A stretch of 64,000 nucleotides of DNA, taken from NCBI RefSeq assembly GCF_026723765.1, contig NZ_CP113524.1:1721001-1785000 (forward strand), read 5' to 3'. Below, piece after piece: positions 1 to 64,000 of this stretch; within the stretch, counting starts at the first letter, position 1, and the number at the start of each line of letters is the position of its first letter. The translations under genes were made by a program, and so were the position numbers. The notes below the pieces were generated by a model. That model saw nothing but the letters and a program-made list of their open reading frames with translations, was not told the origin of the DNA and made no database searches. This DNA is from Lacrimispora xylanolytica. Its GTDB lineage: Bacteria > Bacillota > Clostridia > Lachnospirales > Lachnospiraceae.

Positions 1-650
1 GTGGCAATGATCCAACCCTCATAAGCAAAGCTGGCTGCAACAATGGCAGTAAATAAGCCGCCTTTTGAACTTTGAGACACATAATGAGTGAAATTGTAAG
101 CAGTCATACCGCTTTTCACTCCCATAAAGGTGCCCACCACTGCCATTAAAAATAAAGGAATCAGTTTAATGACGGTTGTGCTTACCTGAAATTTACCTGC
201 AAGGACAGGAGATAAGGCATTGAGTGTAAAACTGGCAACCAGGTACAGACATGCAATTGTCATACATTCGCCGCCGGTTATGGAAAAACCCAGAATTACA
301 CAGGTATACCGGGCGGATACCCAGGCTAACACTGAGGTAATGGTAGGATAATAGATGATTGCCATAAACCAGCCTACATAAAAAGCATACTTTTTCCCCA
401 TGGCAGCTTCTGCATAATCCACCACTCCATTGACATACTGGTATCTGGTAGCCATCACAGAGAAGGTGTAAGCACAGGAAATCATAATAATGCCGCCGAT
501 TACCCAGGCCAGAATTCCCTGTTTTAAATTGCCTCCCGTTGCTGTAAGGATCTTTTCTGCCTTAAAAAAAACACCGCTTCCGATCACGATGCCCACAACC
601 ATGGCAATGGCTGTAATAAGACCGTATTTTTTTTCTAACTTTGGTTCCAT
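1..650 (-). CDS. APC-family amino acid permease (N-terminal part, truncated by window edge)
   Basis: The visible 216 residues begin MEPKLEKKYG and contain the APC-superfamily helix-1 signature GIVIGSGVFF. Several further hydrophobic helices follow, up to a helix reading SFAYEGWI at the window edge. Such proteins import or exchange amino acids across the cytoplasmic membrane. LAT/SteT-like exchangers (for example serine/threonine) carry similar motifs, but the substrate cannot be read from this fragment. The ATG at 650 is the first plausible start, with a weak TAGGAATGG Shine-Dalgarno region upstream. The gene continues leftward outside the window, so its 3' half and operon partners are unseen. 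The family is fairly certain; the substrate is unknown. Confidence 0.85.
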   Translation of the reverse strand, partial: MEPKLEKKYGLITAIAMVVGIVIGSGVFFKAEKILTATGGNLKQGILAWVIGGIIMISCAYTFSVMATRYQYVNGVVDYAEAAMGKKYAFYVGWFMAIIYYPTITSVLAWVSARYTCVILGFSITGGECMTIACLYLVASFTLNALSPVLAGKFQVSTTVIKLIPLFLMAVVGTFMGVKSGMTAYNFTHYVSQSSKGGLFTAIVAASFAYEGWIIA

Positions 651-828
651 CGTTTGACCATTCCTATTCTTCAATAGAATTCCTTTGTCTTTATTTTTTC
701 ACCATACATAAATAAATTACCCCGAAATCTAATTTTATATCGTTTGGGCCCCCATTTTTGTTGACGAAACTCTTATTATTTTAACACAAAATCAGATATA
801 ATTCATCAAGATTTTTGCTTTTTAGGGT

Positions 829-867
829 ATAAAAATGCACAGGCGGCCATAATAGCCATCCTGTGCA
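829..867 (-). terminator. Intrinsic terminator of the MFS gene
   Basis: Read on the minus strand, GCACAGG and CCTGTGC arms (plus an inner GGC/GCC pair) form a hairpin followed by ATTTTTAT. It lies about 20 nt beyond the MFS stop codon. Confidence 0.75.
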
Positions 868-887
868 AAATGATTGTGAACATTCCT

Positions 888-2192
888 CTAATTTGTTTCC
901 TCCAGCTCCCATAGATGCCGGTCCAGACGAAAAGGCAGACAGGATAAAGCGCCTGTAATACCGATAAGAAAAAAGAGAAGGGCAGCGCCAGAGCCTTTTC
1001 CTGATCCAAAGACTTGTAAAAGAAAACTGCCTGGAGCCTGATGCGCCATCAAGGGCTCAAAAACCTGATCGATGAGTATGCCTCCGCATAAATAGCCCAG
1101 AGGTATGGTGAAAAACTGCAGCGTATTTCTTGCAGAATATACCCGTCCCTGCATGGTTACCGGTATTTTCGTACGAAGCAGGGCATCCATGTTAGCTCCC
1201 ATAACGGGGATTAAGATCCAGCCAAGGACAGAACCAAAGCACCAGACGGGAGTAGTTCTTCCAAGGGCCAGAATAAAGTTTTCAGTGCTCATGGAAAAGA
1301 GCAGGCAGTTTAAAATCACTCTTACCCGGCTTTTCGGTGCCGGAAGGAGGGTTACCAGAATGCTTCCTGCCAGTGTGGCAAGTCCTGCGGCTGTATTTAC
1401 CATACCAAGCTCCATTTTACCGCCTCCGCTCCTGGAAAGCATCATAGGCGGAAGAGCGGCATTAAAAATAGAGGCTGTAAAATTAATCACGGCCAAAAAC
1501 AAGATAAGGTCAAGAATACCCCGTTCCTTCTTTAAATAAGATAATCCACCATTTACAGACTCCAGAAGAGATTCCCCCTCCTGTGCCTTGTCTGGCTCTA
1601 TTTTGGGAATCTTTATGAAGCATAAAAGTGAGACAAAGGCTGTAAAAAAAGTGATTAAGTCAAACAGGATGACCAGCCGTAAGCCTGCAAAGGAAAGCAG
1701 GGCAGTAGACAGCACAGGAGCCAGAACCGTAACAAAGGAATTTGATAAGGAACGAAGCCCGCTGACTTTCTGATAATACTTGTTCGGGGTGAGTAAACTG
1801 ACTGTCACATCTGCGGCAGGCTGCTGCAAGGTGTTCATAAGTCCGTTCACTGTGTTAAGGAAATACAAATGCCAGATCTTAAGCCTTCCTGTAGAAAACA
1901 GGATAAGAACTAAAACGGTACAAACAGCAGCCAGGCTGTCGCTAGCCAGCATAATAAGCTTTTTGTTCCTCCGGTCGATAAAAGAACCGGCAAATATGCT
2001 GAATATCACATAAGGCGCATAAGAACAGATGGTAAGTAATGCCGTAGTCAGTGCAGACCCCTTTTGTTCATATGCCCAAATCACTAAGGCAAGGCTCGTC
2101 ATGGAGCTGCCCAGTGAGGAGAAGGACTGTGTCCCCCATAAAATAAGGAATGTTCGAAGTTCCTTTACGTTTTCTCTAAAATGATGATACAT
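888..2192 (-). CDS. MFS drug-efflux transporter (Mef/EntS-like, MFS_3)
   Basis: A 434-residue, very hydrophobic protein with about twelve membrane segments and the MFS loop 2-3 motif (GSFIDRRNKK, near residue 70). The overall pattern matches the MFS_3 / macrolide-efflux (Mef) and enterobactin-exporter (EntS) group: proton-driven drug or metabolite export at the cytoplasmic membrane. The ATG at 2192 has an excellent AAGGAG site seven bases upstream. That Shine-Dalgarno sequence is buried in a long hairpin and is preceded by a 12-codon leader ORF, an arrangement typical of antibiotic-inducible translation attenuation. This context favours a ribosome-targeting antibiotic as inducer and perhaps substrate, but that is inference. 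A terminator follows and the gene appears monocistronic. Confidence 0.85.
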   Translation of the reverse strand: MYHHFRENVKELRTFLILWGTQSFSSLGSSMTSLALVIWAYEQKGSALTTALLTICSYAPYVIFSIFAGSFIDRRNKKLIMLASDSLAAVCTVLVLILFSTGRLKIWHLYFLNTVNGLMNTLQQPAADVTVSLLTPNKYYQKVSGLRSLSNSFVTVLAPVLSTALLSFAGLRLVILFDLITFFTAFVSLLCFIKIPKIEPDKAQEGESLLESVNGGLSYLKKERGILDLILFLAVINFTASIFNAALPPMMLSRSGGGKMELGMVNTAAGLATLAGSILVTLLPAPKSRVRVILNCLLFSMSTENFILALGRTTPVWCFGSVLGWILIPVMGANMDALLRTKIPVTMQGRVYSARNTLQFFTIPLGYLCGGILIDQVFEPLMAHQAPGSFLLQVFGSGKGSGAALLFFLIGITGALSCLPFRLDRHLWELEETN

Positions 2193-2294
2193 GACTTTGC
2201 TCCTTAAAATTTTATTTTATTTAAGAAGTGCAAAGTCCGCAGGACGTGTGTAATCTCTCCGTGTAAATTCGTCCCTCTCAGACCTTACACGGAG
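2193..2294 (-). promoter_or_regulatory. Two-hairpin translation-attenuator leader of the MFS gene
   Basis: Reading leftward, hairpin 1 pairs CTCCGTGTAA (2294-2285, inside the leader ORF) with TTACACGGAG (2266-2257), a perfect 10-bp stem. Hairpin 2 pairs 2237-2221 with 2207-2193: GACTTTG/CAAAGTC plus CTTCTTAA/TTAAGGAG with one G-U pair and a 2-nt bulge. Hairpin 2 encloses the whole AAGGAG ribosome site of the MFS gene. The layout matches erm/cat-type attenuators, in which a ribosome stalled in the leader disrupts hairpin 1 and frees the downstream site. The alternative pairing that would open hairpin 2 was not resolved by eye. Confidence 0.65.
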
Positions 2295-2316
2295 CAGAGC
2301 CAATGCATAATCTCAT
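2278..2316 (-). CDS. 12-residue leader peptide MRLCIGSAPCKV upstream of the MFS gene
   Basis: ATG at 2316 and TGA at 2278-2280 encode MRLCIGSAPCKV. An AGAGGAAG ribosome site lies six to nine bases upstream, and a good promoter lies 40 nt further upstream. Codons 8-11 form the 5' arm of hairpin 1. A short, well-initiated ORF overlapping a hairpin just before an SD-sequestered efflux gene is the signature of a regulatory leader peptide rather than a functional product. I do not recognise this exact peptide as a named arrest peptide. It contains two Cys residues, so sensing of an amino acid instead of a drug cannot be excluded. Confidence 0.6.
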   Translation of the reverse strand: MRLCIGSAPCKV

Positions 2317-2355
2317 ATCTATCTTCCTCTTAATTTCATAATTTTTATTACTAAA

Positions 2356-2385
2356 AGTATACCTCTCCATATCTTTTTGTGTCAA
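2356..2385 (-). promoter_or_regulatory. Sigma-A promoter of MFS leader
   Basis: On the minus strand, TTGACA (2385-2380), an 18-bp spacer and TATACT (2361-2356) predict a start near 2349. This gives a leader of about 155 nt before the MFS start codon. Confidence 0.7.
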
Positions 2386-2425
2386 GCAAACAGATTCATA
2401 GATTTATAAGATTCTGGGAAAAATA

Positions 2426-2467
2426 AAAACACCAGCTTTTCATTGTCATAGGAAAGCTGGTGTTTTT
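2426..2467 (-). terminator. Terminator after the HxlR gene (bidirectional)
   Basis: Near-perfect AAAACACCAGCTTT / AAAGCTGGTGTTTT arms are flanked by A-runs on the left and T-runs on the right. The hairpin ends the leftward HxlR transcript and could also stop rightward transcription. Confidence 0.85.
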
Positions 2468-2490
2468 CTATATGGCTAAGAATCAATGAA

Positions 2491-2850
2491 TCAGGAATGA
2501 AACGTCATGGAACAGCTGGCTTCAAGCCCATTCTGATGCAAATAATCGGTACCCCAGGAATAAATCGCCTCTAATATAGGCCGGATGCTGATTCCCAGCT
2601 CGGACAGGGAATAGTCAACTCTTGGGGGAACCACAGGATAGACGGTGCGGTTGATTAAGTGGTTATCCTCCAATTCTCTTAACTGCTGGGTGAGCATCTT
2701 TGGAGTGGCCTGAGGAATCAGTTTTCGTAATTCTCCAAAACGCAGGGTTTTATCTGTTAAGTGCCATAAAATAAGGGCTTTGTATTTACCGCCAATCATA
2801 TTTAAGGTAGTATCTACAGGGCAATGGTAAACGGTACAGTTGCAATCCAT
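2491..2850 (-). CDS. HxlR-family winged-helix transcriptional regulator
   Basis: A 119-residue protein with the full HxlR pattern: an N-terminal Cys-rich start (MDCNCTVYHCPVD), then GGKYKALILWHL, FGELRKLIP, a TPKMLTQQLRELE recognition helix and a V.P.V.YSLSELG wing. HxlR proteins are small dimeric DNA-binding repressors or activators; YodB/HypR-type members sense electrophiles or oxidants through N-terminal cysteines. Three Cys within the first ten residues (positions 3, 5, 10) fit a thiol-based or metal switch. The gene is divergent from copA and shares its intergenic region, so it may regulate itself and possibly the copper operon. The start at 2850 is supported by a GAAGGAGG site. Confidence 0.9.
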   Translation of the reverse strand: MDCNCTVYHCPVDTTLNMIGGKYKALILWHLTDKTLRFGELRKLIPQATPKMLTQQLRELEDNHLINRTVYPVVPPRVDYSLSELGISIRPILEAIYSWGTDYLHQNGLEASCSMTFHS

Positions 2851-2869
2851 AAGCGATGACCTCCTTCTT

Positions 2870-2887
2870 AGTATCCTTTTGGGTACT
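2870..2887. promoter_or_regulatory. Palindromic operator in the HxlR/copA intergenic region
   Basis: AGTATCC-TTTT-GGGTACT is an almost perfect inverted repeat overlapping the -10 box of the HxlR promoter. It could be an HxlR self-operator. Its TAnCC-N4-GGnTA shape also resembles CsoR operators, so a copper-responsive CsoR acting here is an alternative. Confidence 0.5.
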
Positions 2888-2936
2888 ATATTACAATAAA
2901 GTACATACTTGCAAAAATCATAATAACTGTCATAAT
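2885..2936. promoter_or_regulatory. Divergent promoters sharing one palindromic -35 (HxlR leftward, copA rightward)
   Basis: TTGCAA at 2909-2914 is its own reverse complement. Rightward it pairs with CATAAT (2931-2936, 16-bp spacer) for copA. Leftward it pairs with TATAGT (2890-2885, 18-bp spacer) for the HxlR gene. The two promoters would therefore compete for RNA polymerase. Confidence 0.45.
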
Positions 2937-2998
2937 AATATCATGAGTAGCAAAAAACTTCAAGGCAGTTCTTAAAAATAAAGGTGAGGTGAACGAGA

Positions 2999-5479
2999 AT
3001 GGCAAGTGAAATGTTAAATATACGTGGTATGACATGTGCTGCCTGTGCACAGAGAATTGAAAAAACCGTGCGAAAGGTTTCTGGAGTCAACCAGGCCAAT
3101 GTTAATCTGGCCAGTGAAAAGCTGTTTGTGGAATACGACAGCGATAGTGTGGATCTTTCTGCTGTTAAGGCAGCAGTTACCAAAATCGGATATGAGGTCG
3201 CAGAAAGAACCGAGCATGCGAAAGTAACCATACCAGTTGGAGGCATGACATGTGCCGCCTGTGCAAGAAGAGTGGAAAAGGCCATTGGTAAGCTGGAAGG
3301 AATTGATGAGACCTCCGTAAACTTTGCAACGGAAAAGGCAACGGTAACTTACGACCCTCAGACGGTAAGGCTGTCTGCGATTCGTGGGGCCATTGAAAAA
3401 GCAGGCTATCAGGCTTTGGAAGTGGATAAAGCGGATGCAGCGGATGAAGACCGGGCCAGAAAGCAAAAGGAGATTAAGACACTATGGACCAAGTTCATTG
3501 TTTCTGCTGTTTTCTCCCTGCCTCTTTTCTATATTGCCATGGCTCCTATGATATCCTTTGTCCGTCTGCCATTTCCGGCAGGAATTGAGCCTATGCGGTA
3601 CCCGTTAATTTATGCACTTTTAGAGATGCTTTTGGTGATACCGGTAATTGCAGTGGGATATCGGTTCTATACCGTAGGATTTAAAGCCCTGATCCAGAGA
3701 AGTCCCAATATGGATTCTCTGATTGCCATCGGTACCACAGCAGCTGTGCTTTACAGTGTTTATAACACCTTCCAGATTGCAGCCGGTCATTTTATGGCTG
3801 TGGATGCACTTTATTATGAGTCAGCCGGTGTTATCATAACCCTGATTCTTCTTGGAAAATCCCTGGAGGCAGTATCAAAGGGCAGAACCAGCGAAGCCAT
3901 TAAAAAGCTTATGGGCCTTGCTCCTAAGACAGCTACTGTATTTATGGATGGGATAGAAAAGGAAATTCCTATTGACGAAGTGGAGATAGGGGATGTTATT
4001 ATAGTAAAGCCAGGAGAAAAAATTCCCGTAGACGGAACTGTTTTAAGCGGCCATACATCCATTGATGAATCCATGCTTACCGGTGAAAGTATGCCGGTAG
4101 ATAAAAAAGAGGGGGATCCGGTCTATGCGGCCTCTATAAACACCACTGGTGCCTTCCGTTTTAAAGCAGAAAAGATCGGCAGCGAAACAGCCCTGGCTCA
4201 GATCATTAAGCTGGTTGAGGATGCACAAGGCTCCAAGGCACCCATTGCCCAGATGGCAGATATTGTTTCCGGATATTTTGTTCCTGTTGTCTGTGCCATT
4301 GCACTGGTGTCCGGCATTGCCTGGTATTTCGGAACCGGGGGAGATTTAAAATTTGCGCTTACCATCTTTATTTCCGTTCTGGTAATTGCATGTCCCTGTG
4401 CTCTTGGTCTTGCCACACCAACTGCAATTATGGTGGGAACAGGAAAGGGAGCTGAGAACGGAATCCTTATTAAAGGCGGAGAAGCACTTGAGACCGCTCA
4501 TAAAATAACGACTATTGTATTTGATAAAACTGGTACCATCACAGAAGGAAAACCAACGGTAACGGATGTTCTTACGGCAGAAGGTATTAAAAAAGATACC
4601 CTGTTACAGCTTACCGCGTCCGCGGAAAAGGATTCAGAGCACCCCCTTGGTCAGGCTATTGTGCTGGGAGCTAAGGAAGCCGGACTTGAACTTTTTGCTA
4701 CAGAACGGTTTGAAGCTTTAACAGGCCGTGGAATCGAGGCCCGTATTCAGGGAGAAGACATTCTTGCCGGAAACAGAAAGCTGATGGAAGAGAGAAATAT
4801 TTCCATGGCTGGCATGGAGGAGATCTCCGATCGTCTGGCAGAGGAAGGTAAGACTCCTATGTATGTGGCTATGAATGGAACCTTAGCCGGAATCGTTGCA
4901 GTGGCTGATGTGGTGAAGGAATCCAGCCGGGCTGCCATTGAAAGTCTTCATAAGATGGGAATGGAAGTGGCTATGATCACCGGAGACAATTCAAAAACTG
5001 CCGCTGCCATAGCAAAACAAGTAGGCATCGACCGTGTGCTTTCCGAGGTACTTCCAAAGGATAAGTCAAGTGAAGTGAAAAAGCTCCAGTCAGAAGGCAA
5101 AAAGGTTGCCATGGTAGGAGATGGAATTAATGATGCACCAGCGCTTGCACAGGCTGATATTGGAATTGCCATTGGTTCTGGTACTGACGTAGCCATGGAA
5201 TCCGCTGATATTGTACTCATGCGTTCTGATCTTATGGATGTGCCGACAGCCATTCATTTAAGCCGGCAGACCATACGAAACATCAAGCAGAATCTGTTCT
5301 GGGCCTTTGGTTACAACGTAATTGGAATTCCCATTGCAGCAGGACTTCTTCATCTGCTCTTTAACGGCCCGCTGTTAAATCCTATCTTTGCAGCTGCCGC
5401 CATGAGCTTAAGCTCTGTTTCCGTACTGACTAACGCATTAAGGCTTAAGAGATTTAAGCCAGTGACAGGAAAGAGGTGA
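2999..5479 (+). CDS. copA: Copper-exporting P1B-type ATPase
   Basis: An 826-residue P1B-1 ATPase that pumps Cu(I) out of the cytoplasm. Two N-terminal heavy-metal-binding domains each carry GMTCAAC (Cys 13/16 and 85/88). Then come membrane helices, the actuator TGES (361-364), the transmembrane CPC metal site (465-467), phosphorylated Asp 509 in DKTGT, a SEHPLG nucleotide motif and GDGINDAP (from 707). C-terminal YN and MSLSSVSV helices complete the Cu(I) selectivity set. The ATG at 2999 is preceded by GAGGTG. It is first in an operon with an exported protein and copZ. No CsoR or CopY gene adjoins it; a CsoR-like gene lies about 17 kb away. Confidence 0.97.
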
Positions 5480-5486
5480 ACCAGCC

Positions 5487-6209
5487 ATGAATAAAAATGG
5501 AAAGCTGATTGCATCTGTTGCAGCCGCAGTGATACTTACAGCGGCCATAACAGCAGGTGTTGTGAAAACGGCAGAAGGCAATTTAGATGTAATAGGAAAA
5601 GGGTCAGAAAAATCCTTTGAGGCAGTAATCGGTGCACTACCAGATGCTGTTAAGAGTGATGAGACGAGTGGAGGCTGGTCCCTAGCTTCACCTGATGACA
5701 GCGTACGGGTTATCTGGAGTGAGGATTATCAAAAAAGCCCGGTATACGATGTTATGCTTAAGTTTGATGCAAAGCCGTTTTTAGACGCCGGACTTGATGA
5801 AAGTAAGCTGCCTGATAATTATAAAAAAGATGGGGAAGCATTCCTCGTAGGAAGTAAGCTTAGTAAGGGAGGATCGCCGTTAAGTGATAAGGCAGATGCC
5901 ATATCCGCCTACAGGCTGATTGAAACACACAACCCAGATATCATTAATTATCATTCAGCTATGGATCATTACGGCTTGAAGCTGGGAGATGGTAACATGT
6001 TTGAATGGGCCAAAAATATGGAAATCAATACCGCATCAGGCAAAGACCAGGATAAGGATATTGTATTCGTTTTAAATCCAGAGCCTCTGCTGGCAGCGGG
6101 GGTTGACCCTCAAAAGGTAGAAGGCTGGGTCTATGCCACGGTTCCTGTTATGGACCACGGGAAAAATATTGAGGTTTACAAATTTTTAAAGCCCTTTAAT
6201 ATAAAATAA
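5487..6209 (+). CDS. Unknown membrane-anchored exported protein in the copper operon
   Basis: A 240-residue protein starting seven bases after copA. An N-terminal hydrophobic segment (about residues 7-29, LIASVAAAVILTAAITAGVV) looks like an uncleaved signal anchor without a lipobox Cys, followed by a soluble, charged extracellular domain. I do not recognise the family. The domain contains two related stretches, VMLKFDAKPFLDAGLDESKLP and VFVLNPEPLLAAGVDPQKVEGW, suggesting an internal duplication. Few Met and no Cys in the soluble part argue against a classical copper-binding domain, although Met-His sites (SAMDHYG, VMDHGK) are present. Its place between copA and copZ suggests a role in extracellular copper handling (inference only). 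Confidence 0.75.
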   Translation: MNKNGKLIASVAAAVILTAAITAGVVKTAEGNLDVIGKGSEKSFEAVIGALPDAVKSDETSGGWSLASPDDSVRVIWSEDYQKSPVYDVMLKFDAKPFLDAGLDESKLPDNYKKDGEAFLVGSKLSKGGSPLSDKADAISAYRLIETHNPDIINYHSAMDHYGLKLGDGNMFEWAKNMEINTASGKDQDKDIVFVLNPEPLLAAGVDPQKVEGWVYATVPVMDHGKNIEVYKFLKPFNIK

Positions 6210-6229
6210 AAATAATGGAGGTATTGCAA

Positions 6230-6439
6230 ATGGCAACAACAATTTTAAAAGTAGAAGGTATGTCCTGTCAGCATTGTGTGAAAGCAGTGACAGGTGCAGT
6301 TGGAGAAGTAGATGGAGTGTCTAACGTTTCCGTAGACTTAGAAGCAAAAACAGTAACTGTAGATCATGATCCGGATAAGGCTCCTATTGACAAAATCAAA
6401 TTTGAAATTGAAGATCAGGGCTACGACGTAGTGGAATAA
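6230..6439 (+). CDS. copZ: Copper chaperone CopZ
   Basis: A 69-residue heavy-metal-associated domain with GMSCQHC (metal ligands Cys 13 and Cys 16), ferredoxin-like strands and a C-terminal GYDV typical of CopZ. It carries Cu(I) in the cytoplasm to the N-terminal domains of CopA. The ATG at 6230 is chosen because GGAGG lies exactly eight bases upstream; an earlier in-frame ATG at 6215 overlaps that site and would add an unsupported MEVLQ. It is the last gene of the copA operon, followed by a terminator-like hairpin. Adjacent CopA metal-binding domains make the partner clear. Confidence 0.93.
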   Translation: MATTILKVEGMSCQHCVKAVTGAVGEVDGVSNVSVDLEAKTVTVDHDPDKAPIDKIKFEIEDQGYDVVE

Positions 6440-6445
6440 AGAAGT

Positions 6446-6476
6446 CGGGAATCGCTTAAGGGCGGTTCCCGCTTTT
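6446..6476 (+). terminator. Terminator of copper operon
   Basis: CGGGAATCGC and GCGGTTCCCG arms (one G-U pair) are followed by CTTTTCC. The stem is strong and the U-tract modest. Confidence 0.7.
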
Positions 6477-6510
6477 CCTGCTTATTTTGGATATGGATTG
6501 AGGTGTTCGG

Positions 6511-7209
6511 ATGATTAAGAACTTAAAAAATGTACTTGTGGTGGACGATGAGCCTAAAATCCTGGAGGTCGTCTGCCTTCTTTTAAAAAGCAAAGGCTTT
6601 TGCCCCATCCCTGCGGAAAATGGGAAAAAGGCACTGGAGATATTCGAGGCCGAAAACATCTCCCTTGTCCTTCTTGACCTGATGCTTCCTGATCTTTCGG
6701 GAGAAGAGGTATGCAGCGCCATAAGGAAAAAGTCCCGGGTTCCCATCATCATGCTTACGGCAAAGGTAGAGGAAAATGATGTGGTAGAAGGCTTTTCTCT
6801 TGGAGCCGATGATTATGTGATTAAGCCCTTTGGTTTAAAGGAGCTTTATGCCCGAATTGAAGCCGTTCTTCGCAGAACAGAGCCTGATTTAATCCCATTG
6901 ACCAGGTTAAATTCCTGGCGGGACGGAGATCTCATCGTGGACTTTGAGAAGAATGAAGTAAAAAAACATGGAACGCCTGTGACCCTGACCCCCAGTGAGC
7001 GAAACATATTATCCGCCCTCATCAAATACCCTGGAAAGGTATTTACAAGAGAAGAGCTGATTGAAACTGCCATGGATAAAGGCTTCGCAGGATACGACAG
7101 GGCCATTGACAGCCATATCAAGAACATAAGAAAAAAGATTGAAGACGATCCTAAATCCCCAGTCTATGTCCTGACCATACCAGGTCTTGGATATAAGTTT
7201 GGAGGGTAA
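6511..7209 (+). CDS. OmpR/PhoB-family response regulator
   Basis: 232 residues. The N-terminal receiver has acidic residues VDDE, phospho-acceptor Asp 56 in LLDLMLPD, conserved Thr (MLTAK) and Lys (VIKPF). The C-terminal OmpR winged helix has LTPSERNILSALI, VFTREELI and the DRAIDSHIKNIRKKI recognition helix ending in GLGYKF. It is a transcription factor activated by phosphorylation from the sensor kinase encoded immediately downstream. It starts about 35 nt after the copper-operon terminator, so a functional link to copper is possible but not shown. The ATG follows GATTGAGGTGTTCGG, an acceptable ribosome site. Confidence 0.93.
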   Translation: MIKNLKNVLVVDDEPKILEVVCLLLKSKGFCPIPAENGKKALEIFEAENISLVLLDLMLPDLSGEEVCSAIRKKSRVPIIMLTAKVEENDVVEGFSLGADDYVIKPFGLKELYARIEAVLRRTEPDLIPLTRLNSWRDGDLIVDFEKNEVKKHGTPVTLTPSERNILSALIKYPGKVFTREELIETAMDKGFAGYDRAIDSHIKNIRKKIEDDPKSPVYVLTIPGLGYKFGG

Positions 7210-7213
7210 AGCC

Positions 7214-8617
7214 ATGAAAAGCTTAAGAAAACAGCTTTCACTATCCATCTTTCTCATCCTGTTTCTTACCGTCTTCTTAACGGGAATTCTTTCCAACTGG
7301 CTCATCAGCCGGGAGTTTGAAAAGTACATCATTCAGCTGGGAGAAGAGAGGCGGGAAAATATTGTTGATGAGCTAAGCAAGCAGTATGATGGATTAAAAC
7401 GGGTCTGGAAGCAGGATTATGTTCATGCCATTGGAATGAATGCCTTATATGACGGTTATATCATAAAGCTGTATGATGCAGGCCATAACGTAGTATGGGA
7501 CGCTGAAAATCACGATATGAGTCTTTGTGGACAGATCATGGATGAAATATCCGTACGAATGGAAGAGAGAGGCTCCAAAGGCGGCTTTGTGGACAATGTC
7601 TATGAGCTGAACCAGAATGGAAAAGAGATTGGAAGTCTTTCCATTAAATATTACGGACCATTTTTCATGAACGAAGCTGATTTTGATTTTATCAATGTCA
7701 TGAATAAGGTGCTGATCTTCATAGGTATCTTATCTGGTGTTTGTTCTATCATTGCTGGCTGTTTGCTTGCCAGGCGGATTTCCCGTCCGGTTACTAAGAC
7801 GGCCTACATTGCAAAAGAGATTTCCGAAGGGAATTATAACATAAGGTTTGAGCCTGGTACCAGAATCAAAGAGCTTGATGATCTTGCGGAAGCCATCAAC
7901 CAGCTGTCAGACGGTCTGGGAAAGCAGGAGAGCTTAAGAAAGCGTCTCACTGCTGATGTAGCCCATGAGCTTAGGACACCCCTTACCTCCTTAAGCTCCC
8001 ATCTGGAGGCAATGATGGAAGGCTTATGGGAACCTACCTACAGCCGGCTTAGCAGCTGCTTTGAAGAGGTAAAGCGTCTTGGTACTCTGGTTGCTGATTT
8101 AGAGCAGCTTGCCAGAATGGAAAGTGAAAATCTGGTGTTAAAGAAATCAAAGGTAGATCTTTTAAACCTTGTTCAAATTGTATCCGACACCATGAACGGG
8201 GAATTGGTAAAGAGAAACCTATCCTTTGATTTAGAGGGAACGCCCGTAATGGTGGAAGCAGATAAGGACCGGATCAGCCAGGTCGTTGCAAACCTTCTTT
8301 CCAATGCAATGAAATATACGCCTGAGGGCGGGAGCGTAAAAGTGGTAGTTTCGGAAACTCCAAATGACGGCATCATAAAGGTAAGTGATAACGGAATCGG
8401 AATCCCGGAACGGGAGCTTGCCCTCGTCTTTGAACGGTTTTATCGTTCCGATAAATCCAGAGATAGAAAGACAGGAGGTGCAGGAATCGGACTTGCCATT
8501 GTAAAGTCCATAGTCACAGCTCACGGTGGAAATGTAGTGGCTGAAAGCACCCTGGAGAAGGGAAGCAGCTTTACCGTAAGCCTTCCAAAAACAATCAATA
8601 AGGGGAAGATGCAATAA
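7214..8617 (+). CDS. Membrane sensor histidine kinase (BaeS/CusS-like architecture)
   Basis: 467 residues. The start ATG at 7214 has GGAGGG nine bases upstream; an upstream in-frame start inside the response-regulator gene is not supported. The order is a transmembrane helix (about 10-30), an extracytoplasmic sensor of about 130 residues, a second helix (about 165-190), HAMP (RRISRPVTKT), HisKA with His 251 in DVAHELRTPLTSL, and the ATPase with N box NLLSNAMKYTP, G1 DNGIGIP, F box and G2 GGAGIGLAIV. It autophosphorylates and passes phosphate to the upstream regulator; the genes are four bases apart. The ligand is unknown; the neighbourhood suggests metal or envelope stress. Confidence 0.93.
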   Translation: MKSLRKQLSLSIFLILFLTVFLTGILSNWLISREFEKYIIQLGEERRENIVDELSKQYDGLKRVWKQDYVHAIGMNALYDGYIIKLYDAGHNVVWDAENHDMSLCGQIMDEISVRMEERGSKGGFVDNVYELNQNGKEIGSLSIKYYGPFFMNEADFDFINVMNKVLIFIGILSGVCSIIAGCLLARRISRPVTKTAYIAKEISEGNYNIRFEPGTRIKELDDLAEAINQLSDGLGKQESLRKRLTADVAHELRTPLTSLSSHLEAMMEGLWEPTYSRLSSCFEEVKRLGTLVADLEQLARMESENLVLKKSKVDLLNLVQIVSDTMNGELVKRNLSFDLEGTPVMVEADKDRISQVVANLLSNAMKYTPEGGSVKVVVSETPNDGIIKVSDNGIGIPERELALVFERFYRSDKSRDRKTGGAGIGLAIVKSIVTAHGGNVVAESTLEKGSSFTVSLPKTINKGKMQ

Positions 8618-8621
8618 GAGA

Positions 8622-8651
8622 GACAGGAAGAAATAGTTCCTGTCTTTTTTT
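8622..8651 (+). terminator. Strong intrinsic terminator
   Basis: GACAGGAA / TTCCTGTC is a perfect 8-bp stem with a 7-nt loop, followed by seven T. It ends the two-component operon. Confidence 0.92.
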
Positions 8652-8823
8652 GTACACTCAACATGATATTTACAAGTGTTTTTCATAAGATTTCCAGGTG
8701 TAAGGAAGGCTTAATTATCATTTTAAGCTGTTAGATATGTTACAGGAAGGTGAAATATTACTGGCAATAATCAACACAAAATATGGAAAGAAATAGAGGT
8801 TTTATAAGAAAAGAGAAAAATAT

Positions 8824-8888
8824 CGTTTTTTTCTATATTAACAGTCAGATTTCATTGGTATGCTTCGAAAAAAACGGAATGGTATAAT
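8824..8888 (+). promoter_or_regulatory. Promoter region of the first sugar ABC operon with a 10-bp inverted repeat
   Basis: The 283-base gap between the 8651 terminator and the permease start contains no gene. TATAAT at 8883-8888 is a consensus -10 without a recognisable -35. Perfect inverted arms CGTTTTTTTC (8824-8833) and GAAAAAAACG (8866-8875) lie upstream, the second overlapping the -35 zone. This is a possible site for the AraC-type response regulator encoded at 12657-14201. Confidence 0.45.
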
Positions 8889-8934
8889 AAATCAAACAAA
8901 GTAAGGTTCAGCAAAACGTGAAGGAGTGAAAGGA

Positions 8935-9867
8935 ATGAAAAAATCTGTAACAACAAAAGCATCTAAGACCACGTTGCAAAGCCGCAGGTTGTTTTACTGT
9001 ATTGTACCGTTTATCATACTGAGTTTTCTGTTTTCCTATTTTCCGCTGCATGGCTGGATTTATGCGTTTTACGATTATAAGCCACCCCTTAAATTGTCAC
9101 AGTGTGATTTTGTAGGCTGGAAATGGTTTCAAACGCTTTTTGCAAATAAAACTCAGGTAGCGCAGATCGTTCAGGTCATGAAGAACACACTTGCAATGAG
9201 CCTATTGGGGATTCTTACCTCTGTATTTCCCATTGGATTTGCCTTATTTCTCAATGAGATAAAATGCAAATGGTTTAAGAATGTGGTACAGACATTAACG
9301 GCACTTCCCAATTTTATAAGCTGGGTATTAGTCTATTCTGTGGCATTCAGCCTGTTTACAGATGGCGGTATGGTAAATTCTCTGCTTCTGCATCTGGGTA
9401 TCATCACCCAGCCAATTAAATTTTTAGACAGTGATGCTCATATCTATTCGTGGATGACCTTTTGGAATGTGTGGAAAGGACTGGGCTGGGGGGCAATCCT
9501 TTATCTGGCAGCAATTGCCGGAATCGATTCAGAGCTTTATGAGGCAGCCCGGGTCGATGGTGCCAACAGGTTCCGCTTGATGAAGGAAATCACCCTACCA
9601 TCCTTGATGCCGACGTTTTTTGTTTTGCTGATGATGTCGGTTGCCAACTTCTTAAATAATGGAATGGATCAGTATTATGTATTCCAGAATTCTTTTAACA
9701 AAGAGCATATTCAGGTATTGGATCTGTACGTGTATAATATAGGCATGACAGGAAGCAGCTTGTCCCTTGCCACTGCTATCAGTATGTTAAAGAGCATAAT
9801 CAGTTTAATCTTGCTTGCCATAGTTAACTTTGTGTCCAAGAAAACACGTGGGGAGTCCATTATTTAA
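8935..9867 (+). CDS. Sugar ABC transporter permease, LplB type
   Basis: 310 residues with six predicted membrane helices. The binding-protein-dependent transport motif YEAARVDGANRFRLMKEITLP lies near residue 205; this EAA loop docks the ATPase. The sequence class is LplB/YtcP, partner of the CUT1 permease that follows, importing oligosaccharides. The ATG at 8935 has AAGGAG eight bases upstream, while an earlier in-frame GTG at 8926 overlaps that site. It is first of an operon (permease, permease, binding protein). No ATPase gene is present, as is common where a shared MsmX-type ATPase serves several importers. Confidence 0.92.
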   Translation: MKKSVTTKASKTTLQSRRLFYCIVPFIILSFLFSYFPLHGWIYAFYDYKPPLKLSQCDFVGWKWFQTLFANKTQVAQIVQVMKNTLAMSLLGILTSVFPIGFALFLNEIKCKWFKNVVQTLTALPNFISWVLVYSVAFSLFTDGGMVNSLLLHLGIITQPIKFLDSDAHIYSWMTFWNVWKGLGWGAILYLAAIAGIDSELYEAARVDGANRFRLMKEITLPSLMPTFFVLLMMSVANFLNNGMDQYYVFQNSFNKEHIQVLDLYVYNIGMTGSSLSLATAISMLKSIISLILLAIVNFVSKKTRGESII

Positions 9868-9881
9868 GGGGGGAATGTTTC

Positions 9882-10802
9882 GTGGGAACCAGGAATAAGA
9901 AACGCAAAATAATAAAATGCAACGATTTGACTTTTAACATAATTAATTACTTCGTATTCTTCATAATCACTCTCATCTGTTTTTATCCGTTTTACTATAT
10001 GATCATCAATACCATCAGCGCCAATGATTTAAGCGCCAATGGCTCCATTCGTTTTTTGCCCAGATCCATTCATTTTGATAATTATAAACAGGTATTATTA
10101 ATTAATGGCTTATTAAGATCGGCTCTTGTATCAATTGGAAGAACTGTGATCGGTACGGCCTTTACGGTATTGGCCTCTGGGTTTTTGGGATTTATATTTA
10201 CCCAGGAGAAGATGTGGAAAAGGAGGTTCTGGTATCGGTTTTTCATCATTACCATGTATTTTAATGCCGGACTCATTCCAATGTTTATCACCATGAAAAC
10301 ACTGCATCTGACCAATACTTTTTGGGTATACGTCATTCCGGTCATTATACAGCCATTTAATATCATTCTTGTTAAGACATATATAGAATCCATACCAAGA
10401 TCCTTACAGGAGGCAGCAGAAATGGATGGCGCGGGGATTTTCACTGTATTTAGAAGGATTATACTTCCCACAGCAAAACCCATACTGGCGACTGTGGCGA
10501 TTTTTTCAGCAGTCGGGCAGTGGAATTCATTTCAGGATACCTTGATTTATGTGACGGATCAAAAATTATATTCCTTACAGTATTTACTATATACGTATAT
10601 CAATCAGGCCAGTTCACTGGCGGCAATGGTAAGAAATAATGGAACCTCTGCTGTGAGTGCTGTTGCCCTGGCCTCCCAGCAGACGCCAACTTCCATCCGC
10701 ATGACGGTGTCTGTCATCGTAGTGCTTCCAATTTTGTTTGTTTATCCGATTTTCCAGCAATTTTTTGTAAAGGGAATTATGATCGGATCGGTAAAAGGTT
10801 AA
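9882..10802 (+). CDS. Sugar ABC transporter permease, LplC/MalG type
   Basis: 306 residues starting at GTG 9882, 14 bases after the upstream permease, with AAGGGGGG as ribosome site. About six hydrophobic helices are seen. The EAA loop reads LQEAAEMDGAGIFTVFRRIILP, and the C-terminus ends FFVKGIMIGSVKG, both typical of MalG/LplC CUT1 permeases. It forms a heterodimeric channel with the preceding permease. The protein is slightly longer than the usual 290 residues and has an Ala/Ser-rich periplasmic insert before the last helix. Co-transcription with its neighbours is clear from spacing and orientation. Confidence 0.92.
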   Translation: MGTRNKKRKIIKCNDLTFNIINYFVFFIITLICFYPFYYMIINTISANDLSANGSIRFLPRSIHFDNYKQVLLINGLLRSALVSIGRTVIGTAFTVLASGFLGFIFTQEKMWKRRFWYRFFIITMYFNAGLIPMFITMKTLHLTNTFWVYVIPVIIQPFNIILVKTYIESIPRSLQEAAEMDGAGIFTVFRRIILPTAKPILATVAIFSAVGQWNSFQDTLIYVTDQKLYSLQYLLYTYINQASSLAAMVRNNGTSAVSAVALASQQTPTSIRMTVSVIVVLPILFVYPIFQQFFVKGIMIGSVKG

Positions 10803-10805
10803 AAG

Positions 10806-10823
10806 GAGAGAGAGAGAGAGAGA
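10806..10823 (+). repeat. (GA)9 dinucleotide tract inside a ribosome binding site
   Basis: Nine GA units run from the AAGGAG Shine-Dalgarno sequence right up to the ATG of the binding-protein gene. The AGGAG core is about 15 bases from the ATG, longer than optimal. Slippage in the tract would shift spacing in 2-base steps. Confidence 0.9.
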
Positions 10824-12581
10824 ATGAAAAAGAGGATTACAAGTTTACTGCTCTGTACGATTATTGCAGCCACGACCATATTGGCAGGATGCGGCAAGGA
10901 AACCACCAGTTCATCTGGCAGTGGCAATGAAAAAAAGGATGAATTTATCACCGTAGATGTATTTGATACCTTGGCGAATTATCAGGGTATTCAATCCGGC
11001 TGGTTTGCAAAGGTGGTAAAAGATAAATTTAATATGGAGCTTAATATTATCGCTCCTAATGTGGCAGGAGGCGGAGATACTTTATTCCAGACCCGCTCTG
11101 CCGCAGGGAATCTGGGAGATCTTATCATTTCTAAAACAGAGAATGGACGCTTTGAAAATATGGTAAAAGCCGGGCTTCTTATGGATATGACCAGTCTTTT
11201 AAAAGATAAAGCAGTTTTAACCAATTATAAAGATGCAATTGATATTATGAACGGAGACTTGGAGACCAAGGGAATCTATGGCATTCCAGGCGAAATATCC
11301 AATCAGTCACCGTTAGTATCTTCAGAGGGGATCGAGCCGCTGGTATCTCCATACGTGAGATGGGATTCTTATAAGGCCATCGGATATCCGGCGATGGAAT
11401 CGTTAGAGGACTTTATTCCGGTGATGAAATCCATGCAGGAGAATACACCGAAAAGCGATTCTGGCAAAAAGACTTATGCCATCTCATTATTCAAAGACTG
11501 GGATGACAACATGATGGTAGGAGCGAAAAACTACGCCTCTTTATATGGTTATAATGAAATTGGCTTTGTATTAGTCAAAGCAGACGGAAGTGACAGCCAG
11601 GATATTACCTCCAGTGATGGCTATTATGTAAAAGCATTGAAATTTCTGTTTCAGGCAAATCAGGCTGGAGTGATTGACCCGGAATCCACCACACAAAATT
11701 ACGATATTTTATCCGATAAATACCGTGACGGTCAGATTCTGACCTCTCTCTGGTCCTTCCAGGGATCGTCCTATTATAACACAGTGGAACACAAGAACAT
11801 GGGAAAAGGGTTCATGCCAGCCTATATAAACGGAAGTTCTCCGTTTTCCTTTGGCTGCTATCCAAGCGGCAATGGAAAGACGATTATAGCCATTGGCAGC
11901 CAGACAAAGCATCCGGAAAGAATCGCAGAATTTATTGACTGGCTGTATTCACCGGAAGGAATGGAGCTGGCAGGGCAGGCCAATGGGGCAGCAGGAATCG
12001 AAGGCCTGACCTGGGAGATAAAAGATGGGAAAGCAGTCTTTACAGACTTTGGGGAAAAGGCACTGCCTAATAATGATGTATCTGTCCCAGAGGAGTGGGG
12101 CGGCGGCTCCTGGAAGGATGGAGTATGTGCGTTAAACTTTAAAACCCTGTCTATTGTTGATATTGATCCGAGAATCAACGAACCTTATCTGACCAGCATG
12201 TGGTCTTCGGAATTAGCAAAGAGAACAACACCCCTGGATCTTGACTGGCAGGAAAAATCCGGCGGGGCAAAGACCACCATTGAATTTTTGGAAAACAACC
12301 ATGCACTGTCAGTGGCTCCGGGGACTTCCTATCTTCAGCCGGAAGAAGGCTCTGATATTACTACCCTTCGTGGACAGTGTAAGGCTGTGATTGTAGATGA
12401 TTCCTGGAAGATGATCTTCGCCAAGGATGAGACAGAATTTAACAGTATCTTAAAACACATGCAGGATACCGTCAAAGGTCTTGGATATGAACAGGTGCTG
12501 AATGTGGATATGAAGAATGCAAAAGATCTGGCGGCTTCCAGAATTAAGGCGGTGGAAGACTACAATAATAAGGGAAAGTAG
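10824..12581 (+). CDS. Extracellular solute-binding lipoprotein of sugar ABC importer (LplA-like)
   Basis: 585 residues with a lipoprotein signal peptide and lipobox LAGC (Cys near 23). The mature domain has the LplA/YtcQ family layout: FITVDVFDTLANYQG start, then YGIPGEI, YVRWD and LYSPEGMELA. Such proteins bind oligosaccharides at the outer membrane face and deliver them to the two upstream permeases. It is the last gene before a terminator. It is larger than classical CUT1 binding proteins (about 430) but normal for the LplA group. Substrate is unknown; the downstream GH3 enzyme suggests a beta-glucoside or related glycan. Translation may depend on the GA tract in its ribosome site. Confidence 0.9.
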   Translation: MKKRITSLLLCTIIAATTILAGCGKETTSSSGSGNEKKDEFITVDVFDTLANYQGIQSGWFAKVVKDKFNMELNIIAPNVAGGGDTLFQTRSAAGNLGDLIISKTENGRFENMVKAGLLMDMTSLLKDKAVLTNYKDAIDIMNGDLETKGIYGIPGEISNQSPLVSSEGIEPLVSPYVRWDSYKAIGYPAMESLEDFIPVMKSMQENTPKSDSGKKTYAISLFKDWDDNMMVGAKNYASLYGYNEIGFVLVKADGSDSQDITSSDGYYVKALKFLFQANQAGVIDPESTTQNYDILSDKYRDGQILTSLWSFQGSSYYNTVEHKNMGKGFMPAYINGSSPFSFGCYPSGNGKTIIAIGSQTKHPERIAEFIDWLYSPEGMELAGQANGAAGIEGLTWEIKDGKAVFTDFGEKALPNNDVSVPEEWGGGSWKDGVCALNFKTLSIVDIDPRINEPYLTSMWSSELAKRTTPLDLDWQEKSGGAKTTIEFLENNHALSVAPGTSYLQPEEGSDITTLRGQCKAVIVDDSWKMIFAKDETEFNSILKHMQDTVKGLGYEQVLNVDMKNAKDLAASRIKAVEDYNNKGK

Positions 12582-12620
12582 AGGTTCTGGCATTGACAAG
12601 AAAACGGCGTTAAAAATAGC

Positions 12621-12659
12621 GGACATCGAGAATCGTTCCATCTCGATGTCCCCTTTTTA
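12621..12659 (+). terminator. Terminator between convergent sugar importer and yesN-like gene
   Basis: GGACATCGAGA / TCTCGATGTCC is a perfect 11-bp stem with a 9-nt loop followed by CCTTTTTAT. On the opposite strand the tail is GCTATTTTTAA, so it can serve both convergent genes. Confidence 0.92.
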
Positions 12660-14201
12660 TCCCTCTTTGGATAAGCCCCTGCGAAATTCGGCAGGACTTA
12701 TCCCTACATATTTCTTGAATTTCTTATGAAAATAATTAACGTCTGTATAACCTGCAAGGAGAGCGATTTCATAAACCTTGTTTTCCTCATTTAAAAGAAG
12801 CTTCTTGGAGTTTTCGATGCGGACTTCATCGAGGTAAGCATTAAAGCTCTTCCCGGTAGTTTTATGAAACACTTTTCCCAAATAGGAACTGTTGTATCCG
12901 AACAGCTCTGCAATGGTTCCCAGCTTTAAATTCTCCTGATAATTGTACTGGATATAATGGAGGATTCCATCCATGACGCTTTCGCGGGTGGGTGAGCCGA
13001 TGGCGTTCATGCACATTTCAAACTGGAGGGTAAAAAAATCCAGTATTTCATATAGATAGTATTTTTCTTCTATGGTACTGATAATAGCAGCATTGTTTGG
13101 AAATGGTATCTCCATTCCCCCATAAGTATGGGTGAGGATGGATTTTACCTGAATCATGATATCTGCCAGGGTATGCTTCACGATGGGAACCTCAAGGTCT
13201 GCATAATAGAGGTCCTTTTTTAGTTTCTCTAAAACTTCTTGAAGCATTTGGCGGTTAGCGGATTGAATGTAGTTTCCCATCTGCTCCGGGTAGGTGTTCT
13301 CCATAAAAGCATTGGCATTTATCGTGGGAAACTCCTTGGGTAAATCCATATAGCCCAGGACATGCTGATTAAAATGGCAAAAAAATCTGCGCTTCATAAG
13401 AAGTTGTGCGTCCTCGAAGGAGCTATGAATGTGCTCTGCTAAGTAAACGGGTCTTCCATAGGTAAGGAAAAGGGAATCCAAAGGAGACCCTTTTTGTGGC
13501 TGGCTGATATAATGCTCCATCAGCTCCTGAAACCGGTTCAGTGCAAAATTTCCTTTTAATATAATCACATTCAGATGGTCCTGTTTCAAATATTCCAGAG
13601 AGTTGTGATTTTTATTTGCAAGCCGTAGAATTTCTGCAAAATCCCATGTGGCCTGGTACGAATCCTGATTGTAATTTGCATATAAGACAACCTGATAAAC
13701 ATAAGACTCCAGCATCATATCGTGATAATCCAGAAATGAATCATTGGTTTTATTAAAAAGGATGTCATGTAAAATAGAATCTCTGGCCTTGTCTCGGTAT
13801 TGCAACAGCTTTTTCTGCATAATCTGTTCATTTAGTATGGATTCCTTTGCTTCCAGAACGGCTTTTTGAAGCTCCTCCTCATCAATGGGCTTAGTAAGGT
13901 AGCAGGTCACTCCGTATCGGATGGCTTCCTGGGCGTAGGAAAAATCAGAATAACCGCTTAACAAAATAAATTTTCCTATAAATCCCTGTTCTCTTGCTTT
14001 TTTTATGACCTCCAGGCCGGAAAGCTTGGGCATGCGGATATCCAGCAGGACAACGTCTGGCATAAGCCTTGTAATCTGCTCTAAGGTATCCAGTCCGTTC
14101 TTTCCCTCACCGCAGATATGAAAGCCCAGTTCCGACCAGTTAAGCAAATACCTTATTCCTTCCCTTACATCAATTTCATCATCGGATATAAACAGCTTCA
14201 T
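12657..14201 (-). CDS. YesN-type AraC-family response regulator
   Basis: 514 residues. The N-terminal receiver domain has phospho-acceptor Asp 54 in VVLLDIRMP, and KPID marks the conserved Lys. A long middle region without a recognised motif follows, then a C-terminal AraC double helix-turn-helix (LGTIAELFGYNSSYLGKVFHKTTGKSFNAYL, then YEIALLAGYTDVNYFHKKFKKYVGISPAEFR). YesN-like regulators activate carbohydrate-uptake operons when phosphorylated by a YesM-like kinase. That kinase is encoded just upstream, overlapping by four bases (ATGA). The neighbouring LplBCA-type importer and GH3 enzyme are the likely targets. Confidence 0.93.
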   Translation of the reverse strand: MKLFISDDEIDVREGIRYLLNWSELGFHICGEGKNGLDTLEQITRLMPDVVLLDIRMPKLSGLEVIKKAREQGFIGKFILLSGYSDFSYAQEAIRYGVTCYLTKPIDEEELQKAVLEAKESILNEQIMQKKLLQYRDKARDSILHDILFNKTNDSFLDYHDMMLESYVYQVVLYANYNQDSYQATWDFAEILRLANKNHNSLEYLKQDHLNVIILKGNFALNRFQELMEHYISQPQKGSPLDSLFLTYGRPVYLAEHIHSSFEDAQLLMKRRFFCHFNQHVLGYMDLPKEFPTINANAFMENTYPEQMGNYIQSANRQMLQEVLEKLKKDLYYADLEVPIVKHTLADIMIQVKSILTHTYGGMEIPFPNNAAIISTIEEKYYLYEILDFFTLQFEMCMNAIGSPTRESVMDGILHYIQYNYQENLKLGTIAELFGYNSSYLGKVFHKTTGKSFNAYLDEVRIENSKKLLLNEENKVYEIALLAGYTDVNYFHKKFKKYVGISPAEFRRGLSKEG

Positions 14202-15997
14202 TCTCCCATCCCCCTACTATATTCCTGTGCTGGTAAAATCAACGTTACCAAGGTCCCCCAATGCTTCTTGCTTTTTATCTGAAACCCAAAATCTTTGCCA
14301 TAATATAATTGAATTCGTTGATAGATATTATATAGTCCGATCCTTTTTGCTGATTCCCGTTGGAGCTTATAAATACTTGGGTTTATCCCGTCAATCTCTT
14401 CCTGCGTCATACCACATCCATTGTCAAAAATTTTGATATGTAGCTTCTCTTCTTTTTTTATAATGTGAATCATGATAGTTCCGCCTTGCTCCATTTCCTT
14501 CAGTCCATGAAGAACTCCATTTTCCACAATCGGCTGTAAGAGAAGAGGCATGATCTCATATTCATTTAAATCTATCTGCGGTGATGTCTTTAAGGAATAA
14601 TTGATGCTGTCATGAAAACGCAGTTTTTGGATTGATAAATAGGTATCAATATAATCCAGCTCTTTTGCCAGAGTGATGAAGGAGCCGGTGGTGTTTTCCA
14701 GTACATAGCGCATGGATTTTCCAAGGAGCTTTACCGCATTTGCCACATCTAAATTACCGGCTTTTAGTGACCGCATACGAATGGTCTCCAGGGTGTTATA
14801 GAGAAAATGGGGATTGATCTGACTGGAGAGCATCTTAAATTCCATTTGCTGCTGCTGGTTGGTCAGTTGCTGCGTCCGAATCTGGGCTTCATATACAGAG
14901 GCCTCTTTCTGAAGAATATCGTGTATCATGACATTTAAGTCTGCAAATGCCTCAGAAATTTCATCTTTTCCGTGGAAGGTGTCAATAATGTTATAGTTCC
15001 CCTGACTTGCATTGTGCATGGTCTCCCGAAGTGTAATAATCCGGCGGCTGAAATATCGGGAGTATGTGTAGATGAATGCACTGGTGATTAAGAGAATCAG
15101 TATAAGAATTCCAAGATAAAGACAAGTTATCTTGTTCATATATGGGTAGCCATTCTCATTTAGTGACGCCAGATAGAATAAGTCATTGGAGTATGTAGTA
15201 GAAAGGGTAGATACGCAGCCGATCACTTTTTGTTCCGGTAGATTGATTCTGCCAAGATAGGACCCATTGGGGCCGGCAGCATATGCTTTTAGAGATTGCC
15301 CCATGGTCTGTTTCTTGCTGCTATAAAATATTTCTCCCTCATTTAACCACAGAACGGTGTTCAGTGAGCTGTTTTCAATTCGATTTTTCATATGATTGTT
15401 GCTCACAGATAAATTCAGGATTGCGAAACTATGTATCTGAGGGAGAAAGATTCTGGTGTGGAGACATAAGATGTGAGAGTGATTGCCAAAGTTATCTGTG
15501 ACAGCTTCTGCGGTCCAAAAAGGAGTAACGGTCGTATAAGCCTGTTCAAACCAGTTTTCTTTTTTTAAGTCAGAAGAAATTGGGTGAATATATTTGCTTT
15601 CTGGCAGAGAGTTGTTTTGAGTATAGATTGAAATCTGCTGGATTGACATATCCTGTGATAAAAGCGTCTCAAAGCCCTTATAATTTTCCATTGCCCTGAC
15701 AGCTTCATCCGGTGAGGGATAAACGGTGCTTAAAAGCTGGATTAATTCTTTATCGGAAGATAATGACTCCGCTTTTATATATATATTTGAGGTTAAATCA
15801 AGGAGTAGAGACTTGACACGAAGATTATCGGAGCGGGACTGATCTTCATAATGGCGAAACAGTAAAGAGCGTGTATTGTATACAAGATAATTACCGATAG
15901 AAATAACAGGAATAAAAATAGCAATAAAAAAGATGATGGAAAGCTGTTTTTGTACCTTAATTCTTGATATTGCTGTAAATATTTTTTTGATTGCCAT
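14198..15997 (-). CDS. YesM-type sensor histidine kinase
   Basis: 599 residues from the ATG at 15997. An N-terminal helix (residues about 15-37) and a second near 290-310 flank a large extracellular Cache-like sensor, followed by HAMP and the His_kinase domain with phospho-acceptor His 397 in INPHFLYNTLE. The ATPase contains LLLQPIVENGVLHGL and FDNGCGM. It senses sugars or a loaded binding protein and phosphorylates the overlapping YesN-like regulator. A longer in-frame start at 16015 (MGGGLY...) would translate through the G9 tract. I prefer 15997 because the G-run then acts as the ribosome site, eight bases away. Confidence 0.9.
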   Translation of the reverse strand: MAIKKIFTAISRIKVQKQLSIIFFIAIFIPVISIGNYLVYNTRSLLFRHYEDQSRSDNLRVKSLLLDLTSNIYIKAESLSSDKELIQLLSTVYPSPDEAVRAMENYKGFETLLSQDMSIQQISIYTQNNSLPESKYIHPISSDLKKENWFEQAYTTVTPFWTAEAVTDNFGNHSHILCLHTRIFLPQIHSFAILNLSVSNNHMKNRIENSSLNTVLWLNEGEIFYSSKKQTMGQSLKAYAAGPNGSYLGRINLPEQKVIGCVSTLSTTYSNDLFYLASLNENGYPYMNKITCLYLGILILILLITSAFIYTYSRYFSRRIITLRETMHNASQGNYNIIDTFHGKDEISEAFADLNVMIHDILQKEASVYEAQIRTQQLTNQQQQMEFKMLSSQINPHFLYNTLETIRMRSLKAGNLDVANAVKLLGKSMRYVLENTTGSFITLAKELDYIDTYLSIQKLRFHDSINYSLKTSPQIDLNEYEIMPLLLQPIVENGVLHGLKEMEQGGTIMIHIIKKEEKLHIKIFDNGCGMTQEEIDGINPSIYKLQRESAKRIGLYNIYQRIQLYYGKDFGFQIKSKKHWGTLVTLILPAQEYSRGMGE

Positions 15998-16004
15998 GTA
16001 AAGT

Positions 16005-16013
16005 CCCCCCCCC
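16005..16013 (-). repeat. G9 homopolymer at the ribosome site of the YesM-like kinase
   Basis: Nine consecutive G on the coding strand lie between a possible upstream ATG (16015) and the preferred ATG (15997). Length changes would alter ribosome-site spacing, or shift the frame if the upstream ATG is used. Confidence 0.85.
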
Positions 16014-16184
16014 ATTTCTTTTCTTATTCTAATTATATCGGCCTTTGGCGGGAAATAAAAGTAATAGATGAAAACTCACGAATTCTTTCCGTGATTTATC
16101 TATAATTATACCTGTATGCTTCATGAGGACTCTCGCTTATAATCGAGCATAAAGAGAAGATTTTAGAAGGAAGGAAGTAATGCC

Positions 16185-18269
16185 ATGGAAACACAGATCA
16201 AAAAGACGGCGGAGGAACTACTACAGAAGCTGACTCTTGATGAAAAGATCGGTATGATACATGGGGCACAGCTTTTTCAGACGGCAGGGGTACCACGCCT
16301 TGGAATCCCGCCCCTTAAGATGTCAGACGGACCAATGGGAGTACGTCAGGAATTTGAGCCGGACCGCTGGAATGCCATTGGTCATTCCGATGATTATGTG
16401 ACTTATCTGCCGTGTAATAGCGCATTGGCTGCAACCTGGAACCGGACACTGGCTTATGATATGGGCAGTGTCCTTGGTGAAGAAGCCAGAGGTCGTGGAA
16501 AAGATGTGATTCTGGGTCCTGGGGTTAATATAAAAAGAAGTCCACTGTGCGGAAGAAATTTCGAATATTTCAGCGAAGATCCCTATCTGACCAAAGAAAT
16601 GGCAGTGCCCTATATTCAGGGAGTTCAGCTTTGGGATGTGGCAGCATGTGTGAAGCATTTTGCAGCCAACAATCAGGAAACGGGACGTTTATGGGTGGAT
16701 GTAGAAATCGATGAGCAGGTGCTAAGGGACATTTATTTGCCTGCCTTTTACGAAGCAGTAACGAAAGGCGGCGTTTATACGATTATGGGGGCTTATAACA
16801 AATTATATGGGGAGCACTGCTGCCAGAGTAATTTTCTTCTTCATAAGATTCTCCGTGAAGAATGGGGATATGATGGTGTAGTAATCTCTGATTGGGGTGG
16901 GGTTCATGATACCAATAAGGCTGCATTGTCCCAATTGGATATAGAAATGTCTGTCACCTATGATTTTGATGATTATTTTCTGGCTGATCCACTGAAAAAG
17001 AAGATTCAGGCGGGAGAGGTCAGGGAAGCGGCTATTGATGAGAAAGTGCTTCGCATTCTTTTACTGATGATGCGCCTTCATATGCTGGACGGAGAACGGA
17101 AATCAGGAGCCTACAATACTCCGGGACATCGTAATAAAGCCCTGGAAGTGGCAAGGGAGTCCGTGATTCTGTTAAAGAATGATAAGAATCAGCTTCCGCT
17201 TAAAAAAGAAGAATTAAAAAGCGTACTGCTGGTGGGAGAGAATGCAGAATGCTTACATGCTGGCGGAGGTGGAAGTGCAGAAATCAAGGCACTATATGAA
17301 ATCTCTCCTCTGATGGGACTGAAAACTCATTTAGGAGGAAATGTTACCGTGGGCTATGCCCAGGGATACTGCCGGGAAGAAAAGATGGAAGAAGGTCAGG
17401 TGAACTGGCAGGAAACCAGTCTGGAAGATGGCGGCGCCCCTGCGAAATTGTCTGTTACCCAAAATGATAAACTGGAAATGAAAAGAAAGGAGCTTCGCCT
17501 GGAGGCAGTTCGGCTGTCAAAAGAGTATGAGACGGTAATCTTTATCGGTGGATTAAATCATGACCTTGATTGCGAAGGATTGGACCGGGAGGATATGAAG
17601 CTTCCCTATGAGCAGGATACCCTGATTCAGGAACTGCTGGCAGCAAAGCCGGATACGATTGTAATCATAATTGGCGGAAGTCCGGTGGAGATGGAGACCT
17701 GGATTCATCAGGCTCACACGACTTTATGGGGCTGGTATGGTGGTATGGAAGGAGGGAATGCACTGGCGGAAGTACTCCTTGGAGAAGTGAATCCTTCTGG
17801 AAAACTGCCGGAAACATTTTATAAATCCCACAAAGACTGTTCCGCATATGCCCTTGGTGAGCTGGTCGGAGATAAAAAAGTCGTTTATAAGGAAGGAAAA
17901 TATGTAGGATACCGTTATCTTGATCAATATTTAATAGAACCCCAGTTTTGCTTTGGCCATGGGCTTTCCTATACCAGCTTTGAATATAGTAATCTGGAAA
18001 TTGACAGAAGAAACAATTCAGTCTTATGTTCTGTTAAGAACTCCGGACATGTGGCAGGTGGAGAAATCATACAGGTATATAAGCGCAGTGAGAAGAATGA
18101 GGATTCCCTCTATAAGGAACTGATTGCATTTGAAAAGGTGTTTTTAAAGAGGGGAGAGGAGAGGCAGGTTGCACTCCATATTCAGGAGGAAATGGAAGAA
18201 GATTATAAGATCCTGGTAGGAAGTTCATCAAGAGATATCCGTCTTACAGGAAACGTTCATACGTTTTAA
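16185..18269 (+). CDS. Glycoside hydrolase family 3 (beta-glucosidase-like)
   Basis: 694 residues, cytoplasmic (no signal peptide). The GH3 N-terminal barrel has DGPMGVR, the substrate-binding KHFAANNQE and catalytic nucleophile Asp 236 in VVISDWGG. The C-terminal sandwich begins with VILLKNDKNQLPL, and a fibronectin-III-like tail starts after FGHGLSYTSFEYS. GH3 enzymes release terminal beta-linked glucose, xylose or similar residues from short glycans; exact specificity cannot be read. A cytoplasmic location fits hydrolysis of oligosaccharides imported by the nearby ABC system. It is divergent from the yesMN pair, and the GAAGGAAGGAAG stretch upstream supplies the ribosome site. Confidence 0.92.
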   Translation: METQIKKTAEELLQKLTLDEKIGMIHGAQLFQTAGVPRLGIPPLKMSDGPMGVRQEFEPDRWNAIGHSDDYVTYLPCNSALAATWNRTLAYDMGSVLGEEARGRGKDVILGPGVNIKRSPLCGRNFEYFSEDPYLTKEMAVPYIQGVQLWDVAACVKHFAANNQETGRLWVDVEIDEQVLRDIYLPAFYEAVTKGGVYTIMGAYNKLYGEHCCQSNFLLHKILREEWGYDGVVISDWGGVHDTNKAALSQLDIEMSVTYDFDDYFLADPLKKKIQAGEVREAAIDEKVLRILLLMMRLHMLDGERKSGAYNTPGHRNKALEVARESVILLKNDKNQLPLKKEELKSVLLVGENAECLHAGGGGSAEIKALYEISPLMGLKTHLGGNVTVGYAQGYCREEKMEEGQVNWQETSLEDGGAPAKLSVTQNDKLEMKRKELRLEAVRLSKEYETVIFIGGLNHDLDCEGLDREDMKLPYEQDTLIQELLAAKPDTIVIIIGGSPVEMETWIHQAHTTLWGWYGGMEGGNALAEVLLGEVNPSGKLPETFYKSHKDCSAYALGELVGDKKVVYKEGKYVGYRYLDQYLIEPQFCFGHGLSYTSFEYSNLEIDRRNNSVLCSVKNSGHVAGGEIIQVYKRSEKNEDSLYKELIAFEKVFLKRGEERQVALHIQEEMEEDYKILVGSSSRDIRLTGNVHTF

Positions 18270-18270
18270 A

Positions 18271-18316
18271 TACATTAAGCACATTTTCTGTTTAGTCAGA
18301 AAATGTGCTTAATGTA
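18271..18316. terminator. 20-bp perfect inverted repeat, bidirectional terminator between convergent genes
   Basis: TACATTAAGCACATTTTCTG and its exact complement are separated by six bases. The stop codon and last codons of the leftward Crp/Fnr gene lie inside the hairpin. The T-rich right flank (ATTGGTTTTTATT) and the flanking A-run allow termination from either side. Confidence 0.8.
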
Positions 18317-18963
18317 AATTGGTTTTTATTATAAGTAAGAATTCCTTCGGTCTGAAGCTTACTAAGCTCACTGGACAGGGCGCTTCGGTCGATGGAAAGG
18401 TAATCTGCAAGCTGCTGTCTGTTAAATGGAATATAAAACGTGGAGGAATTGCTCTTGATGGATTCAGCTGATAAATAGGAAAGCAGTTTTTCCCGTATGG
18501 TCTTTTTTGACATGTGCTGCATCTTCTTTGTAAGAAGCAGATTCTTTTTTGCGATGGCAGAAATAAAATTCTGGACAAGCCTTGTATGGAAGGCGCAGGC
18601 AGAGCTGCAAACGTTCATAATGCGGTTAAAATCCATAAAGATCACGTCGCATTCCGTATCGCAGATGACACTCATCTCAATGGGAACCGAGGAGATACAG
18701 GCATAAGTCTCCGCAAACAGGCTGCCGGGAAGTGCTTCGGAAATAATGGTCCGCTTTCCCCAAAAGTCCTCCTGAATAATCAGTGCAGCTCCGGAAACCA
18801 CCATTCCGATGGAGCGGATGTAATCACCGCTGTGTATGATGAATTCATCCTTTTTATAATGTTTTATACGGGCGGATAAGCAGCTTAGCATGGACTGGAT
18901 TTCTTCTTCTGTGACGCCCTGAAACAAGTGTGATTTTTTTAAAATAGGCAGATATTGCTGCAT
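18292..18963 (-). CDS. Crp/Fnr-family transcriptional regulator
   Basis: 223 residues. The N-terminal cyclic-nucleotide-binding-like beta roll (GDYIRSIGMVVSGAALII, LPGSLFAET) is followed by a dimer helix and a C-terminal winged helix (FNRQQLADYLSIDRSALSSELSKLQTEGIL). The cAMP-contacting Arg of CRP is absent. The four-Cys pattern of oxygen-sensing FNR is not present, although Cys 112 and Cys 116 occur as CSSAC. Ligand and signal are therefore unknown; heme- or NO-sensing members exist in anaerobes. It is divergent from the cupin/hemerythrin cluster, and a matching palindrome sits at -41.5 of the cluster promoter, so it probably activates that cluster. Confidence 0.9.
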   Translation of the reverse strand: MQQYLPILKKSHLFQGVTEEEIQSMLSCLSARIKHYKKDEFIIHSGDYIRSIGMVVSGAALIIQEDFWGKRTIISEALPGSLFAETYACISSVPIEMSVICDTECDVIFMDFNRIMNVCSSACAFHTRLVQNFISAIAKKNLLLTKKMQHMSKKTIREKLLSYLSAESIKSNSSTFYIPFNRQQLADYLSIDRSALSSELSKLQTEGILTYNKNQFTLSTFSD

Positions 18964-18994
18964 TAGTCCCGTCCTTTCAAAAAAGTTTTAAAAT

Positions 18995-19036
18995 GTTGTA
19001 ATAACAACCGAATTGTTGTAGATATTATATTATAAT
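18995..19036 (+). promoter_or_regulatory. Class II activator site and promoter of cupin/Hcp-like/hemerythrin cluster
   Basis: GTTGT-AATA-ACAAC (18995-19008) is a Crp/Fnr-like palindrome centred at 19001.5. The -10 TATAAT (19031-19036) predicts a start near 19043, putting the palindrome at about -41.5, the class II activator position. No consensus -35 is present, as expected for an activator-dependent promoter. Confidence 0.6.
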
Positions 19037-19074
19037 TTCCATGTAAAGGCAAGAGATTTTAAGGAGGAGGCCAT

Positions 19075-19410
19075 ATGTCAGAAAAGATCCTGAAAAATAT
19101 AGGACACGAAGAAGTCGTGACTTTGTCTAGTCTGGTTCAGATTCAAGAGGGACAGATCGTTAGCAAAACCCTTTCACAAAATGAAGCAGTCAGCATTACA
19201 CTGTTTGCTTTTCATAAAGGCGAAGAAATCAGCACCCATGAATCAAAGGGTGATGCCATGGTTACCGTACTGGAAGGTACCGGTAAGTTTACAGTGGATG
19301 GCAGGGAATATATACTTGACGCAGGCCAGACCTTAGTCATGCCGGCGAATAAACCTCACGCAGTATATGCGGAGGAAAGCTTTAAGATGATGCTGGTCGT
19401 AGTTTTTTAG
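19075..19410 (+). CDS. Small cupin-domain protein
   Basis: 111 residues forming a single cupin barrel. Motif 1 is recognisable around ISTHESKGDAMVTVLEG (an H-x-S-x-G-D variant), motif 2 around LDAGQTLVMPANKPHAVYA. The metal-binding His/Glu set is reduced but includes His in THES and PHAV. An AAGGAGGAGG ribosome site precedes the ATG. Stand-alone cupins next to Crp/Fnr and Hcp-type genes are frequent in clostridia. A role in sensing or protecting against nitric oxide or oxygen is suggested by context only. It is the first gene of the cluster driven by the activator-dependent promoter at 18995-19036. Confidence 0.88.
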   Translation: MSEKILKNIGHEEVVTLSSLVQIQEGQIVSKTLSQNEAVSITLFAFHKGEEISTHESKGDAMVTVLEGTGKFTVDGREYILDAGQTLVMPANKPHAVYAEESFKMMLVVVF

Positions 19411-19454
19411 ACGAATCACATAAAAGAGGAATTAAGAGAGGTCATAGTAGAAAG

Positions 19455-20045
19455 ATGGATAGCAGAATGTCATGGGTACAGAGTGGGAAGGAAGGCGACA
19501 AAGAAAGAGGCAAGGAAGAAATGAGAGCATCGGGAATATCCACTGACTCCATGAAGCTAAGGGATGAATTGACCGGCGCATTAATTGGTCTTGCCAAATC
19601 TTGTGGAATGCATCAAAAGCTTCCCATGACGACAGTCATTTTGATAGAAGGGCTGTTTGCTACCGTAAACAATACAAGCGATGATGGCCTTAAGGATATG
19701 ATACGCAGGGTCCGTGAGGAAAAGCGAAAGGTAGCCCCTAATTGCAGCACCTGCCTTTCTGTTTGCGGAAACACCTCTGATGTAGATATGAAGGAAATGT
19801 GGAATGAGGATCCGGATGTCCGGTCGTTACAATCCACAATTCTTTTGGGAGTCAAGGGACTGGCGGCCAATGCTTCCCTTGCACTGGCACTTGGATATGA
19901 AGATGAGAAGGTGAATCATTTCTTCTACAAAGCATTATGTATGATCAGCTATGATCTGACCATGGAACAGCTTCTTCCCGTAGCACTTGAATTGGGAGAA
20001 GTAAATTTCATATGTATGGAACTTTTGAACAATACTAATAATTAG
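19455..20045 (+). CDS. Stand-alone protein resembling the N-terminal helical domain of hybrid-cluster protein (Hcp)
   Basis: 196 residues. A Cys-rich motif (CSTCLSVC) is followed by KGLAANASLALALGYEDEKVNHFFYKAL and DLTMEQLLPVALELGEVNFICMELL, a pattern very like the first helical domain of hydroxylamine reductase/Hcp. The catalytic hybrid-cluster domains are absent: true Hcp is about 550 residues. The protein ends naturally at a stop and the next gene follows at 13 bases, so it looks like a purpose-built short version, perhaps a redox or Fe-S partner. The start is uncertain: ATG 19455 has a weak GAGAGG site, and ATG 19521 is an alternative after GGCAAGGAAG. Confidence 0.6.
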   Translation: MDSRMSWVQSGKEGDKERGKEEMRASGISTDSMKLRDELTGALIGLAKSCGMHQKLPMTTVILIEGLFATVNNTSDDGLKDMIRRVREEKRKVAPNCSTCLSVCGNTSDVDMKEMWNEDPDVRSLQSTILLGVKGLAANASLALALGYEDEKVNHFFYKALCMISYDLTMEQLLPVALELGEVNFICMELLNNTNN

Positions 20046-20057
20046 GAGGAATTTATT

Positions 20058-20243
20058 ATGATAACAAAGGAAATGACAATCGGAGAAGTTTTAAGAATGA
20101 ACCCTGCTTCTGCAGAAGTATTAATGAGCTGTGGGATGCACTGCCTTGGCTGCCCTTCTTCCCAGATGGAATCTTTGGAAGAGGCCTGCATGGTCCATGG
20201 ACTTGACGCAGACGGCTTAATCGAAAAACTGAACAATATCTAA
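20058..20243 (+). CDS. DUF1858 hybrid-cluster-protein-associated redox disulfide domain
   Basis: 61 residues with the hallmark pattern [38 protein letters not shown]. This is the small redox-disulfide family often fused to or neighbouring Hcp and the N-terminus of ScdA/RIC iron-sulfur repair proteins. The CGMHCLGC cysteines are its presumed active site. It starts 13 bases after the Hcp-like gene with a strong AGGAGG site. Together they suggest handling of iron-sulfur or nitrosylated species. It is the exact length of the family's stand-alone form. Confidence 0.9.
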
Positions 20244-20268
20244 ATCTAAGAGAGAAAAGAGGAGCAGG

Positions 20269-20874
20269 ATGAGCGCTTTTTTAGGACCGATTCATATTTG
20301 GTTATATAACAAAATTAAGTTTCAGGATGCAATGGCGAATGCAGTGTTAGACCTTGCGAAGGAAAAAGGTCTGGCTTTAGACTTAAGAGAAAAGACGGAT
20401 AATCGTTACGGAACTCTTCCAGACGGAAACCTGGAAGATCTTGTGGATACAGGTAATATCCACGGCTGGCTTCAGGAGAGAGTAAGCCTTGTAGAGAACA
20501 GACTTGCTTATGCTGTGACCGAAGTACTTGAGGCAGATGCCAATGCCCTTGCTGATATGGAAGAAGCTATTAGTAAGCTGGGAGAAGAAAACCCGGTGGA
20601 GCAGGGTGTTTCCGCAAGAGAAGCATTTGATGCTTTGGATGCAAGACTTTTAAACGGAATGCCTTGTGACCATGTAAATGCAATGGTAGAAGATTCTGAG
20701 GATCGTGTGGTCTGGAGACAGGCTCAGGACATTCATGGAACTTATTGGAACATGATTCATGGAGACGTGAAGCATTACTACACCTTAAGAGCAGCGCTGA
20801 TCAAAGGAATGTTAAAGGATTCCAAAATTCAGTTTAGCCAAATCGAAGATCAGGTGTACGAATTAAGGAGATGA
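20269..20874 (+). CDS. Conserved-looking helical protein of unknown function
   Basis: 201 residues, no signal peptide or membrane helix. It is mostly amphipathic helix with many His and Trp residues (GPIHIWLYN, NIHGWLQERV, CDHVNAMVED, IHGTYWNMIHGDVKHYYTLR). The His spacing in the C-terminal part could bind metal or heme, but I do not recognise a family and assign no function. It sits in the same operon as the Hcp-like, DUF1858 and hemerythrin genes, 25 bases after one and four bases before the next, so it is almost certainly co-translated and part of the same stress response. The start ATG is supported by AAAGAGGAGCAGG. Confidence 0.75.
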   Translation: MSAFLGPIHIWLYNKIKFQDAMANAVLDLAKEKGLALDLREKTDNRYGTLPDGNLEDLVDTGNIHGWLQERVSLVENRLAYAVTEVLEADANALADMEEAISKLGEENPVEQGVSAREAFDALDARLLNGMPCDHVNAMVEDSEDRVVWRQAQDIHGTYWNMIHGDVKHYYTLRAALIKGMLKDSKIQFSQIEDQVYELRR

Positions 20875-20878
20875 CGCT

Positions 20879-21433
20879 ATGTACGGAATTGACTTATTAA
20901 TGAAAGAGCATGAAAACATTCTTGATTTTACTGCTTTTTTAAGAAAAATATGTGCCGGTATCTTAAACGGAGAACCTGTAGACGGCAAGCTTTTAAGAGA
21001 ATGCGTTGATTTTGGTAGAAATTACGCGGACAAGCATCACCATGGAAAGGAAGAAAAAATCCTCTTTCAGTTCATGCTTGACAATATGGGCCCGGTTGCA
21101 GAGAAATTAATCCGCAATGGTATGCTGGTTGAACATGATTTTGGAAGACTCTATCTTTCTGAGCTGGAAAAAGCAGTTGAGGAATATGAGAAGAACCCCC
21201 TTGATGACTACAAGCTGGATATCATTTCCAATGCAGTTGGTTACGGCGCCTTATTAAAGCGCCATATAGATAAAGAGGATGAAGTGGTTTATACCTTTGC
21301 GGCACGTGCCCTTACCGAAGAGCATAAAAAAGCAGTGGATGAACAAACAGAATCTTTTGAGAAACAGGCAGACGGAGATGGAGTCCGGGATCATTACTTA
21401 AACTGGCTCCATGAGAAGTTAAATCAGCAATAA
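20879..21433 (+). CDS. Hemerythrin-domain protein
   Basis: 184 residues in the hemerythrin / HHE cation-binding fold. Likely di-iron ligands are His in LMKEHENILDF, the HHHGKEEKILF cluster, LVEHDFGRL and LLKRHIDKEDEVVY. Such proteins bind oxygen or nitric oxide at a di-iron site; RIC/YtfE-like relatives repair damaged Fe-S clusters. It begins four bases after the unknown helical gene, indicating tight co-expression. It is slightly longer than the usual 130-160 residues because of a charged C-terminal helix. A weak terminator-like hairpin follows it, separating it partly from the second hemerythrin. Confidence 0.93.
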   Translation: MYGIDLLMKEHENILDFTAFLRKICAGILNGEPVDGKLLRECVDFGRNYADKHHHGKEEKILFQFMLDNMGPVAEKLIRNGMLVEHDFGRLYLSELEKAVEEYEKNPLDDYKLDIISNAVGYGALLKRHIDKEDEVVYTFAARALTEEHKKAVDEQTESFEKQADGDGVRDHYLNWLHEKLNQQ

Positions 21434-21439
21434 TTATGA

Positions 21440-21475
21440 GACGGTCTGGGAATGCAGGCCGTCTTGTCTGTTTTT
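21440..21475 (+). terminator. Weak terminator/attenuator between the two hemerythrin genes
   Basis: GACGGTCTG / CAGGCCGTC (one G-U pair) is followed by TTGTCTGTTTTT. The interrupted U-tract suggests partial termination. Confidence 0.55.
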
Positions 21476-21504
21476 GGAACGTACAAAAGAAGGGAGCACC
21501 AATC

Positions 21505-21912
21505 ATGGAATTAAAGCATTATATGGATCAGCATGAGCGGATCTTGGAAGAACTTAACGTATTAAAAGCACTCTGTAAGAAACGGGATTTAGAGCAGGAA
21601 GCGGCGGAAATTGCACTTCATATCAACAGTCTGGCGGGTAAGCTTAAAATACACTTATCCTCAGAGGACCAGTATCTGTATCCTTCCTTTCTTCAGTCCA
21701 ACGATAATAAGCTGGTTACCATGGCAAACGAATACCAGAAAGAAATGGGAAATCTTATGTCTGTTTTTACAGAGTTCAAAGAAGGCTTCAATACAAAGTT
21801 TAAAATCATGGCAGAAAAAGATCGTTTTTACATAGAAGCGGATAAAATTATAAGAGCCATCGAGATGCGTATGCAGAAAGAAGAGAATGGTTTATATCGT
21901 TTGGTGAAATAG
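21505..21912 (+). CDS. Second hemerythrin-like (HHE) protein
   Basis: 135 residues from the ATG at 21505, chosen for the AGAAGGGAG site upstream. A longer reading from 21436 would translate through the preceding terminator hairpin. Candidate ligands are His in MDQHERILEEL, ALHINSL, LKIHLSSEDQYLYP and Glu/Tyr in the later helices; the C-terminal histidines of canonical hemerythrins are poorly kept. It is likely an oxygen/NO-binding or iron-related helical bundle, diverged from its neighbour. It is the last gene of the stress cluster. Confidence 0.82.
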   Translation: MELKHYMDQHERILEELNVLKALCKKRDLEQEAAEIALHINSLAGKLKIHLSSEDQYLYPSFLQSNDNKLVTMANEYQKEMGNLMSVFTEFKEGFNTKFKIMAEKDRFYIEADKIIRAIEMRMQKEENGLYRLVK

Positions 21913-21957
21913 AGGGAACCATTCAGTGAGTTTGGTCGTACCAGCAAAATTAATAAT

Positions 21958-22004
21958 AAAAAACAGCCAGTACGTAAGCTTTCGGTTACGCACTGGCTGT
22001 TTGC
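21958..22004 (-). terminator. Terminator between convergent hemerythrin and GNAT genes
   Basis: AAACAGCCAGT / ACTGGCTGTTT arms enclose an inner CGTAA/TTACG pair. The long T-run is on the minus strand (TTTTTTATTATTAATTTTG), so it mainly serves the leftward acetyltransferase gene. Confidence 0.85.
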
Positions 22005-22025
22005 TTACCAGCACCACAGTTGCTT

Positions 22026-22571
22026 TTAATCCATATCTTCATTTAATAATACCATATGAATGTGGTCTTCCCAAACACCATTAATCTTCAAATACCGGCG
22101 TGACAGCCCTTCATTAACAAAACCCAGCTTTTCCGTCACTTTTATAGACCTTTGATTCCGCGGCATTATACTTGCTTCAATTCGGTGCAGTCCGTAGTCT
22201 TCAAATATAATTTGTATTCCCCGTCTTAATGCTTCTGTCATATACCCACGATTGATCTCCTTCTCATCAAGCTTATAACCTAAGAAACATGACTGAAATG
22301 CACCTCTTGAGATGCCTGTAAAGGCAATGCAGCCAATGACTTTGTTTGGTTCCTCTTTCTTGAAAATCCATAGCCTTAAAGCGTTCTGATTACAGGAATC
22401 GGCAATTAATTCTTTTTCCTGAAATTCCTTCGAATAATATTCGTCACTTCTTATTGGTTCCCATATCTGTAAAAAATCCTTATTTCTTAATTGATAATCA
22501 AGAATAGGATTTATGATAGAGACATCTGAGGTGCGAAGTATTAATTGTTCTGTTTCATAAGTAGTTTGCAT
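22026..22571 (-). CDS. RimJ/RimL-type GNAT N-acetyltransferase
   Basis: 181 residues from the ATG at 22571, which has AAGGAGG seven bases upstream; a longer reading from 22628 lacks such a site. GNAT landmarks include TERLILR-like TEQLILRTSDVS, the YKLDEKEINRGYMTEALRRGIQ acetyl-CoA loop and GLHRIEASIMPRNQRSIKVTEKLGFVNEG. RimJ/L-type enzymes acetylate protein N-termini or small molecules. Its target is unknown. It stands alone, divergent from the csoR-like gene, and ends at a strong terminator. Confidence 0.9.
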   Translation of the reverse strand: MQTTYETEQLILRTSDVSIINPILDYQLRNKDFLQIWEPIRSDEYYSKEFQEKELIADSCNQNALRLWIFKKEEPNKVIGCIAFTGISRGAFQSCFLGYKLDEKEINRGYMTEALRRGIQIIFEDYGLHRIEASIMPRNQRSIKVTEKLGFVNEGLSRRYLKINGVWEDHIHMVLLNEDMD

Positions 22572-22667
22572 ATTAATTCCTCCTTCTATTACAATATTAC
22601 GTGTATAAGCGGACAAGCAGTATAACACAGGTAAAATACGATTGCAAGAAGTTTATGGGAACTGTTA

Positions 22668-22696
22668 TTGAGAAATATGGTAATTTTTAGTACAAT
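22668..22696 (+). promoter_or_regulatory. Promoter of the csoR-like gene
   Basis: TTGAGA (22668-22673), a 17-bp spacer and TACAAT (22691-22696), 28 bases before the start codon. Confidence 0.6.
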
Positions 22697-22724
22697 AGAA
22701 AAAGAACAGGAGAGAGGTAATATT

Positions 22725-23066
22725 ATGGAAGAAGACAAGACATATCATACCCATGTATCGGAGGACGGAACAGAGTATACCCATAGTCACCATGGACATA
22801 CCCATACCCATAAAAATACGAAGGTAGTTGAGAACCGCTTATCCCGTGCCATCGGTCATCTGGAGTCAGTCAAGCGGATGGTAAGTGAGGGAAGGGACTG
22901 CAGTGAGGTTCTTATCCAGCTATCAGCGGTCATATCAGCACTTAATAATACGGGGAAGGTTATTTTAAAGGATCATATTGAAAATTGTATTGTGGATGCG
23001 GTGGAATCCGGGGACAAAAAAGCGATTGACGATTTAAATCATGCCATTGAGCGTTTTATAAAATAA
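22725..23066 (+). CDS. CsoR/RcnR-family metal-sensing repressor with His-rich N-terminus
   Basis: 113 residues, the DUF156 four-helix DNA-binding family. Core motifs are RAIGHLESVKRMV, CSEVLIQLSAV and DHIENCI. Cys 59, His 84 and Cys 88 have spacing 25 and 4, identical to the Cu(I)-binding C36-H61-C65 of Mycobacterium CsoR. The N-terminus adds eight His in 29 residues (THSHHGHTHTH), a likely metal-buffering tail that could also point to nickel, cobalt or zinc. The start at 22725 has AGAGAGG upstream. It precedes an ABC importer by 80 bases, with a candidate operator between them. It may also be the missing regulator of the copA operon. Confidence 0.9.
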   Translation: MEEDKTYHTHVSEDGTEYTHSHHGHTHTHKNTKVVENRLSRAIGHLESVKRMVSEGRDCSEVLIQLSAVISALNNTGKVILKDHIENCIVDAVESGDKKAIDDLNHAIERFIK

Positions 23067-23112
23067 TATCCCCTGGGGAGGCTTGTGTGGAAGGCTCTAT
23101 TTCTACTATACT
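23066..23112 (+). promoter_or_regulatory. Candidate CsoR-type operator plus promoter of the importer/methyltransferase operon
   Basis: TCCCCTGGGGA (23069-23079), a G/C palindrome in A/T-rich flanks like known CsoR/RcnR operators, starts just after the csoR stop codon. It abuts a promoter: TTGTGT (23083-23088), 18-bp spacer, TATACT (23107-23112). Confidence 0.55.
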
Positions 23113-23146
23113 AAATACCAGAATGATGTATGGAGAGAGGGAGCAT

Positions 23147-24682
23147 ATGATGAAAAAAACTATGGCTGTCATTATGGCAGCTGTCTTTATGGCTGCTTCG
23201 CTGACCGGCTGCAACACCGGCAATTTAGCTGGGACTGACACCACAGGACAAGCACCTGATAAGAAAATAATACGGGTATCGGAATCTTTTGCCCTTCAGA
23301 CCTTAAATCCCCACCTGGATTACCAGGGCTGGTATACTTCGATTTACGGTGTAACGGAGACTTTGTTCTATATGGATGACCAGTCGACCCTGACGCCTCT
23401 TCTTGCAGAGAGTGCCAAGGCAGACGGTACCCTATGGACAATTACGCTTAAGGAACATACCAGCTTTTCCAACGGGGATCCGGTGACGCCGGATATGGTA
23501 ATACGTAATTTAAAAGCAGCTGGGGAAATCAACACCAGATTTGCTGATTTTAAAGACTATACGTATGCGGTTGTGAATCAAAAGACCTTTACCATTGATA
23601 CAAAAAAGGTATATCCAATGCTTCTTAACGATTTAGCAAGTCCTGAACTGGCAATTACGGACCTTGACCATAGCGGCGATATGAAGTCTGAACTAGTGGC
23701 AACAGGCCCGTTTGTGGTATCCTCCTTTGAACCAGGCGGCACCATAGAGGTTGCAAGAAATGAACAGTATTGGAACGGAAGGGCAAAGCTTGACGGTGCT
23801 GTATTTTATTACATGCCAGAGGCAGGCACTTCCATGATGGCGATGCAGAATGGGGAACTGGACGCTTATACCAGCGTAACCTCCGATGCGGCGGAGCAGT
23901 ACCGAAAAGAACCGGAAAAATATAAGCTGACCACAATACCAGCCACCAGACTTCAGTTTTACATATTGAATGAAAACCGGCAGAACGAGGCAGTTCGTAA
24001 AGCAATTAATTTAACTGTAGATGCAAAAACAATCGAAGGGTATTTAAATGGTACTGTTTCTGAAACCGTCGGTCCTTTTAGCCCGACGGCGCCTTATGGA
24101 AAAGTGACCAAGGCAAAGCCGGACGTAACTGCTGCCAAAGCTTTGTTAGAAGCGGACGGATACACCTTAAATTCCGATGGCTATTATGAAAAGGATGGAA
24201 AGGTATTGTCCATTAAACTGGCTTATTATGCCGCAAGGAGTCTGGACACTCTGGCGGCCCTTATGCAGGAGCAGCTAAAAGAAGCAGGAATTATGGCGGT
24301 GCTCACCTGCGAGGAGGACCCGGATGGAACTTATATCGCCACCGGAGATTTTGATATTGGTTTGTTCTGTATGATTGCAGATAAGGCAGGAGATCCCTAT
24401 TATTTCATCAGCTGTACCTTAAAAGACGGGGCGCCATATAACTGTGGCGGCTTTCAGAATGAACAGGTCCAATCAGAGATTTTAAAGCTGGAAACAGAAG
24501 CTGATACAAAAGAACGGGCAAGACTGGCAGACCAGATTATCCAGACGGCCATAGACGAGAATGCTTTTGGATACGTGGCATTGTTTAATAAGATTACAGT
24601 CACCAGAAACGGAGTCAGTGGAGTTGCAGAGAACAATCCCTTTGATTTCTACTTCCTGAATGCAGATACGGACATGGATTAG
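23147..24682 (+). CDS. Dipeptide/nickel-type ABC substrate-binding lipoprotein (SBP family 5)
   Basis: 511 residues with signal peptide and lipobox LTGC (Cys near 21). The family-5 binding-protein pattern is clear: TLNPHLDYQGW, the LAESAKADGTLWTITLKEHTSFSNGDPVT motif, AIN..VD and AYY. NikA, DppA and metallophore receptors such as CntA share this fold, so metal-chelate or peptide binding are both possible. The upstream CsoR-type regulator with His-rich tail favours a metal-linked substrate (inference). ATG 23147 follows AGAGGGAG; the next codon, ATG 23150, is equally possible. Confidence 0.9.
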   Translation: MMKKTMAVIMAAVFMAASLTGCNTGNLAGTDTTGQAPDKKIIRVSESFALQTLNPHLDYQGWYTSIYGVTETLFYMDDQSTLTPLLAESAKADGTLWTITLKEHTSFSNGDPVTPDMVIRNLKAAGEINTRFADFKDYTYAVVNQKTFTIDTKKVYPMLLNDLASPELAITDLDHSGDMKSELVATGPFVVSSFEPGGTIEVARNEQYWNGRAKLDGAVFYYMPEAGTSMMAMQNGELDAYTSVTSDAAEQYRKEPEKYKLTTIPATRLQFYILNENRQNEAVRKAINLTVDAKTIEGYLNGTVSETVGPFSPTAPYGKVTKAKPDVTAAKALLEADGYTLNSDGYYEKDGKVLSIKLAYYAARSLDTLAALMQEQLKEAGIMAVLTCEEDPDGTYIATGDFDIGLFCMIADKAGDPYYFISCTLKDGAPYNCGGFQNEQVQSEILKLETEADTKERARLADQIIQTAIDENAFGYVALFNKITVTRNGVSGVAENNPFDFYFLNADTDMD

Positions 24683-24685
24683 GAT

Positions 24686-25621
24686 ATGAGCATGAAAAAA
24701 TATATAGCAGGGAGATTTCTACAGCTGATTCCGGTTTTACTTGGCATCACCTTTCTGACCTTTGCTCTCCTTTCCCTGACTCCTGGTGATCCGGCTCAGA
24801 AAAAGCTGAGTGCCCAGGGGGTGGCCGTCTCAAAAGAGATCCTTGAAGAAACGAGAAGGGAAATGGGGCTTGACCGCCCGTGGGGGCTGCGTTATTTCAA
24901 CTGGCTTTCCGATCTCATTCATGGGGATATGGGGAATTCCTATAAAGATGGGACATCGGTTGCAAAAAAGCTTATAAAGGCCATGAAATACACCGGCATT
25001 CTCTCTTTTAGTGCCTTTCTTTCGGCCCTGGTGATTTCCATACCACTTGGAGTTTACTGCGGAGTAAAAAAGAATGGGGCTTTAGACCGGGTGATGAAGT
25101 GGTTCTGCCTGGCAGGCAATGCTGTTCCTGGGTTTTTATTAGCCGTGCTGCTTATGTACTTTTTTTGCCTCCGCATCCAGGCATTTCCCGTAATTGCAAA
25201 GGGCAGTGTCAAAGGACTTTTTCTTCCCACGCTGACTCTGGCCCTTCCTCTGTCTTGCCGGCTGATCCGGCAAGTAAGATCATCTGTGCTGAATCAGATA
25301 GGAATGGAGTATATTGATGGGGCTAAGGCCAGAGGTGTATTAAAGCCATATATTCTTATCTTCCATATCCTTCAAAATGCCATGATCTCAATACTCACCG
25401 TTGCAGGTCTGTCCTTTGGAACACTCCTTGGCGGAAGTGTGGTGATTGAGACTATTTTCATGTGGCCTGGAATGGGGAAACTGGTGATGGATGCCATCAC
25501 AGCAAGAGACTATCCGGTTGTACAGGGATTTGTCATGGTTATGGCGGTGATTTATGTGGTCATCAATTTGATTGTTGATATTTGCTATCATCTATTGGAT
25601 CCCAGACTGGAGGAGTTATAG
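24686..25621 (+). CDS. Dipeptide/nickel ABC permease, DppB/NikB type
   Basis: 311 residues. The N-terminus (KKYIAGRFLQLIPVLLGITFLTF) and LTPGDPA motif are hallmarks of the DppB/NikB/OppB subunit. The EAA loop reads YIDGARARG-like EYIDGAKARGVLK, and six membrane helices are expected. It pairs with the next gene product to form the channel. It starts three bases after the binding-protein stop. ATG 24692 (second Met) is an alternative start. Confidence 0.93.
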   Translation: MSMKKYIAGRFLQLIPVLLGITFLTFALLSLTPGDPAQKKLSAQGVAVSKEILEETRREMGLDRPWGLRYFNWLSDLIHGDMGNSYKDGTSVAKKLIKAMKYTGILSFSAFLSALVISIPLGVYCGVKKNGALDRVMKWFCLAGNAVPGFLLAVLLMYFFCLRIQAFPVIAKGSVKGLFLPTLTLALPLSCRLIRQVRSSVLNQIGMEYIDGAKARGVLKPYILIFHILQNAMISILTVAGLSFGTLLGGSVVIETIFMWPGMGKLVMDAITARDYPVVQGFVMVMAVIYVVINLIVDICYHLLDPRLEEL

Positions 25622-26467
25622 ATGATTAGATTAAAAAGTATAGAGAATAGAAGTTATATAAAAAGAAACGTGATTCTGCTTCTGTTATTGATTTTAATGA
25701 TTGTAGTCATTAGTCTTTTGGCGCCCCATTTAGTGCCCAATGATCCCTATGAGACCAATGCCCTATACCGAAAGGGAGCCCCGAATCTTAAGTATTTCTT
25801 CGGGACAGATAAGCTGGGCCGCTGTATTTTTTCCAGAGTTATCATGGGGACAAGGACTTCCATTGTATCCGCTCTTTTGGTTGTGGCAGCTTCTCTTACA
25901 ACAGGCACAGTTCTCGGTGTACTGGCAGGTTATTACGGAGGATTCTTAGACCGGGTGGTTACTGGAATCTGCGACATCTTCCTTGCATTTCCCCAGATGA
26001 TATTGGCCATAGGGGTTGCAGGTCTTATGGGCGGAACCATGACAAATGCTATCCTTGCCCTCGCCTTAACTGGCTGGACCACCTATGCAAGGCTTTCCAG
26101 AGGACTTGTGATGGCACTTAAAAATGAGGCATATATCAGTGCTGCCAGATTAAGCGGAAGCACTGGCTTGGAAATCATGGTGGAACACATTCTGCCAGGA
26201 ATTGCAGGAGAGCTGCTCGTCAATGCCTCCCTTCAGATTTCATCGGTAATGATTGGCTTTGCTGGCTTATCTTATCTTGGTCTTGGAGTTTTAGTACCAG
26301 AAGCAGAATGGGGGTCCATGATCAGCGAGGCTGTCGGCTATATGCAGCAGGCACCCTGGGCTGTAATGGCACCTGGAGCCGCTCTTTTTATCACGGTGTT
26401 ATTGTTTCAGCTGCTTGGAGATTCCCTTAGGGATTATTTTGGAGTGGGGAGAGGCGCATATGAGTGA
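25622..26467 (+). CDS. Dipeptide/nickel ABC permease, DppC/NikC type
   Basis: 281 residues beginning directly after the DppB-type stop codon. It has the DppC family features APHLVPNDPYETN, FFGTDKLGRCIFSRVIMGTRTS and EAA loop ISAARLSGSTGLEIMVEHILP, with about six membrane helices. Channel partner of the previous gene product. Its last eight bases overlap the ATPase gene, indicating translational coupling. Confidence 0.93.
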   Translation: MIRLKSIENRSYIKRNVILLLLLILMIVVISLLAPHLVPNDPYETNALYRKGAPNLKYFFGTDKLGRCIFSRVIMGTRTSIVSALLVVAASLTTGTVLGVLAGYYGGFLDRVVTGICDIFLAFPQMILAIGVAGLMGGTMTNAILALALTGWTTYARLSRGLVMALKNEAYISAARLSGSTGLEIMVEHILPGIAGELLVNASLQISSVMIGFAGLSYLGLGVLVPEAEWGSMISEAVGYMQQAPWAVMAPGAALFITVLLFQLLGDSLRDYFGVGRGAYE

Positions 26468-28049
26468 AACAGTTCTGTCCATAAAAAATCTGTCTGTAAA
26501 TTATGGAAACCAGCCCATTTTACAGGATGTATCATTTGAGGTAAACAGAGGAGAGATCATAGGAATCGTGGGAGAGAGCGGGTGTGGGAAAAGCACCCTG
26601 TTACGAGCGCTGTTTCCTAAGAAACCTGTTAATCTAAACGTATCTGCGGATCGTATCTTATTTGAAGATCTGGATATGCTGGCCGGAGAAAAGAAGCAGA
26701 TTGAGATGTTATGCGGAAGAGGGCTGGGCATGATCTTTCAAAATCCCAAAGCCTCATTTAATCCCATTCGAACCTACAGAAGCCAGTTCATAGAAACCTT
26801 AAAAAGCCATGGGATGTATCAAAAGGATACGTTTGAGCCACTTGTTCTTCGCACGTTTGAAAGCATGAACTTATGGGGAGCAAGAGAGCTTTTAGACAGC
26901 TGCCCTTACGAGATGAGCGGCGGTATGAATCAGAGAATTGCCATTGCACTCTCCATTTTGTTAAAACCTCGTCTCCTTCTGGCCGATGAGCCTACCAGTG
27001 CCCTTGATGGGGAATCACAGGAACATGTAATGAAAGAACTTTTAGGAGTACGGTCCCATACAAATACCTCTATCCTTTTAGTGACCCACAATATAGGCCT
27101 ACTGGCAGGAATTGCAGATAAGGTAGGGGTCATATATGAGGGAAAGCTGGCGGAATGGGGACCTGTTTCTAAGGTACTGAAAGCGCCGGAGCATCCTTAT
27201 ACAAAAGCCTTGTTGGAGGCAGTACCAAAAGTAAGAACGGCTGGTCACATCATAAAAGAGAGAAGCTCTGAAAGTATATTAAAGCTTCAGGAAGTGAGCA
27301 AAGAGTATAAGAGAAGGAAAATACCATTTTTAGCCCTGTCCCAGATTGGGTTAGAAGTAAAGGCAGGAGAAATACTTGGCGTAGTAGGAGAAAGCGGAAG
27401 CGGAAAGAGCACCTTACTCAGCATGATTGCAGGCCTTTGCTCCCCTACGGACGGATCGGTGATTTTTAAAAATAAGATCATGAAGAAGCGGAGAGATAGA
27501 GCGGATTTTGGCAAGCTGCAGATGGTGTTCCAAAATGCATCTGAATCCTTTGACCCAAGATATACCATTGGCCAGACCATTGGAAAAGCCATAAAAAACT
27601 TATGCGACGTAAAAGACAAAGAGGATAGGGACAAAAGAATCCATACACTCATGAAGAGGGTAGGGTTATCCCCGGAGCTTGCTGACCGGTATCCCTTTGA
27701 GCTTAGCGGAGGCCAATGCCAGAGAGCTGCCATTGCAAGAGCGATTTCTGTTGGCCCGGAGCTGCTTTTGTGTGATGAAATTACAAGTGCCCTGGATGTA
27801 TCCACACAAAATGGAATCATTGAATTATTAAAAGGGCTTATAAAGGAAACTGGAATGGCAGTCATTTTCGTTTCCCACGATCTTGTGCTGGTAAGCAGCT
27901 TTTGTGATACCATCATGGTGCTTTGCAAGGGAGAGTGCGTAGAGGCTGCGGCGGCTGGAGATTTAATAAAAAATCCAAGTCAGGATTATACTAAAAAATT
28001 ACTGAGAACTGCAAGAATGGATGGGGGCATTTTAATTGGAACAGATTGA
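26460..28049 (+). CDS. Fused double ABC ATPase (DppD-DppF / NikD-NikE type)
   Basis: 529 residues containing two complete ATPase modules in one chain. Module 1 has Walker A GESGCGKST (about 35), signature MSGGMNQR and Walker B LLLADEPTSALD. Module 2 has Walker A GESGSGKST (about 308), signature LSGGQCQR and Walker B LLLCDEITSALD. DppD/NikD and DppF/NikE are usually separate proteins. The AEHPYTKALL-like PEHPYTKALLEAVP motif after module 1 is typical of peptide/nickel importers. ATG 26460 overlaps the permease stop. It powers the importer above. Confidence 0.93.
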   Translation: MSETVLSIKNLSVNYGNQPILQDVSFEVNRGEIIGIVGESGCGKSTLLRALFPKKPVNLNVSADRILFEDLDMLAGEKKQIEMLCGRGLGMIFQNPKASFNPIRTYRSQFIETLKSHGMYQKDTFEPLVLRTFESMNLWGARELLDSCPYEMSGGMNQRIAIALSILLKPRLLLADEPTSALDGESQEHVMKELLGVRSHTNTSILLVTHNIGLLAGIADKVGVIYEGKLAEWGPVSKVLKAPEHPYTKALLEAVPKVRTAGHIIKERSSESILKLQEVSKEYKRRKIPFLALSQIGLEVKAGEILGVVGESGSGKSTLLSMIAGLCSPTDGSVIFKNKIMKKRRDRADFGKLQMVFQNASESFDPRYTIGQTIGKAIKNLCDVKDKEDRDKRIHTLMKRVGLSPELADRYPFELSGGQCQRAAIARAISVGPELLLCDEITSALDVSTQNGIIELLKGLIKETGMAVIFVSHDLVLVSSFCDTIMVLCKGECVEAAAAGDLIKNPSQDYTKKLLRTARMDGGILIGTD

Positions 28050-28776
28050 AGAACGGGTTAAAAAGTATTGGACCAGACGGGCCCATGATTTTTCGGCTGT
28101 ACGAAGAATGGAACTGGAAGATGAAATCAGTAAGCGATGGCTGACAGAAATCAGAACATATTTACCGGATAAAGCTCCCCTTAGAATATTGGATGTTGGG
28201 ACTGGGGCCGGATATTTTGCGGTACTTCTTTCCATGGAAGGGCATGAAGTATGTGGAATTGATCTTACTCCTGCCATGATTGATGAGGCAAAAAGTCTGG
28301 CAGAGGATTTGAAACGTTCCATAAGCTTTCAGGTGATGGATGCCCAGAACCTGGAGTTTCCGGATGAGTCCTTTGATGTGGTCATTGCCAGGAATTTGAC
28401 CTGGACCTTACCAGATCCTAAAAAAGCATACGGAGAGTGGCTGAGAGTTCTGAAAAAAGGCGGGCTTTTGTTAAACTTTGATGCCGATTATGGACAAGAG
28501 GTCTTAAACCTGGATCCTGGGGAGGAAGAAAAGGAATATGTCGGCTCCGGCAGCCATATGGGCGTGACCAGGGAACTTCTTTTAGAATCAAACCAGATTA
28601 CAAAGTCTATGGAAATCAGCCAAAGCAAAAGACCGGATTGGGACCTAAAGGTACTAATAGAGACTGGATATATAAATTGCAGGTGCGATAGGAATGCCGG
28701 ATTCAGGATTCTCAGGGAGAAGAATGGGGAGAAAGCACCTACTTTTCTATTAGCAGCAGAAAAAGCGGGGGAATGA
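28036..28776 (+). CDS. Class I SAM-dependent methyltransferase, first of a tandem pair
   Basis: 246 residues with a Rossmann methyltransferase core: motif I LDVGTGAGYFAVLL (SAM glycine loop), motif II GIDLTPAMIDEA, then DAQNLEFPDESFDVVIARN and LRVLKKGGLLLNFD. The start is TTG at 28036 with GGGGG upstream, overlapping the ATPase gene by 14 bases, so it is translationally coupled to the importer. The target of methylation is unknown. Coupling to a metal-regulated importer suggests modification of an imported ligand, a chelator or the metal itself (arsenic/selenium-type methylation is one thought), but nothing in the sequence decides this. Confidence 0.88.
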   Translation: MEQIEERVKKYWTRRAHDFSAVRRMELEDEISKRWLTEIRTYLPDKAPLRILDVGTGAGYFAVLLSMEGHEVCGIDLTPAMIDEAKSLAEDLKRSISFQVMDAQNLEFPDESFDVVIARNLTWTLPDPKKAYGEWLRVLKKGGLLLNFDADYGQEVLNLDPGEEEKEYVGSGSHMGVTRELLLESNQITKSMEISQSKRPDWDLKVLIETGYINCRCDRNAGFRILREKNGEKAPTFLLAAEKAGE

Positions 28777-28780
28777 AATC

Positions 28781-29530
28781 ATGTTGTTGGAAGAAAATAA
28801 AAAATACTGGACCAGCCGCACCATGGGGTATTCCCAGGTAAATGAAAAGGAGCTCTCTTCCAGCCAGAAGGAAAAATGGCTGGACGTCATCACCCATTAT
28901 TTGCCTGGAGACAGAAAAAACATAAAAGTGCTTGATATGGGCACCGGGCCAGGCTTTTTTGCCATCATATTAGCAGAGGCCGGTTTTCAAGTGACTGCTG
29001 TGGATTGTACAGAATCTATGCTTAATCGGGCTAAAATAAATGCAGGAGAATTAAAGGATCGGATTACCTGGGTGCTTTCTGATGCAGAAAATACAGACCT
29101 TGAATCAGAGGCATATGATGCAGTTGTCAGCAGAAATGTGACTTGGAATTTAAAAGAACCAGAGAAGGCTTATAGAGAATGGCTGAGGGTCTTAAAAAAG
29201 GGCGGAGTTCTTTTAAACTTTGATGCGAACTGGTATCAGTATTTATTCGATGATGAAAAAAGAAAAGGCTATGAAACGGACAGAAAGCGAGTCAAAGAGC
29301 TGTGTGTGGAGGATCATTACACATGCACAGATATCGATGCCATGGAGTCAATTGCCAAAAAGCTGCCCTTAAGCAGCAGGTGCAGACCCCAGTGGGATCT
29401 TGAGATACTAAACAGCTTTGCCGTATCAAAGGTAAAATCAGACCCTGATGTGTGGAAACAGGTGTGGTCGGAAGAAGAAAAAATCAATTATAACTCCACA
29501 CCCATGTTTTCCATTTATGCAATAAAATAA
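28781..29530 (+). CDS. Class I SAM-dependent methyltransferase, second of a tandem pair
   Basis: 249 residues, clearly paralogous to the preceding enzyme along its whole length: both begin with E..KKYWT.R....S.V, then LD.GTG.G.FA and the block RVLKKGGxLLNFDA. Motif I is LDMGTGPGFFAIIL and motif II TAVDCTESML. It starts four bases after its partner. The C-terminal halves differ (this one has extra Cys near LCVEDHYTCTD), so the pair may act as a heterodimer or on successive steps. It is the last gene of the operon and is followed by a terminator. Confidence 0.88.
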   Translation: MLLEENKKYWTSRTMGYSQVNEKELSSSQKEKWLDVITHYLPGDRKNIKVLDMGTGPGFFAIILAEAGFQVTAVDCTESMLNRAKINAGELKDRITWVLSDAENTDLESEAYDAVVSRNVTWNLKEPEKAYREWLRVLKKGGVLLNFDANWYQYLFDDEKRKGYETDRKRVKELCVEDHYTCTDIDAMESIAKKLPLSSRCRPQWDLEILNSFAVSKVKSDPDVWKQVWSEEEKINYNSTPMFSIYAIK

Positions 29531-29568
29531 GATTCTGCAAATCTCCAATAAAAATCATTTGCCCAAAA

Positions 29569-29607
29569 GCACATTTCGAAGTATAATTACTTGAAGTGTG
29601 TTTTTTA
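29569..29607 (+). terminator. Terminator of the importer/methyltransferase operon
   Basis: GCACATTTC-AAGT / ACTT-GAAGTGTGT imperfect stem followed by six T (29601-29606). Confidence 0.7.
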
Positions 29608-29653
29608 TTCCTACTAAAATGATATAATATTGATAAGAAAGAGGTAGAATCAG

Positions 29654-30442
29654 TTGTTGAATCAGTTTTCAAGAACCCAGCTTCTCCTTGGCGAAGGAGC
29701 CATGGGTCAATTGATGGAAGCAAAAGTTGCTGTTTTTGGTATTGGCGGAGTGGGCGGTTACGTCGTGGAAGCTTTAGTTCGAAGCGGAGTCCGTTCCTTT
29801 GTGCTGGTAGATGATGATAAGGTATGTCTGACCAATTTAAACAGACAGATCATTGCCACAAGAAAAACAGTGGGTAAATATAAAGTTGAGGTTATGAGAG
29901 ACCGAATTCTGGAAATTAATCCAGATGCTCAGGTTGAGATGCATCAGTGCTTCTTTCTGCCGGAAAATGCGGCAGATTTTAATTTTAAAGAATATGATTA
30001 CGTTGTAGATGCCGTGGATACAGTCACCGCCAAGCTTGAGCTGATTATGAAGGCCAAAGAAGCCGGAGTTCCGGTCATCAGCTGTATGGGAGCAGGAAAC
30101 AAGCTGGACCCTACCAGCTTTTTAGTGGCTGACATATATAAGACAACCATGTGTCCCTTAGCGAAGGTCATGAGAAGAGAGCTGAAAAAAAGAGGGGTCA
30201 AAAAATTAAAGGTGGTTTATTCCAAAGAGAAACCCACAAGACCCATTGAGGATATGTCCATCAGCTGCCGGACAAACTGTATCTGCCCTCCGGGAGCCAA
30301 GCATAAATGCACGGACCGCAGGGATATTCCAGGCAGTGTTGCCTTTGTTCCTTCCGTGGCAGGTCTGATTATTGCTGGAGAAGTGATAAAGGATCTGGCT
30401 AGGATGGCAGATGATTCCACGAGGAGGAATAAAGATGCCTGA
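29654..30442 (+). CDS. tcdA: ThiF/E1-like tRNA threonylcarbamoyladenosine dehydratase
   Basis: 262 residues with the ThiF/MoeB nucleotide-binding loop GIGGVGGYVVEALVRSG, DDDKVCLTNLNRQI and the adenylation region typical of the TcdA (CsdL/YgdL) family. It cyclises t6A37 in ANN-decoding tRNAs to ct6A using ATP. A Cys-rich stretch (SCRTNCICPPGAKHKC) lies near residue 200. The start is TTG 29654 after a GAGGT site. It overlaps the downstream rhodanese/PP-loop gene by eight bases, a pairing that ties two tRNA-modification steps together. Confidence 0.9.
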   Translation: MLNQFSRTQLLLGEGAMGQLMEAKVAVFGIGGVGGYVVEALVRSGVRSFVLVDDDKVCLTNLNRQIIATRKTVGKYKVEVMRDRILEINPDAQVEMHQCFFLPENAADFNFKEYDYVVDAVDTVTAKLELIMKAKEAGVPVISCMGAGNKLDPTSFLVADIYKTTMCPLAKVMRRELKKRGVKKLKVVYSKEKPTRPIEDMSISCRTNCICPPGAKHKCTDRRDIPGSVAFVPSVAGLIIAGEVIKDLARMADDSTRRNKDA

Positions 30443-31592
30443 TTTAAGCCTGTCATTGGACCAGATGAAAGAACTTGATGAGAACGAATGCCTGCTTATC
30501 GATGTCAGGGACCAGACCGCATACAATCACGGTTTTATTCCAGGAGCCATTCAGGTGGATCTGGAAAAAATCTTAGAGGGTGAGTACGTTCCTCCTGCTG
30601 GTAAAAAAGTGATTTTATACTGCTTAAAAGGCGTTATCAGTGTGGAGGCAGCAGAATATCTGACTCAAAAAGGCTTTGAAGCCTATAACTTAGAGGGCGG
30701 CTATGGAACATGGCTTATTAGCTCTATGGAGAAGGAAAAAGAAGAGGATAGCGCTGTCCGTCTGGACGAAATTGAACGAAGCCTGCGAAAGAAATTTCAC
30801 AAGAACATATTCAGCCGGTTTGCTAAGGCCATTAATGAATATCAGCTGGTAAAGGAACATGACAAGATAGCAGTCTGCATCTCCGGCGGCAAGGATTCCA
30901 TGTTAATGGCGAAGCTGTTTCAGGAGATAAGGCGCCATAATAAATTTCCCTTTGAGCTTGTATTCCTTGTTATGGACCCTGGATATAACGGGATGAACCG
31001 GGAAGTCATAGAGAACAATGCAAAGCTTCTTAACATCCCAATCACCGTGTTTGAGACCCAGATCTTTGATGCCGTTTACGATGTGGAAAAATCCCCCTGC
31101 TATCTCTGTGCCAGAATGAGAAGGGGATATCTGTACAGCAAAGCCAAGGAGCTGGGCTGTAATAAGATCGCATTAGGCCATCATTATGATGACGTCATCG
31201 AGACCATACTTATGGGTATGATGTACGGCGGCCAGATTCAGACCATGATGCCGAAGCTTCACAGCACGAATTTTGAAGGAATGGAACTCATCCGTCCCAT
31301 GTATCTGATTCGGGAAGATGATATTAAGGCGTGGAGAGATTATAATGGTCTTCATTTTATCCAGTGTGCCTGCCGGTTTACTGATACCTGTACTACCTGC
31401 AGAACCGATGGGAACACAGGATCCAAAAGAGTGGAAATTAAGGATTTAATTAAAGAACTTAAAAAAGTAAATCCTTATATCGAAGGCAATATTTTTAAAA
31501 GTGTGGAAAACGTGAATTTAAATACCATAATTGCTTATAAGGAAAATGGGACTGTCCATCATTTTCTTGATGAATATGATGAAAACAAGTAA
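30435..31592 (+). CDS. Rhodanese fused to a TtcA-like PP-loop tRNA thiolase
   Basis: 385 residues. The N-terminal rhodanese module (about 1-100) has LIDVRDQTAYNHGFIPGAIQVDL and catalytic Cys 63 in YCLKGVIS. The C-terminal PP-loop ATPase has SGGKDS (150-155), CYLCARMRRG and GHHYDDVIETILMGM, as in TtcA enzymes that make 2-thiocytidine in tRNA with a [4Fe-4S] cluster. A second Cys cluster, CACRFTDTCTTC, replaces the usual C-x2-C. Fusion of a sulfur carrier to the thiolase suggests persulfide delivery in cis. ATG 30435 has GAGGAGG upstream. The exact tRNA position modified is not certain. Confidence 0.88.
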   Translation: MPDLSLSLDQMKELDENECLLIDVRDQTAYNHGFIPGAIQVDLEKILEGEYVPPAGKKVILYCLKGVISVEAAEYLTQKGFEAYNLEGGYGTWLISSMEKEKEEDSAVRLDEIERSLRKKFHKNIFSRFAKAINEYQLVKEHDKIAVCISGGKDSMLMAKLFQEIRRHNKFPFELVFLVMDPGYNGMNREVIENNAKLLNIPITVFETQIFDAVYDVEKSPCYLCARMRRGYLYSKAKELGCNKIALGHHYDDVIETILMGMMYGGQIQTMMPKLHSTNFEGMELIRPMYLIREDDIKAWRDYNGLHFIQCACRFTDTCTTCRTDGNTGSKRVEIKDLIKELKKVNPYIEGNIFKSVENVNLNTIIAYKENGTVHHFLDEYDENK

Positions 31593-31602
31593 TTTTTAGG
31601 CC

Positions 31603-31628
31603 GTATTTCAAAGTCATCCTTGAAATAC
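31603..31628. repeat. 9-bp inverted repeat upstream of the Rrf2 gene
   Basis: GTATTTCAA / TTGAAATAC with an 8-base spacer and no T-run, so not a good terminator. It could be an operator for the adjacent Rrf2 regulator. Confidence 0.4.
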
Positions 31629-31671
31629 ATACTAACCTTGTGGTAAATTATGATTAAGGAGGTTATATCTT

Positions 31672-32103
31672 ATGAAAATTTCAACAAAGGGCCGGTATGC
31701 GGTCAGACTAATGATAGACCTTGCAGAGCATAACAACGGAGAATTTATAACGCTTATGGATATCGCAGAGCGCCAGGAGATTTCGGAAAAATATTTGGAA
31801 TCCATCGTATCCATACTCAGCAAGAATGGCCTTCTTATTTCCTTAAGAGGAAAAGGCGGCGGATATAAACTTGCTAAGGATCCGGAATTTTATACGGTAG
31901 GCAGCATTTTAAGACTGACGGAAGGCTCCCTCGCTCCTGTTTCCTGCATGGAAGGGGAGGCGAATAACTGCAACCGGGCATCCCATTGCCAGACCCTCGA
32001 GATGTGGGAAGGGTTAAACAAACTGATCAATGATTACTTTGATGGAATCACCATTGCAGATCTGGTTCGTAAGAGTGATTACAGCGACAATTACATCATA
32101 TAG
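31672..32103 (+). CDS. Rrf2-family transcriptional regulator (IscR/CymR-like)
   Basis: 143 residues. The N-terminal winged helix is classic Rrf2 (MKISTKGRYAVRLMIDLA, ISEKYLESIVSILSKNGLL, RGKGGGYKLA). Three cysteines follow (CMEGEANNCNRASHC) in the position where IscR, NsrR and RsrR hold an Fe-S cluster; spacing is 7 and 5 rather than 5 and 5. CymR, the cysteine-metabolism Rrf2 regulator of Firmicutes, lacks a cluster, so this one is closer to the Fe-S-binding type. Its position after sulfur-transfer genes fits control of Fe-S or sulfur metabolism. AAGGAGG precedes the ATG. Confidence 0.92.
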   Translation: MKISTKGRYAVRLMIDLAEHNNGEFITLMDIAERQEISEKYLESIVSILSKNGLLISLRGKGGGYKLAKDPEFYTVGSILRLTEGSLAPVSCMEGEANNCNRASHCQTLEMWEGLNKLINDYFDGITIADLVRKSDYSDNYII

Positions 32104-32115
32104 ACATTGAGCGTA

Positions 32116-32161
32116 AAAACAGCAAGAAGTCTGATTCTTTTATCAGGCCCCTTGCTGTTTT
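32116..32161 (+). terminator. Bidirectional terminator between Rrf2 and ABC exporter genes
   Basis: AAAACAGCAAG / CTTGCTGTTTT with an inner CTGAT/ATCAG pair. A- and T-flanks allow use from both sides. Confidence 0.85.
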
Positions 32162-32182
32162 GTATTGTGTGACAGCTCTAAA

Positions 32183-33766
32183 TCAACCAAGGAATTTCTT
32201 TGTGGAAAAGCGGCCAAGGCTTCGATACAATCCAACAGTGATTGCTGCCAAAATAAAGGTGGCGGCAACAGTGATGTACTGGTTCCACTGCGGAAGTGAA
32301 AGCCCCAATGCTACCGGAGCTGCAATTGCTGCTAATCCAATAAGCATGGTCACCATGACTGACATAGACTGTTTGACCGCCTCCTGAGGACTCTTCCAGT
32401 CATACTTCAGGAAACGAAGATTGACGGACAAACCCACAACTGCAATAAACAGGGCGTAGACGGTTGGCGTTATAAAAATCATCAGTACGGTAATGAATTT
32501 AAATGGAAAGGTCATGGATAAAATAGCGCTGCTAAAGAGAATGGCTGGCAGCAGAACCGTTAAATTCACCATGATCTTGGAGTCAAAAACTGCCTTAGTG
32601 CTCACTGGAAGAGAGTTTAGTATCCAGCGGTGCTTCCCCTCCATATTAAGGGAAGCAGCGGTAGTGGATGACATAGTAACAAAAATGGCTGGAAAAAAGG
32701 GAGCCATGTGCTGCAGCATATCTGAAAGCCCCGGCAGTTCTAACATGTCGGAAATTTGTCTGGAACCGAACACCTTAAGGAGCAAGATGGACCCCACCAT
32801 CATCACAGAACCGAAACAAGTGTTAAGCAGGTATACCGGATAGGAGGTCAAAAGCTTTAACTCTCTGCGGTAAAGTGCCTTGTTTGGGGTTTTCGCGTAT
32901 AACTGGGTAACCCGGTAAGCGGAGCGGGTATGCTGGGTAAATAACGCGTTATTGATATTTGTGTATACTTTGGATAGAAGAAATACAAAGAGAGCAGAAG
33001 CAGTGATTGACAAAAGAGCAAAGCCTGTCAATGCCAAAACACTTCTCTTCCACAGTGCAGCAGTGACCAATGCTGCCGGTGGATATAAATGACGAATTGC
33101 ATTCCCCAGCTGCAGGCCAAGGTCAGCAAGCAAATCCATATCCATGGACTGTATGGAAAAGGAGAGTGCCAACGTGCCAAGGGTTACTGTAAGGCTTAAG
33201 AGAGTGATCACAAGGTTTTTGTGACGGAACCGAACGCTGATGGCCGTGATCACCACTCCAATGAACATGGATACAATCATGGGAAGAAGCGGAGCTAACA
33301 GCCAGATGAGAAGCGCCGACAGCCAGAGGATGACCGGTGATCCGGTGACGTTCATAAAGACCACCAAAGCCGGAATCATAACCACACCGCCAAAGATCAC
33401 ATTGCCTAAATACACCGTCAGTAATCTGCTTAGAATAACAGATGACTTGGAAACCGGAAGGGACATAATTATGTCAAAGTCTGAAAATCCAAACAAGGTT
33501 GTGCTGCTGTGGATCAAAGTGTAGACCAGGGTAATTAAGGAGAATAGCAGCAAAGAGATAGCAGGCACCAGTTCCACCAGCCCAATCGCAGCGTAACCTG
33601 CCGAAATCATATAACTGAAAAAGACCGCCTCGGCCCCTAGCATCAGGAACACGATTCCCATGCCCATGGCCTTAAGCCCTGCCCGAGTATCCTTGGTATG
33701 GATCAGTTTATTGATACCAAAAAGTCCAAGGAGCTGGATTTTACTTAGTAAAAACACGTCAGTCAT
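32183..33766 (-). CDS. ABC exporter membrane subunit (PF16949-like)
   Basis: 527 residues with about twelve hydrophobic helices in two similar halves and a soluble central region (YTNINNALFTQHTRSAYRVTQLYAKTPNKALYRRELKLL). This pattern matches the large ABC-2-like permeases of Firmicutes that work with a single ATPase. Substrate is unknown; related systems export peptides or drugs. It overlaps the upstream ATPase gene by eight bases. It is the final gene of a regulator-ATPase-permease operon. Confidence 0.85.
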   Translation of the reverse strand: MTDVFLLSKIQLLGLFGINKLIHTKDTRAGLKAMGMGIVFLMLGAEAVFFSYMISAGYAAIGLVELVPAISLLLFSLITLVYTLIHSSTTLFGFSDFDIIMSLPVSKSSVILSRLLTVYLGNVIFGGVVMIPALVVFMNVTGSPVILWLSALLIWLLAPLLPMIVSMFIGVVITAISVRFRHKNLVITLLSLTVTLGTLALSFSIQSMDMDLLADLGLQLGNAIRHLYPPAALVTAALWKRSVLALTGFALLSITASALFVFLLSKVYTNINNALFTQHTRSAYRVTQLYAKTPNKALYRRELKLLTSYPVYLLNTCFGSVMMVGSILLLKVFGSRQISDMLELPGLSDMLQHMAPFFPAIFVTMSSTTAASLNMEGKHRWILNSLPVSTKAVFDSKIMVNLTVLLPAILFSSAILSMTFPFKFITVLMIFITPTVYALFIAVVGLSVNLRFLKYDWKSPQEAVKQSMSVMVTMLIGLAAIAAPVALGLSLPQWNQYITVAATFILAAITVGLYRSLGRFSTKKFLG

Positions 33767-34478
33767 TGTCTAACACCTCCAAAAACGCGTGCTCAAGGCT
33801 TGAATCTCCCCGCACCTCTTCGGTGCTTCCGCAGGCAATCAGCCTGCCGCCTTTGATAATGCCGATGCGGTTGCACAGCTTTTCAGCCACGTCCAATACA
33901 TGGGTGGAAAAAAAGATGGCACCTCCCTGGTCACACATCTCTTTCATCATCTCTTTAAGCCGAAAAGCTGCTGATGGATCCAGTCCGACAAAAGGCTCGT
34001 CAAGAACCAGTAAACGCGGTTTATGCAAAAACGCGGAGATGAGTGCCAGCTTTTGCTTCATTCCATGAGAATAGGAGCCAATTAAATCACCCAGATTTGC
34101 CGTTAGCTCCAACCGTTTGGAATAATCAGCAATTCGTTCCTCCCGTTCCTGCTTTCCTACACGAAAGATATCGGCTATAAAGGAGAGATATTGGATTCCT
34201 GTTAAATAGTCATAAAGATCAGGATTATCCGGCAGGTAGGCAATCACCTGTTTGCAGGCCAGAGGTTCATCCTCCAGGGAATGACCGTCAACCATAATGC
34301 TTCCCTGTTCAAAATCCAGTATCCCCACTGCTGAGCGGATGGTGGTGGTCTTTCCTGCTCCGTTATGTCCAATAAAGCCAAAAAGATCGCCTGCATGTAT
34401 GGTGAGGCTTACGTCATCCACTGCTTTTTTACCTCCATAAGTCTTGGTTAAATGATCAATTCTCAGTATTTCACTCAT
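33759..34478 (-). CDS. ABC exporter ATP-binding subunit
   Basis: 239 residues from ATG 34478, which has GGAGGAG upstream; a longer reading from 34577 runs through the regulator gene and is rejected. Walker A is GHNGAGKTT (about 39), signature YSHGMKQKL (a Ser-His variant of LSGGQ), Walker B LLVLDEPFVGLDP, and the H-loop STH. The GHNGAGKTT and SHGM forms mark the ABC-2/DRA-type exporter ATPases. It drives the downstream permease. Confidence 0.92.
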   Translation of the reverse strand: MSEILRIDHLTKTYGGKKAVDDVSLTIHAGDLFGFIGHNGAGKTTTIRSAVGILDFEQGSIMVDGHSLEDEPLACKQVIAYLPDNPDLYDYLTGIQYLSFIADIFRVGKQEREERIADYSKRLELTANLGDLIGSYSHGMKQKLALISAFLHKPRLLVLDEPFVGLDPSAAFRLKEMMKEMCDQGGAIFFSTHVLDVAEKLCNRIGIIKGGRLIACGSTEEVRGDSSLEHAFLEVLDND

Positions 34479-35040
34479 TTTTTTCTCCTCCTTGTTTGGG
34501 TGGGGTAACGATAAGAGCCAGGGAGTGCATCTTTCTTCCAGATTTTGCGGCTTGCTCCGGCATTCGGTAAGGAGCAATCAGTTCCCCAATTTGAATCATT
34601 AAAGTTTCTAACTCCTGAGAATTTACAGCAATGGGGCCGGTGGAAAAGCCGGAACCATCTTTTAGAATATCAATACCATCACGGGCGGTATAATCTGCGA
34701 ATTCCCTCATGAGAGCGGCGGAAAACTGAGCGAACAGACTCATATACACATCTCCCCGGTTTTCTTTCAGCAGACGGGGAATGTCCAGGTTTTCGTCCAT
34801 GTTTAGTGCATAGACCTTTTCCATTAATGCCCGTACCGGCCGTTCTTCCGCTATGATCAGAACTCCATGCTTGACCATCTTTCCCAGGTGACGATACAGA
34901 GACGCCTGGGAGATGTCGGTCAGCGTCAGGGCCAGCTCTTTTGCAGTAGCTGTTTTTCTTTCTTTTATCTCAAGAAGAATTCTTGAGTCGACGGGATCTA
35001 CGAAGCAGGATATCATATGTTTCATTATTTTTTTGTCCAT
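34471..35040 (-). CDS. Helix-turn-helix repressor of the ABC exporter (ArsR/PadR-like)
   Basis: 189 residues. The N-terminal winged helix (SRILLEIKERKTATAKELALTLTDISQASLYRHLGKMVKHGVLIIAEE) is of the ArsR/HTH_20 type. The C-terminal part is a helical ligand or dimer domain I do not recognise. It is first in the operon, overlapping the ATPase start by eight bases. An array of matching repeats covers its own promoter, indicating autorepression released by a substrate of the exporter (inference). The GGAGG ribosome site lies at 35046-35050. Confidence 0.85.
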   Translation of the reverse strand: MDKKIMKHMISCFVDPVDSRILLEIKERKTATAKELALTLTDISQASLYRHLGKMVKHGVLIIAEERPVRALMEKVYALNMDENLDIPRLLKENRGDVYMSLFAQFSAALMREFADYTARDGIDILKDGSGFSTGPIAVNSQELETLMIQIGELIAPYRMPEQAAKSGRKMHSLALIVTPPKQGGEKNE

Positions 35041-35061
35041 GTGTACCTCCTGATACTAGAA

Positions 35062-35110
35062 AATATTATCATCTGTAATAATATTATCATAGATGATAAT
35101 ATTGCAGCAA
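35062..35110 (-). promoter_or_regulatory. Operator array over the ABC-exporter promoter
   Basis: AATATTATCATCT (35062-35074) and its exact complement AGATGATAATATT (35091-35103) flank a third, direct copy AATATTATCAT (35080-35090). A leftward promoter TTGCTG (35110-35105), 16-bp spacer, GATAAT (35088-35083) lies inside the array, so a bound repressor would block it. Confidence 0.6.
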
Positions 35111-35426
35111 TGGTGATATTTGGATATAAGTTGTATTTTATTTTAAGTTCCTATCAATTTATATAATATGATTGATACAGTAGGCAAAGAAAAACCAGAA
35201 GATAACCTCTCTTATTTCGTGACCTCACAAGAAATGAGAACAGGCTTATTTCCAAAAATATCAATTTATATCATATTAATCACTTTTAAACGAGCAAATT
35301 TGCGATATAATTACCAGAAGTCTGAATCATTACCCCTTTTTACCAAAAATTTAACAGGTTTTTACTTAATAGGAAAATCCCAATTCTTTCCACTGGTAAA
35401 ATGGGAAATTCGGTGCTATCATATAA

Positions 35427-35455
35427 ATGTAACATAAACGTAACACAAATGTAAT
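35427..35455 (+). promoter_or_regulatory. Three GTAAY direct repeats at 11-bp spacing upstream of the CAP-protein gene
   Basis: GTAAC (35429), GTAAC (35440) and GTAAT (35451) recur at exactly one helical turn, just before the AGGAGG site. This spacing is typical of OmpR-type regulator sites. The rest of the 370-base gap (35104-35476) shows no convincing gene and no clear -35/-10 pair. Confidence 0.4.
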
Positions 35456-35476
35456 AATTCAAAGGAGGCAAATGAA

Positions 35477-36268
35477 TTGAGAAAATTAACAGCACTTGGA
35501 TTGATGACACTGACTTTAACAAGCATGATCCCATTAACGGCAAACGCAGCAGTGAGGTGTAATATCCCTTCATTCTCAGGAAGAAATGTAATTTCTATCA
35601 ATGGATTCTCCAATTCCGATGATTTAAAAACAAAATTACAGCAGATGGGTATTAATTGTAATAATATCAATATTAATGATATTAACAAGTATTTAAATAG
35701 CTGCCAGAACGGCGGAAATGGTACAAACACCAATACAAATACAAATACTAACACCAATACAAACACCAACACCAACACCAATACAAACACCAATACCAAC
35801 ACAAACACTAATACCAACACAAACACTAATACCAACACAAATACCAATACCAATACCAATACCAATACCAATACCAATACCAACACCACTAACAAGACTT
35901 ACACACAGCAGGTAGTTGATCTGGTAAATACAGAAAGAGCAAAAGAAGGTCTTGCACCTCTTACCATCGATCCAAGTGTTGAAAAGGCAGCTAGCGTAAG
36001 AGCCAATGAGATTCAGTCAAACTTTGACCACACTCGTCCTAACGGAAGTTCTTTCTCAAGCGCATTAAAAGAGCAGGGGGTAAATTTCCGTGGAGCAGGT
36101 GAGAACATTGCCTGGGGCCAGAGAACTCCTCAGGAAGTTGTAACTGCTTGGATGAACAGCCCGGGACATCGTGCAAATATCATGAATAAGAGCTTTACAC
36201 ATATCGGTGTAGGCAATACTCAAAACGGAAGCGGAACACAGTACTGGGTACAGCTGTTTACATATTAA
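35477..36268 (+). CDS. Secreted CAP/SCP-domain protein with a Thr-Asn repeat linker
   Basis: 263 residues: Sec signal peptide ending near ANA (about residue 24), a short domain of about 55 residues with two Cys, 27 Thr-Asn dipeptides (residues 83-136), then a C-terminal CAP/SCP (YkwD-like) domain with VNTERAKEGLAPL, GENIAWGQ, NSPGHRANIM and HIGVG. YkwD-type proteins are extracellular; their biochemical role is unsettled. The repeat probably forms an extended, possibly glycosylated cell-wall spacer. The start is TTG 35477, nine bases after AGGAGG. An ATG-AAT-TGA mini-ORF at 35472 overlaps this start. Confidence 0.9.
   Translation: MRKLTALGLMTLTLTSMIPLTANAAVRCNIPSFSGRNVISINGFSNSDDLKTKLQQMGINCNNININDINKYLNSCQNGGNGTNTNTNTNTNTNTNTNTNTNTNTNTNTNTNTNTNTNTNTNTNTNTNTNTNTNTNTTNKTYTQQVVDLVNTERAKEGLAPLTIDPSVEKAASVRANEIQSNFDHTRPNGSSFSSALKEQGVNFRGAGENIAWGQRTPQEVVTAWMNSPGHRANIMNKSFTHIGVGNTQNGSGTQYWVQLFTY
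35723..35884 (+). repeat. Hexanucleotide tandem repeat encoding (Thr-Asn)27
   Basis: 27 units of ACN-AAY in perfect 6-base phase (162 bases). Synonymous variation (ACA/ACC/ACT, AAC/AAT) is arranged in larger patterns of 12-24 bases. Copy-number change would keep the reading frame and alter linker length. Confidence 0.95.
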
Positions 36269-36311
36269 TATTTACTTTTCATTGCATTTTTAAAATTCCC
36301 AAAATCAAGAT

Positions 36312-36354
36312 CCTGGAATCTCTCATTTTTTGTCAGAGGTCCCAGGGTTTTTTA
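36312..36354 (+). terminator. Terminator of the CAP-protein gene
   Basis: CCTGGAATCTCT / AGAGGTCCCAGG imperfect stem with an 11-base loop followed by GTTTTTTATT. Confidence 0.75.
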
Positions 36355-36386
36355 TTGCCTCTAATTAGTAAGTGCATATAAACCCA

Positions 36387-36415
36387 TTGACAAAGTATGT
36401 TTTAAAAAGTAAAAT
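36387..36415 (+). promoter_or_regulatory. cysK promoter
   Basis: TTGACA (36387-36392), exact 17-bp spacer, TAAAAT (36410-36415), about 50 bases before the start codon. Confidence 0.75.
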
Positions 36416-36464
36416 TAGATTAGTAATTCTTTGAAATAATAGCAGCGTAAAGGAGACAAAACAT

Positions 36465-37397
36465 ATGGCAAAAATATATACTTCAGCGGATCAGCTTATT
36501 GGAAGAACTCCGCTTCTTGAATTATCTAATATAGAAAAAGAATTAGGCTTAAAGGCAAAGCTCTTAGGAAAGCTGGAATACTTTAATCCTGCCGGTTCTG
36601 TAAAGGATAGAATAGCCAAAGCAATGATCGATGATGCGGAGGCTGCCGGAATTTTAACTTCGGATTCTGTCATTATTGAACCAACTTCCGGGAATACTGG
36701 TATAGGACTTTCATCCGTGGCAGCAGCCAGAGGGTATCGGGTCATGATCGTTATGCCGGAGACCATGTCACTGGAACGGCGCACCTTGATGAAAGCTTAT
36801 GGGGCAGAACTGGTTCTTACTGAAGGTTCCAAGGGAATGAAAGGGGCCATTGCAAAAGCAGAGGAATTAGCGAAAGAAATTCCTAACAGCTTTATTCCCA
36901 GTCAGTTTAACAATATGTCTAATCCCCGGGTTCACAGAGAGACCACAGGTCCCGAAATATACGAAGACACGGACGGCAAGGTTGATATTTTTGTCGCTGG
37001 TGTTGGTACTGGCGGCACAGTTACCGGTGTGGGAGAGTATCTAAAATCCAAGAATCCATCGGTAAAAATTGTTGCGGTTGAACCTGCAACCTCTCCGGTA
37101 TTATCAACTGGAACAGCCGGTCCTCATAAGATTCAGGGAATCGGTGCTGGTTTTGTACCAAATGTTTTAAATACGGATATTTATGATGAAGTAATTCCGG
37201 TTGCCGATGGAGACGCCTTTGACACCGGTAGAAAAATTGGAAAAATGGAAGGAATCTTAGTAGGAATTTCTTCGGGCGCAGCTGTATGGGCTGCCATTCG
37301 TCTGGCACAGAGGCCAGAGAATGAGGGGAAGAATATTGTTGTGCTTCTTCCCGACACAGGTGATCGTTATTTATCAACAAGTATGTTTGCTGATTGA
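36465..37397 (+). CDS. cysK: Cysteine synthase A (O-acetylserine sulfhydrylase)
   Basis: 310 residues, PLP-dependent. Catalytic Lys lies in [11 protein letters not shown] (Lys 47), the substrate loop is [10 protein letters not shown], the PLP phosphate-binding loop [10 protein letters not shown] and the C-terminal GISSGAA. It converts O-acetylserine and sulfide to cysteine in the cytoplasm. Length and motifs match CysK rather than CysM or cystathionine beta-synthase. It has its own promoter and no cysE beside it. AAGGAGAC precedes the ATG. The cysteine importer lies 12 kb downstream, so both routes to cysteine are represented in this window. Confidence 0.95.
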
Positions 37398-37436
37398 TTT
37401 TTGTCAGAATATAGGGGTACGATCAAGAATGATACT

Positions 37437-37466
37437 TGACAATGAATTTCAGTTTTAATTATAATA
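37437..37466 (+). promoter_or_regulatory. Promoter of the FMN reductase/pirin operon
   Basis: TTGACA (37437-37442), 18-bp spacer, TATAAT (37461-37466). An imperfect inverted repeat (AATTCCTTT...AAAAGGATT, about 37471-37495) follows the predicted start and may be an operator. Confidence 0.7.
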
Positions 37467-37573
37467 AGACTAATTCCTTTATCATGAAAAGGATTACTGC
37501 CCCATACTGATTGTAAAGAGCAGATTTACAGAGAACGGGTCAGTTCAAATAAAATAAGATGGGAGAACTAATT

Positions 37574-38137
37574 ATGAGTACAAAAAAGATTGGTGTTATT
37601 GTCGGAAGCCTTAGGAGAGATTCATTTAGCCTTGCGGTAGCAAAGGCAGCAGTTTCAGTGGCTCCACAAGAGCTTTCCCTTAAATTTATCGAAATAGGTG
37701 ATTTACCAATGTTTAATCAGGACTTTGATGATGATGGAACCACTCCTGATTCCTGGGTCAGATTCCGTAACGAAATCAAAGAACTGGATGGAGTTATCTT
37801 TGTTACACCAGAATATAACCGTTCATTCCCGGCAGTACTTAAGAATGCCATTGATATCGCTTCCAGACCATACGGAAGTAATGCATGGGATGGAAAGGCA
37901 GGCGGTATCATCAGTGTAACTCCAGGAGGTCTTGGAGCCTTTGGTGCGAACCATCATTTACGTCAGCCAATGACATTTTTAAACGTTTTTATGCTGCAGC
38001 AGCCAGAAGCCTACATCAGCAATGTTGCTGACCAGTTAAATGATAAAGGCGAATTCGCAGACGAGAGCAGCCTGGAGTATTTAAAGAATTACATGGAGGC
38101 GTTTTCTCAGTGGGTAAATAAAGTATCTGCTTCCTAA
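37574..38137 (+). CDS. NADPH-dependent FMN reductase (flavodoxin fold)
   Basis: 187 residues from ATG 37574, chosen for the GGGAG site eight bases upstream (an ATG at 37559 overlaps that site). The flavodoxin-like family shows the FMN phosphate loop GSLRRDSFSLAV, TPEYNRSFPAVLKNAIDIASRP and a GGIISVTPGG loop, as in ChrR/YieF/azoreductase-type quinone reductases. It reduces quinones, azo compounds or metals using NAD(P)H, a protective role against electrophiles. The pirin gene follows 27 bases later, a common redox-stress pairing. Confidence 0.92.
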   Translation: MSTKKIGVIVGSLRRDSFSLAVAKAAVSVAPQELSLKFIEIGDLPMFNQDFDDDGTTPDSWVRFRNEIKELDGVIFVTPEYNRSFPAVLKNAIDIASRPYGSNAWDGKAGGIISVTPGGLGAFGANHHLRQPMTFLNVFMLQQPEAYISNVADQLNDKGEFADESSLEYLKNYMEAFSQWVNKVSAS

Positions 38138-38164
38138 TATATAGAAGTAAAAGGAGAAGAGAAA

Positions 38165-39001
38165 TTGAGCAGGCGAAATATCAAAAAGCAGATCCGTGGC
38201 CAGAGAGCCGTAGACGGAGCAGGTGTTCATATGGTACGTGTGTTGGGATATCATGATGTGAAGGAATTTGATCCATTTTTAATGATGGATTCCTTTGATT
38301 CTACTAATCCGGCCGATTATATAGCAGGTTTTCCCATGCACCCTCACAGAGGAATTGAAACCGTTACTTATTTGATTTCCGGTCGAATGGACCATAAAGA
38401 CAGCCTTGGAAACAAGGGCACGATCAATTCCGGGGAATGCCAGTGGATGACAGCAGGCAGCGGAATTCTCCATGAGGAGATGCCTCAGCCATCAGAGAAG
38501 ATGCTGGGCCTGCAGCTTTGGCTTAACCTACCCCGGGAAGAAAAGATGGCGGATCCGGCGTATCTTCCTATTACAAAGGATATGATTCCAAGAGTACCAA
38601 GTGGAAATGCCACAGTGGGAGTACTATCTGGAAGCTTTCAGGGTGCAAAGGGGGTAACTCCAAAGCATATTCCTGCTACCATCTATGATGTAGAACTTCC
38701 AAAAGGAGAGGAAATCACCTTACCAACCAATTCCGAAGAAACCGTTTATATTTTCCTGATTCAGGGAGATGGCGTAGTTGAGGATCAGAACATTCCTGAA
38801 AAAACAGCCATTTTATTTGGGGAAGGAGATGAAATCACGGTGAAAGCCTCAATAAGCAGAGACCTTCGGTTCATTCTCTTTTCCGGCAGGCCGCTTCATG
38901 AACCCATTGCCTGGGGAGGGCCAATTGCCATGAATACCCAGGAAGAACTGGACCTGGCATTTGATGAGCTTCGCAGAGGAACATTTATCAAACACAAATA
39001 A
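38165..39001 (+). CDS. Pirin-family protein
   Basis: 278 residues, double cupin. Metal ligands are recognisable: HPHRG (two His, near residue 60) and the H-x-E of GILHEEM (near 104). The C-terminal pirin cupin contains FSGRPLHEPIAWGGPIAMN. Some pirins oxidise quercetin; others respond to redox state. The start is TTG 38165 after AAGGAGAAGAG. It is co-transcribed with the FMN reductase and followed by a strong terminator. Confidence 0.93.
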   Translation: MSRRNIKKQIRGQRAVDGAGVHMVRVLGYHDVKEFDPFLMMDSFDSTNPADYIAGFPMHPHRGIETVTYLISGRMDHKDSLGNKGTINSGECQWMTAGSGILHEEMPQPSEKMLGLQLWLNLPREEKMADPAYLPITKDMIPRVPSGNATVGVLSGSFQGAKGVTPKHIPATIYDVELPKGEEITLPTNSEETVYIFLIQGDGVVEDQNIPEKTAILFGEGDEITVKASISRDLRFILFSGRPLHEPIAWGGPIAMNTQEELDLAFDELRRGTFIKHK

Positions 39002-39012
39002 TGAATCTTTGG

Positions 39013-39051
39013 CAGATCCACAGTTTTTTTATGAACTGTGGATCTGTTTTT
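39013..39051 (+). terminator. Strong terminator after pirin gene
   Basis: CAGATCCACAGTT / AACTGTGGATCTG perfect 13-bp stem, followed by five T. Confidence 0.93.
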
Positions 39052-39125
39052 ATGCATTTCTTCTTATCTTATTAATAGTCCTTGTTTTTCATTAAAATAT
39101 TGATAATAAAATGCAGGTTACTGTG

Positions 39126-39154
39126 TTGACTTGTTATTTTTTAAGTGCTATGCT
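39126..39154 (+). promoter_or_regulatory. Promoter of the first chemoreceptor gene
   Basis: TTGACT (39126-39131), 17-bp spacer, TATGCT (39149-39154). A leader of about 100 bases follows with no recognised structure. No convincing sigma-D (flagellar) promoter was found. Confidence 0.5.
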
Positions 39155-39264
39155 TAAATCGGTTACCCATAAATGGAGTATAACTGAAAGCCTCTGACTT
39201 AAAAATTCAAAAGCCGGTTCCTTCCTGATTATGCTTCATTTAGAAAAACATGGAGGATACAAAA

Positions 39265-41367
39265 GTGGAAAAAGAGTCAAAGAATGAAATACCCCAGAAC
39301 CTGAACGGCGCAGGTAAAACAGTCAATAAGCAACAATCAATAAAAAAGAATCTTTTAAGGGGCATTATAGGATTGGCAGTTGTCATTTCCGTTTTCTTCG
39401 GAATTGCAAATGCCATTGTTTTATATAATGATTCGAAAAACAACATGGAGACCCGTTTGATTGAAAATCGTAATGCATACTGCGTGGCGGTACAAAATGC
39501 CATCAATGTATACCGGTTCCAGGTTGAGTCCTTTGCACAGAACGAACTGATTACTGACGCATCAAGACCACAAATAGCAAGAAAACAGGTCATGGATGAG
39601 CTGGCAAAAAAGAATGGCTTTTTAGAGATTGCAGTTACGGATGCAAACGGAAAAGCAACCAATGGTGCCGATGTCAGTGATCGTGAGTATTTTAAGCAGG
39701 CAATGGCAGGAAATACATATTTGTCCTCCACCTTGGTAAGCACAGTGGATGGAAAAGTAATTATGATTATAGCGGCACCAATTACCAAGGGCGGTCAAAA
39801 GGGGATTGTCTATGCAAAACTGGACAGCAATACCTTTAGTGGGATGATTGATGATGTGTCTATAGGCAAATCCGGATACGGTTTTATCGTGGACAAGGAA
39901 GGAAAGTATCTGGCTCATCCTGATACCAGCATAGTCACCGACCAGGTAAATTACATAGAGAAGGCAAAAGAGGACTCTTCCTTTGCCCAATTAGCAAGCC
40001 TTATTAAGAAAATGACCTCTGGTAAGACAGGACTTGACACAGTTATGCATAAAGGTGCTAAGCAGGTTGTTGGCTATATGAGCATTCCAGGAACAGATGG
40101 CTGGTCTATCGCAGTTACTGCAAAGACTTCCGAGATGCTATCAAGCTTTTATACATCCATTGGAATCACCGTATTACTCTCAGCCTTATTTGTAATTCTT
40201 TCAGTTGTTATGGCATTTCGGATTGCCGGCCCCATTGTAAATCCGATCATCTCCTTGGTTCGGAGAATTGAAGATTTAGCTTTGGGCGACCTACATTCAG
40301 AAGTGCCCCAGGTGGATTCTGAAGATGAAATCGGAAAGCTATCCAAATCCTTTACAACCACAGTCAATAAGTTAAATGATTATATTCAGGAAATCTCCTA
40401 TGTTTTAAACAGTCTGGAGCAGGGAAATTGTACGGTAGAGACTGTTCAGGATTATACCGGTGACTTTACAGCAATCAGAGACGCTTTAAATAAGATTATC
40501 AACAATTTAAATTCAACCTTTACCAATATCAAAGGTGCATCCGATCAGGTAGCCAGCGGCGCGGATCAGGTTTCCAGCGCTTCTCAGGCACTGGCCTCTG
40601 GCGCCACAGAGCAGGCCTCCTCTGTAGAGGAGCTGAATGCCTCGATCACTGGTGTTGCGAATCAGGCGGAGGAGAATGTGGTTCACGTACAGAAGGCGAC
40701 AGAATACGTGGTTCAAGCTGATGAAGGAATCAAAGAAAGCAACGGCCGCATGAAGGAATTAAACTCTGCTATGGGTGAAATCAGCCAGTCTTCTGCTGAG
40801 ATTTCAACCATTACAAAGGTCATTGAAGACATTGCATTCCAGACTAATATTCTGGCACTTAACGCTGCAATTGAGGCAGCCAGGGCTGGAAGCGTAGGAA
40901 AAGGCTTTGCCGTGGTCGCAGATGAGGTTCGGAATCTGGCGGCCAAATCAGCCGAGGCTGCGAAAAAGACAGCAGAGCTTATCGACCATTCCGCGGCAAC
41001 CGTTTCCAAGGGAGAGAGGCTTGCAGAAGAGACCACCCAGATTCTAGTGGATGTAGCAGAGAAAGCCAGACTCGCCAACGAATCCATACAGCGGATTGAA
41101 AAAGCTTCCTATGACCAGGCCCAGTCCATTGAACAGATCAATCAGGGACTTTTCCAGGTGTCTGCAGTGGTTCAGACCAATGCAGCAACAGCAGAAGAGA
41201 GCTCTGCCTCCAGTGAAGAGCTTGCAGCTCAGGCGCTTATCCTTCAGCAGGAAGTGGAGAAGTTTACTTTAAAAGATACTCCGGCAGTATCTTACCAAAC
41301 GATGCAGCAGACAGATGATTATTTTGTTGATACACCAGAAGAAGCATTTGGTACCGGTAAGTATTAA
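39265..41367 (+). CDS. Methyl-accepting chemotaxis protein (Cache sensor), first of three
   Basis: 700 residues from GTG 39265, which has GGAGG eight bases upstream; ATG 39250 lacks such a site. Cytoplasmic N-tail, a transmembrane helix (about 30-55), an extracellular Cache sensor ([39 protein letters not shown]), a second helix (about 300-320), HAMP, and the signalling hairpin tip [23 protein letters not shown]...[25 protein letters not shown] that binds CheA/CheW. It relays attractant or repellent binding to the flagellar motor. The ligand is unknown. It lacks a C-terminal pentapeptide for CheR. Confidence 0.94.
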
Positions 41368-41394
41368 GATTTTTATATAGAAACCCTTAAAAGA

Positions 41395-41420
41395 TAGGCG
41401 GATTGTTTATAATCCGCCTA
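41395..41420 (+). terminator. Hairpin after chemoreceptor 1 (no U-tract)
   Basis: TAGGCGGATT / AATCCGCCTA perfect 10-bp stem with a 6-base loop. The following ATGCTATAAG lacks the U-run, so termination is doubtful and it may be an mRNA 3'-end stabiliser. Confidence 0.45.
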
Positions 41421-41449
41421 ATGCTATAAGTAAAAAGGAGAGTGGTGGC

Positions 41450-41962
41450 ATGAATTTACGATTGGTTCCATTGGATGAAAAGTATAAAAAACAATTATTT
41501 GATATGATGGAAGAATGGAGTGGGACAGGTGAGCAAATTGTACCCTATGCGATAAGACGATGTGATTATCATGATTTTGACAGTTATAGAGATAATTTAG
41601 AGAACAAAAATCCTACGCCTGCTACAGTGCCGGATACTACACTTTTTTGCTTAGATGAAGAAAGAGATATATTTGTTGGAGCGGTGAATATTCGTCATTA
41701 TTTAAACGATGCACTTCTGTTAAATGGCGGACACATTGGTGATGGAGTCAGACCCACGGAACGAAGAAAAGGTGTGGCAACCAAAATGATTGGTCTGGCA
41801 CTGCAGGAATGTAAGAAAATCGGGTTAGATCGAGTATTGATGGTATGTGACAAAAACAACATTGGCTCTTCTAAAAGTATACAGAACAATGGTGGTATTC
41901 TGGAAAACGAAATTCTGGTGGATGGAATTGTTGAGCAAAGATTTTGGATTGATCTTACATAA
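41450..41962 (+). CDS. GNAT N-acetyltransferase
   Basis: 170 residues. GNAT core: VNIRHYLNDALLLNGGHIGDGVRPTERRKGVATKMIGLALQECKKIGLDRVLMVCDKNNIGSSKSIQNNGGILENE, with RRKGVAT as the acetyl-CoA pyrophosphate loop. The family is that of predicted acetyltransferases of the YkkB/YjaB sort; substrate unknown. AAGGAGAG precedes the ATG. It follows the chemoreceptor gene by 80 bases in the same direction but its role there is unclear. About 120 bases without features separate it from the next, convergent gene. Confidence 0.9.
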   Translation: MNLRLVPLDEKYKKQLFDMMEEWSGTGEQIVPYAIRRCDYHDFDSYRDNLENKNPTPATVPDTTLFCLDEERDIFVGAVNIRHYLNDALLLNGGHIGDGVRPTERRKGVATKMIGLALQECKKIGLDRVLMVCDKNNIGSSKSIQNNGGILENEILVDGIVEQRFWIDLT

Positions 41963-42083
41963 ACGCAATACTCTTATATGGTAAACAGTTGCTTGAGCAA
42001 ATTGGATAAAAATATTATGCCTGTTTTTATTGATTCTTAGCTCCTGTATTTGTATATTTTATATCCCTACAAACTGGAATTTG

Positions 42084-42506
42084 TCATTTCAATAGTGCAA
42101 TTCCTAAAGCACACAATACCACACCAATAATCTTTTTAGCATCTATTGATTCTTTAAACAAAACAGCCCCTAAAATCAAAAGTAGACCTGCCAGAACAAT
42201 ATTTGCAAATACCGAAGCTTTACTCACTTCCCACCCTGTTCGATACATCAGCATATATCCTCCTTCCACGCCTATAATAATCAATCCAATGACAAGATTA
42301 AAAATATTAATGCTGTTCTTTTCATTAGCAAATATGGTGTTTTTAGTAATCAAGAAGAGAATCATGCTACCAATAAACGCCACTCCATAGGTTGCCACCA
42401 GTCCTATAAACGGATTGGTATTTCCTGGTAAATTTTTGCTTAGCAAGTGATAACAGAGATTACAAAAAATCACAAGTAATAGTGGAGCAATATATCCCAT
42501 ACTCAA
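42084..42506 (-). CDS. Small four-helix DMT/EamA-like transporter
   Basis: 140 residues with four hydrophobic helices, ending in GAVLFKESIDAKKIIGVVLCALGIALLK, the typical last helix of the drug/metabolite (EamA/SMR) superfamily. At this size it must dimerise, like half-length EamA or SMR proteins. Function could be export of a small amphiphile. The start is TTG 42506, ten bases after AAGGAG; ATG 42500 is an alternative at 16 bases. It directly follows the GNAT gene with one base between, so the two are co-expressed. Confidence 0.85.
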   Translation of the reverse strand: MSMGYIAPLLLVIFCNLCYHLLSKNLPGNTNPFIGLVATYGVAFIGSMILFLITKNTIFANEKNSINIFNLVIGLIIIGVEGGYMLMYRTGWEVSKASVFANIVLAGLLLILGAVLFKESIDAKKIIGVVLCALGIALLK

Positions 42507-42507
42507 A

Positions 42508-42927
42508 TTATCTCAACTCCTTCTTCATCCAAACATGTGGGCATCCTTCATCAACATGAACTTCGTCCATTGCAATATATCCATTTTTCTTATAAAACGC
42601 AGACACTCTGACTTGTGCAGATAAATGGGCCGTTTTCCCTTGCATTTTTACAATTTCTTGTTCTGCCATTTTAATCAATTCAGCTCCATAATTTTTCCCT
42701 CTAAATTTCTTTAAAACTGCAATACGTCCTATGACATGGCTTTGCCTTTCATCATTATAATAAAGCCTGCATGTAGCAACGGGAATAGATGATTCATATA
42801 TCAAAATATGTGTAGACATATCATCAATATCATCAAATTCGTTTTCAAATCCTTGCTCCTCAATAAACACGTTTCTGCGGATGTATTTTGCATCCTCTGG
42901 TAATTGTTCGTATACTTTAATATCCAT
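42508..42927 (-). CDS. GNAT N-acetyltransferase (ElaA-like)
   Basis: 139 residues: VRRNVFIEEQG-like RRNVFIEEQGFENEFDDIDD, ATCRLYYNDERQSHVIGRIAVLKKFRGKNYGAELIKMAEQEI (acetyl-CoA loop KFRGKNYG) and a C-terminal FYKKNGYIAMDEVHVDEGCPHVWMKK. This is the ElaA-type GNAT pattern. Substrate is unknown. It is the first gene of a two-gene leftward operon with a perfect-consensus promoter and a structured leader of about 130 bases. GGAAAGGAAG precedes the ATG. Confidence 0.9.
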   Translation of the reverse strand: MDIKVYEQLPEDAKYIRRNVFIEEQGFENEFDDIDDMSTHILIYESSIPVATCRLYYNDERQSHVIGRIAVLKKFRGKNYGAELIKMAEQEIVKMQGKTAHLSAQVRVSAFYKKNGYIAMDEVHVDEGCPHVWMKKELR

Positions 42928-42949
42928 ACTTCTTCCTTTCCAACAAAAT

Positions 42950-43013
42950 AGGCATCCAAGACTAAATCTTATAGTGTCGAAACACCGTACCTACGATTAA
43001 GTCTTGGATGCCT
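42950..43013 (-). promoter_or_regulatory. Long structured leader hairpin upstream of the ElaA-like GNAT gene
   Basis: AGGCATCCAAGACT-A-AATC and GATT-A-AGTCTTGGATGCCT form a 19-bp stem with one mismatch, enclosing an inner GTGT-CGAA-ACAC hairpin. On the minus strand the tail is TATTTTGTT, a weak U-tract, 15 bases before the GNAT ribosome site. It could be a leader terminator, an attenuator or a structured RNA element. A smaller palindrome (TCACTCACCC / GGTGATGAGTGA, 43019-43040) lies upstream. Confidence 0.5.
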
Positions 43014-43066
43014 TATAATCACTCACCCGGTGATGAGTGAAAGCGTTTATTTAATTTGTAAATCAG

Positions 43067-43095
43067 ATTATATTATAGTTCCAATGTTATGTCAA
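43067..43095 (-). promoter_or_regulatory. Consensus promoter of the GNAT/DMT operon
   Basis: On the minus strand TTGACA (43095-43090), 17-bp spacer, TATAAT (43072-43067). It lies outside the recombinase-bounded segment. The remaining sequence of the 580-base gap 42928-43508 holds the leader hairpin, the left inverted repeat with terminator, and the outward promoter. Confidence 0.8.
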
Positions 43096-43263
43096 GAAAG
43101 AAATTGTCTTGTCTTCTTGCATGGAGGTAATACGCCTGTAGAATATAGCGATTACGGCTGATTATTTAGTTTGTGCAGGAGACATGATGAAAGTTAATAT
43201 TGAAAAAACCTTATTTTTCCTATATTTTATAGGTTGGTCAAATAATATTGATAGGCACTAAAA

Positions 43264-43302
43264 TATAAAAAAAGGAACGCAGTATACTTGATACTGTGCT
43301 CC
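43264..43302 (-). terminator. Terminator formed by the left inverted repeat and an external U-tract
   Basis: Read leftward, AGGAGCACAGTAT and ATACTGCGTTCCT pair (13 bp with one G-U and one mismatch, loop CAAGT), followed by seven T (43273-43267) and ATATTTT. The stem comes from the left repeat; the U-tract is outside the invertible segment. Confidence 0.75.
43277..43298 (+). repeat. Left 22-bp inverted repeat (recombination core site)
   Basis: Begins ACGCAGTATACTTGATACTG, then TG. Internally it has inverted 7-base arms around a 7-base asymmetric spacer (TACTTGA), the usual layout of a tyrosine-recombinase crossover site. It differs from the right copy at one base. Confidence 0.85.
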
Positions 43303-43330
43303 TAAATAATTGCATATTTCATCCAATTTT

Positions 43331-43359
43331 ATTATACAATATCTGTCATAAATTGTCAA
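43331..43359 (-). promoter_or_regulatory. Perfect-consensus outward promoter inside the invertible segment
   Basis: On the minus strand TTGACA (43359-43354), exactly 17 bases, TATAAT (43336-43331), start near 43324. As sequenced, transcription meets the left-repeat terminator within 60 bases. In the inverted orientation it would read through the right repeat, which has no U-tract, into the chemoreceptor gene at 44842. Confidence 0.85.
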
Positions 43360-43508
43360 ACCAGTGGATTACATGAAGAAATGCGTCTATATACACAAAT
43401 TATGCGATATTATAACGGTTCATACTATGAAATTATAGTGTTTATTGACTTATTCGCCGTCAAAGGAAACGTCATAAAAAATACTACATCAGTGAAAGGA
43501 GATTAGCA

Positions 43509-44675
43509 ATGGCACGAAGAGGAGAAAACATTTATAAACGGAAAGATGGACGTTGGGAGGGGAGGAGTCTAAATAAAAATGGAAAATATCATTATTTTTA
43601 TGCCAGAACATACAGGGAAGTTAAAGAGAAAATGAAGGATTTTAAAGAAGATAATATAAGCAAAACATCTGTAAAAAGTAATAATGCCACGGAACTTTTC
43701 CTTTGCTGGCTTACGGGAGAAGTTTCGATGCGTGTAAAGCCGTCTACATATGAGAGTTATTACCGATGTGTCTACAAACACATAATACCCTTTTTCACAA
43801 AGAAAGAACATAATAATATAACAAAAGAATCAGTTTCCAGCTTTGTAAAATACATAAGAGAAAATGATACTTTGGCAGATACGTCGAAAAAGAAAATATT
43901 TTCTATCTTTAAAATTGCTTTAAAAGAGATATTAAAAGCCTCCCCTCAACTACATGAACTTTTGGATCTTATAAAGCTGCCAAATACAGAATGTGGAGAA
44001 GTGCAGGTATTTACGACAAAAGAACAGCAGAAGATTGAACAAGGAGTGCTTAAATGTGATGATTCAAGTGCCATTGGTATAATTTTATGCTTTTATACCG
44101 GGATACGATTGGGAGAACTTTGCGCACTTAAGTGGGACGATATTGATATAGAATCAGGAACTATGTCTATTATGAGAACTGTATCCAGGATAAGAGTATT
44201 TGAGAACAATGATAGCAAAACAGCCTTACATATAGGCGTTCCAAAGAGCCGTAAATCGATCAGAAAAATCCCTCTTCCTGAATTTCTTCTGAAGCTGTTA
44301 ATTAATAGCAGTTTATATAACGGTACGAATAACTATTTTCTATTTACTGGAAATGATACTCCTTATGATCCTAGGAGGTTTCAGAATCTGTTTAAAAGAA
44401 TATTAAAGGATAATAAAATCGCTGACCGCAAATTCCATACGATCAGACACACCTTCGCCACCCGAGCCTTGGAGTTAGGGGTAGATATAAAAACCGTCAG
44501 TGAATTATTGGGACATTCCGGAGTTTCAATTACTCTTAATGTATATGCCCATTCGTTAATGGAGCATAAAAAGGCAGCCATAAGTAAATTTAACAATTTA
44601 TATATAATGAATACACAAGAAGCACCATTCGCCGTCGATTACTCCGTCTTAAATTTGGAAAGTATGTGTTTATAA
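43509..44675 (+). CDS. Tyrosine recombinase / site-specific integrase
   Basis: 388 residues. The N-terminal AP2-like arm-binding domain ([16 protein letters not shown]) is followed by a SAM-like core-binding domain and a C-terminal catalytic domain with Arg 200 (TGIRLGEL), Lys in [14 protein letters not shown], His 310-x-x-Arg 313 (HTIRH), His 336 (LGHSG) and nucleophile Tyr 346 (NVYAHS). All catalytic residues are present, so it should be active. It carries a C-terminal tail of about 30 residues. AAGGAG precedes the ATG. It is the only gene between the 22-bp inverted repeats, pointing to DNA inversion. No terminator follows, so its transcript may run into the chemoreceptor gene. Confidence 0.95.
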
Positions 44676-44693
44676 AAGGATATTCTAGTAAAA

Positions 44694-44715
44694 CGCAGTA
44701 TCAAGTATACTGCGT
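44694..44715 (-). repeat. Right 22-bp inverted repeat (recombination core site)
   Basis: Its complement begins ACGCAGTATACTTGATACTG, then CG, matching the left copy at 21 of 22 positions in opposite orientation. It lies 18 bases after the recombinase stop codon and 126 bases before the chemoreceptor ATG. Flanked by CACATC, so no U-tract follows. Confidence 0.85.
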
Positions 44716-44841
44716 CACATCAAACAGGTAAACAATATTAACATTTCTGTTAGCAGGAATCAAGAAGCATTTCAACAGGAGGAAGAGGAAATACAATACT
44801 ACGTTTCCTGAGTAGGTAAATAACTAAGAGGAGAAAAAGTC

Positions 44842-46920
44842 ATGTCTGAACGTAAGAAAAAAAGGAAAAGTAATGAAGAAAGCAGTTCTTCTGGTGCCAA
44901 GGCCAAAGCAACTGGCCTAAAAAGTCTACTGGCTAAAATTCTTATTTTTATAGGAGTTCCAGTCGTCTTATCCTATTGTATCGTGGGGCTTATTTTACTG
45001 AATCTGGTGCGGGTGAATGTGGATCAGCTGACAGAGGAGAAGCTGGAGGCAAAATCAGAGACAGCTTCCATTGAGATGGAGAAATTTTTCGACCGGTATA
45101 GAAACAGTGCCGATCAGCTCTCCAAAAGTGTGCAGATACAAAAATTATTTACAGACTTAAAGCCAGGTACTAAAATCCAGGATAGTCAGGATTTTGCAGA
45201 TGTAATCCAGTCATTGAAAAACAATAGTGATACGGATCAGGAAAATATTCTTAGCATCTGGATTTCTGATTTTGACAGCAGCCAGCTTGCACAATCCAAT
45301 GGGTTTGTATCCGATGCAGACTATCAGATATCAGATCGGCCCTGGTACCAGACATTGTTAAAAGAACAGAAAACAGTAATGACGGAGCCCTATGAAGATT
45401 TTACCACAAAGGCCCAGATCGTAAGCATCATATCCCCTGTGTATTCAGGAAATGGCGGTCAGATCGTAGGAGCAGTAGGCATTGATTTTTCCTTGGATGG
45501 ACTTAAAAAGACCATCGGTTCTTATCAGCTTGGAAATACCGGATTTTACATAGTTACTTCCGCAGACGGACAGATCATCTATCATCCCAAGGAGGAGATG
45601 ATCAATAAGAAGGTCAGCGAACAGGATATGTCTGATGGCATTAAACAGGCACTTTTAACTTCTTTAGAAGGTAAAATTCAGTATGCTTCCCATGGAGTAG
45701 AGGTACACGGATATGTAAGTAAGATTGGTGATACCGGCTGGATGGTAGCAACAGGACTTCCCTTAAAAGAGTTTTATAGTGAGTATAATAAGATTACTGC
45801 TGCAATGGCCGTTATATTCCTGATTGCAGTATCCCTGGTAGTGGGAATGATCTTCCTTGTATCAAAGGGAATTGTTGCACCATTAAAGGCACTGACCAAT
45901 ACCGCGAATCAGATTGCAGATGGAAGGCTTGATATATCAGCAGATGTCAAATCTCAGGATGAGACGGGACAGCTTGCCAATGCCTTAAACCGTACGGTGG
46001 TCCAGCTAAACCGCTACATTGGATATATAAAGGAAATCACCTCTGTTCTTGAAACCATGGCAAGAGGAGATATCAAAATAGATCTGGAACAGGATTATGC
46101 AGGAGAGTTTCAGCCGATTAAAGAAGCGTTGTTACAGATATCTCATTCCTTAAATCAAACTCTCACAGCCATAAAAATTACGGCCGATCAGGTGAATACT
46201 GGAGCAGAGCAGGTTTCCTCTGCAGCCCAGGCCCTTGCTTCTGGATCTACGGAACAAGCGGCTACTGTAGAGGAGCTGAGCGCTTCTATTATCAGCATTT
46301 CCATGCAGGCAGAACAGAATGCAGAGAATGTAAGAAAGGCTTCCGATTATGTTCGCCAGGCTGGAGACGGTCTGACAGAAAGCAATCATCATATGAAAAG
46401 GCTTAACGCAGCTATGGATGAAATCAGTCAGGCTTCTGAGAAAATATCAAGCATCACTAAGGTGATTGAGGACATTGCTTTCCAGACAAATATACTTGCA
46501 CTAAATGCTGCGGTGGAGGCAGCCAGAGCAGGCGAAGCAGGTAAGGGATTTGCAGTGGTTGCCGATGAAGTCAGAAATCTTGCTGCAAAATCAGCAGAGG
46601 CAGCCAAACAGACCTCGGAACTGATCGGACTTTCTACCGTTACAGTAACAGAAGGCGAGAAAATGGCTGCTGAGACCTCAGAAACTCTTCAGGATGTAGC
46701 ATTAAAATCACAGCTGGTAGTAGAAGTGATTCAAGAGATTGACAAAGCCTCCTCGGATCAGGCCGCCTCTATCAGTCAGATTAATCAGGGACTTTCCCAG
46801 GTGTCTGCTGTAGTTCAGACCAATGCAGCTACTGCAGAAGAAAGCTCTGCATCCAGTGAGGAGCTTGCAGCCCAGGCCCAGGTTCTTAATAATGAAGTGA
46901 GCAAATTTGTTCTCTATTAA
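44842..46920 (+). CDS. Methyl-accepting chemotaxis protein with amino-acid-type dCache sensor, second of three
   Basis: 692 residues: basic cytoplasmic N-tail, helix (about 30-55), an extracellular double Cache domain, second helix (about 320-345), HAMP and a signalling hairpin with the tip [23 protein letters not shown]. The sensor contains Y-x4-R-x-W-Y ([10 protein letters not shown]) and a later Asp in VGIDFSLD, the residue set I recall as the amino-acid-binding dCache motif; an amino-acid ligand is therefore likely. The ATG follows AAGAGGAG. No convincing promoter was found between the recombinase gene and this start, suggesting that expression depends on the invertible segment. Confidence 0.94.
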
Positions 46921-46968
46921 GTATAGGGAGACAAAAAGTAAATAGAGCAATTGAGTAAAAATATCAAG

Positions 46969-47004
46969 AAAACGCCGGTCAGATGGATTTGGACCAGGCG
47001 TTTT
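46969..47004 (+). terminator. Terminator after chemoreceptor 2
   Basis: AAAACGCC-GGTC / GACC-A-GGCGTTTT stem with a one-base bulge, followed by TTTTCC. Confidence 0.65.
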
Positions 47005-47080
47005 CCTGTGTTTATAAGAGTTTTTTATTAATGTTGCTTTAAATGTGTGTAAATTGCATGTCGAATACAAAAGAGTTCAG

Positions 47081-47109
47081 TTGCCGAAATTTGCCATTTA
47101 TGGTATACT
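47081..47109 (+). promoter_or_regulatory. Promoter of chemoreceptor 3 with structured leader
   Basis: TTGCCG (47081-47086), 17-bp spacer, extended TGG-TATACT (-10 at 47104-47109). A leader of about 170 bases follows, with a TGACAG...CTGTCA hairpin around AGGAAACC (about 47187-47211) and a GAAAAAC...GTTTTTG hairpin. I could not match it to a known riboswitch. The 364-base gap 46921-47284 contains no gene. Confidence 0.5.
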
Positions 47110-47284
47110 ATGCAAAATACAAGTCGAAAAACATAGTACGATAGTTTTTGATACCGTAAAAATACTTCTTGATCCGGATGAACTATGACAGCAGGAAACC
47201 AGCCTGTCACAGATGCTTCCGCCAGAAAATGAGGGTGTTAAAAATGAGGGAGGCTTTTCGGTTATACTAAGGAGGCATAGAATC

Positions 47285-49228
47285 GTGAAGTATTTAAAAA
47301 ACAAGCTATTACTTTTTATTTCATTATTATTAGGTTTTACCGTCATATTTCTGACTACCATTTCTTCTTTTCTTTATTATAATAGTTCCATGAAAGAAGC
47401 AAAAAAGAATTCCTCATATCTTGCGGCAGCGTATCAGCAGGGGATTGATTCTGTGCTGAATATTTACCGCAGTGAACTTAGTATCACTGCTTCCAAAGGG
47501 TTTCTGACCGATGGGAAGACATCTACCGCCGATCAGAAGCTCCTTCTGAGTGAAGAGGCAGCGGCAGCGGGCTTTGACTACATAACCATTGCAGATTCCA
47601 AGGGAACCAATGATAAGGGAGACCAGATCGCAGACCAGGAATTCTTTAAGCAGGCAGCGAACGGGGTAACCTATATCTCTAATCCATTTGTAAATTCAGA
47701 GAATAAGCTTGTTCTTTATATCGGAGCGCCTATTGGTAATACGGGGAAGGTTTTATACGGAGCATTGCCATACCAGACCATTATGGATGGCTTGACAAAG
47801 ATTAAAGTGGGTGAAAGTGGATACGCCTTTGTCGTTGACCGCAATGGAGTCACCGTCGTTCATCCAAACCCCGATGATGTAACTAATCCCAAGGATTATA
47901 TCGAACTTGCAAAGAAAGATTCCTCTTATATCCCTACATCAAAGATATTTAAACAGATGATGGAAGGAAACACAGGGACGGGATTTAGCTTTTATAAAGG
48001 GGCCCGCCGTTTAGTAGGCTTCACTCCATTAAGCGGTCCGGAAGGCTGGAATGTTGCAGTTACCATGCCAGTGACTCAGATTGAAGGAGCAGTACGTTTT
48101 ACCATAGTAATGTGTGCCTTAACTGGAATCGCCCTTATTTTGTTGGCTATTTTAATCACCCGTATCTTTGCCAATAAGATTACAGAGCCTATTGTATTGG
48201 CGACACGCCGAATTGAGAAGCTGGCAGAGGGAGACTTACTTTTAGAGGTACCTGAGACAGGCGGAAAGGATGAGATCGCCCGGCTTCTACTGGCACTTCA
48301 AAATACCATCTGCGGACTGCGCACTTATATATCAGATATTTCAGCAGTGTTACATGGAGTGGCTACCAAGGATTTAACAATCAGTAGTGAAGTCCAGTAT
48401 AAGGGTGATTTTGTTCCCATTCAAAACGCATTGGAGCAGATACTTAATTCTCTTAACACTACCCTTTTCCACATAGCGGAATCCACAGATCAGGTAAGAT
48501 GCAGCTCGGAACAGGTGGCTTTAACTGGTAGAAATCTTGCAGAAAATTCAGCAGAGCAGGCAGCGACTACAGAAGCACTTACCAATTCCTTAGAGATGGT
48601 ATCCAGTTATATTAAGGAAAATGCACAGCACTCTCTGTCCATGAAAGATGCTACGGAATCCGCACTTTTGGAGACTCAAAGAGGCAATGAGGAGATGGAA
48701 CGGCTGTTACAGTCCATGGCTAACATTGATGAGTTTTCCAAACGAATTCAAAGTATAGTTAAGATTATCGATGATATTGCATTTCAGACCAACATATTGG
48801 CTTTAAATGCTGCGGTAGAGGCAGCCCGTGCAGGAGATGCCGGAAAAGGCTTCTCTGTAGTGGCAGATGAGGTCCGTCAGCTTGCATCAAAGAGTGCGGA
48901 TGCAGCAAAGCAGACGACAGACTTGATCCACAGCACTATAGAATCTGTGGCACAGGGGAAACAGAATACGGAACAGACAGCAGGTGTATTTAAGACCATA
49001 GTGGAGCAGACCGGCAGTATCAATACTTTGGTTGCCAAAATCTCCGAATCCTTAGAAAATCAGTCCAACCGCGTCACAGAGCTTGAGGAGGGAATGCAAA
49101 GGATTTCCATGGTTACCCAGGCAAACTCAGCAACAGCAGAAGAGAGTGCTGCAACCAGCGGGGATTTGTTAAACCAGATGCAGCAGCTTAAGGAATTAAT
49201 TGAAGAGTTCCGCATTAAAAACTCATAA
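47285..49228 (+). CDS. Methyl-accepting chemotaxis protein (Cache sensor), third of three
   Basis: 647 residues from GTG 47285, which has AAGGAGG nine bases upstream and places the first helix ([19 protein letters not shown]) at the very N-terminus, as expected. Extracellular Cache domain ([46 protein letters not shown]), second helix (about 275-300), HAMP, and signalling tip [40 protein letters not shown]. Sensor architecture is closest to chemoreceptor 1, without the Y-x4-R-x-W-Y motif of chemoreceptor 2. Ligand unknown. Confidence 0.94.
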
Positions 49229-49249
49229 TAAGACCGATATAGATAGCAT

Positions 49250-49286
49250 AATCTCTCTGTAAGCAGCCATTGTTTACAGAGAGATT
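49250..49286 (+). terminator. Terminator after chemoreceptor 3
   Basis: AATCTCTCTGTAA / TTACAGAGAGATT perfect 13-bp stem, followed by TTAATAAG (weak U-tract). Confidence 0.7.
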
Positions 49287-49399
49287 TTAATAAGAAGAGA
49301 ACGGGAATATAGTTCTAAAATTTTCTATTTAAAGTAAGGATTTAATAAAGTGAATTTTTGTTGCTCATTTCCTGGTAAAATTTAATTCATAAAAAAATA

Positions 49400-49428
49400 T
49401 TGACAAATACAAGAGGTCACAGTATAGT
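49400..49428 (+). promoter_or_regulatory. Promoter of the cysteine-importer leader
   Basis: TTGACA (49400-49405), exact 17-bp spacer, TATAGT (49423-49428); start near 49435, about 30 bases before the leader-peptide ATG. Confidence 0.85.
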
Positions 49429-49465
49429 AAACATATATATATAGTATGAATAAGGAGATTAGGAT

Positions 49466-49597
49466 ATGAAGATGAGCTGCAAACAGAACAAGAATCAACT
49501 GATGAAGTGTTGCTGTTGCTGTAGATGCTTCTTAAGAAGAGATACAGCTTATTTGTGTGCGCATCGATATCTGAAATCCTCAAATTTATCTTGTTAA
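49466..49597 (+). CDS. Cysteine-rich 43-residue leader peptide of the cysteine importer
   Basis: ATG 49466 has AAGGAG eight bases upstream and the frame ends at TAA 49595-49597. The peptide begins MKMSCKQNKNQLMK, then has five consecutive Cys (codons 15-19, TGT/TGC alternating), Arg, and a sixth Cys (21). Two more lie at 31 and at the final position 43, giving nine Cys in 43 residues. It sits between a good promoter and an intrinsic terminator that precedes the importer genes. This matches amino-acid attenuator leaders, where scarcity of the cognate charged tRNA stalls the ribosome at the codon run. It has no features of a secreted or structural protein. Confidence 0.75.
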   Translation: MKMSCKQNKNQLMKCCCCCRCFLRRDTAYLCAHRYLKSSNLSC

Positions 49598-49612
49598 AGA
49601 GAAAATAGATGG

Positions 49613-49650
49613 AAGGAAGCAGGTATGTCGTGTACCTGCTTCCTTTTTAT
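49613..49650 (+). terminator. Attenuator terminator between leader peptide and cysteine importer
   Basis: AAGGAAGCAGGTA / TACCTGCTTCCTT perfect 13-bp stem, 7-base loop, then TTTAT (five T in a row counting the stem end). The leader-ORF segment TGCTTCTT (49526-49533), right after the Cys codons, can pair with the left arm AAGGAAGCA and is a candidate antiterminator strand. Confidence 0.85.
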
Positions 49651-49677
49651 GAATAACAATCAGGGAGGAAGGATTTT

Positions 49678-49722
49678 ATGAGTCAGAGATTAAAGAAAGG
49701 AAACGAATATCATGGATTTTGA
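49678..49722 (+). CDS. 14-residue ORF overlapping the first permease start
   Basis: ATG 49678 with a strong GGGAGGAAGG site encodes MSQRLKKGNEYHGF and stops at 49720-49722, eight bases inside the permease gene in another frame. The permease itself has only a weaker AAAGGAAAC site. Translation of this mini-ORF may couple ribosomes to the permease start. It could also be a chance ORF. Confidence 0.4.
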   Translation: MSQRLKKGNEYHGF

Positions 49723-50392
49723 ATTCATTCGTGCCAATGCACCGTTATACGTGGAAGCGGCAGGAATTACACTCCGAATCTCCTTTCTTGGGATTCTGCT
49801 TTCAACTGTGATCGGGCTTTTGTGCAGCCTTGTAAAAGTATTTAAGATACCGGTGCTGGGCCTTTTGGTAAATGCTTACATAGAAATATCCAGAAATACA
49901 CCGCTCCTCATCCAGTTATTCTTTTTATACTTCGGGCTGCCAAAGCTGGGTATCGTGTTAAGCTCAGAGGGGTGTGCCATAACTGGTCTGGCCTTTTTGG
50001 GAGGCAGCTATATGGCAGAGGCGTTTCGTACAGGAATCGAGCAGGTGCCTAAGATTCAATCAGAATCAGGCTTAAGCCTGGGGCTTACCAAGGGTCAGGT
50101 ATTTAAACATATCATTCTGCCGCAGGCCATAGCCACCTCAGTACCTGTATTTTGTGCCAACATTATTTTCCTGATTAAGGAAACCTCAGTATTCAGTGCC
50201 GTAGCCCTTGCGGATCTGATGTTTGTGGCAAAGGACTTAATTGGGATCTATTACAAAACAGATGAAGCATTGTTTATGCTGGTAACGGCTTATCTGATCA
50301 TTCTTCTGCCAATATCCTTACTCTGTTCCTGGGTAGAAAGGAGGGTCCGTTATGCAGAATTTGGGAATTCAAGTGCTGTTCCAGGGAAATAA
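49712..50392 (+). CDS. Polar amino acid ABC permease 1 (cysteine importer)
   Basis: 226 residues, HisM/GlnP family: GITLRISFLGILLSTVIGLLCSLVKV, ISRNTPLLIQLFFLYFGLPKLG and the EAA loop QSESGLSLGLTKGQVFKHIILPQAI. About five helices. It pairs with the next permease as a heterodimer, importing a polar amino acid. Cysteine/cystine is inferred from the Cys-rich leader and the CjaA-like binding protein in the same operon. Its 3' end overlaps the next gene by 41 bases. Confidence 0.93.
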   Translation: MDFEFIRANAPLYVEAAGITLRISFLGILLSTVIGLLCSLVKVFKIPVLGLLVNAYIEISRNTPLLIQLFFLYFGLPKLGIVLSSEGCAITGLAFLGGSYMAEAFRTGIEQVPKIQSESGLSLGLTKGQVFKHIILPQAIATSVPVFCANIIFLIKETSVFSAVALADLMFVAKDLIGIYYKTDEALFMLVTAYLIILLPISLLCSWVERRVRYAEFGNSSAVPGK

Positions 50393-51029
50393 CTTTTTAA
50401 GACTTTGCGGAGGGCTTTGGGAATCTTTACGGATTGCCGTAATCTCCATGGCACTTTCCATTGTTCTTGGAATGCTTCTTGGAATTGTAATGACCAGCCC
50501 GAAAAAACCAATACGGTTTGTTTGCAGGCTCTATCTTGAGGTTGTGAGAATCATGCCTCAGCTGGTTCTTTTGTTCCTGGTCTACTTCGGCGCTGCAAAG
50601 CATTGGAATATTAATCTTTCTGGCTCCTTTGCCGCTGTCATTGTGTTTACCTTCTGGGGTGCGGCAGAGATGGGCGATCTGGTAAGAAGTGCTCTCCAGT
50701 CCATTCCAGTTCATCAGTACCAAAGCGGCTTTGGCCTAGGTATGACTAAGCTGCAGGTTTACCGGTATATCATTATCCCACAGACTGTGCGGAGACTTCT
50801 TCCATCGGTGATGAACCTCTTAACGAGAATGATAAAAACCACGTCTTTGGTGGTGCTCATAGGAGTCATTGAGGTAGTAAAGGTTGGAAAACAGATCATC
50901 GACGCATCCAGGTATACGGTTCCTGATGCAGCTCTTTGGGTCTACGGAGTCATTTTTATTATGTATTTTGCAATCTGTTTCCCATTTTCCAGAGCAGCAG
51001 CAATGCTAGATAAAAAAATAAAGGATTGA
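50352..51029 (+). CDS. Polar amino acid ABC permease 2 (cysteine importer)
   Basis: 225 residues, same family: [46 protein letters not shown] and EAA loop [26 protein letters not shown]. It begins inside the previous gene, with AAGGAGGG seven bases before ATG 50352. The 41-base overlap in a different frame is unusually long and implies strong translational coupling. Heterodimer partner of permease 1. Confidence 0.93.
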
Positions 51030-51034
51030 TAAAT

Positions 51035-51787
51035 ATGAAGCAGGAAGTAATATTAACAACGGAACATCTGAAGAAATCATATGAGAACGGGCAGCCTGTT
51101 TTAAAAGATATCTCCTTTTCTTTGGAAAAAGGAGAAGTCGTCGTCGTTGTAGGCCCTTCCGGATGCGGAAAAAGTACCTTTTTACGATGTCTTAACATGC
51201 TGGAGCCCATTGATTCCGGTACCATCCGGTTTAAGGATGAGGTAATTGAAAGTGACAGAAAGGATGCCTATTCCATTCGTCAGAAAATAGGAATGGTATT
51301 TCAAAGCTATGATTTGTTTCCTCATCTCACTATTTTAGGCAACATTCTCTTAGCACCCTCAAAGGTTCAAAAAAGAGAGAAGCAGGAATTGATCAAAGAG
51401 GCCGAACAGCTTTTAGCGAGAGTCGGGCTTTTGGATAAAAAAGATGCATACCCAAGGCAGCTATCCGGCGGTCAGAAGCAAAGAGTAGCCATTGTAAGAG
51501 CGCTGATCATGCATCCGGAGATTCTGCTCCTTGATGAAATTACAGCGGCTCTCGACCCTGAGATGGTAAGAGAGGTGTTGCAGGTAGTATTAGAGCTGGC
51601 AAAAGACGGAATGACCATGGTCATCGTTACCCATGAGATGGAATTTGCCAAAGCAGTGTCAGACCGGGTTCTGTTTATGGACCAGGGGCTGGTGGTGGAA
51701 GAGGGAAAACCAGAGGAATTCTTTGCTTCCCCCCAGACAGAGCGAGCCAAACAGTTTTTAAATACGTTTCATTATGAAGCGGTATAA
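51035..51787 (+). CDS. Polar amino acid ABC ATPase (cysteine importer)
   Basis: 250 residues from ATG 51035 (a TTG at 51026 overlaps the permease stop and is less likely). Walker [10 protein letters not shown] (about 36-44), Q-loop [12 protein letters not shown], signature LSGGQKQR, Walker [15 protein letters not shown] and H-loop VTHEM, all typical of GlnQ/HisP/TcyC ATPases. Energises the importer. It is followed 21 bases later by the binding-protein gene. Confidence 0.95.
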
Positions 51788-51808
51788 ATAAAAAAGGAGG
51801 ATATCATT

Positions 51809-52681
51809 ATGAAAAAGAAATTATTAGGTGCATTATTAGGTATTACTATGGCAGCAGGGCTTTTAGCTGGCTGCAGTGCTCCAGCTAAGGACAGTACAGG
51901 TGGTGCTCAGAGCCCATCAGCAAAGGCTAGAACACTTTCTGAGATCAAGGAATCAGGGACCATTAAAATTGGTGTATTCAGCGATAAGAATCCATTTGGA
52001 TATGTAGATGCCAATGGTAAGATTCAGGGCTATGATGTCTATTTTGCAAAGCGTCTTGCAAAGGACCTTCTTGGCAGTGAGGATAAAGTAGAATTTGTAT
52101 ACGTTGAGGCTGCAAGCCGTGTGGAATATTTAAAATCTGCTAAAGTAGATGTAATTCTTGCTAACTTCACCGTAACAGACGAAAGAAAAGAGCAGGTTGA
52201 TTTTGCTCTTCCATATATGAAGGTAGCTCTTGGAGTCGTATCTCCTGATGACAAACTCATTAAGGATGCAGCAGATTTAAAGGATAAGACTCTGATCGTT
52301 GTAAAGGGAACCACTGCAGAAACTTATTTCTCTCAGAATCATCCTGAAATCAAGCTGTTAAAGTTTGACGAGTACCAGGAAGCATACGATGCTCTGTTAG
52401 ATGGAAGAGGAGATGCTTTCTCAACTGACAACACTGAGGTTCTTGCATGGGCACTTCAAAACAAAGGCTTCACCGTAGGAATTGAATCTATTGGTAATAC
52501 AGATACCATTGCAGCAGCTGTTCAGAAAGGCAACACAGAACTGTTAGAGTGGATCAATGAAGAAATCAAGACTCTTGGAGACGAGCAGTTCTTCCATAAA
52601 GACTTTGAAGAGACCTTAAAGCCGGTTTACGGAGATGAGATTGATCCGGAAAATCTGGTAGTAGAAGGCGGTCAGGTATAA
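51809..52681 (+). CDS. Cysteine-binding lipoprotein of ABC importer (CjaA-like, SBP family 3)
   Basis: 290 residues with signal peptide and lipobox LAGC (Cys 22). The mature domain shows GTIKIGVFSDKNPFGYVDANGKIQGYD, LANFTVTDERKEQVDFALPYMKVALGVV, DKTLIVVKGTTAETYF and EQFFHKDFEETLKPVYGDEI. As I recall it, this runs closely parallel to Campylobacter CjaA, whose crystal structure contains bound cysteine. With the Cys-rich leader this makes cysteine (or cystine) the likely ligand. AAAAAGGAGG precedes the ATG. Last gene of the operon. Confidence 0.92.
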   Translation: MKKKLLGALLGITMAAGLLAGCSAPAKDSTGGAQSPSAKARTLSEIKESGTIKIGVFSDKNPFGYVDANGKIQGYDVYFAKRLAKDLLGSEDKVEFVYVEAASRVEYLKSAKVDVILANFTVTDERKEQVDFALPYMKVALGVVSPDDKLIKDAADLKDKTLIVVKGTTAETYFSQNHPEIKLLKFDEYQEAYDALLDGRGDAFSTDNTEVLAWALQNKGFTVGIESIGNTDTIAAAVQKGNTELLEWINEEIKTLGDEQFFHKDFEETLKPVYGDEIDPENLVVEGGQV

Positions 52682-52718
52682 TATAGGGTAAAAACTCAAC
52701 TACTGAGAAATTTTATTG

Positions 52719-52747
52719 GCAGGACGTATTGACGTCCTGCTTTTTTT
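52719..52747 (+). terminator. Terminator of the cysteine importer operon
   Basis: GCAGGACGT / ACGTCCTGC perfect 9-bp stem with a 4-base loop, followed by seven T. Confidence 0.93.
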
Positions 52748-52782
52748 GTTTTATTATAACACTGTTATATAACGGTGTTATA
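52746..52782 (+). promoter_or_regulatory. TetR promoter with 28-bp palindromic operator
   Basis: TATAACACTGTTAT / ATAACGGTGTTATA (52755-52782) form a palindrome with one mismatch. It covers a promoter TTGTTT (52746-52751), 16-bp spacer, TATAAC (52768-52773), so the TetR product would repress its own operon. Confidence 0.7.
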
Positions 52783-52801
52783 AATAGAAAAAGGAGAGGT
52801 T

Positions 52802-53419
52802 ATGAGCGCTCAGAAAAACAATACCCGCCAGGACCTGTTGGAGGCGGGAATGCAGGAGTTTATGAAATACGGGTATGATGGAGCTTCCCTTCGAAGAATC
52901 GCGAAAGAGGCTTCTGTGACGACAGGAGCCATATACGGCTATTTTCCCAGTAAGGAAGCGTTGTTTGATGAATTAACAGGGGAAGCAGCTGATGGGCTTT
53001 TGGAGATGTACCTGCAGGCACATAAAGAGTTTGCCAAGCTGCCGCCCGAATTACAGGCAAATGCGTTAGATGATATTTCAGACCAATCAGCGCCTGCTAT
53101 TGTCAATTACGTTTATGATCGATTTGACATATTTAAGCTGCTTTTCTTAAAAAGCAGTACCGGGTGGTGTGACAGCTATCTGGACCAGCTGGCGGAAATA
53201 GAGGAAGCCTCAAGCTGGGAGTTTATCAAAGTGATGAAATCACTGGGGCATGAGGTGATGGATATTGACAGTACCTTAATCCACATCATATCACGTTCCT
53301 TTTTTCTCCAGCTGCTGGAGTTTGTATCACATGATGTTCCCAGAGAAAAGGCGCTTTCTTATGCCTGCGCACTGGTACGGTTCCAGCACGCTGGCTGGAA
53401 GAAAATTATGGGGCTTTGA
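52802..53419 (+). CDS. TetR-family transcriptional repressor
   Basis: 205 residues. The N-terminal helix-turn-helix is characteristic (RQDLLEAGMQEFMKYGYDGASLRRIAKEASVTTGAIYGYFPSKEALFDEL); the C-terminal helical ligand domain is not assignable. The gene precedes a pair of ABC exporter genes in the same direction and has a 28-bp palindrome over its promoter, consistent with substrate-induced derepression of the exporter. The AAGGAGAGG site precedes ATG 52802. A GGGGC/GCCCC hairpin (53410-53425) spans its stop codon but has no U-tract, so the operon continues. Confidence 0.93.
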   Translation: MSAQKNNTRQDLLEAGMQEFMKYGYDGASLRRIAKEASVTTGAIYGYFPSKEALFDELTGEAADGLLEMYLQAHKEFAKLPPELQANALDDISDQSAPAIVNYVYDRFDIFKLLFLKSSTGWCDSYLDQLAEIEEASSWEFIKVMKSLGHEVMDIDSTLIHIISRSFFLQLLEFVSHDVPREKALSYACALVRFQHAGWKKIMGL

Positions 53420-53495
53420 TGCCCCATATTATTATTATGGACGATTAGTTAACACTAACTATGGAAGAACTGATAGATCGTCCGAAAGGGGAAAA

Positions 53496-55310
53496 ATGAA
53501 AGATAAAAGTATAATCATGACAAAGCTTCCTGACACGAAAAAGGTTACTCTTATGACCTTTGCAGGAAACTACAAGTATCTCACCTGGCTAGGCTGCATC
53601 CTGTCAGGTATTAGTACCATAGTGGGGCTTTTTCCTTATATATACATGTGGCTGGCAGTAAAAGGGGCTGTCACAGAGTGGCCCAATGTGAACCAGACCG
53701 GAGATCTGGTTCGGTATGGGTGGCTGGCAGTAGGGGCTTCCCTGTTTAGTATGCTGCTTTATTTTATGGCATTATTGTGTACTCATTTATCTGCATTCCG
53801 AACAGCAAGAAATATGAAAACAGTTGCCATGAATCATCTATCCGGGCTTCCGGTTGGCTATATTAAAAGCCTGGGAAGCGGTAAGATAAGAAGAATCATT
53901 GATGATGGAGCGGGACAGACAGAAACCTATCTGGCGCACCAGCTTCCGGACCTGGCCGGGGCAATCGTCACTCCGGCAGCAGTCCTTTTTCTTCTCTTTT
54001 ATTTTGATTGGAGATTTGGACTCGTCAGCCTTTTGCCTGTTGCAATCGGACTCTGCTTTTTAACACGCATGATGGGGCCAGCTTCTGCAGAATCCATGAA
54101 GCAGTATCAAAATGCCCTGGAAGACATGAACAATGAAGCCGTGGAGTATGTACGGGGAATACCAGTGGTAAAGACCTTTCAGCAAAGCATATTTTCCTTT
54201 AAGAATTTCCATGAATCCATATTGCGATACCGGGACTGGGCAGTAAAATACACCTTATCCATGCGGCTGCCCATGTGCGCCTATACCATGAGTATCAATG
54301 GGATATTTGCCTTCTTAATTCCGGCAGGGCTTCTGCTTGTTTCAGGAAAAGCAGCTGGTGCTTCGGATTTGAACGTACTACTTGATTTGATTTTCTATAT
54401 TTTATTCACCCCGGTTTGCGTCACCATGATGGATAAGATCATGTGGACCAGTGAAAATACCATGCAGGCGAAAGAAGCCCTTCGAAGAGTTATGAGCATT
54501 GTTAATGAGGAGCCCTTAACTGAGCCTGAGAATCCAAAGGTTCCTGGCAGTGCATCGGTAGAATTTAAGGATGTCACCTTTTCCTATGGAAAAGAAAACA
54601 TGCCGGCAGTCAAAGGTGTTTCCTTTCAGATACCAGAAGGGCACACGGTTGCTCTTGTTGGGCCGTCAGGAGGTGGAAAATCAACCGTAGCAAGGATTTT
54701 ATCCCGATTTTATGATGTGGATAGCGGAAAGATTCTGGTGGGTGGAGCAGATGTACGAGAAATGGGGACAGAGGAGCTGATGAAGAATATAAGCTTTGTG
54801 TTCCAGGACAGCCATTTGTTTAAAGATACTCTCTTAAGAAACATACAGGCTGCCAGACCAGATGCTTCCATCGAGGAGGTGGAACGGGCAGTCAAAGCGG
54901 CCCGGTGCGAGGATATCATAAAGAAGTTTCCCCAGGCACTTAACACCCTGGTGGGAAGCAAAGGTACTTATCTGTCCGGGGGAGAATGTCAGAGAATTGC
55001 TCTTGCCAGAGCAGTTTTAAAGGATGCTCCTATTATAGTTCTTGACGAGGCTACGGCCTTTGCGGACCCGGATAATGAATATGAGATTCAAAAGGCATTT
55101 GAGACTCTGGTAAAGGGAAAGACAGTTCTTATGATTGCCCACCGCTTATCAACGGTCTGCAAGGCAGATCAGATTCTGGTAATGAATCATGGGGAAATTG
55201 AGGAAGCAGGAACCCATGAGGAATTGCTCCATAAAGGGGGACTGTATGCAACGATGTGGGAAGATTATCAGACATCGGTTTCCTGGAAGGTAGGTGAACA
55301 CCATGAGTAA
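53496..55310 (+). CDS. ABC exporter half-transporter A (IrtA/YbtP-like group)
   Basis: 604 residues from ATG 53496 (AAAGGGG upstream; an in-frame reading from 53322 lies inside the TetR gene and is rejected). Six transmembrane helices (about 25-330) are followed by an ATPase with Walker A GPSGGGKST, signature LSGGECQR and Walker B IIVLDEATAFADPDNE. The GGGKST loop and ATAFADP wording are shared with IrtAB/YbtPQ siderophore transporters and related clostridial exporters; substrate and direction are not certain. It forms a heterodimer with the next, overlapping gene product. Confidence 0.92.
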   Translation: MKDKSIIMTKLPDTKKVTLMTFAGNYKYLTWLGCILSGISTIVGLFPYIYMWLAVKGAVTEWPNVNQTGDLVRYGWLAVGASLFSMLLYFMALLCTHLSAFRTARNMKTVAMNHLSGLPVGYIKSLGSGKIRRIIDDGAGQTETYLAHQLPDLAGAIVTPAAVLFLLFYFDWRFGLVSLLPVAIGLCFLTRMMGPASAESMKQYQNALEDMNNEAVEYVRGIPVVKTFQQSIFSFKNFHESILRYRDWAVKYTLSMRLPMCAYTMSINGIFAFLIPAGLLLVSGKAAGASDLNVLLDLIFYILFTPVCVTMMDKIMWTSENTMQAKEALRRVMSIVNEEPLTEPENPKVPGSASVEFKDVTFSYGKENMPAVKGVSFQIPEGHTVALVGPSGGGKSTVARILSRFYDVDSGKILVGGADVREMGTEELMKNISFVFQDSHLFKDTLLRNIQAARPDASIEEVERAVKAARCEDIIKKFPQALNTLVGSKGTYLSGGECQRIALARAVLKDAPIIVLDEATAFADPDNEYEIQKAFETLVKGKTVLMIAHRLSTVCKADQILVMNHGEIEEAGTHEELLHKGGLYATMWEDYQTSVSWKVGEHHE

Positions 55311-57048
55311 ATATTTACAGAAACTCTTTGCTCTTAGCGAACAGGGAGGAAAAGATCTGACAAAGGCAGCCATTGCCTGTACTCTTACCAATATAGGTTT
55401 TATTCTTCCTATGTCACTCTTTGTCCTGTTAATGGATCAGCTTCTTAGCCCTGTACTTGGAACGGCTGGTCATGGGCTGGGGCTTTGGGGATATGCAGGG
55501 CTTAGCATTTTATTTCTCATCCTCATATTTCTGTTTGAATACAATCAGTACAATGCCACCTTTCTTGCCTCCTACGAGGAAAGCGCCAACATGAGGATCG
55601 GGCTTGCAGAAAAGCTTAGAAAGATTCCTCTTTCCTTCTTTGGAAAACGTGATTTGTCGGATTTGACTACAACCATTATGGGGGATTGTGCCTGGATGGA
55701 GACCGCATTTTCTCATTTTATTCCAGAGCTTCTTGGAGCGTTTGCCTCCACAATTCTGATTGGGGTCAGTCTTTTGATTCTGGACTGGAGAATGGGGCTT
55801 TCCATGCTATGGGTGGTACCGGCAGCCTTCCTGCTCTCCGCAGGAATCAGGCCATTGATTGACCGGCTGGAACGAAAGCAAAGAGAGAAGCTTCTTGCGG
55901 CTTCCGATGGAATTCAGGAATGCATTGAAACCATTCAGGATATCAAAGCCAATAACCAGAGAGAGGATTATCTGGGACGGTTAGGTCAAAAGCTTGCAGA
56001 AGCAGAATCACAGACAATTAAAATGGAAGTGATCAATGGAATCCTGGTCACCTCCTCCCAGATGGTATTAAAAATTGGAATGGCAACCACAGTTCTATGC
56101 GGCAGCATTTTATTGGCTCAAAAGCAGATTGGTTTTATGCCTTTCTTAATCTTTATGATTGCAGCTACCCGGATTTACGGACCACTTATCGGCTGTCTTA
56201 ATAATTTATCAGCAGTATTTTCCACCATGCTTCGGGTGGAACGAATGAGGGAAATTGAAGAACAGAAGGTACAGACTGGGGTAGAAGATACCCATTATGA
56301 AGGCTATGATATTACCTTTGACCATGTGGGATTTTCCTATCACAAGGGAGAACCAGTTCTTAGAGATGTATCCTTTCGGGCGGCTCAGGGCCAGGTAACT
56401 GCCTTGGTGGGACCCTCAGGCGGAGGGAAGAGTACGGCAGCCAGACTGGCAGCCAGATTCTGGGATCTGGATCAGGGAAGAATTACCATTGGAGGCGCTG
56501 ATGTCAGCACCGTGGACCCGGAAAGCCTTTTAAAGAATTTTTCTGTGGTATTTCAGGATGTGGTGCTCTTTAATAGCAGCATTATGGAAAATATCCGCAT
56601 CGGAAGAAAAGATGCCACCGATCAGGAGGTCATGGCAGCGGCCGAAGCCGCCAGGTGCAGTGACTTTATAAACCGCCTTCCCAATGGTTACCATACAAAA
56701 ATCGGGGAAAACGGTTCCGTACTCTCTGGTGGAGAGAGGCAGCGGCTGTCCATTGCAAGAGCTCTTCTAAAGGATGCCCCGATTATTCTCCTTGATGAGG
56801 CCACTGCCTCTCTTGACGTGGAGAATGAGTCCATGGTACAGGGGGCCATATCCAACCTTGTCCGTAATAAGACGGTTCTCATCATTGCCCATCGTATGAG
56901 AACCGTTGCAAAGGCCGACCGGATCGTCGTGTTAAAGGATGGACTGGTAGCAGAGCAGGGAAGTCCCAGGGAGCTTTATGAAAGCAACGGAATATACCGG
57001 CATATGGTAGACCTTCAGACCCAAAGCCAGAAATGGACGCTTTCCTAA
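55303..57048 (+). CDS. ABC exporter half-transporter B
   Basis: 581 residues from ATG 55303, overlapping its partner by eight bases. Membrane domain (about 20-320) and ATPase with Walker A GPSGGGKST, signature LSGGERQR and Walker B IILLDEATASLDVENE. Both partners keep a Glu after the Walker B Asp, so both ATP sites appear catalytic. Together with the preceding gene it makes a heterodimeric type IV ABC transporter controlled by TetR. It ends 22 bases before a convergent gene, with no clear terminator between. Confidence 0.92.
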   Translation: MSKYLQKLFALSEQGGKDLTKAAIACTLTNIGFILPMSLFVLLMDQLLSPVLGTAGHGLGLWGYAGLSILFLILIFLFEYNQYNATFLASYEESANMRIGLAEKLRKIPLSFFGKRDLSDLTTTIMGDCAWMETAFSHFIPELLGAFASTILIGVSLLILDWRMGLSMLWVVPAAFLLSAGIRPLIDRLERKQREKLLAASDGIQECIETIQDIKANNQREDYLGRLGQKLAEAESQTIKMEVINGILVTSSQMVLKIGMATTVLCGSILLAQKQIGFMPFLIFMIAATRIYGPLIGCLNNLSAVFSTMLRVERMREIEEQKVQTGVEDTHYEGYDITFDHVGFSYHKGEPVLRDVSFRAAQGQVTALVGPSGGGKSTAARLAARFWDLDQGRITIGGADVSTVDPESLLKNFSVVFQDVVLFNSSIMENIRIGRKDATDQEVMAAAEAARCSDFINRLPNGYHTKIGENGSVLSGGERQRLSIARALLKDAPIILLDEATASLDVENESMVQGAISNLVRNKTVLIIAHRMRTVAKADRIVVLKDGLVAEQGSPRELYESNGIYRHMVDLQTQSQKWTLS

Positions 57049-57070
57049 GGGAAAATTCCTCTCTTAAGAT

Positions 57071-58861
57071 TCAGACCGGATGATCGGGTATTTCAATGAT
57101 AATGCTGTTTTTTAGATATGGAATGCTGGTAAATGATAGTACGGCATCATCTCCATAACAGGTATGGAGTCTTTTGTAAATATTGTGAAGGCCGAAATGG
57201 TCTTTTGATTCAGGGGCTTCCGCTCTCATCAGGGTGGAAGCCCTTTTTATGTCTATGCCTTTTCCGTTATCGGATACCTCGATCCTCATCCGGTTATCTC
57301 CGGCAGGAGTTATGGTAATGGTAATCTGAGGAGGAACCGGTTCAAGGCCGCGTACAAAACCTTCAAAGCCATGCTTGATGCAATTTTCTGCAAGAGGCTG
57401 CAGCAAGACCTTCATAATCATTCCGTTTTTCAGGGAAGGATGGATTTCCGTATGAAATTGTATGCCGGAAGAGGAATGGCGGTTCATGATTTCCATATAC
57501 AGGGTTACGTGCTCCACTTCCTTTTCCACGGTCACAAAGGTCTTTCCAACGTTTAAGGTGGTGCGCAGATACCGTCCAAGACTTTCTAACATTTCCCCGG
57601 CTGTCTGCTGGTGCCCGTTTAATACCTGAAAATGAATGCATTCTAACGTGTTGTAAAGAAAATGGGGATTGATTTGTTCTGATAGCATCTGTATCTCTGC
57701 CTGGGCCTTTTTTTGTTCCTCCTCCTTAATCTGTCCCAGCTGAAGCTGTATGGTATCATACATTTTGTTAAGCTGTACCCCCAAAAGACTGATTTCATCG
57801 GTATGGGTGAATTCCGTTTTATTGTGGTACGTCCCATCGTTGATCCGACTTATGATTTTTCCTAGGACCTTGATATTTCTGGTGAGAAGATTGGAAAGGG
57901 CAAAGGAGAGAAGAGCAGCCGCCAGAAAGCAGGCAAGCCATACAAGTATAAAAAAGGATCGAAGCTCTCTGGTATCCCCCACTAAAGAAGATTTTTTTGT
58001 CAGATGTACCACATTTAAGCCACAAAAGGAAACGGCTTCCTTTGTGATCAGAAGCTGGTCTTTTGAAAGACCAATACTCCCGTTTGAGGCAGATGTTTCC
58101 GCTTTCACCCAGTCCTTTACTTCCGGTAAAAATGCATCCGGAAATTGACTGCTACGGATATCGAGAGGATTGCCGTTTTCATCTGCAAGATACATGCAGT
58201 AGGTATAACGGTTTGACATCCGTTCAAAGTAGGAGCGTATCTGTGCGGTATCAATCATCAGGATAAAGCGGGCTTTCCGGTTTCCAGGCTTGTCCTGATA
58301 GATGAGGCTGTTGGAGTTCATATTGGAGGAAACCGGATAGCAAACCGGGATGATTCCACCCTGACGGAATGTAAAGTTCTGACGGGTCGGCAGCACAGTT
58401 ATCTTTTTTGACGCCCAGATATCCTCTGGAAAAAGCCGGGAGAAGGAGTCGGCGATACCAAGAGACGAGGGGCTGAATACGATGTTATCCTCTCCGCAGA
58501 TTATCACATTGCTGATCAAGTCGTGATTTTGTAAAAATGGCTCAGTAAGTGCCACGGCACCGGAAAAATACTTTGCATATCCGGTGAAATTCCGGTTATT
58601 GATATCCCATATCATTCTGGGAAAGGGAGGGCTCACTAAAAGATGGTTGGTAGCGGTGGAAAGAGAAGTAAGCTGAGAGGAGAGGGAAGCTCCTGCCATG
58701 TGGACCGAGCTTTCAGCCTTTTGCATCAGCTCATTGGTATTTCTCCTGTAAAAATAGGAATAGGAAAGCTGTCCAATGAGAAAAAGAGCCGCAGAGGTAA
58801 TAAGAAGCATTACCATCAGCAGCTGGTAACGGACCTTTAGATTGGCAAACCGTTTGATCAT
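57071..58861 (-). CDS. YesM-type sensor histidine kinase (second pair)
   Basis: 596 residues. N-terminal helix (about 12-33), extracellular sensor of about 260 residues, second helix (about 298-320), HAMP, then the kinase domain with His 400 in INPHFLYNTLECIHF, LLQPLAENCIKHGFEGF and SDNGKGID. Phospho-donor to the YesN-like regulator whose gene overlaps its start by four bases. Distinct in sequence from the kinase at 14198-15997, so it should read a different sugar signal. Likely target is the divergent importer operon starting at 60697. Confidence 0.92.
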   Translation of the reverse strand: MIKRFANLKVRYQLLMVMLLITSAALFLIGQLSYSYFYRRNTNELMQKAESSVHMAGASLSSQLTSLSTATNHLLVSPPFPRMIWDINNRNFTGYAKYFSGAVALTEPFLQNHDLISNVIICGEDNIVFSPSSLGIADSFSRLFPEDIWASKKITVLPTRQNFTFRQGGIIPVCYPVSSNMNSNSLIYQDKPGNRKARFILMIDTAQIRSYFERMSNRYTYCMYLADENGNPLDIRSSQFPDAFLPEVKDWVKAETSASNGSIGLSKDQLLITKEAVSFCGLNVVHLTKKSSLVGDTRELRSFFILVWLACFLAAALLSFALSNLLTRNIKVLGKIISRINDGTYHNKTEFTHTDEISLLGVQLNKMYDTIQLQLGQIKEEEQKKAQAEIQMLSEQINPHFLYNTLECIHFQVLNGHQQTAGEMLESLGRYLRTTLNVGKTFVTVEKEVEHVTLYMEIMNRHSSSGIQFHTEIHPSLKNGMIMKVLLQPLAENCIKHGFEGFVRGLEPVPPQITITITPAGDNRMRIEVSDNGKGIDIKRASTLMRAEAPESKDHFGLHNIYKRLHTCYGDDAVLSFTSIPYLKNSIIIEIPDHPV

Positions 58862-60483
58862 TGGCGGCTCCTTTCTTCGGCGGTGTACTGCTTTTGGTAA
58901 TCCGTAGGGCTTAGGCCGGTTCTGGCCTTAAACGCCCGGCTGAAGGACCGGTAATCTTCATAGCCTAAAAGCATGGAAACCTGACTGGGCGTGTGCTCAG
59001 AGAATTTAAGCTGCTCCTGGGCATAGTTGATCTTTAAATCCAGGGTATAATCCCTGAAATTTAACTGGGTCTTATTTTTAAAATAAGTACTGAAATAGCT
59101 TTTACTTAATCCAAGGTAGGAACAGACATCTTCTGTTCTCGGGCTTTTTAAAAGATTCTTATTAATATAATCCATGGCCTTTTCAATGAGAGGGTCACTT
59201 TTTACCGCCCGGCTTACGGATAATTCCTCTGCAAACCCACAAAGGATCCGGCACATAAAAACCCGGATTTCCTCCAGGGAATTTAAGCTCTGCAGAGTTG
59301 CAAAGGAATTGCCAGTGTAGCTTTTTGGAGCGCCGTCTAAGTATTTAGTAAGCTGACTCTGTAAGGTAATGATCAGATAATTGCACATGCTGTAAAGGTA
59401 GGTAGGGGGCGGCGCTTTTGTTGTTAAAAGCTGATTTAAATATTCATTAAAACGAACTTTAATTTCTTCTGGATTATCTTTTAAAATGGCTTCTAAAATC
59501 TCATTTCCAGGCATGATAATAGGAGGCTGGTCCATGGAAAGCTCCTGAGATTCCAGCACAGAGCCTGCCTGGGGATAGATATGCCAGGTGATGGCCTGTC
59601 TTGCGTCCTTAAAAGAGACGGGGATGCTTAACAGGGACGGGACTGGCGTTCCGATTGCAGCGGCAATCTGTATGTGTTCTTTCGTTTCTGCTCTCATGCT
59701 TATATGGGCTTTTAAGGTTTCTTTTAAGCTACCGCCATCTGGTGCGGTAAAAGGTAGATTTATAAGCAGCAAAAGACCGTTGGGCGGATACTCATTAATC
59801 AGTATGGAAGTGTCAGTGAGGCTCTCTTCCAGGGAGTGTTTCAGCTTTCCAATACAAAGGCTGGCCTCTTGAGATTCTTCCCTGCTTAAATGGAAAGAAA
59901 ATGCCTGTATGTAGACGATGCAGCACTCCTTATCCCGTATGGGAAGGGAATAATCCTGTATGACTTCCAGAAGTTCAGGAGCTGTTAAATCCCCTCTTAA
60001 AAGCTGAGGGATAAGATTGTTTCTTTGGATGGAAATCTGAGCAGTTCTTAACTTATGGAGGGTAGAAAGCCTGTCACTGTGGATATCTCTCTTACTTAAT
60101 ATATCCTCTTTCAGAGTGAGGATAATTTCTGTCAGTTCCTTTATGGAGATTGGTTTTAATAAGTACTCCCGGACCCCGTATTTAATGGCAGATTTAGCAT
60201 ATTCAAATTCATCATACCCGCTTAAAATCACAAAAGAACAATCAAATTGCTCCTTTTTTGCCCTGCGAACCAGTTCAAGACCGCTCATTCCAGGCATCTG
60301 GATGTCAGTGATGACAATATCAGGCTCGTAATAGCGGATTTTGTCGAGAGCCTCCGCTCCGCTTGCGGCAGTGCCGATCACTGAAACACTGTAGTCTTCC
60401 CATGAAAGGATGGAACGCAGGCCGGAACGTATCTCGGCTTCATCGTCAACAATAAGAAGCGTGATGGTTGAAAATGGGTTCAT
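58858..60483 (-). CDS. YesN-type AraC-family response regulator (second pair)
   Basis: 541 residues from ATG 60483 (AAAGGAG upstream; a start at 60501 overlaps that site). Receiver with Asp 60 in IVITDIQMPG and KPIS; a long linker domain; C-terminal AraC helix-turn-helix pair (TEDVCSYLGLSKSYFSTYFKNKTQLNFRDYT, then PSQVSMLLGYEDYRSFSRAFKARTGLSPTDYQ). Expected to bind tandem sites near the importer promoter, where a 12-base direct repeat at 21-base spacing is found. First gene of the leftward pair. Confidence 0.93.
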   Translation of the reverse strand: MNPFSTITLLIVDDEAEIRSGLRSILSWEDYSVSVIGTAASGAEALDKIRYYEPDIVITDIQMPGMSGLELVRRAKKEQFDCSFVILSGYDEFEYAKSAIKYGVREYLLKPISIKELTEIILTLKEDILSKRDIHSDRLSTLHKLRTAQISIQRNNLIPQLLRGDLTAPELLEVIQDYSLPIRDKECCIVYIQAFSFHLSREESQEASLCIGKLKHSLEESLTDTSILINEYPPNGLLLLINLPFTAPDGGSLKETLKAHISMRAETKEHIQIAAAIGTPVPSLLSIPVSFKDARQAITWHIYPQAGSVLESQELSMDQPPIIMPGNEILEAILKDNPEEIKVRFNEYLNQLLTTKAPPPTYLYSMCNYLIITLQSQLTKYLDGAPKSYTGNSFATLQSLNSLEEIRVFMCRILCGFAEELSVSRAVKSDPLIEKAMDYINKNLLKSPRTEDVCSYLGLSKSYFSTYFKNKTQLNFRDYTLDLKINYAQEQLKFSEHTPSQVSMLLGYEDYRSFSRAFKARTGLSPTDYQKQYTAEERSRQ

Positions 60484-60576
60484 ATCTTCTCCTTTTAGCA
60501 TTTAGTTGAAGGTAAACATGATTATAGCATTGTGCACAATCAAAAGCAATACAGCCCTATGGTTTCTGCTGATATC

Positions 60577-60639
60577 GTAAAAAATGTGATATAAATAGTA
60601 AAAAATGTGGTGTTCTTATAAAGCAAAATACATTATGAT
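60577..60639 (+). promoter_or_regulatory. Activator-type promoter of the second sugar importer with tandem repeats
   Basis: GTAAAAAATGTG occurs at 60577-60588 and again at 60598-60609, 21 bases apart (two helical turns). The second copy abuts a poor -35 (TGTTCT, 60611-60616), which is followed by a 17-bp spacer and TATGAT (60634-60639). This is a typical AraC-activator layout. Confidence 0.6.
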
Positions 60640-60696
60640 GATGATATCAAATCGTTTAGATGGCATAAGAATTGGCGAATGAAAAGGAGGAGAATT

Positions 60697-62130
60697 ATGA
60701 GAAAAAGAAAAAAACTGGCGGCCCTGGGCCTTGCTGGAATGATGGCAGTTTCAGCGCTTACCGGCTGTTCCTCTGGTGGTGCTACTGAGAGCAAAGCATC
60801 AAACCCGGAATCACAAAAAAGTGAGTCCGGCAGTGAGACGAAAAAGGAAGCTGCATCTGGAGAAAAGGTAACGGTCACAGTATGGACCAACAACCGTCAT
60901 GACCTGGAGTATATGAATAAGGTGGTTGATGAATTTAACAAGACCAACGACCACATCCAGATTGATTACGTGGTTCAGACCGAGAACTATGTAAATCTTC
61001 TTACCATGGCAGCCAATTCCGGACAGTCGCCGGATATTTTCTCTCAGGTAGAGGCAGAGAGCTTTAAGGATTTTGCAGAAAGCGGAATCATACAGCCTTT
61101 AAATGATTACATGACAGATGAATTTAAAAAAGTCAATGAAGTGGATGAACACAAGTATGAAGGCTATAACGTACAGGGAGATAAGATATATTGGGCGCCA
61201 TGCGGAAAGAGAAGTGGTTCCAGAATCGTATACAACAAAGAGATCTTTGATAAACTGGGCCTTGAAGTACCGAAGAAAATCAGTGACATTCCAGCGGTAG
61301 CCAAGGCAATCACAGAAGCTGGAAAAGGAGATTATTACGGAATCATTTTCCCGGGCGCAAGTGGTCCTTTTGAGCGCTGGCTGGAGCATTCAGCTGAGAT
61401 GAGCGGTATTACCCCCTATAACTACAAAGAGGGAAAGTTTGATTTTACAGGCTATAAACCATATCTGGAAATGGTCCGTCAGCTGTTTGCAGACAACAGC
61501 GTATTTCCTGGTTCTGCTTCCATGAAGATCGATCCGGTCCGGGTGCAGTTTTCAGAGGGCCACGCAGGCATCCATGCCAACGCATCCCAGGAGGCCACGG
61601 TCCTAACCGAGCAGTTCCCGGCTAAGATTGAATGGGGAGTAGCTCCGCTGCCAACGCTTGACGGTGAAATCAAAGGAAGCGAAGCATGCAGTCCTAACAC
61701 AGGCTACATGATGAGCGGCTCTACCACTCATACAAAAGAAGCATGGGAAGTCATTGAGTACTTTGGTTCTGAAAAAGTGTTAAAGGGATATTTTGAAGGC
61801 GGCTATGCACTTCCTATCTCCAGATACATGGAAAGTAAGATTGACAAGACAAAGATTGGCAGAATGGCAGACTTTGCAGGTGCAGATTATGAAGCCGTGC
61901 TTCCGGTACCTCCTTCTGTAACCCCAGAGGGAGAGAATTACCGTGATGCATTATGGAACGCATGTCTTCCAGAAGGCGGCTCCATTGATGAGACCATTGA
62001 AATGCTGAATAAAACATACAATGACGCGCTGGATAAAGAGGTTAAGATGGGAAAAACAAAACGTCTCGTCATTAAAGATTATGATCCCCTTCATCCAAAT
62101 GCAGGTACCGTAGAGTATCTGGAACAATAA
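60697..62130 (+). CDS. Sugar ABC solute-binding lipoprotein (SBP family 1)
   Basis: 477 residues from ATG 60697, supported by AAGGAGGAG (the in-frame ATG at 60679 overlaps it). Signal peptide and lipobox LTGC (Cys near 24), followed by a Ser/Lys-rich linker and VTVTVWTNNRHDLEYMNKVVDEFNKTNDHIQIDYVV, typical of MalE/UgpB-type oligosaccharide binding proteins. First gene of an importer operon controlled by the divergent YesM/YesN pair. Substrate unknown. Confidence 0.92.
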   Translation: MRKRKKLAALGLAGMMAVSALTGCSSGGATESKASNPESQKSESGSETKKEAASGEKVTVTVWTNNRHDLEYMNKVVDEFNKTNDHIQIDYVVQTENYVNLLTMAANSGQSPDIFSQVEAESFKDFAESGIIQPLNDYMTDEFKKVNEVDEHKYEGYNVQGDKIYWAPCGKRSGSRIVYNKEIFDKLGLEVPKKISDIPAVAKAITEAGKGDYYGIIFPGASGPFERWLEHSAEMSGITPYNYKEGKFDFTGYKPYLEMVRQLFADNSVFPGSASMKIDPVRVQFSEGHAGIHANASQEATVLTEQFPAKIEWGVAPLPTLDGEIKGSEACSPNTGYMMSGSTTHTKEAWEVIEYFGSEKVLKGYFEGGYALPISRYMESKIDKTKIGRMADFAGADYEAVLPVPPSVTPEGENYRDALWNACLPEGGSIDETIEMLNKTYNDALDKEVKMGKTKRLVIKDYDPLHPNAGTVEYLEQ

Positions 62131-62142
62131 GGCTGGCATATT

Positions 62143-62182
62143 GGCTGCTGCAAACAGATTTGCTGTCCTGCAGCAGCCTTTC
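62143..62182 (+). terminator. Intra-operon terminator/attenuator after binding protein
   Basis: GGCTGCTGC / GCAGCAGCC perfect 9-bp stem with an 18-base loop and TTTCTATT tail. Partial termination here would keep binding-protein expression above that of the permeases. Confidence 0.7.
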
Positions 62183-62218
62183 TATTCCGGTCAGGGCAAA
62201 AAGTAAGGAGTGATAAGA

Positions 62219-63148
62219 ATGAATGAAAAAAAATCCATGGGACAGCAGATCAGAAGGAAATGGAACAATGGAGACATCCCCATGTGGCTCATGCTTTTTC
62301 CAACCATATTTTTTATTGTGGTAATGTCAATCTATCCGTTTGCATGGCTGATCCGCTATGTTTTTTATGATTACAACGGATTCAAGGCTTACTTCGTGGG
62401 ACTTGCAAATTTTAAACGAATGACCACAGATGCTATTTACTGGAAAAGTGTTCTTCACACCTTTGAATATGCATTTTTAAAGCTGCTGTTTGTCCTCCCC
62501 CTTTCCCTGGTGACAGCAGTACTCTTACAGAGAAAGCGGTTTGGCAGCCAGCTTTTTCAGGGAATCTATTTTCTTCCCACCGTTATAAGCTCAGCGGTAT
62601 ACAGCCTGATCTGGTATTTTATCTTTGCAACCTACAATGGAGTGCTTAACAGCTTTCTTCAGGGAGCAGGACTCATACAGGCGCCCATCGACTGGCTGGG
62701 AAGCAGCAAAACTGCCATGATAGCAGTCGTCATTGTTGCCGTTTGGGGAGCCTTTGGAAATTATATGATACTTCTTATTTCCGGGCTTACAGGCATTCCT
62801 TCTGATGTGTATGAAAGCGCCCAAATCGATGGAGCTACCGGAGTTCAGACCTTCTTTAAAATCACCCTTCCCATGCTTGGTCCCGTACTTAAGGTGGTCA
62901 TTATGCTTGCCATAACAACCGCCTTTAAGGATTATGAATCCATCCTGGTACTGACTGCCGGAGGGCCAAATAACCGTACCCACGTTATGTTTTCCTATAT
63001 TTTTCAAATGGTATTTGGTACCTCCCGCGCGGCAGCCCAGCTTCAGATTGGATATGGCTCTGTACTCAGCATTATATCCGCTCTGATCGTGGGTATTGTG
63101 ACGATACTATATCTAAGGTTCAGTAAAAAAATGGATGATATATCCTAG
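62219..63148 (+). CDS. Sugar ABC permease, MalF/UgpA type
   Basis: 309 residues from ATG 62219 (AAGGAGTG upstream). Six helices, with EAA loop YESAQIDGATGVQTFFKITLPMLGP near residue 200, as in CUT1 permeases. Partner of the next permease. No ATPase is seen before the window ends, consistent with a shared MsmX-type ATPase. Confidence 0.93.
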   Translation: MNEKKSMGQQIRRKWNNGDIPMWLMLFPTIFFIVVMSIYPFAWLIRYVFYDYNGFKAYFVGLANFKRMTTDAIYWKSVLHTFEYAFLKLLFVLPLSLVTAVLLQRKRFGSQLFQGIYFLPTVISSAVYSLIWYFIFATYNGVLNSFLQGAGLIQAPIDWLGSSKTAMIAVVIVAVWGAFGNYMILLISGLTGIPSDVYESAQIDGATGVQTFFKITLPMLGPVLKVVIMLAITTAFKDYESILVLTAGGPNNRTHVMFSYIFQMVFGTSRAAAQLQIGYGSVLSIISALIVGIVTILYLRFSKKMDDIS

Positions 63149-63162
63149 AAGGGAGAGAAACA

Positions 63163-64000
63163 ATGGCAAAAGAACGAACGGGTCATTCCGTAGAATCGAA
63201 AAAAACAAAGGCAGTCAATGGAGTCATTTTTCTTCTCCTTCTCCTGTTAGCAGCGCTGACTGTTTATCCGGTGGTCTACATAGGCTTTGGCTCCTTTAAA
63301 TTAAACAGTGAGCTGGTAAGCGGAGGTCTTAGGCTTCTTCCTGAAAAATTCATCCTGGATAACTACACTCAGGCCTGGGAGATGGCCAATTTCTCCAGAT
63401 ACACGGTCAACAGCCTTTTCATCAGCTTTGGAGTTATGGCAGTTTCTCTAATTGTCAGCAGCATGGCCGGGTATGTATTTTCCAGAAAACAATTCCGGTT
63501 AAAAAGCCTGATTTACAATGCCATGGTCATGTTTATGTTTATCAATGTAGGCAGTGCGGCTCTCCGTCCCCTGTTTGAGCTGGCGGTGAAGCTTCATATG
63601 AACAAATCTCTGATTTCCATAATTCTGATTTCAGCAGGAAGCGGTCAGGCCACCTATGTATTTCTCGTTCACGGCTTTATGAACAGCGTGCCAAAAGAGC
63701 TTGATGAGGCAGCTAAAATGGATGGCTGCAGTTTCTTTGGGATATACACCAGAGTCATACTGCCTGTTTTAAAACCGGCTCTTGCAAGTGTGGCACTTTT
63801 GTCCTTCCGCGGCGGCTGGAATGAGTATATCCTGCCTCTTATTTTCACCATGACCAACGAAAAGCTTCGTCCTCTGACTGTGGGTGTCGTGGCTCTTCAA
63901 AATGCAGGAGACGGTGCGGCAGCGTGGAACATCCTGTTTGCAGGCTCCTCCATAGCCATTGTACCAATCGTGCTGGTTTATATCTTTGCAAGCAGACAGT
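63163..64000 (+). CDS. Sugar ABC permease, MalG/UgpE type (3' end beyond window)
   Basis: The visible 279 residues begin MAKERTGHSVESKK at ATG 63163, 14 bases after the previous gene, with GGGAGAG as ribosome site. MalG-type features include YPVVYIGFGSFK, LPEKFILDNYTQAW and EAA loop PKELDEAAKMDGCSFFGIYTRVILPVLKPALA. Since this family is usually about 280-295 residues, only a short C-terminal piece is missing. Confidence 0.92.
   Translation, partial: MAKERTGHSVESKKTKAVNGVIFLLLLLLAALTVYPVVYIGFGSFKLNSELVSGGLRLLPEKFILDNYTQAWEMANFSRYTVNSLFISFGVMAVSLIVSSMAGYVFSRKQFRLKSLIYNAMVMFMFINVGSAALRPLFELAVKLHMNKSLISIILISAGSGQATYVFLVHGFMNSVPKELDEAAKMDGCSFFGIYTRVILPVLKPALASVALLSFRGGWNEYILPLIFTMTNEKLRPLTVGVVALQNAGDGAAAWNILFAGSSIAIVPIVLVYIFASRQ

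Follow-up and report, generated by a model that had tools for sequence, protein, structure and literature searches.

The window, that is, the whole stretch of 64,000 nucleotides of Lacrimispora xylanolytica DNA that was analysed, contains at 43277-44715 a segment bounded by inverted repeats and followed by a chemoreceptor gene. The features of the locus are listed in order of position.

43267-43302, minus strand: predicted terminator for the outward promoter in the OFF orientation; the U-tract (43267-43273) and the outer half-stem lie outside the segment and the inner half-stem (43297-43302) inside
43277-43296, plus strand: left (distal) inverted repeat, with the core CAGTAT-ACTTG-ATACTG at 43280-43296
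43331-43359, minus strand: candidate invertible promoter TTGACA-N17-TATAAT, pointing left, away from the chemoreceptor gene
43458-43473, plus strand: arm-type motif CGTC-N8-CGTC at the promoter end, 178-179 bp from the distal site in 9/9 window-type segments
43509-44675, plus strand: tyrosine recombinase gene (388 aa) within the candidate invertible segment; PF00589, E = 9.7e-27, and PF14659, E = 6.5e-7
44633-44648, plus strand: second arm-type motif CGTC-N8-CGTC, located inside the recombinase gene at its 3' end; its distance to the outer end of the proximal site is 81-82 bp in 9/9 window-type segments
44696-44715, minus strand: right (proximal) inverted repeat, with the core CAGTAT-CAAGT-ATACTG at 44696-44712
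44842-46920, plus strand: target gene, a dCache_1 chemoreceptor (692 aa; dCache_1, HAMP and MCPsignal domains) with an amino-acid-type pocket motif

The repeats were described in the original prediction as 22 bp long and identical at 21 positions, and they do match at 21/22 positions, 20 bp of them being perfect (100% complementary). A chance origin of the 20-bp repeats is ruled out, since the longest inverted pair in 100 dinucleotide-preserving shuffles of 43000-45000 was 16 bp. As had also been proposed, each repeat has an arm-spacer-arm layout, namely a 6-5-6 core with symmetric arms around an oriented spacer, as in promoter switches served by tyrosine recombinases. With up to one mismatch allowed, the 18-bp site GCAGTATACTTGATACTG has only two copies in the own genome, both at these repeats (control, 0).

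The outward promoter claimed to lie just inside the left repeat is indeed a perfect one (12/12 consensus positions, read from 43359 to 43331) and is directed across this repeat. Concerning the terminator that the left repeat had been said to form, the RNA read leftward folds with -16.3 kcal/mol (z = -3.3; 0/200 shuffles as good) and is followed by seven U outside the segment; a simple terminator scan did not list it. The lower stem of the hairpin pairs six inner bases with outer ones and is thus formed in the present orientation only. Neither the stem partner nor the U-tract is present past the right repeat, the lack of a U-tract being in accordance with what had been stated for the bases after 44715. 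The chemoreceptor gene starts 126 bp past the right repeat and had been expected to lack a good promoter of its own; in agreement with this, no plus-strand promoter with at least 9/12 consensus positions is found in 44716-44841. A riboswitch or another known RNA was rejected for 42800-47300, where Rfam gave no match at the gathering threshold.

The recombinase gene is intact and, as claimed, the sole gene between the repeats. Residues R200, H310, R313, H336 and Y346 sit at the usual catalytic motif positions, and we take them to be the catalytic residues of the enzyme. Among solved structures, the best matches are chains with the name 'Int protein' (6en0/6emy, 57 bits), presumably the Int of Tn1549. 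No arm-binding domain was recognized by Pfam in the first 64 residues of the recombinase. Nevertheless, the CGTC-N8-CGTC motifs together with the cores look like a core-plus-arm architecture, and they are probably binding sites of the N-terminal part of the recombinase.

Regarding the chemoreceptor, its residues Y161, R166, W168, Y169, Y184 and D215 match Y121, R126, W128, Y129, Y144 and D173, all of which we assign to PctA, D173 by assumption. The spacing is that of PctA except for two extra residues before D215. The ligands are therefore likely to be amino acids, and the amino-acid sensing that had been suggested is plausible in view of the six matching pocket residues. The accessible text of PMC10104139 names Y121, R126, W128, Y129 and Y144 as residues of the PctA amino-acid motif, and prints D173 as a residue of PctD.

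Conservation of the sites, the segment and the recombinase

The 18-bp site was searched, with one mismatch allowed, in 25 genomes of the genus including the own one, and a reversed-pattern control gave no match. The site is present in 15/25 genomes, 14 of which have two sites: in ten genomes these form an inverted pair within a single contig, in four they are split between two contigs, and G019 has a single site. The sensor of the orthologous receptor (E < 1e-100) was found in 11 genomes, and in all of them (11/11) the site lies directly upstream of the receptor gene. The remaining site-bearing genomes are G023, G005, G019 and G002. The receptor side is not seen in G019, and the receptor is cut down in G023 (L047) and G005 (L050), where the switch is kept next to a receptor that has lost its sensor part. 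In G002 (L116, 5151-5573) a variant pair of sites with the spacer ATTTG lies upstream of a different chemoreceptor that is further off; its arm motif is weak and no consensus promoter was found at this locus.

The same locus is present in Clostridium sp. 12(A) and in Lacrimispora algidixylanolytica SPL73, with DNA identities of 99.7% and 78%, respectively, and the promoter, both cores and the arm spacing are retained at 78% identity. In a sample of 397 genomes of the family, the pair was found in only two genomes, both of this species, and a single one-mismatch site in one other.

The segment is conserved in its geometry across two lengths. Six genomes (G003, G004, G005, G010, G020 and G023) have short segments of 349-364 bp which carry no recombinase gene and keep both sites, the promoter (53-54 bp from the distal site) and the two arm motifs. 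The original prediction of a self-encoded switch, with repeats conserved together with the recombinase gene, is supported with a correction: the recombinase gene is inside the segment in the window and the pair of sites stays with the receptor in the genus, but the gene is absent from the segment in these six relatives. Arm motifs were parsed in 26 segments as CGTC-N8-CGTC with one substitution tolerated. The promoter lies 52-54 bp from the distal site in 9/9 window-type segments, and the arm-motif spacing is the same in those of 0.36 and 1.44 kb. In 14 paralogous segments the distal arm motif is 168-169 bp away, that is, ten bases or one helical turn shorter. The distal motif was missed in 3/26 parsed segments, namely that of G012 and the B1 segments of G000 and G041, the last two of which had been turned round by the parsing script. 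An outward promoter with at most one mismatch is found in 26/26 parsed segments.

Two segment-borne recombinase genes deserve a separate mention. In G041, a genome of the same species, the gene is frameshifted around residue 330 (L117), which could be a sequencing error or a real loss. In G007 the gene is intact as in the window, and a tandem duplication (L127, 4960-5448; repeats at 5026 and 5432) takes in its 3' end, its arm motif and the right repeat.

Paralogous switches and an apparent wider family of cassettes

The own genome (4.5 Mb, single contig) encodes four recombinases of the window type. Two of the three paralogues, at 3.32 and 3.43 Mb, also lie between inverted repeats with CAGTTT-type arms, other spacers and an outward promoter, and a 4HB chemoreceptor gene follows 90-99 bp past the proximal repeat. 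The spacers of the three switches differ (ACTTG, AACTA and ATTCA). Switches are thus found at 3 of the 21 MCP-domain matches in this genome. Around the other 18 MCP-domain genes no 6-5-6 pair was detected, by a scan which also missed the L008 switch because of its degenerate left core; a looser scan of the same 18 genes gave one 14-bp pair, reaching into the coding region of L201, that was judged to be due to chance. A consensus-like fixed promoter lies within 450 bp of the start in 7/18 of these switch-free genes.

The comparison across the genus covered 33 recombinase loci, of which 19 belong to type B and 14 to type A. All type-B loci have flanking repeats (19/19), and an MCP signalling domain lies alongside in 18/19, the remaining locus beginning at a contig end inside the repeat. 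Their promoters are perfect in 18 cases and have one mismatch in the other. At the 14 type-A loci no flanking repeat of at least 13 bp was found (four have 11-bp pairs, which is chance level), and on this ground the type-A recombinase was rejected as a component of the switch. In the recombinase tree the window protein is sister to type A (99/95); for this tree the program warned that B1 and G012, both on long branches, are joined to each other, and the type-A rows of G013 and G011 are missing. The type-A proteins of G003, G004, G005, G010, G016-G020 and G023 form one clade (100/100), and all ten genomes carry the site. It is possible that a type-A recombinase acts in trans on the short segments, although the clade also mirrors the kinship of the species.

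Beyond the genus, recombinases about 38% identical were found in 90 of 397 genomes of the family (E up to 1e-45; two of the 90 are of the own species), with at most four matches per genome scored. The family loci L216-L243 were inspected, and in 22/28 the recombinase gene lies between inverted repeats of 14-29 matched bases; half of these repeat-flanked loci (11 of 22) have an outward promoter with at most one mismatch. No MCP gene was found within 1.5 kb of any of them (0/28), and their neighbours include sugar epimerase, capsule-type and surface-protein genes, judged by eye from the translations. In one locus (L225, 1101-3008) the cassette is flanked by two epimerase-like genes that resemble each other and are divergently oriented, an arrangement suggestive of a promoter that selects one of two alleles.

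Recombinase-in-repeat promoter cassettes thus appear to be a wider family, which this genus has placed before chemoreceptors. It is moderately probable that the genus keeps a family of self-encoded chemoreceptor switches, a branch of the cassettes found before surface and polysaccharide genes, and that three of the 21 MCP-domain genes in the own genome flip independently of one another, given the different spacers of their switches. In that case, a clone would split into cells that differ in the set of chemicals they sense.

Orientation of the segment and possible traces of inversion

Assemblies of the relatives provide indirect information about inversion. Nine contig ends carry the site, in G021, G018, G017, G016 and G019 (5/15 site-bearing genomes), and 8/9 stop 0, 2 or 3 bp past the core. 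The two ends of the segment begin to differ directly after the core (+0) in the window, and in six relatives they do so after +2 to +4. The eight ends are thus at the divergence point, which is where mixed orientations would branch an assembly graph. In G021, two contigs (L043 and L044), one per flank, end at the last base of the part shared by the repeats. Both flanks stop 2-3 bases beyond the core in G018 and G017; in G016 the contig ends are at +3 for one flank and 58 bases in for the other, and one flank ends at +3 in G019. The position of the eight ends is as expected if the cultures held both orientations. Moreover, a separate contig of G021 has exactly 1439 bases, as long as 43277-44715, a match in length alone. 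Six other multi-contig genomes (G003, G004, G005, G007, G010 and G020) were assembled straight through the pair.

G021 also has a paralogous switch located right at the start of a contig, at its first base. In this genome the B1 switch is on two overlapping contig ends, one of them starting inside the repeat (L129 and L189, at the end of C16 and the start of C12), and this is perhaps another trace of mixed orientation.

The flipped order had been proposed as something to look for in related genomes, and none was found: in 26/26 parsed segments the promoter is in the OFF orientation, facing away from the neighbouring receptor, with no ON-oriented assembly among them. The orientation was read by script in 24 and by hand in two, which are one locus in two genomes of the same species; the script had scored these as 'toward' because of a second receptor, which lies 2.3 kb away on the far side. 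This excess is likely due to a strong OFF bias in culture or to a directional recombinase. It is also the main support for a different explanation, in which the segment once inverted and is now locked or decaying in the OFF state, so that any production of the receptor would depend on transcription reading through from the recombinase gene. The frameshift in G041 and the retention of the pair of sites in G023 and G005, where the sensor part of the receptor is gone, fit this explanation too. On the other hand, the recombinase is intact in the window and in G007, the promoter, cores and arm spacing have been kept at 78% DNA identity, and in G021, which is the closest relative outside the species, contigs terminate at both repeats. 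A locked switch is thus considered unlikely.

It could also be argued that nothing inverts, that the outward promoter makes a short RNA, and that the repeats are bidirectional terminators whose hairpins trouble the assembly. A terminator about 60 nt downstream would indeed yield a short RNA, and hairpins are generally known to depress coverage. However, the coincidence of the contig ends with the divergence point goes against such an explanation, as does the assembly of four of the five broken genomes (G016-G019) through a paralogous recombinase-bearing switch, which serves as a control. Furthermore, a k-mer short enough to confuse repeats of 20-22 bp would presumably not give 40-430 contigs per 4.5-5.6 Mb, and the fixed spacing of cores and arm motifs would be left without a place. 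The absence of inversion is therefore very improbable. A small mobile integrase element, with the repeats as its ends and an incidental insertion before the chemoreceptor, would agree with the related recombinases that lie between inverted repeats by unrelated genes in the family, but this explanation was rejected as hardly credible, because there is one pair per genome, always at the orthologous receptor where this is present (11/11), the six short segments lack the gene but retain the sites, the promoter and the arm motifs, and symmetric arms around an oriented spacer are characteristic of crossover sites rather than of transposon ends.

The reading of 43277-44715 as a self-encoded invertible promoter is thus held with high confidence, and, as far as sequence comparison can tell, the segment is very probably a working phase switch. 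The phase-variable switch of the original prediction is strongly backed by the comparison, through the pair of sites kept with the receptor in the genus, the logic of promoter and terminator, and the contig ends at the crossover sites in five relatives. The anatomy, the conservation, the fixed geometry and these contig ends are observed, and inversion, transcription, arm binding, ligand and behaviour are inferred. The recombinase would cut and exchange the two inverted core sites, its N-terminal part, bound to the arm motifs, would help to build the inversion complex, and the 1.44-kb segment would flip. In the OFF orientation the promoter would act leftward and the transcript would stop within about 60 nt, at the terminator that is half inside and half outside the segment. 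In the ON orientation the promoter would stand 181 nt before the start codon of the chemoreceptor gene and, no longer followed by the lower stem and the U-tract, would drive transcription of the receptor, while the recombinase gene would read into the terminator. The expected outcome is that a single receptor, probably one for amino acids, varies between ON and OFF.

Relation to known systems and significance

Most known cases of phase variation concern surface structures, flagella and restriction systems, and invertible promoters are reportedly the subject of work by Jiang et al. (2019). In the fimS switch of E. coli, a promoter between short inverted repeats is flipped ON and OFF by the tyrosine recombinases FimB and FimE; the repeats, the type of recombinase and, as predicted, the promoter inversion are shared with the present segment, whereas the FimB/FimE genes are outside the fimS segment and the target is a pilus operon. 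The Hin / fljBA segment of Salmonella carries an outward promoter as well. Hin, however, belongs to the serine recombinases and depends on Fis and an enhancer, and its target is flagellin, whereas a tyrosine recombinase (PF00589) and a chemoreceptor are found here, so the segment is not of the Hin type. The hin gene lies inside its invertible segment, according to the accessible text of PMC5903667, as the recombinase gene does in the window.

The same accessible text describes the Cdi switches of C. difficile (cwpV and flagellar; RecV) as tyrosine-recombinase inversions upstream of motility or surface genes, a feature that this clostridial locus would share (PMC5903667). RecV acts in trans on several switches, whereas the recombinase-bearing forms described here each enclose their own gene. 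In the fimbrial switch of Providencia stuartii the segment also encloses the recombinase (PMC5903667).

The original prediction knew of no switch directed at a chemoreceptor, and this is not quite correct. In the accessible part of PMC5903667 (2018), inversion signatures are given for Anaerotignum propionicum near an MCP gene and, twice, for C. thermocellum near chemotaxis genes, and signalling and chemotaxis are the commonest functions near such signatures in Clostridia. Like the locus described here, they would pair an inversion with a nearby methyl-accepting chemotaxis gene or, in the case of Providencia, enclose a recombinase within the segment. As presented there, however, they are read-based signatures without anatomy, whereas the sites, promoter, terminator, arm motifs, orthology of the target and genus-wide repetition are resolved here. 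In a literature search whose coverage left out most subscription papers, nothing was found on invertible promoters and chemoreceptors, invertons and chemotaxis, phase variation in Lacrimispora, or phase-variable chemoreceptors controlled by a recombinase and inversion. What is new here is the dedicated, repeated and self-encoded design of the probable recombinase switches for chemoreceptors.

If this reading is true, phase variation would act on sensing itself, and genetically identical cells would swim toward different chemicals, as a form of bet-hedging in chemotaxis. The paralogous switches with different spacers would offer a natural set for the study of recombinase specificity, and the conserved cores, the arm-like motifs and the short forms without recombinase make the switch directly testable. 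Moreover, the assemblies that are always OFF raise the question of a directional bias.

Integrases of the Tn916/Tn1549 type use core sites plus arm sites, and both the closest structures (6en0/6emy) and the core/arm layout resemble them, whereas here there is an inversion segment with two sites. The locus does not belong to an integrative conjugative element or a prophage: no conjugative genes were found at 41-49 kb of the window, only receptor, acetyltransferase and transporter genes are nearby, and the repeats are inverted. The acetyltransferase gene (42508-42927) is preceded on the minus strand by a hairpin with 22-bp arms at 42950-43013, without Rfam match, and by a second perfect TTGACA-N17-TATAAT promoter at 43095-43067.
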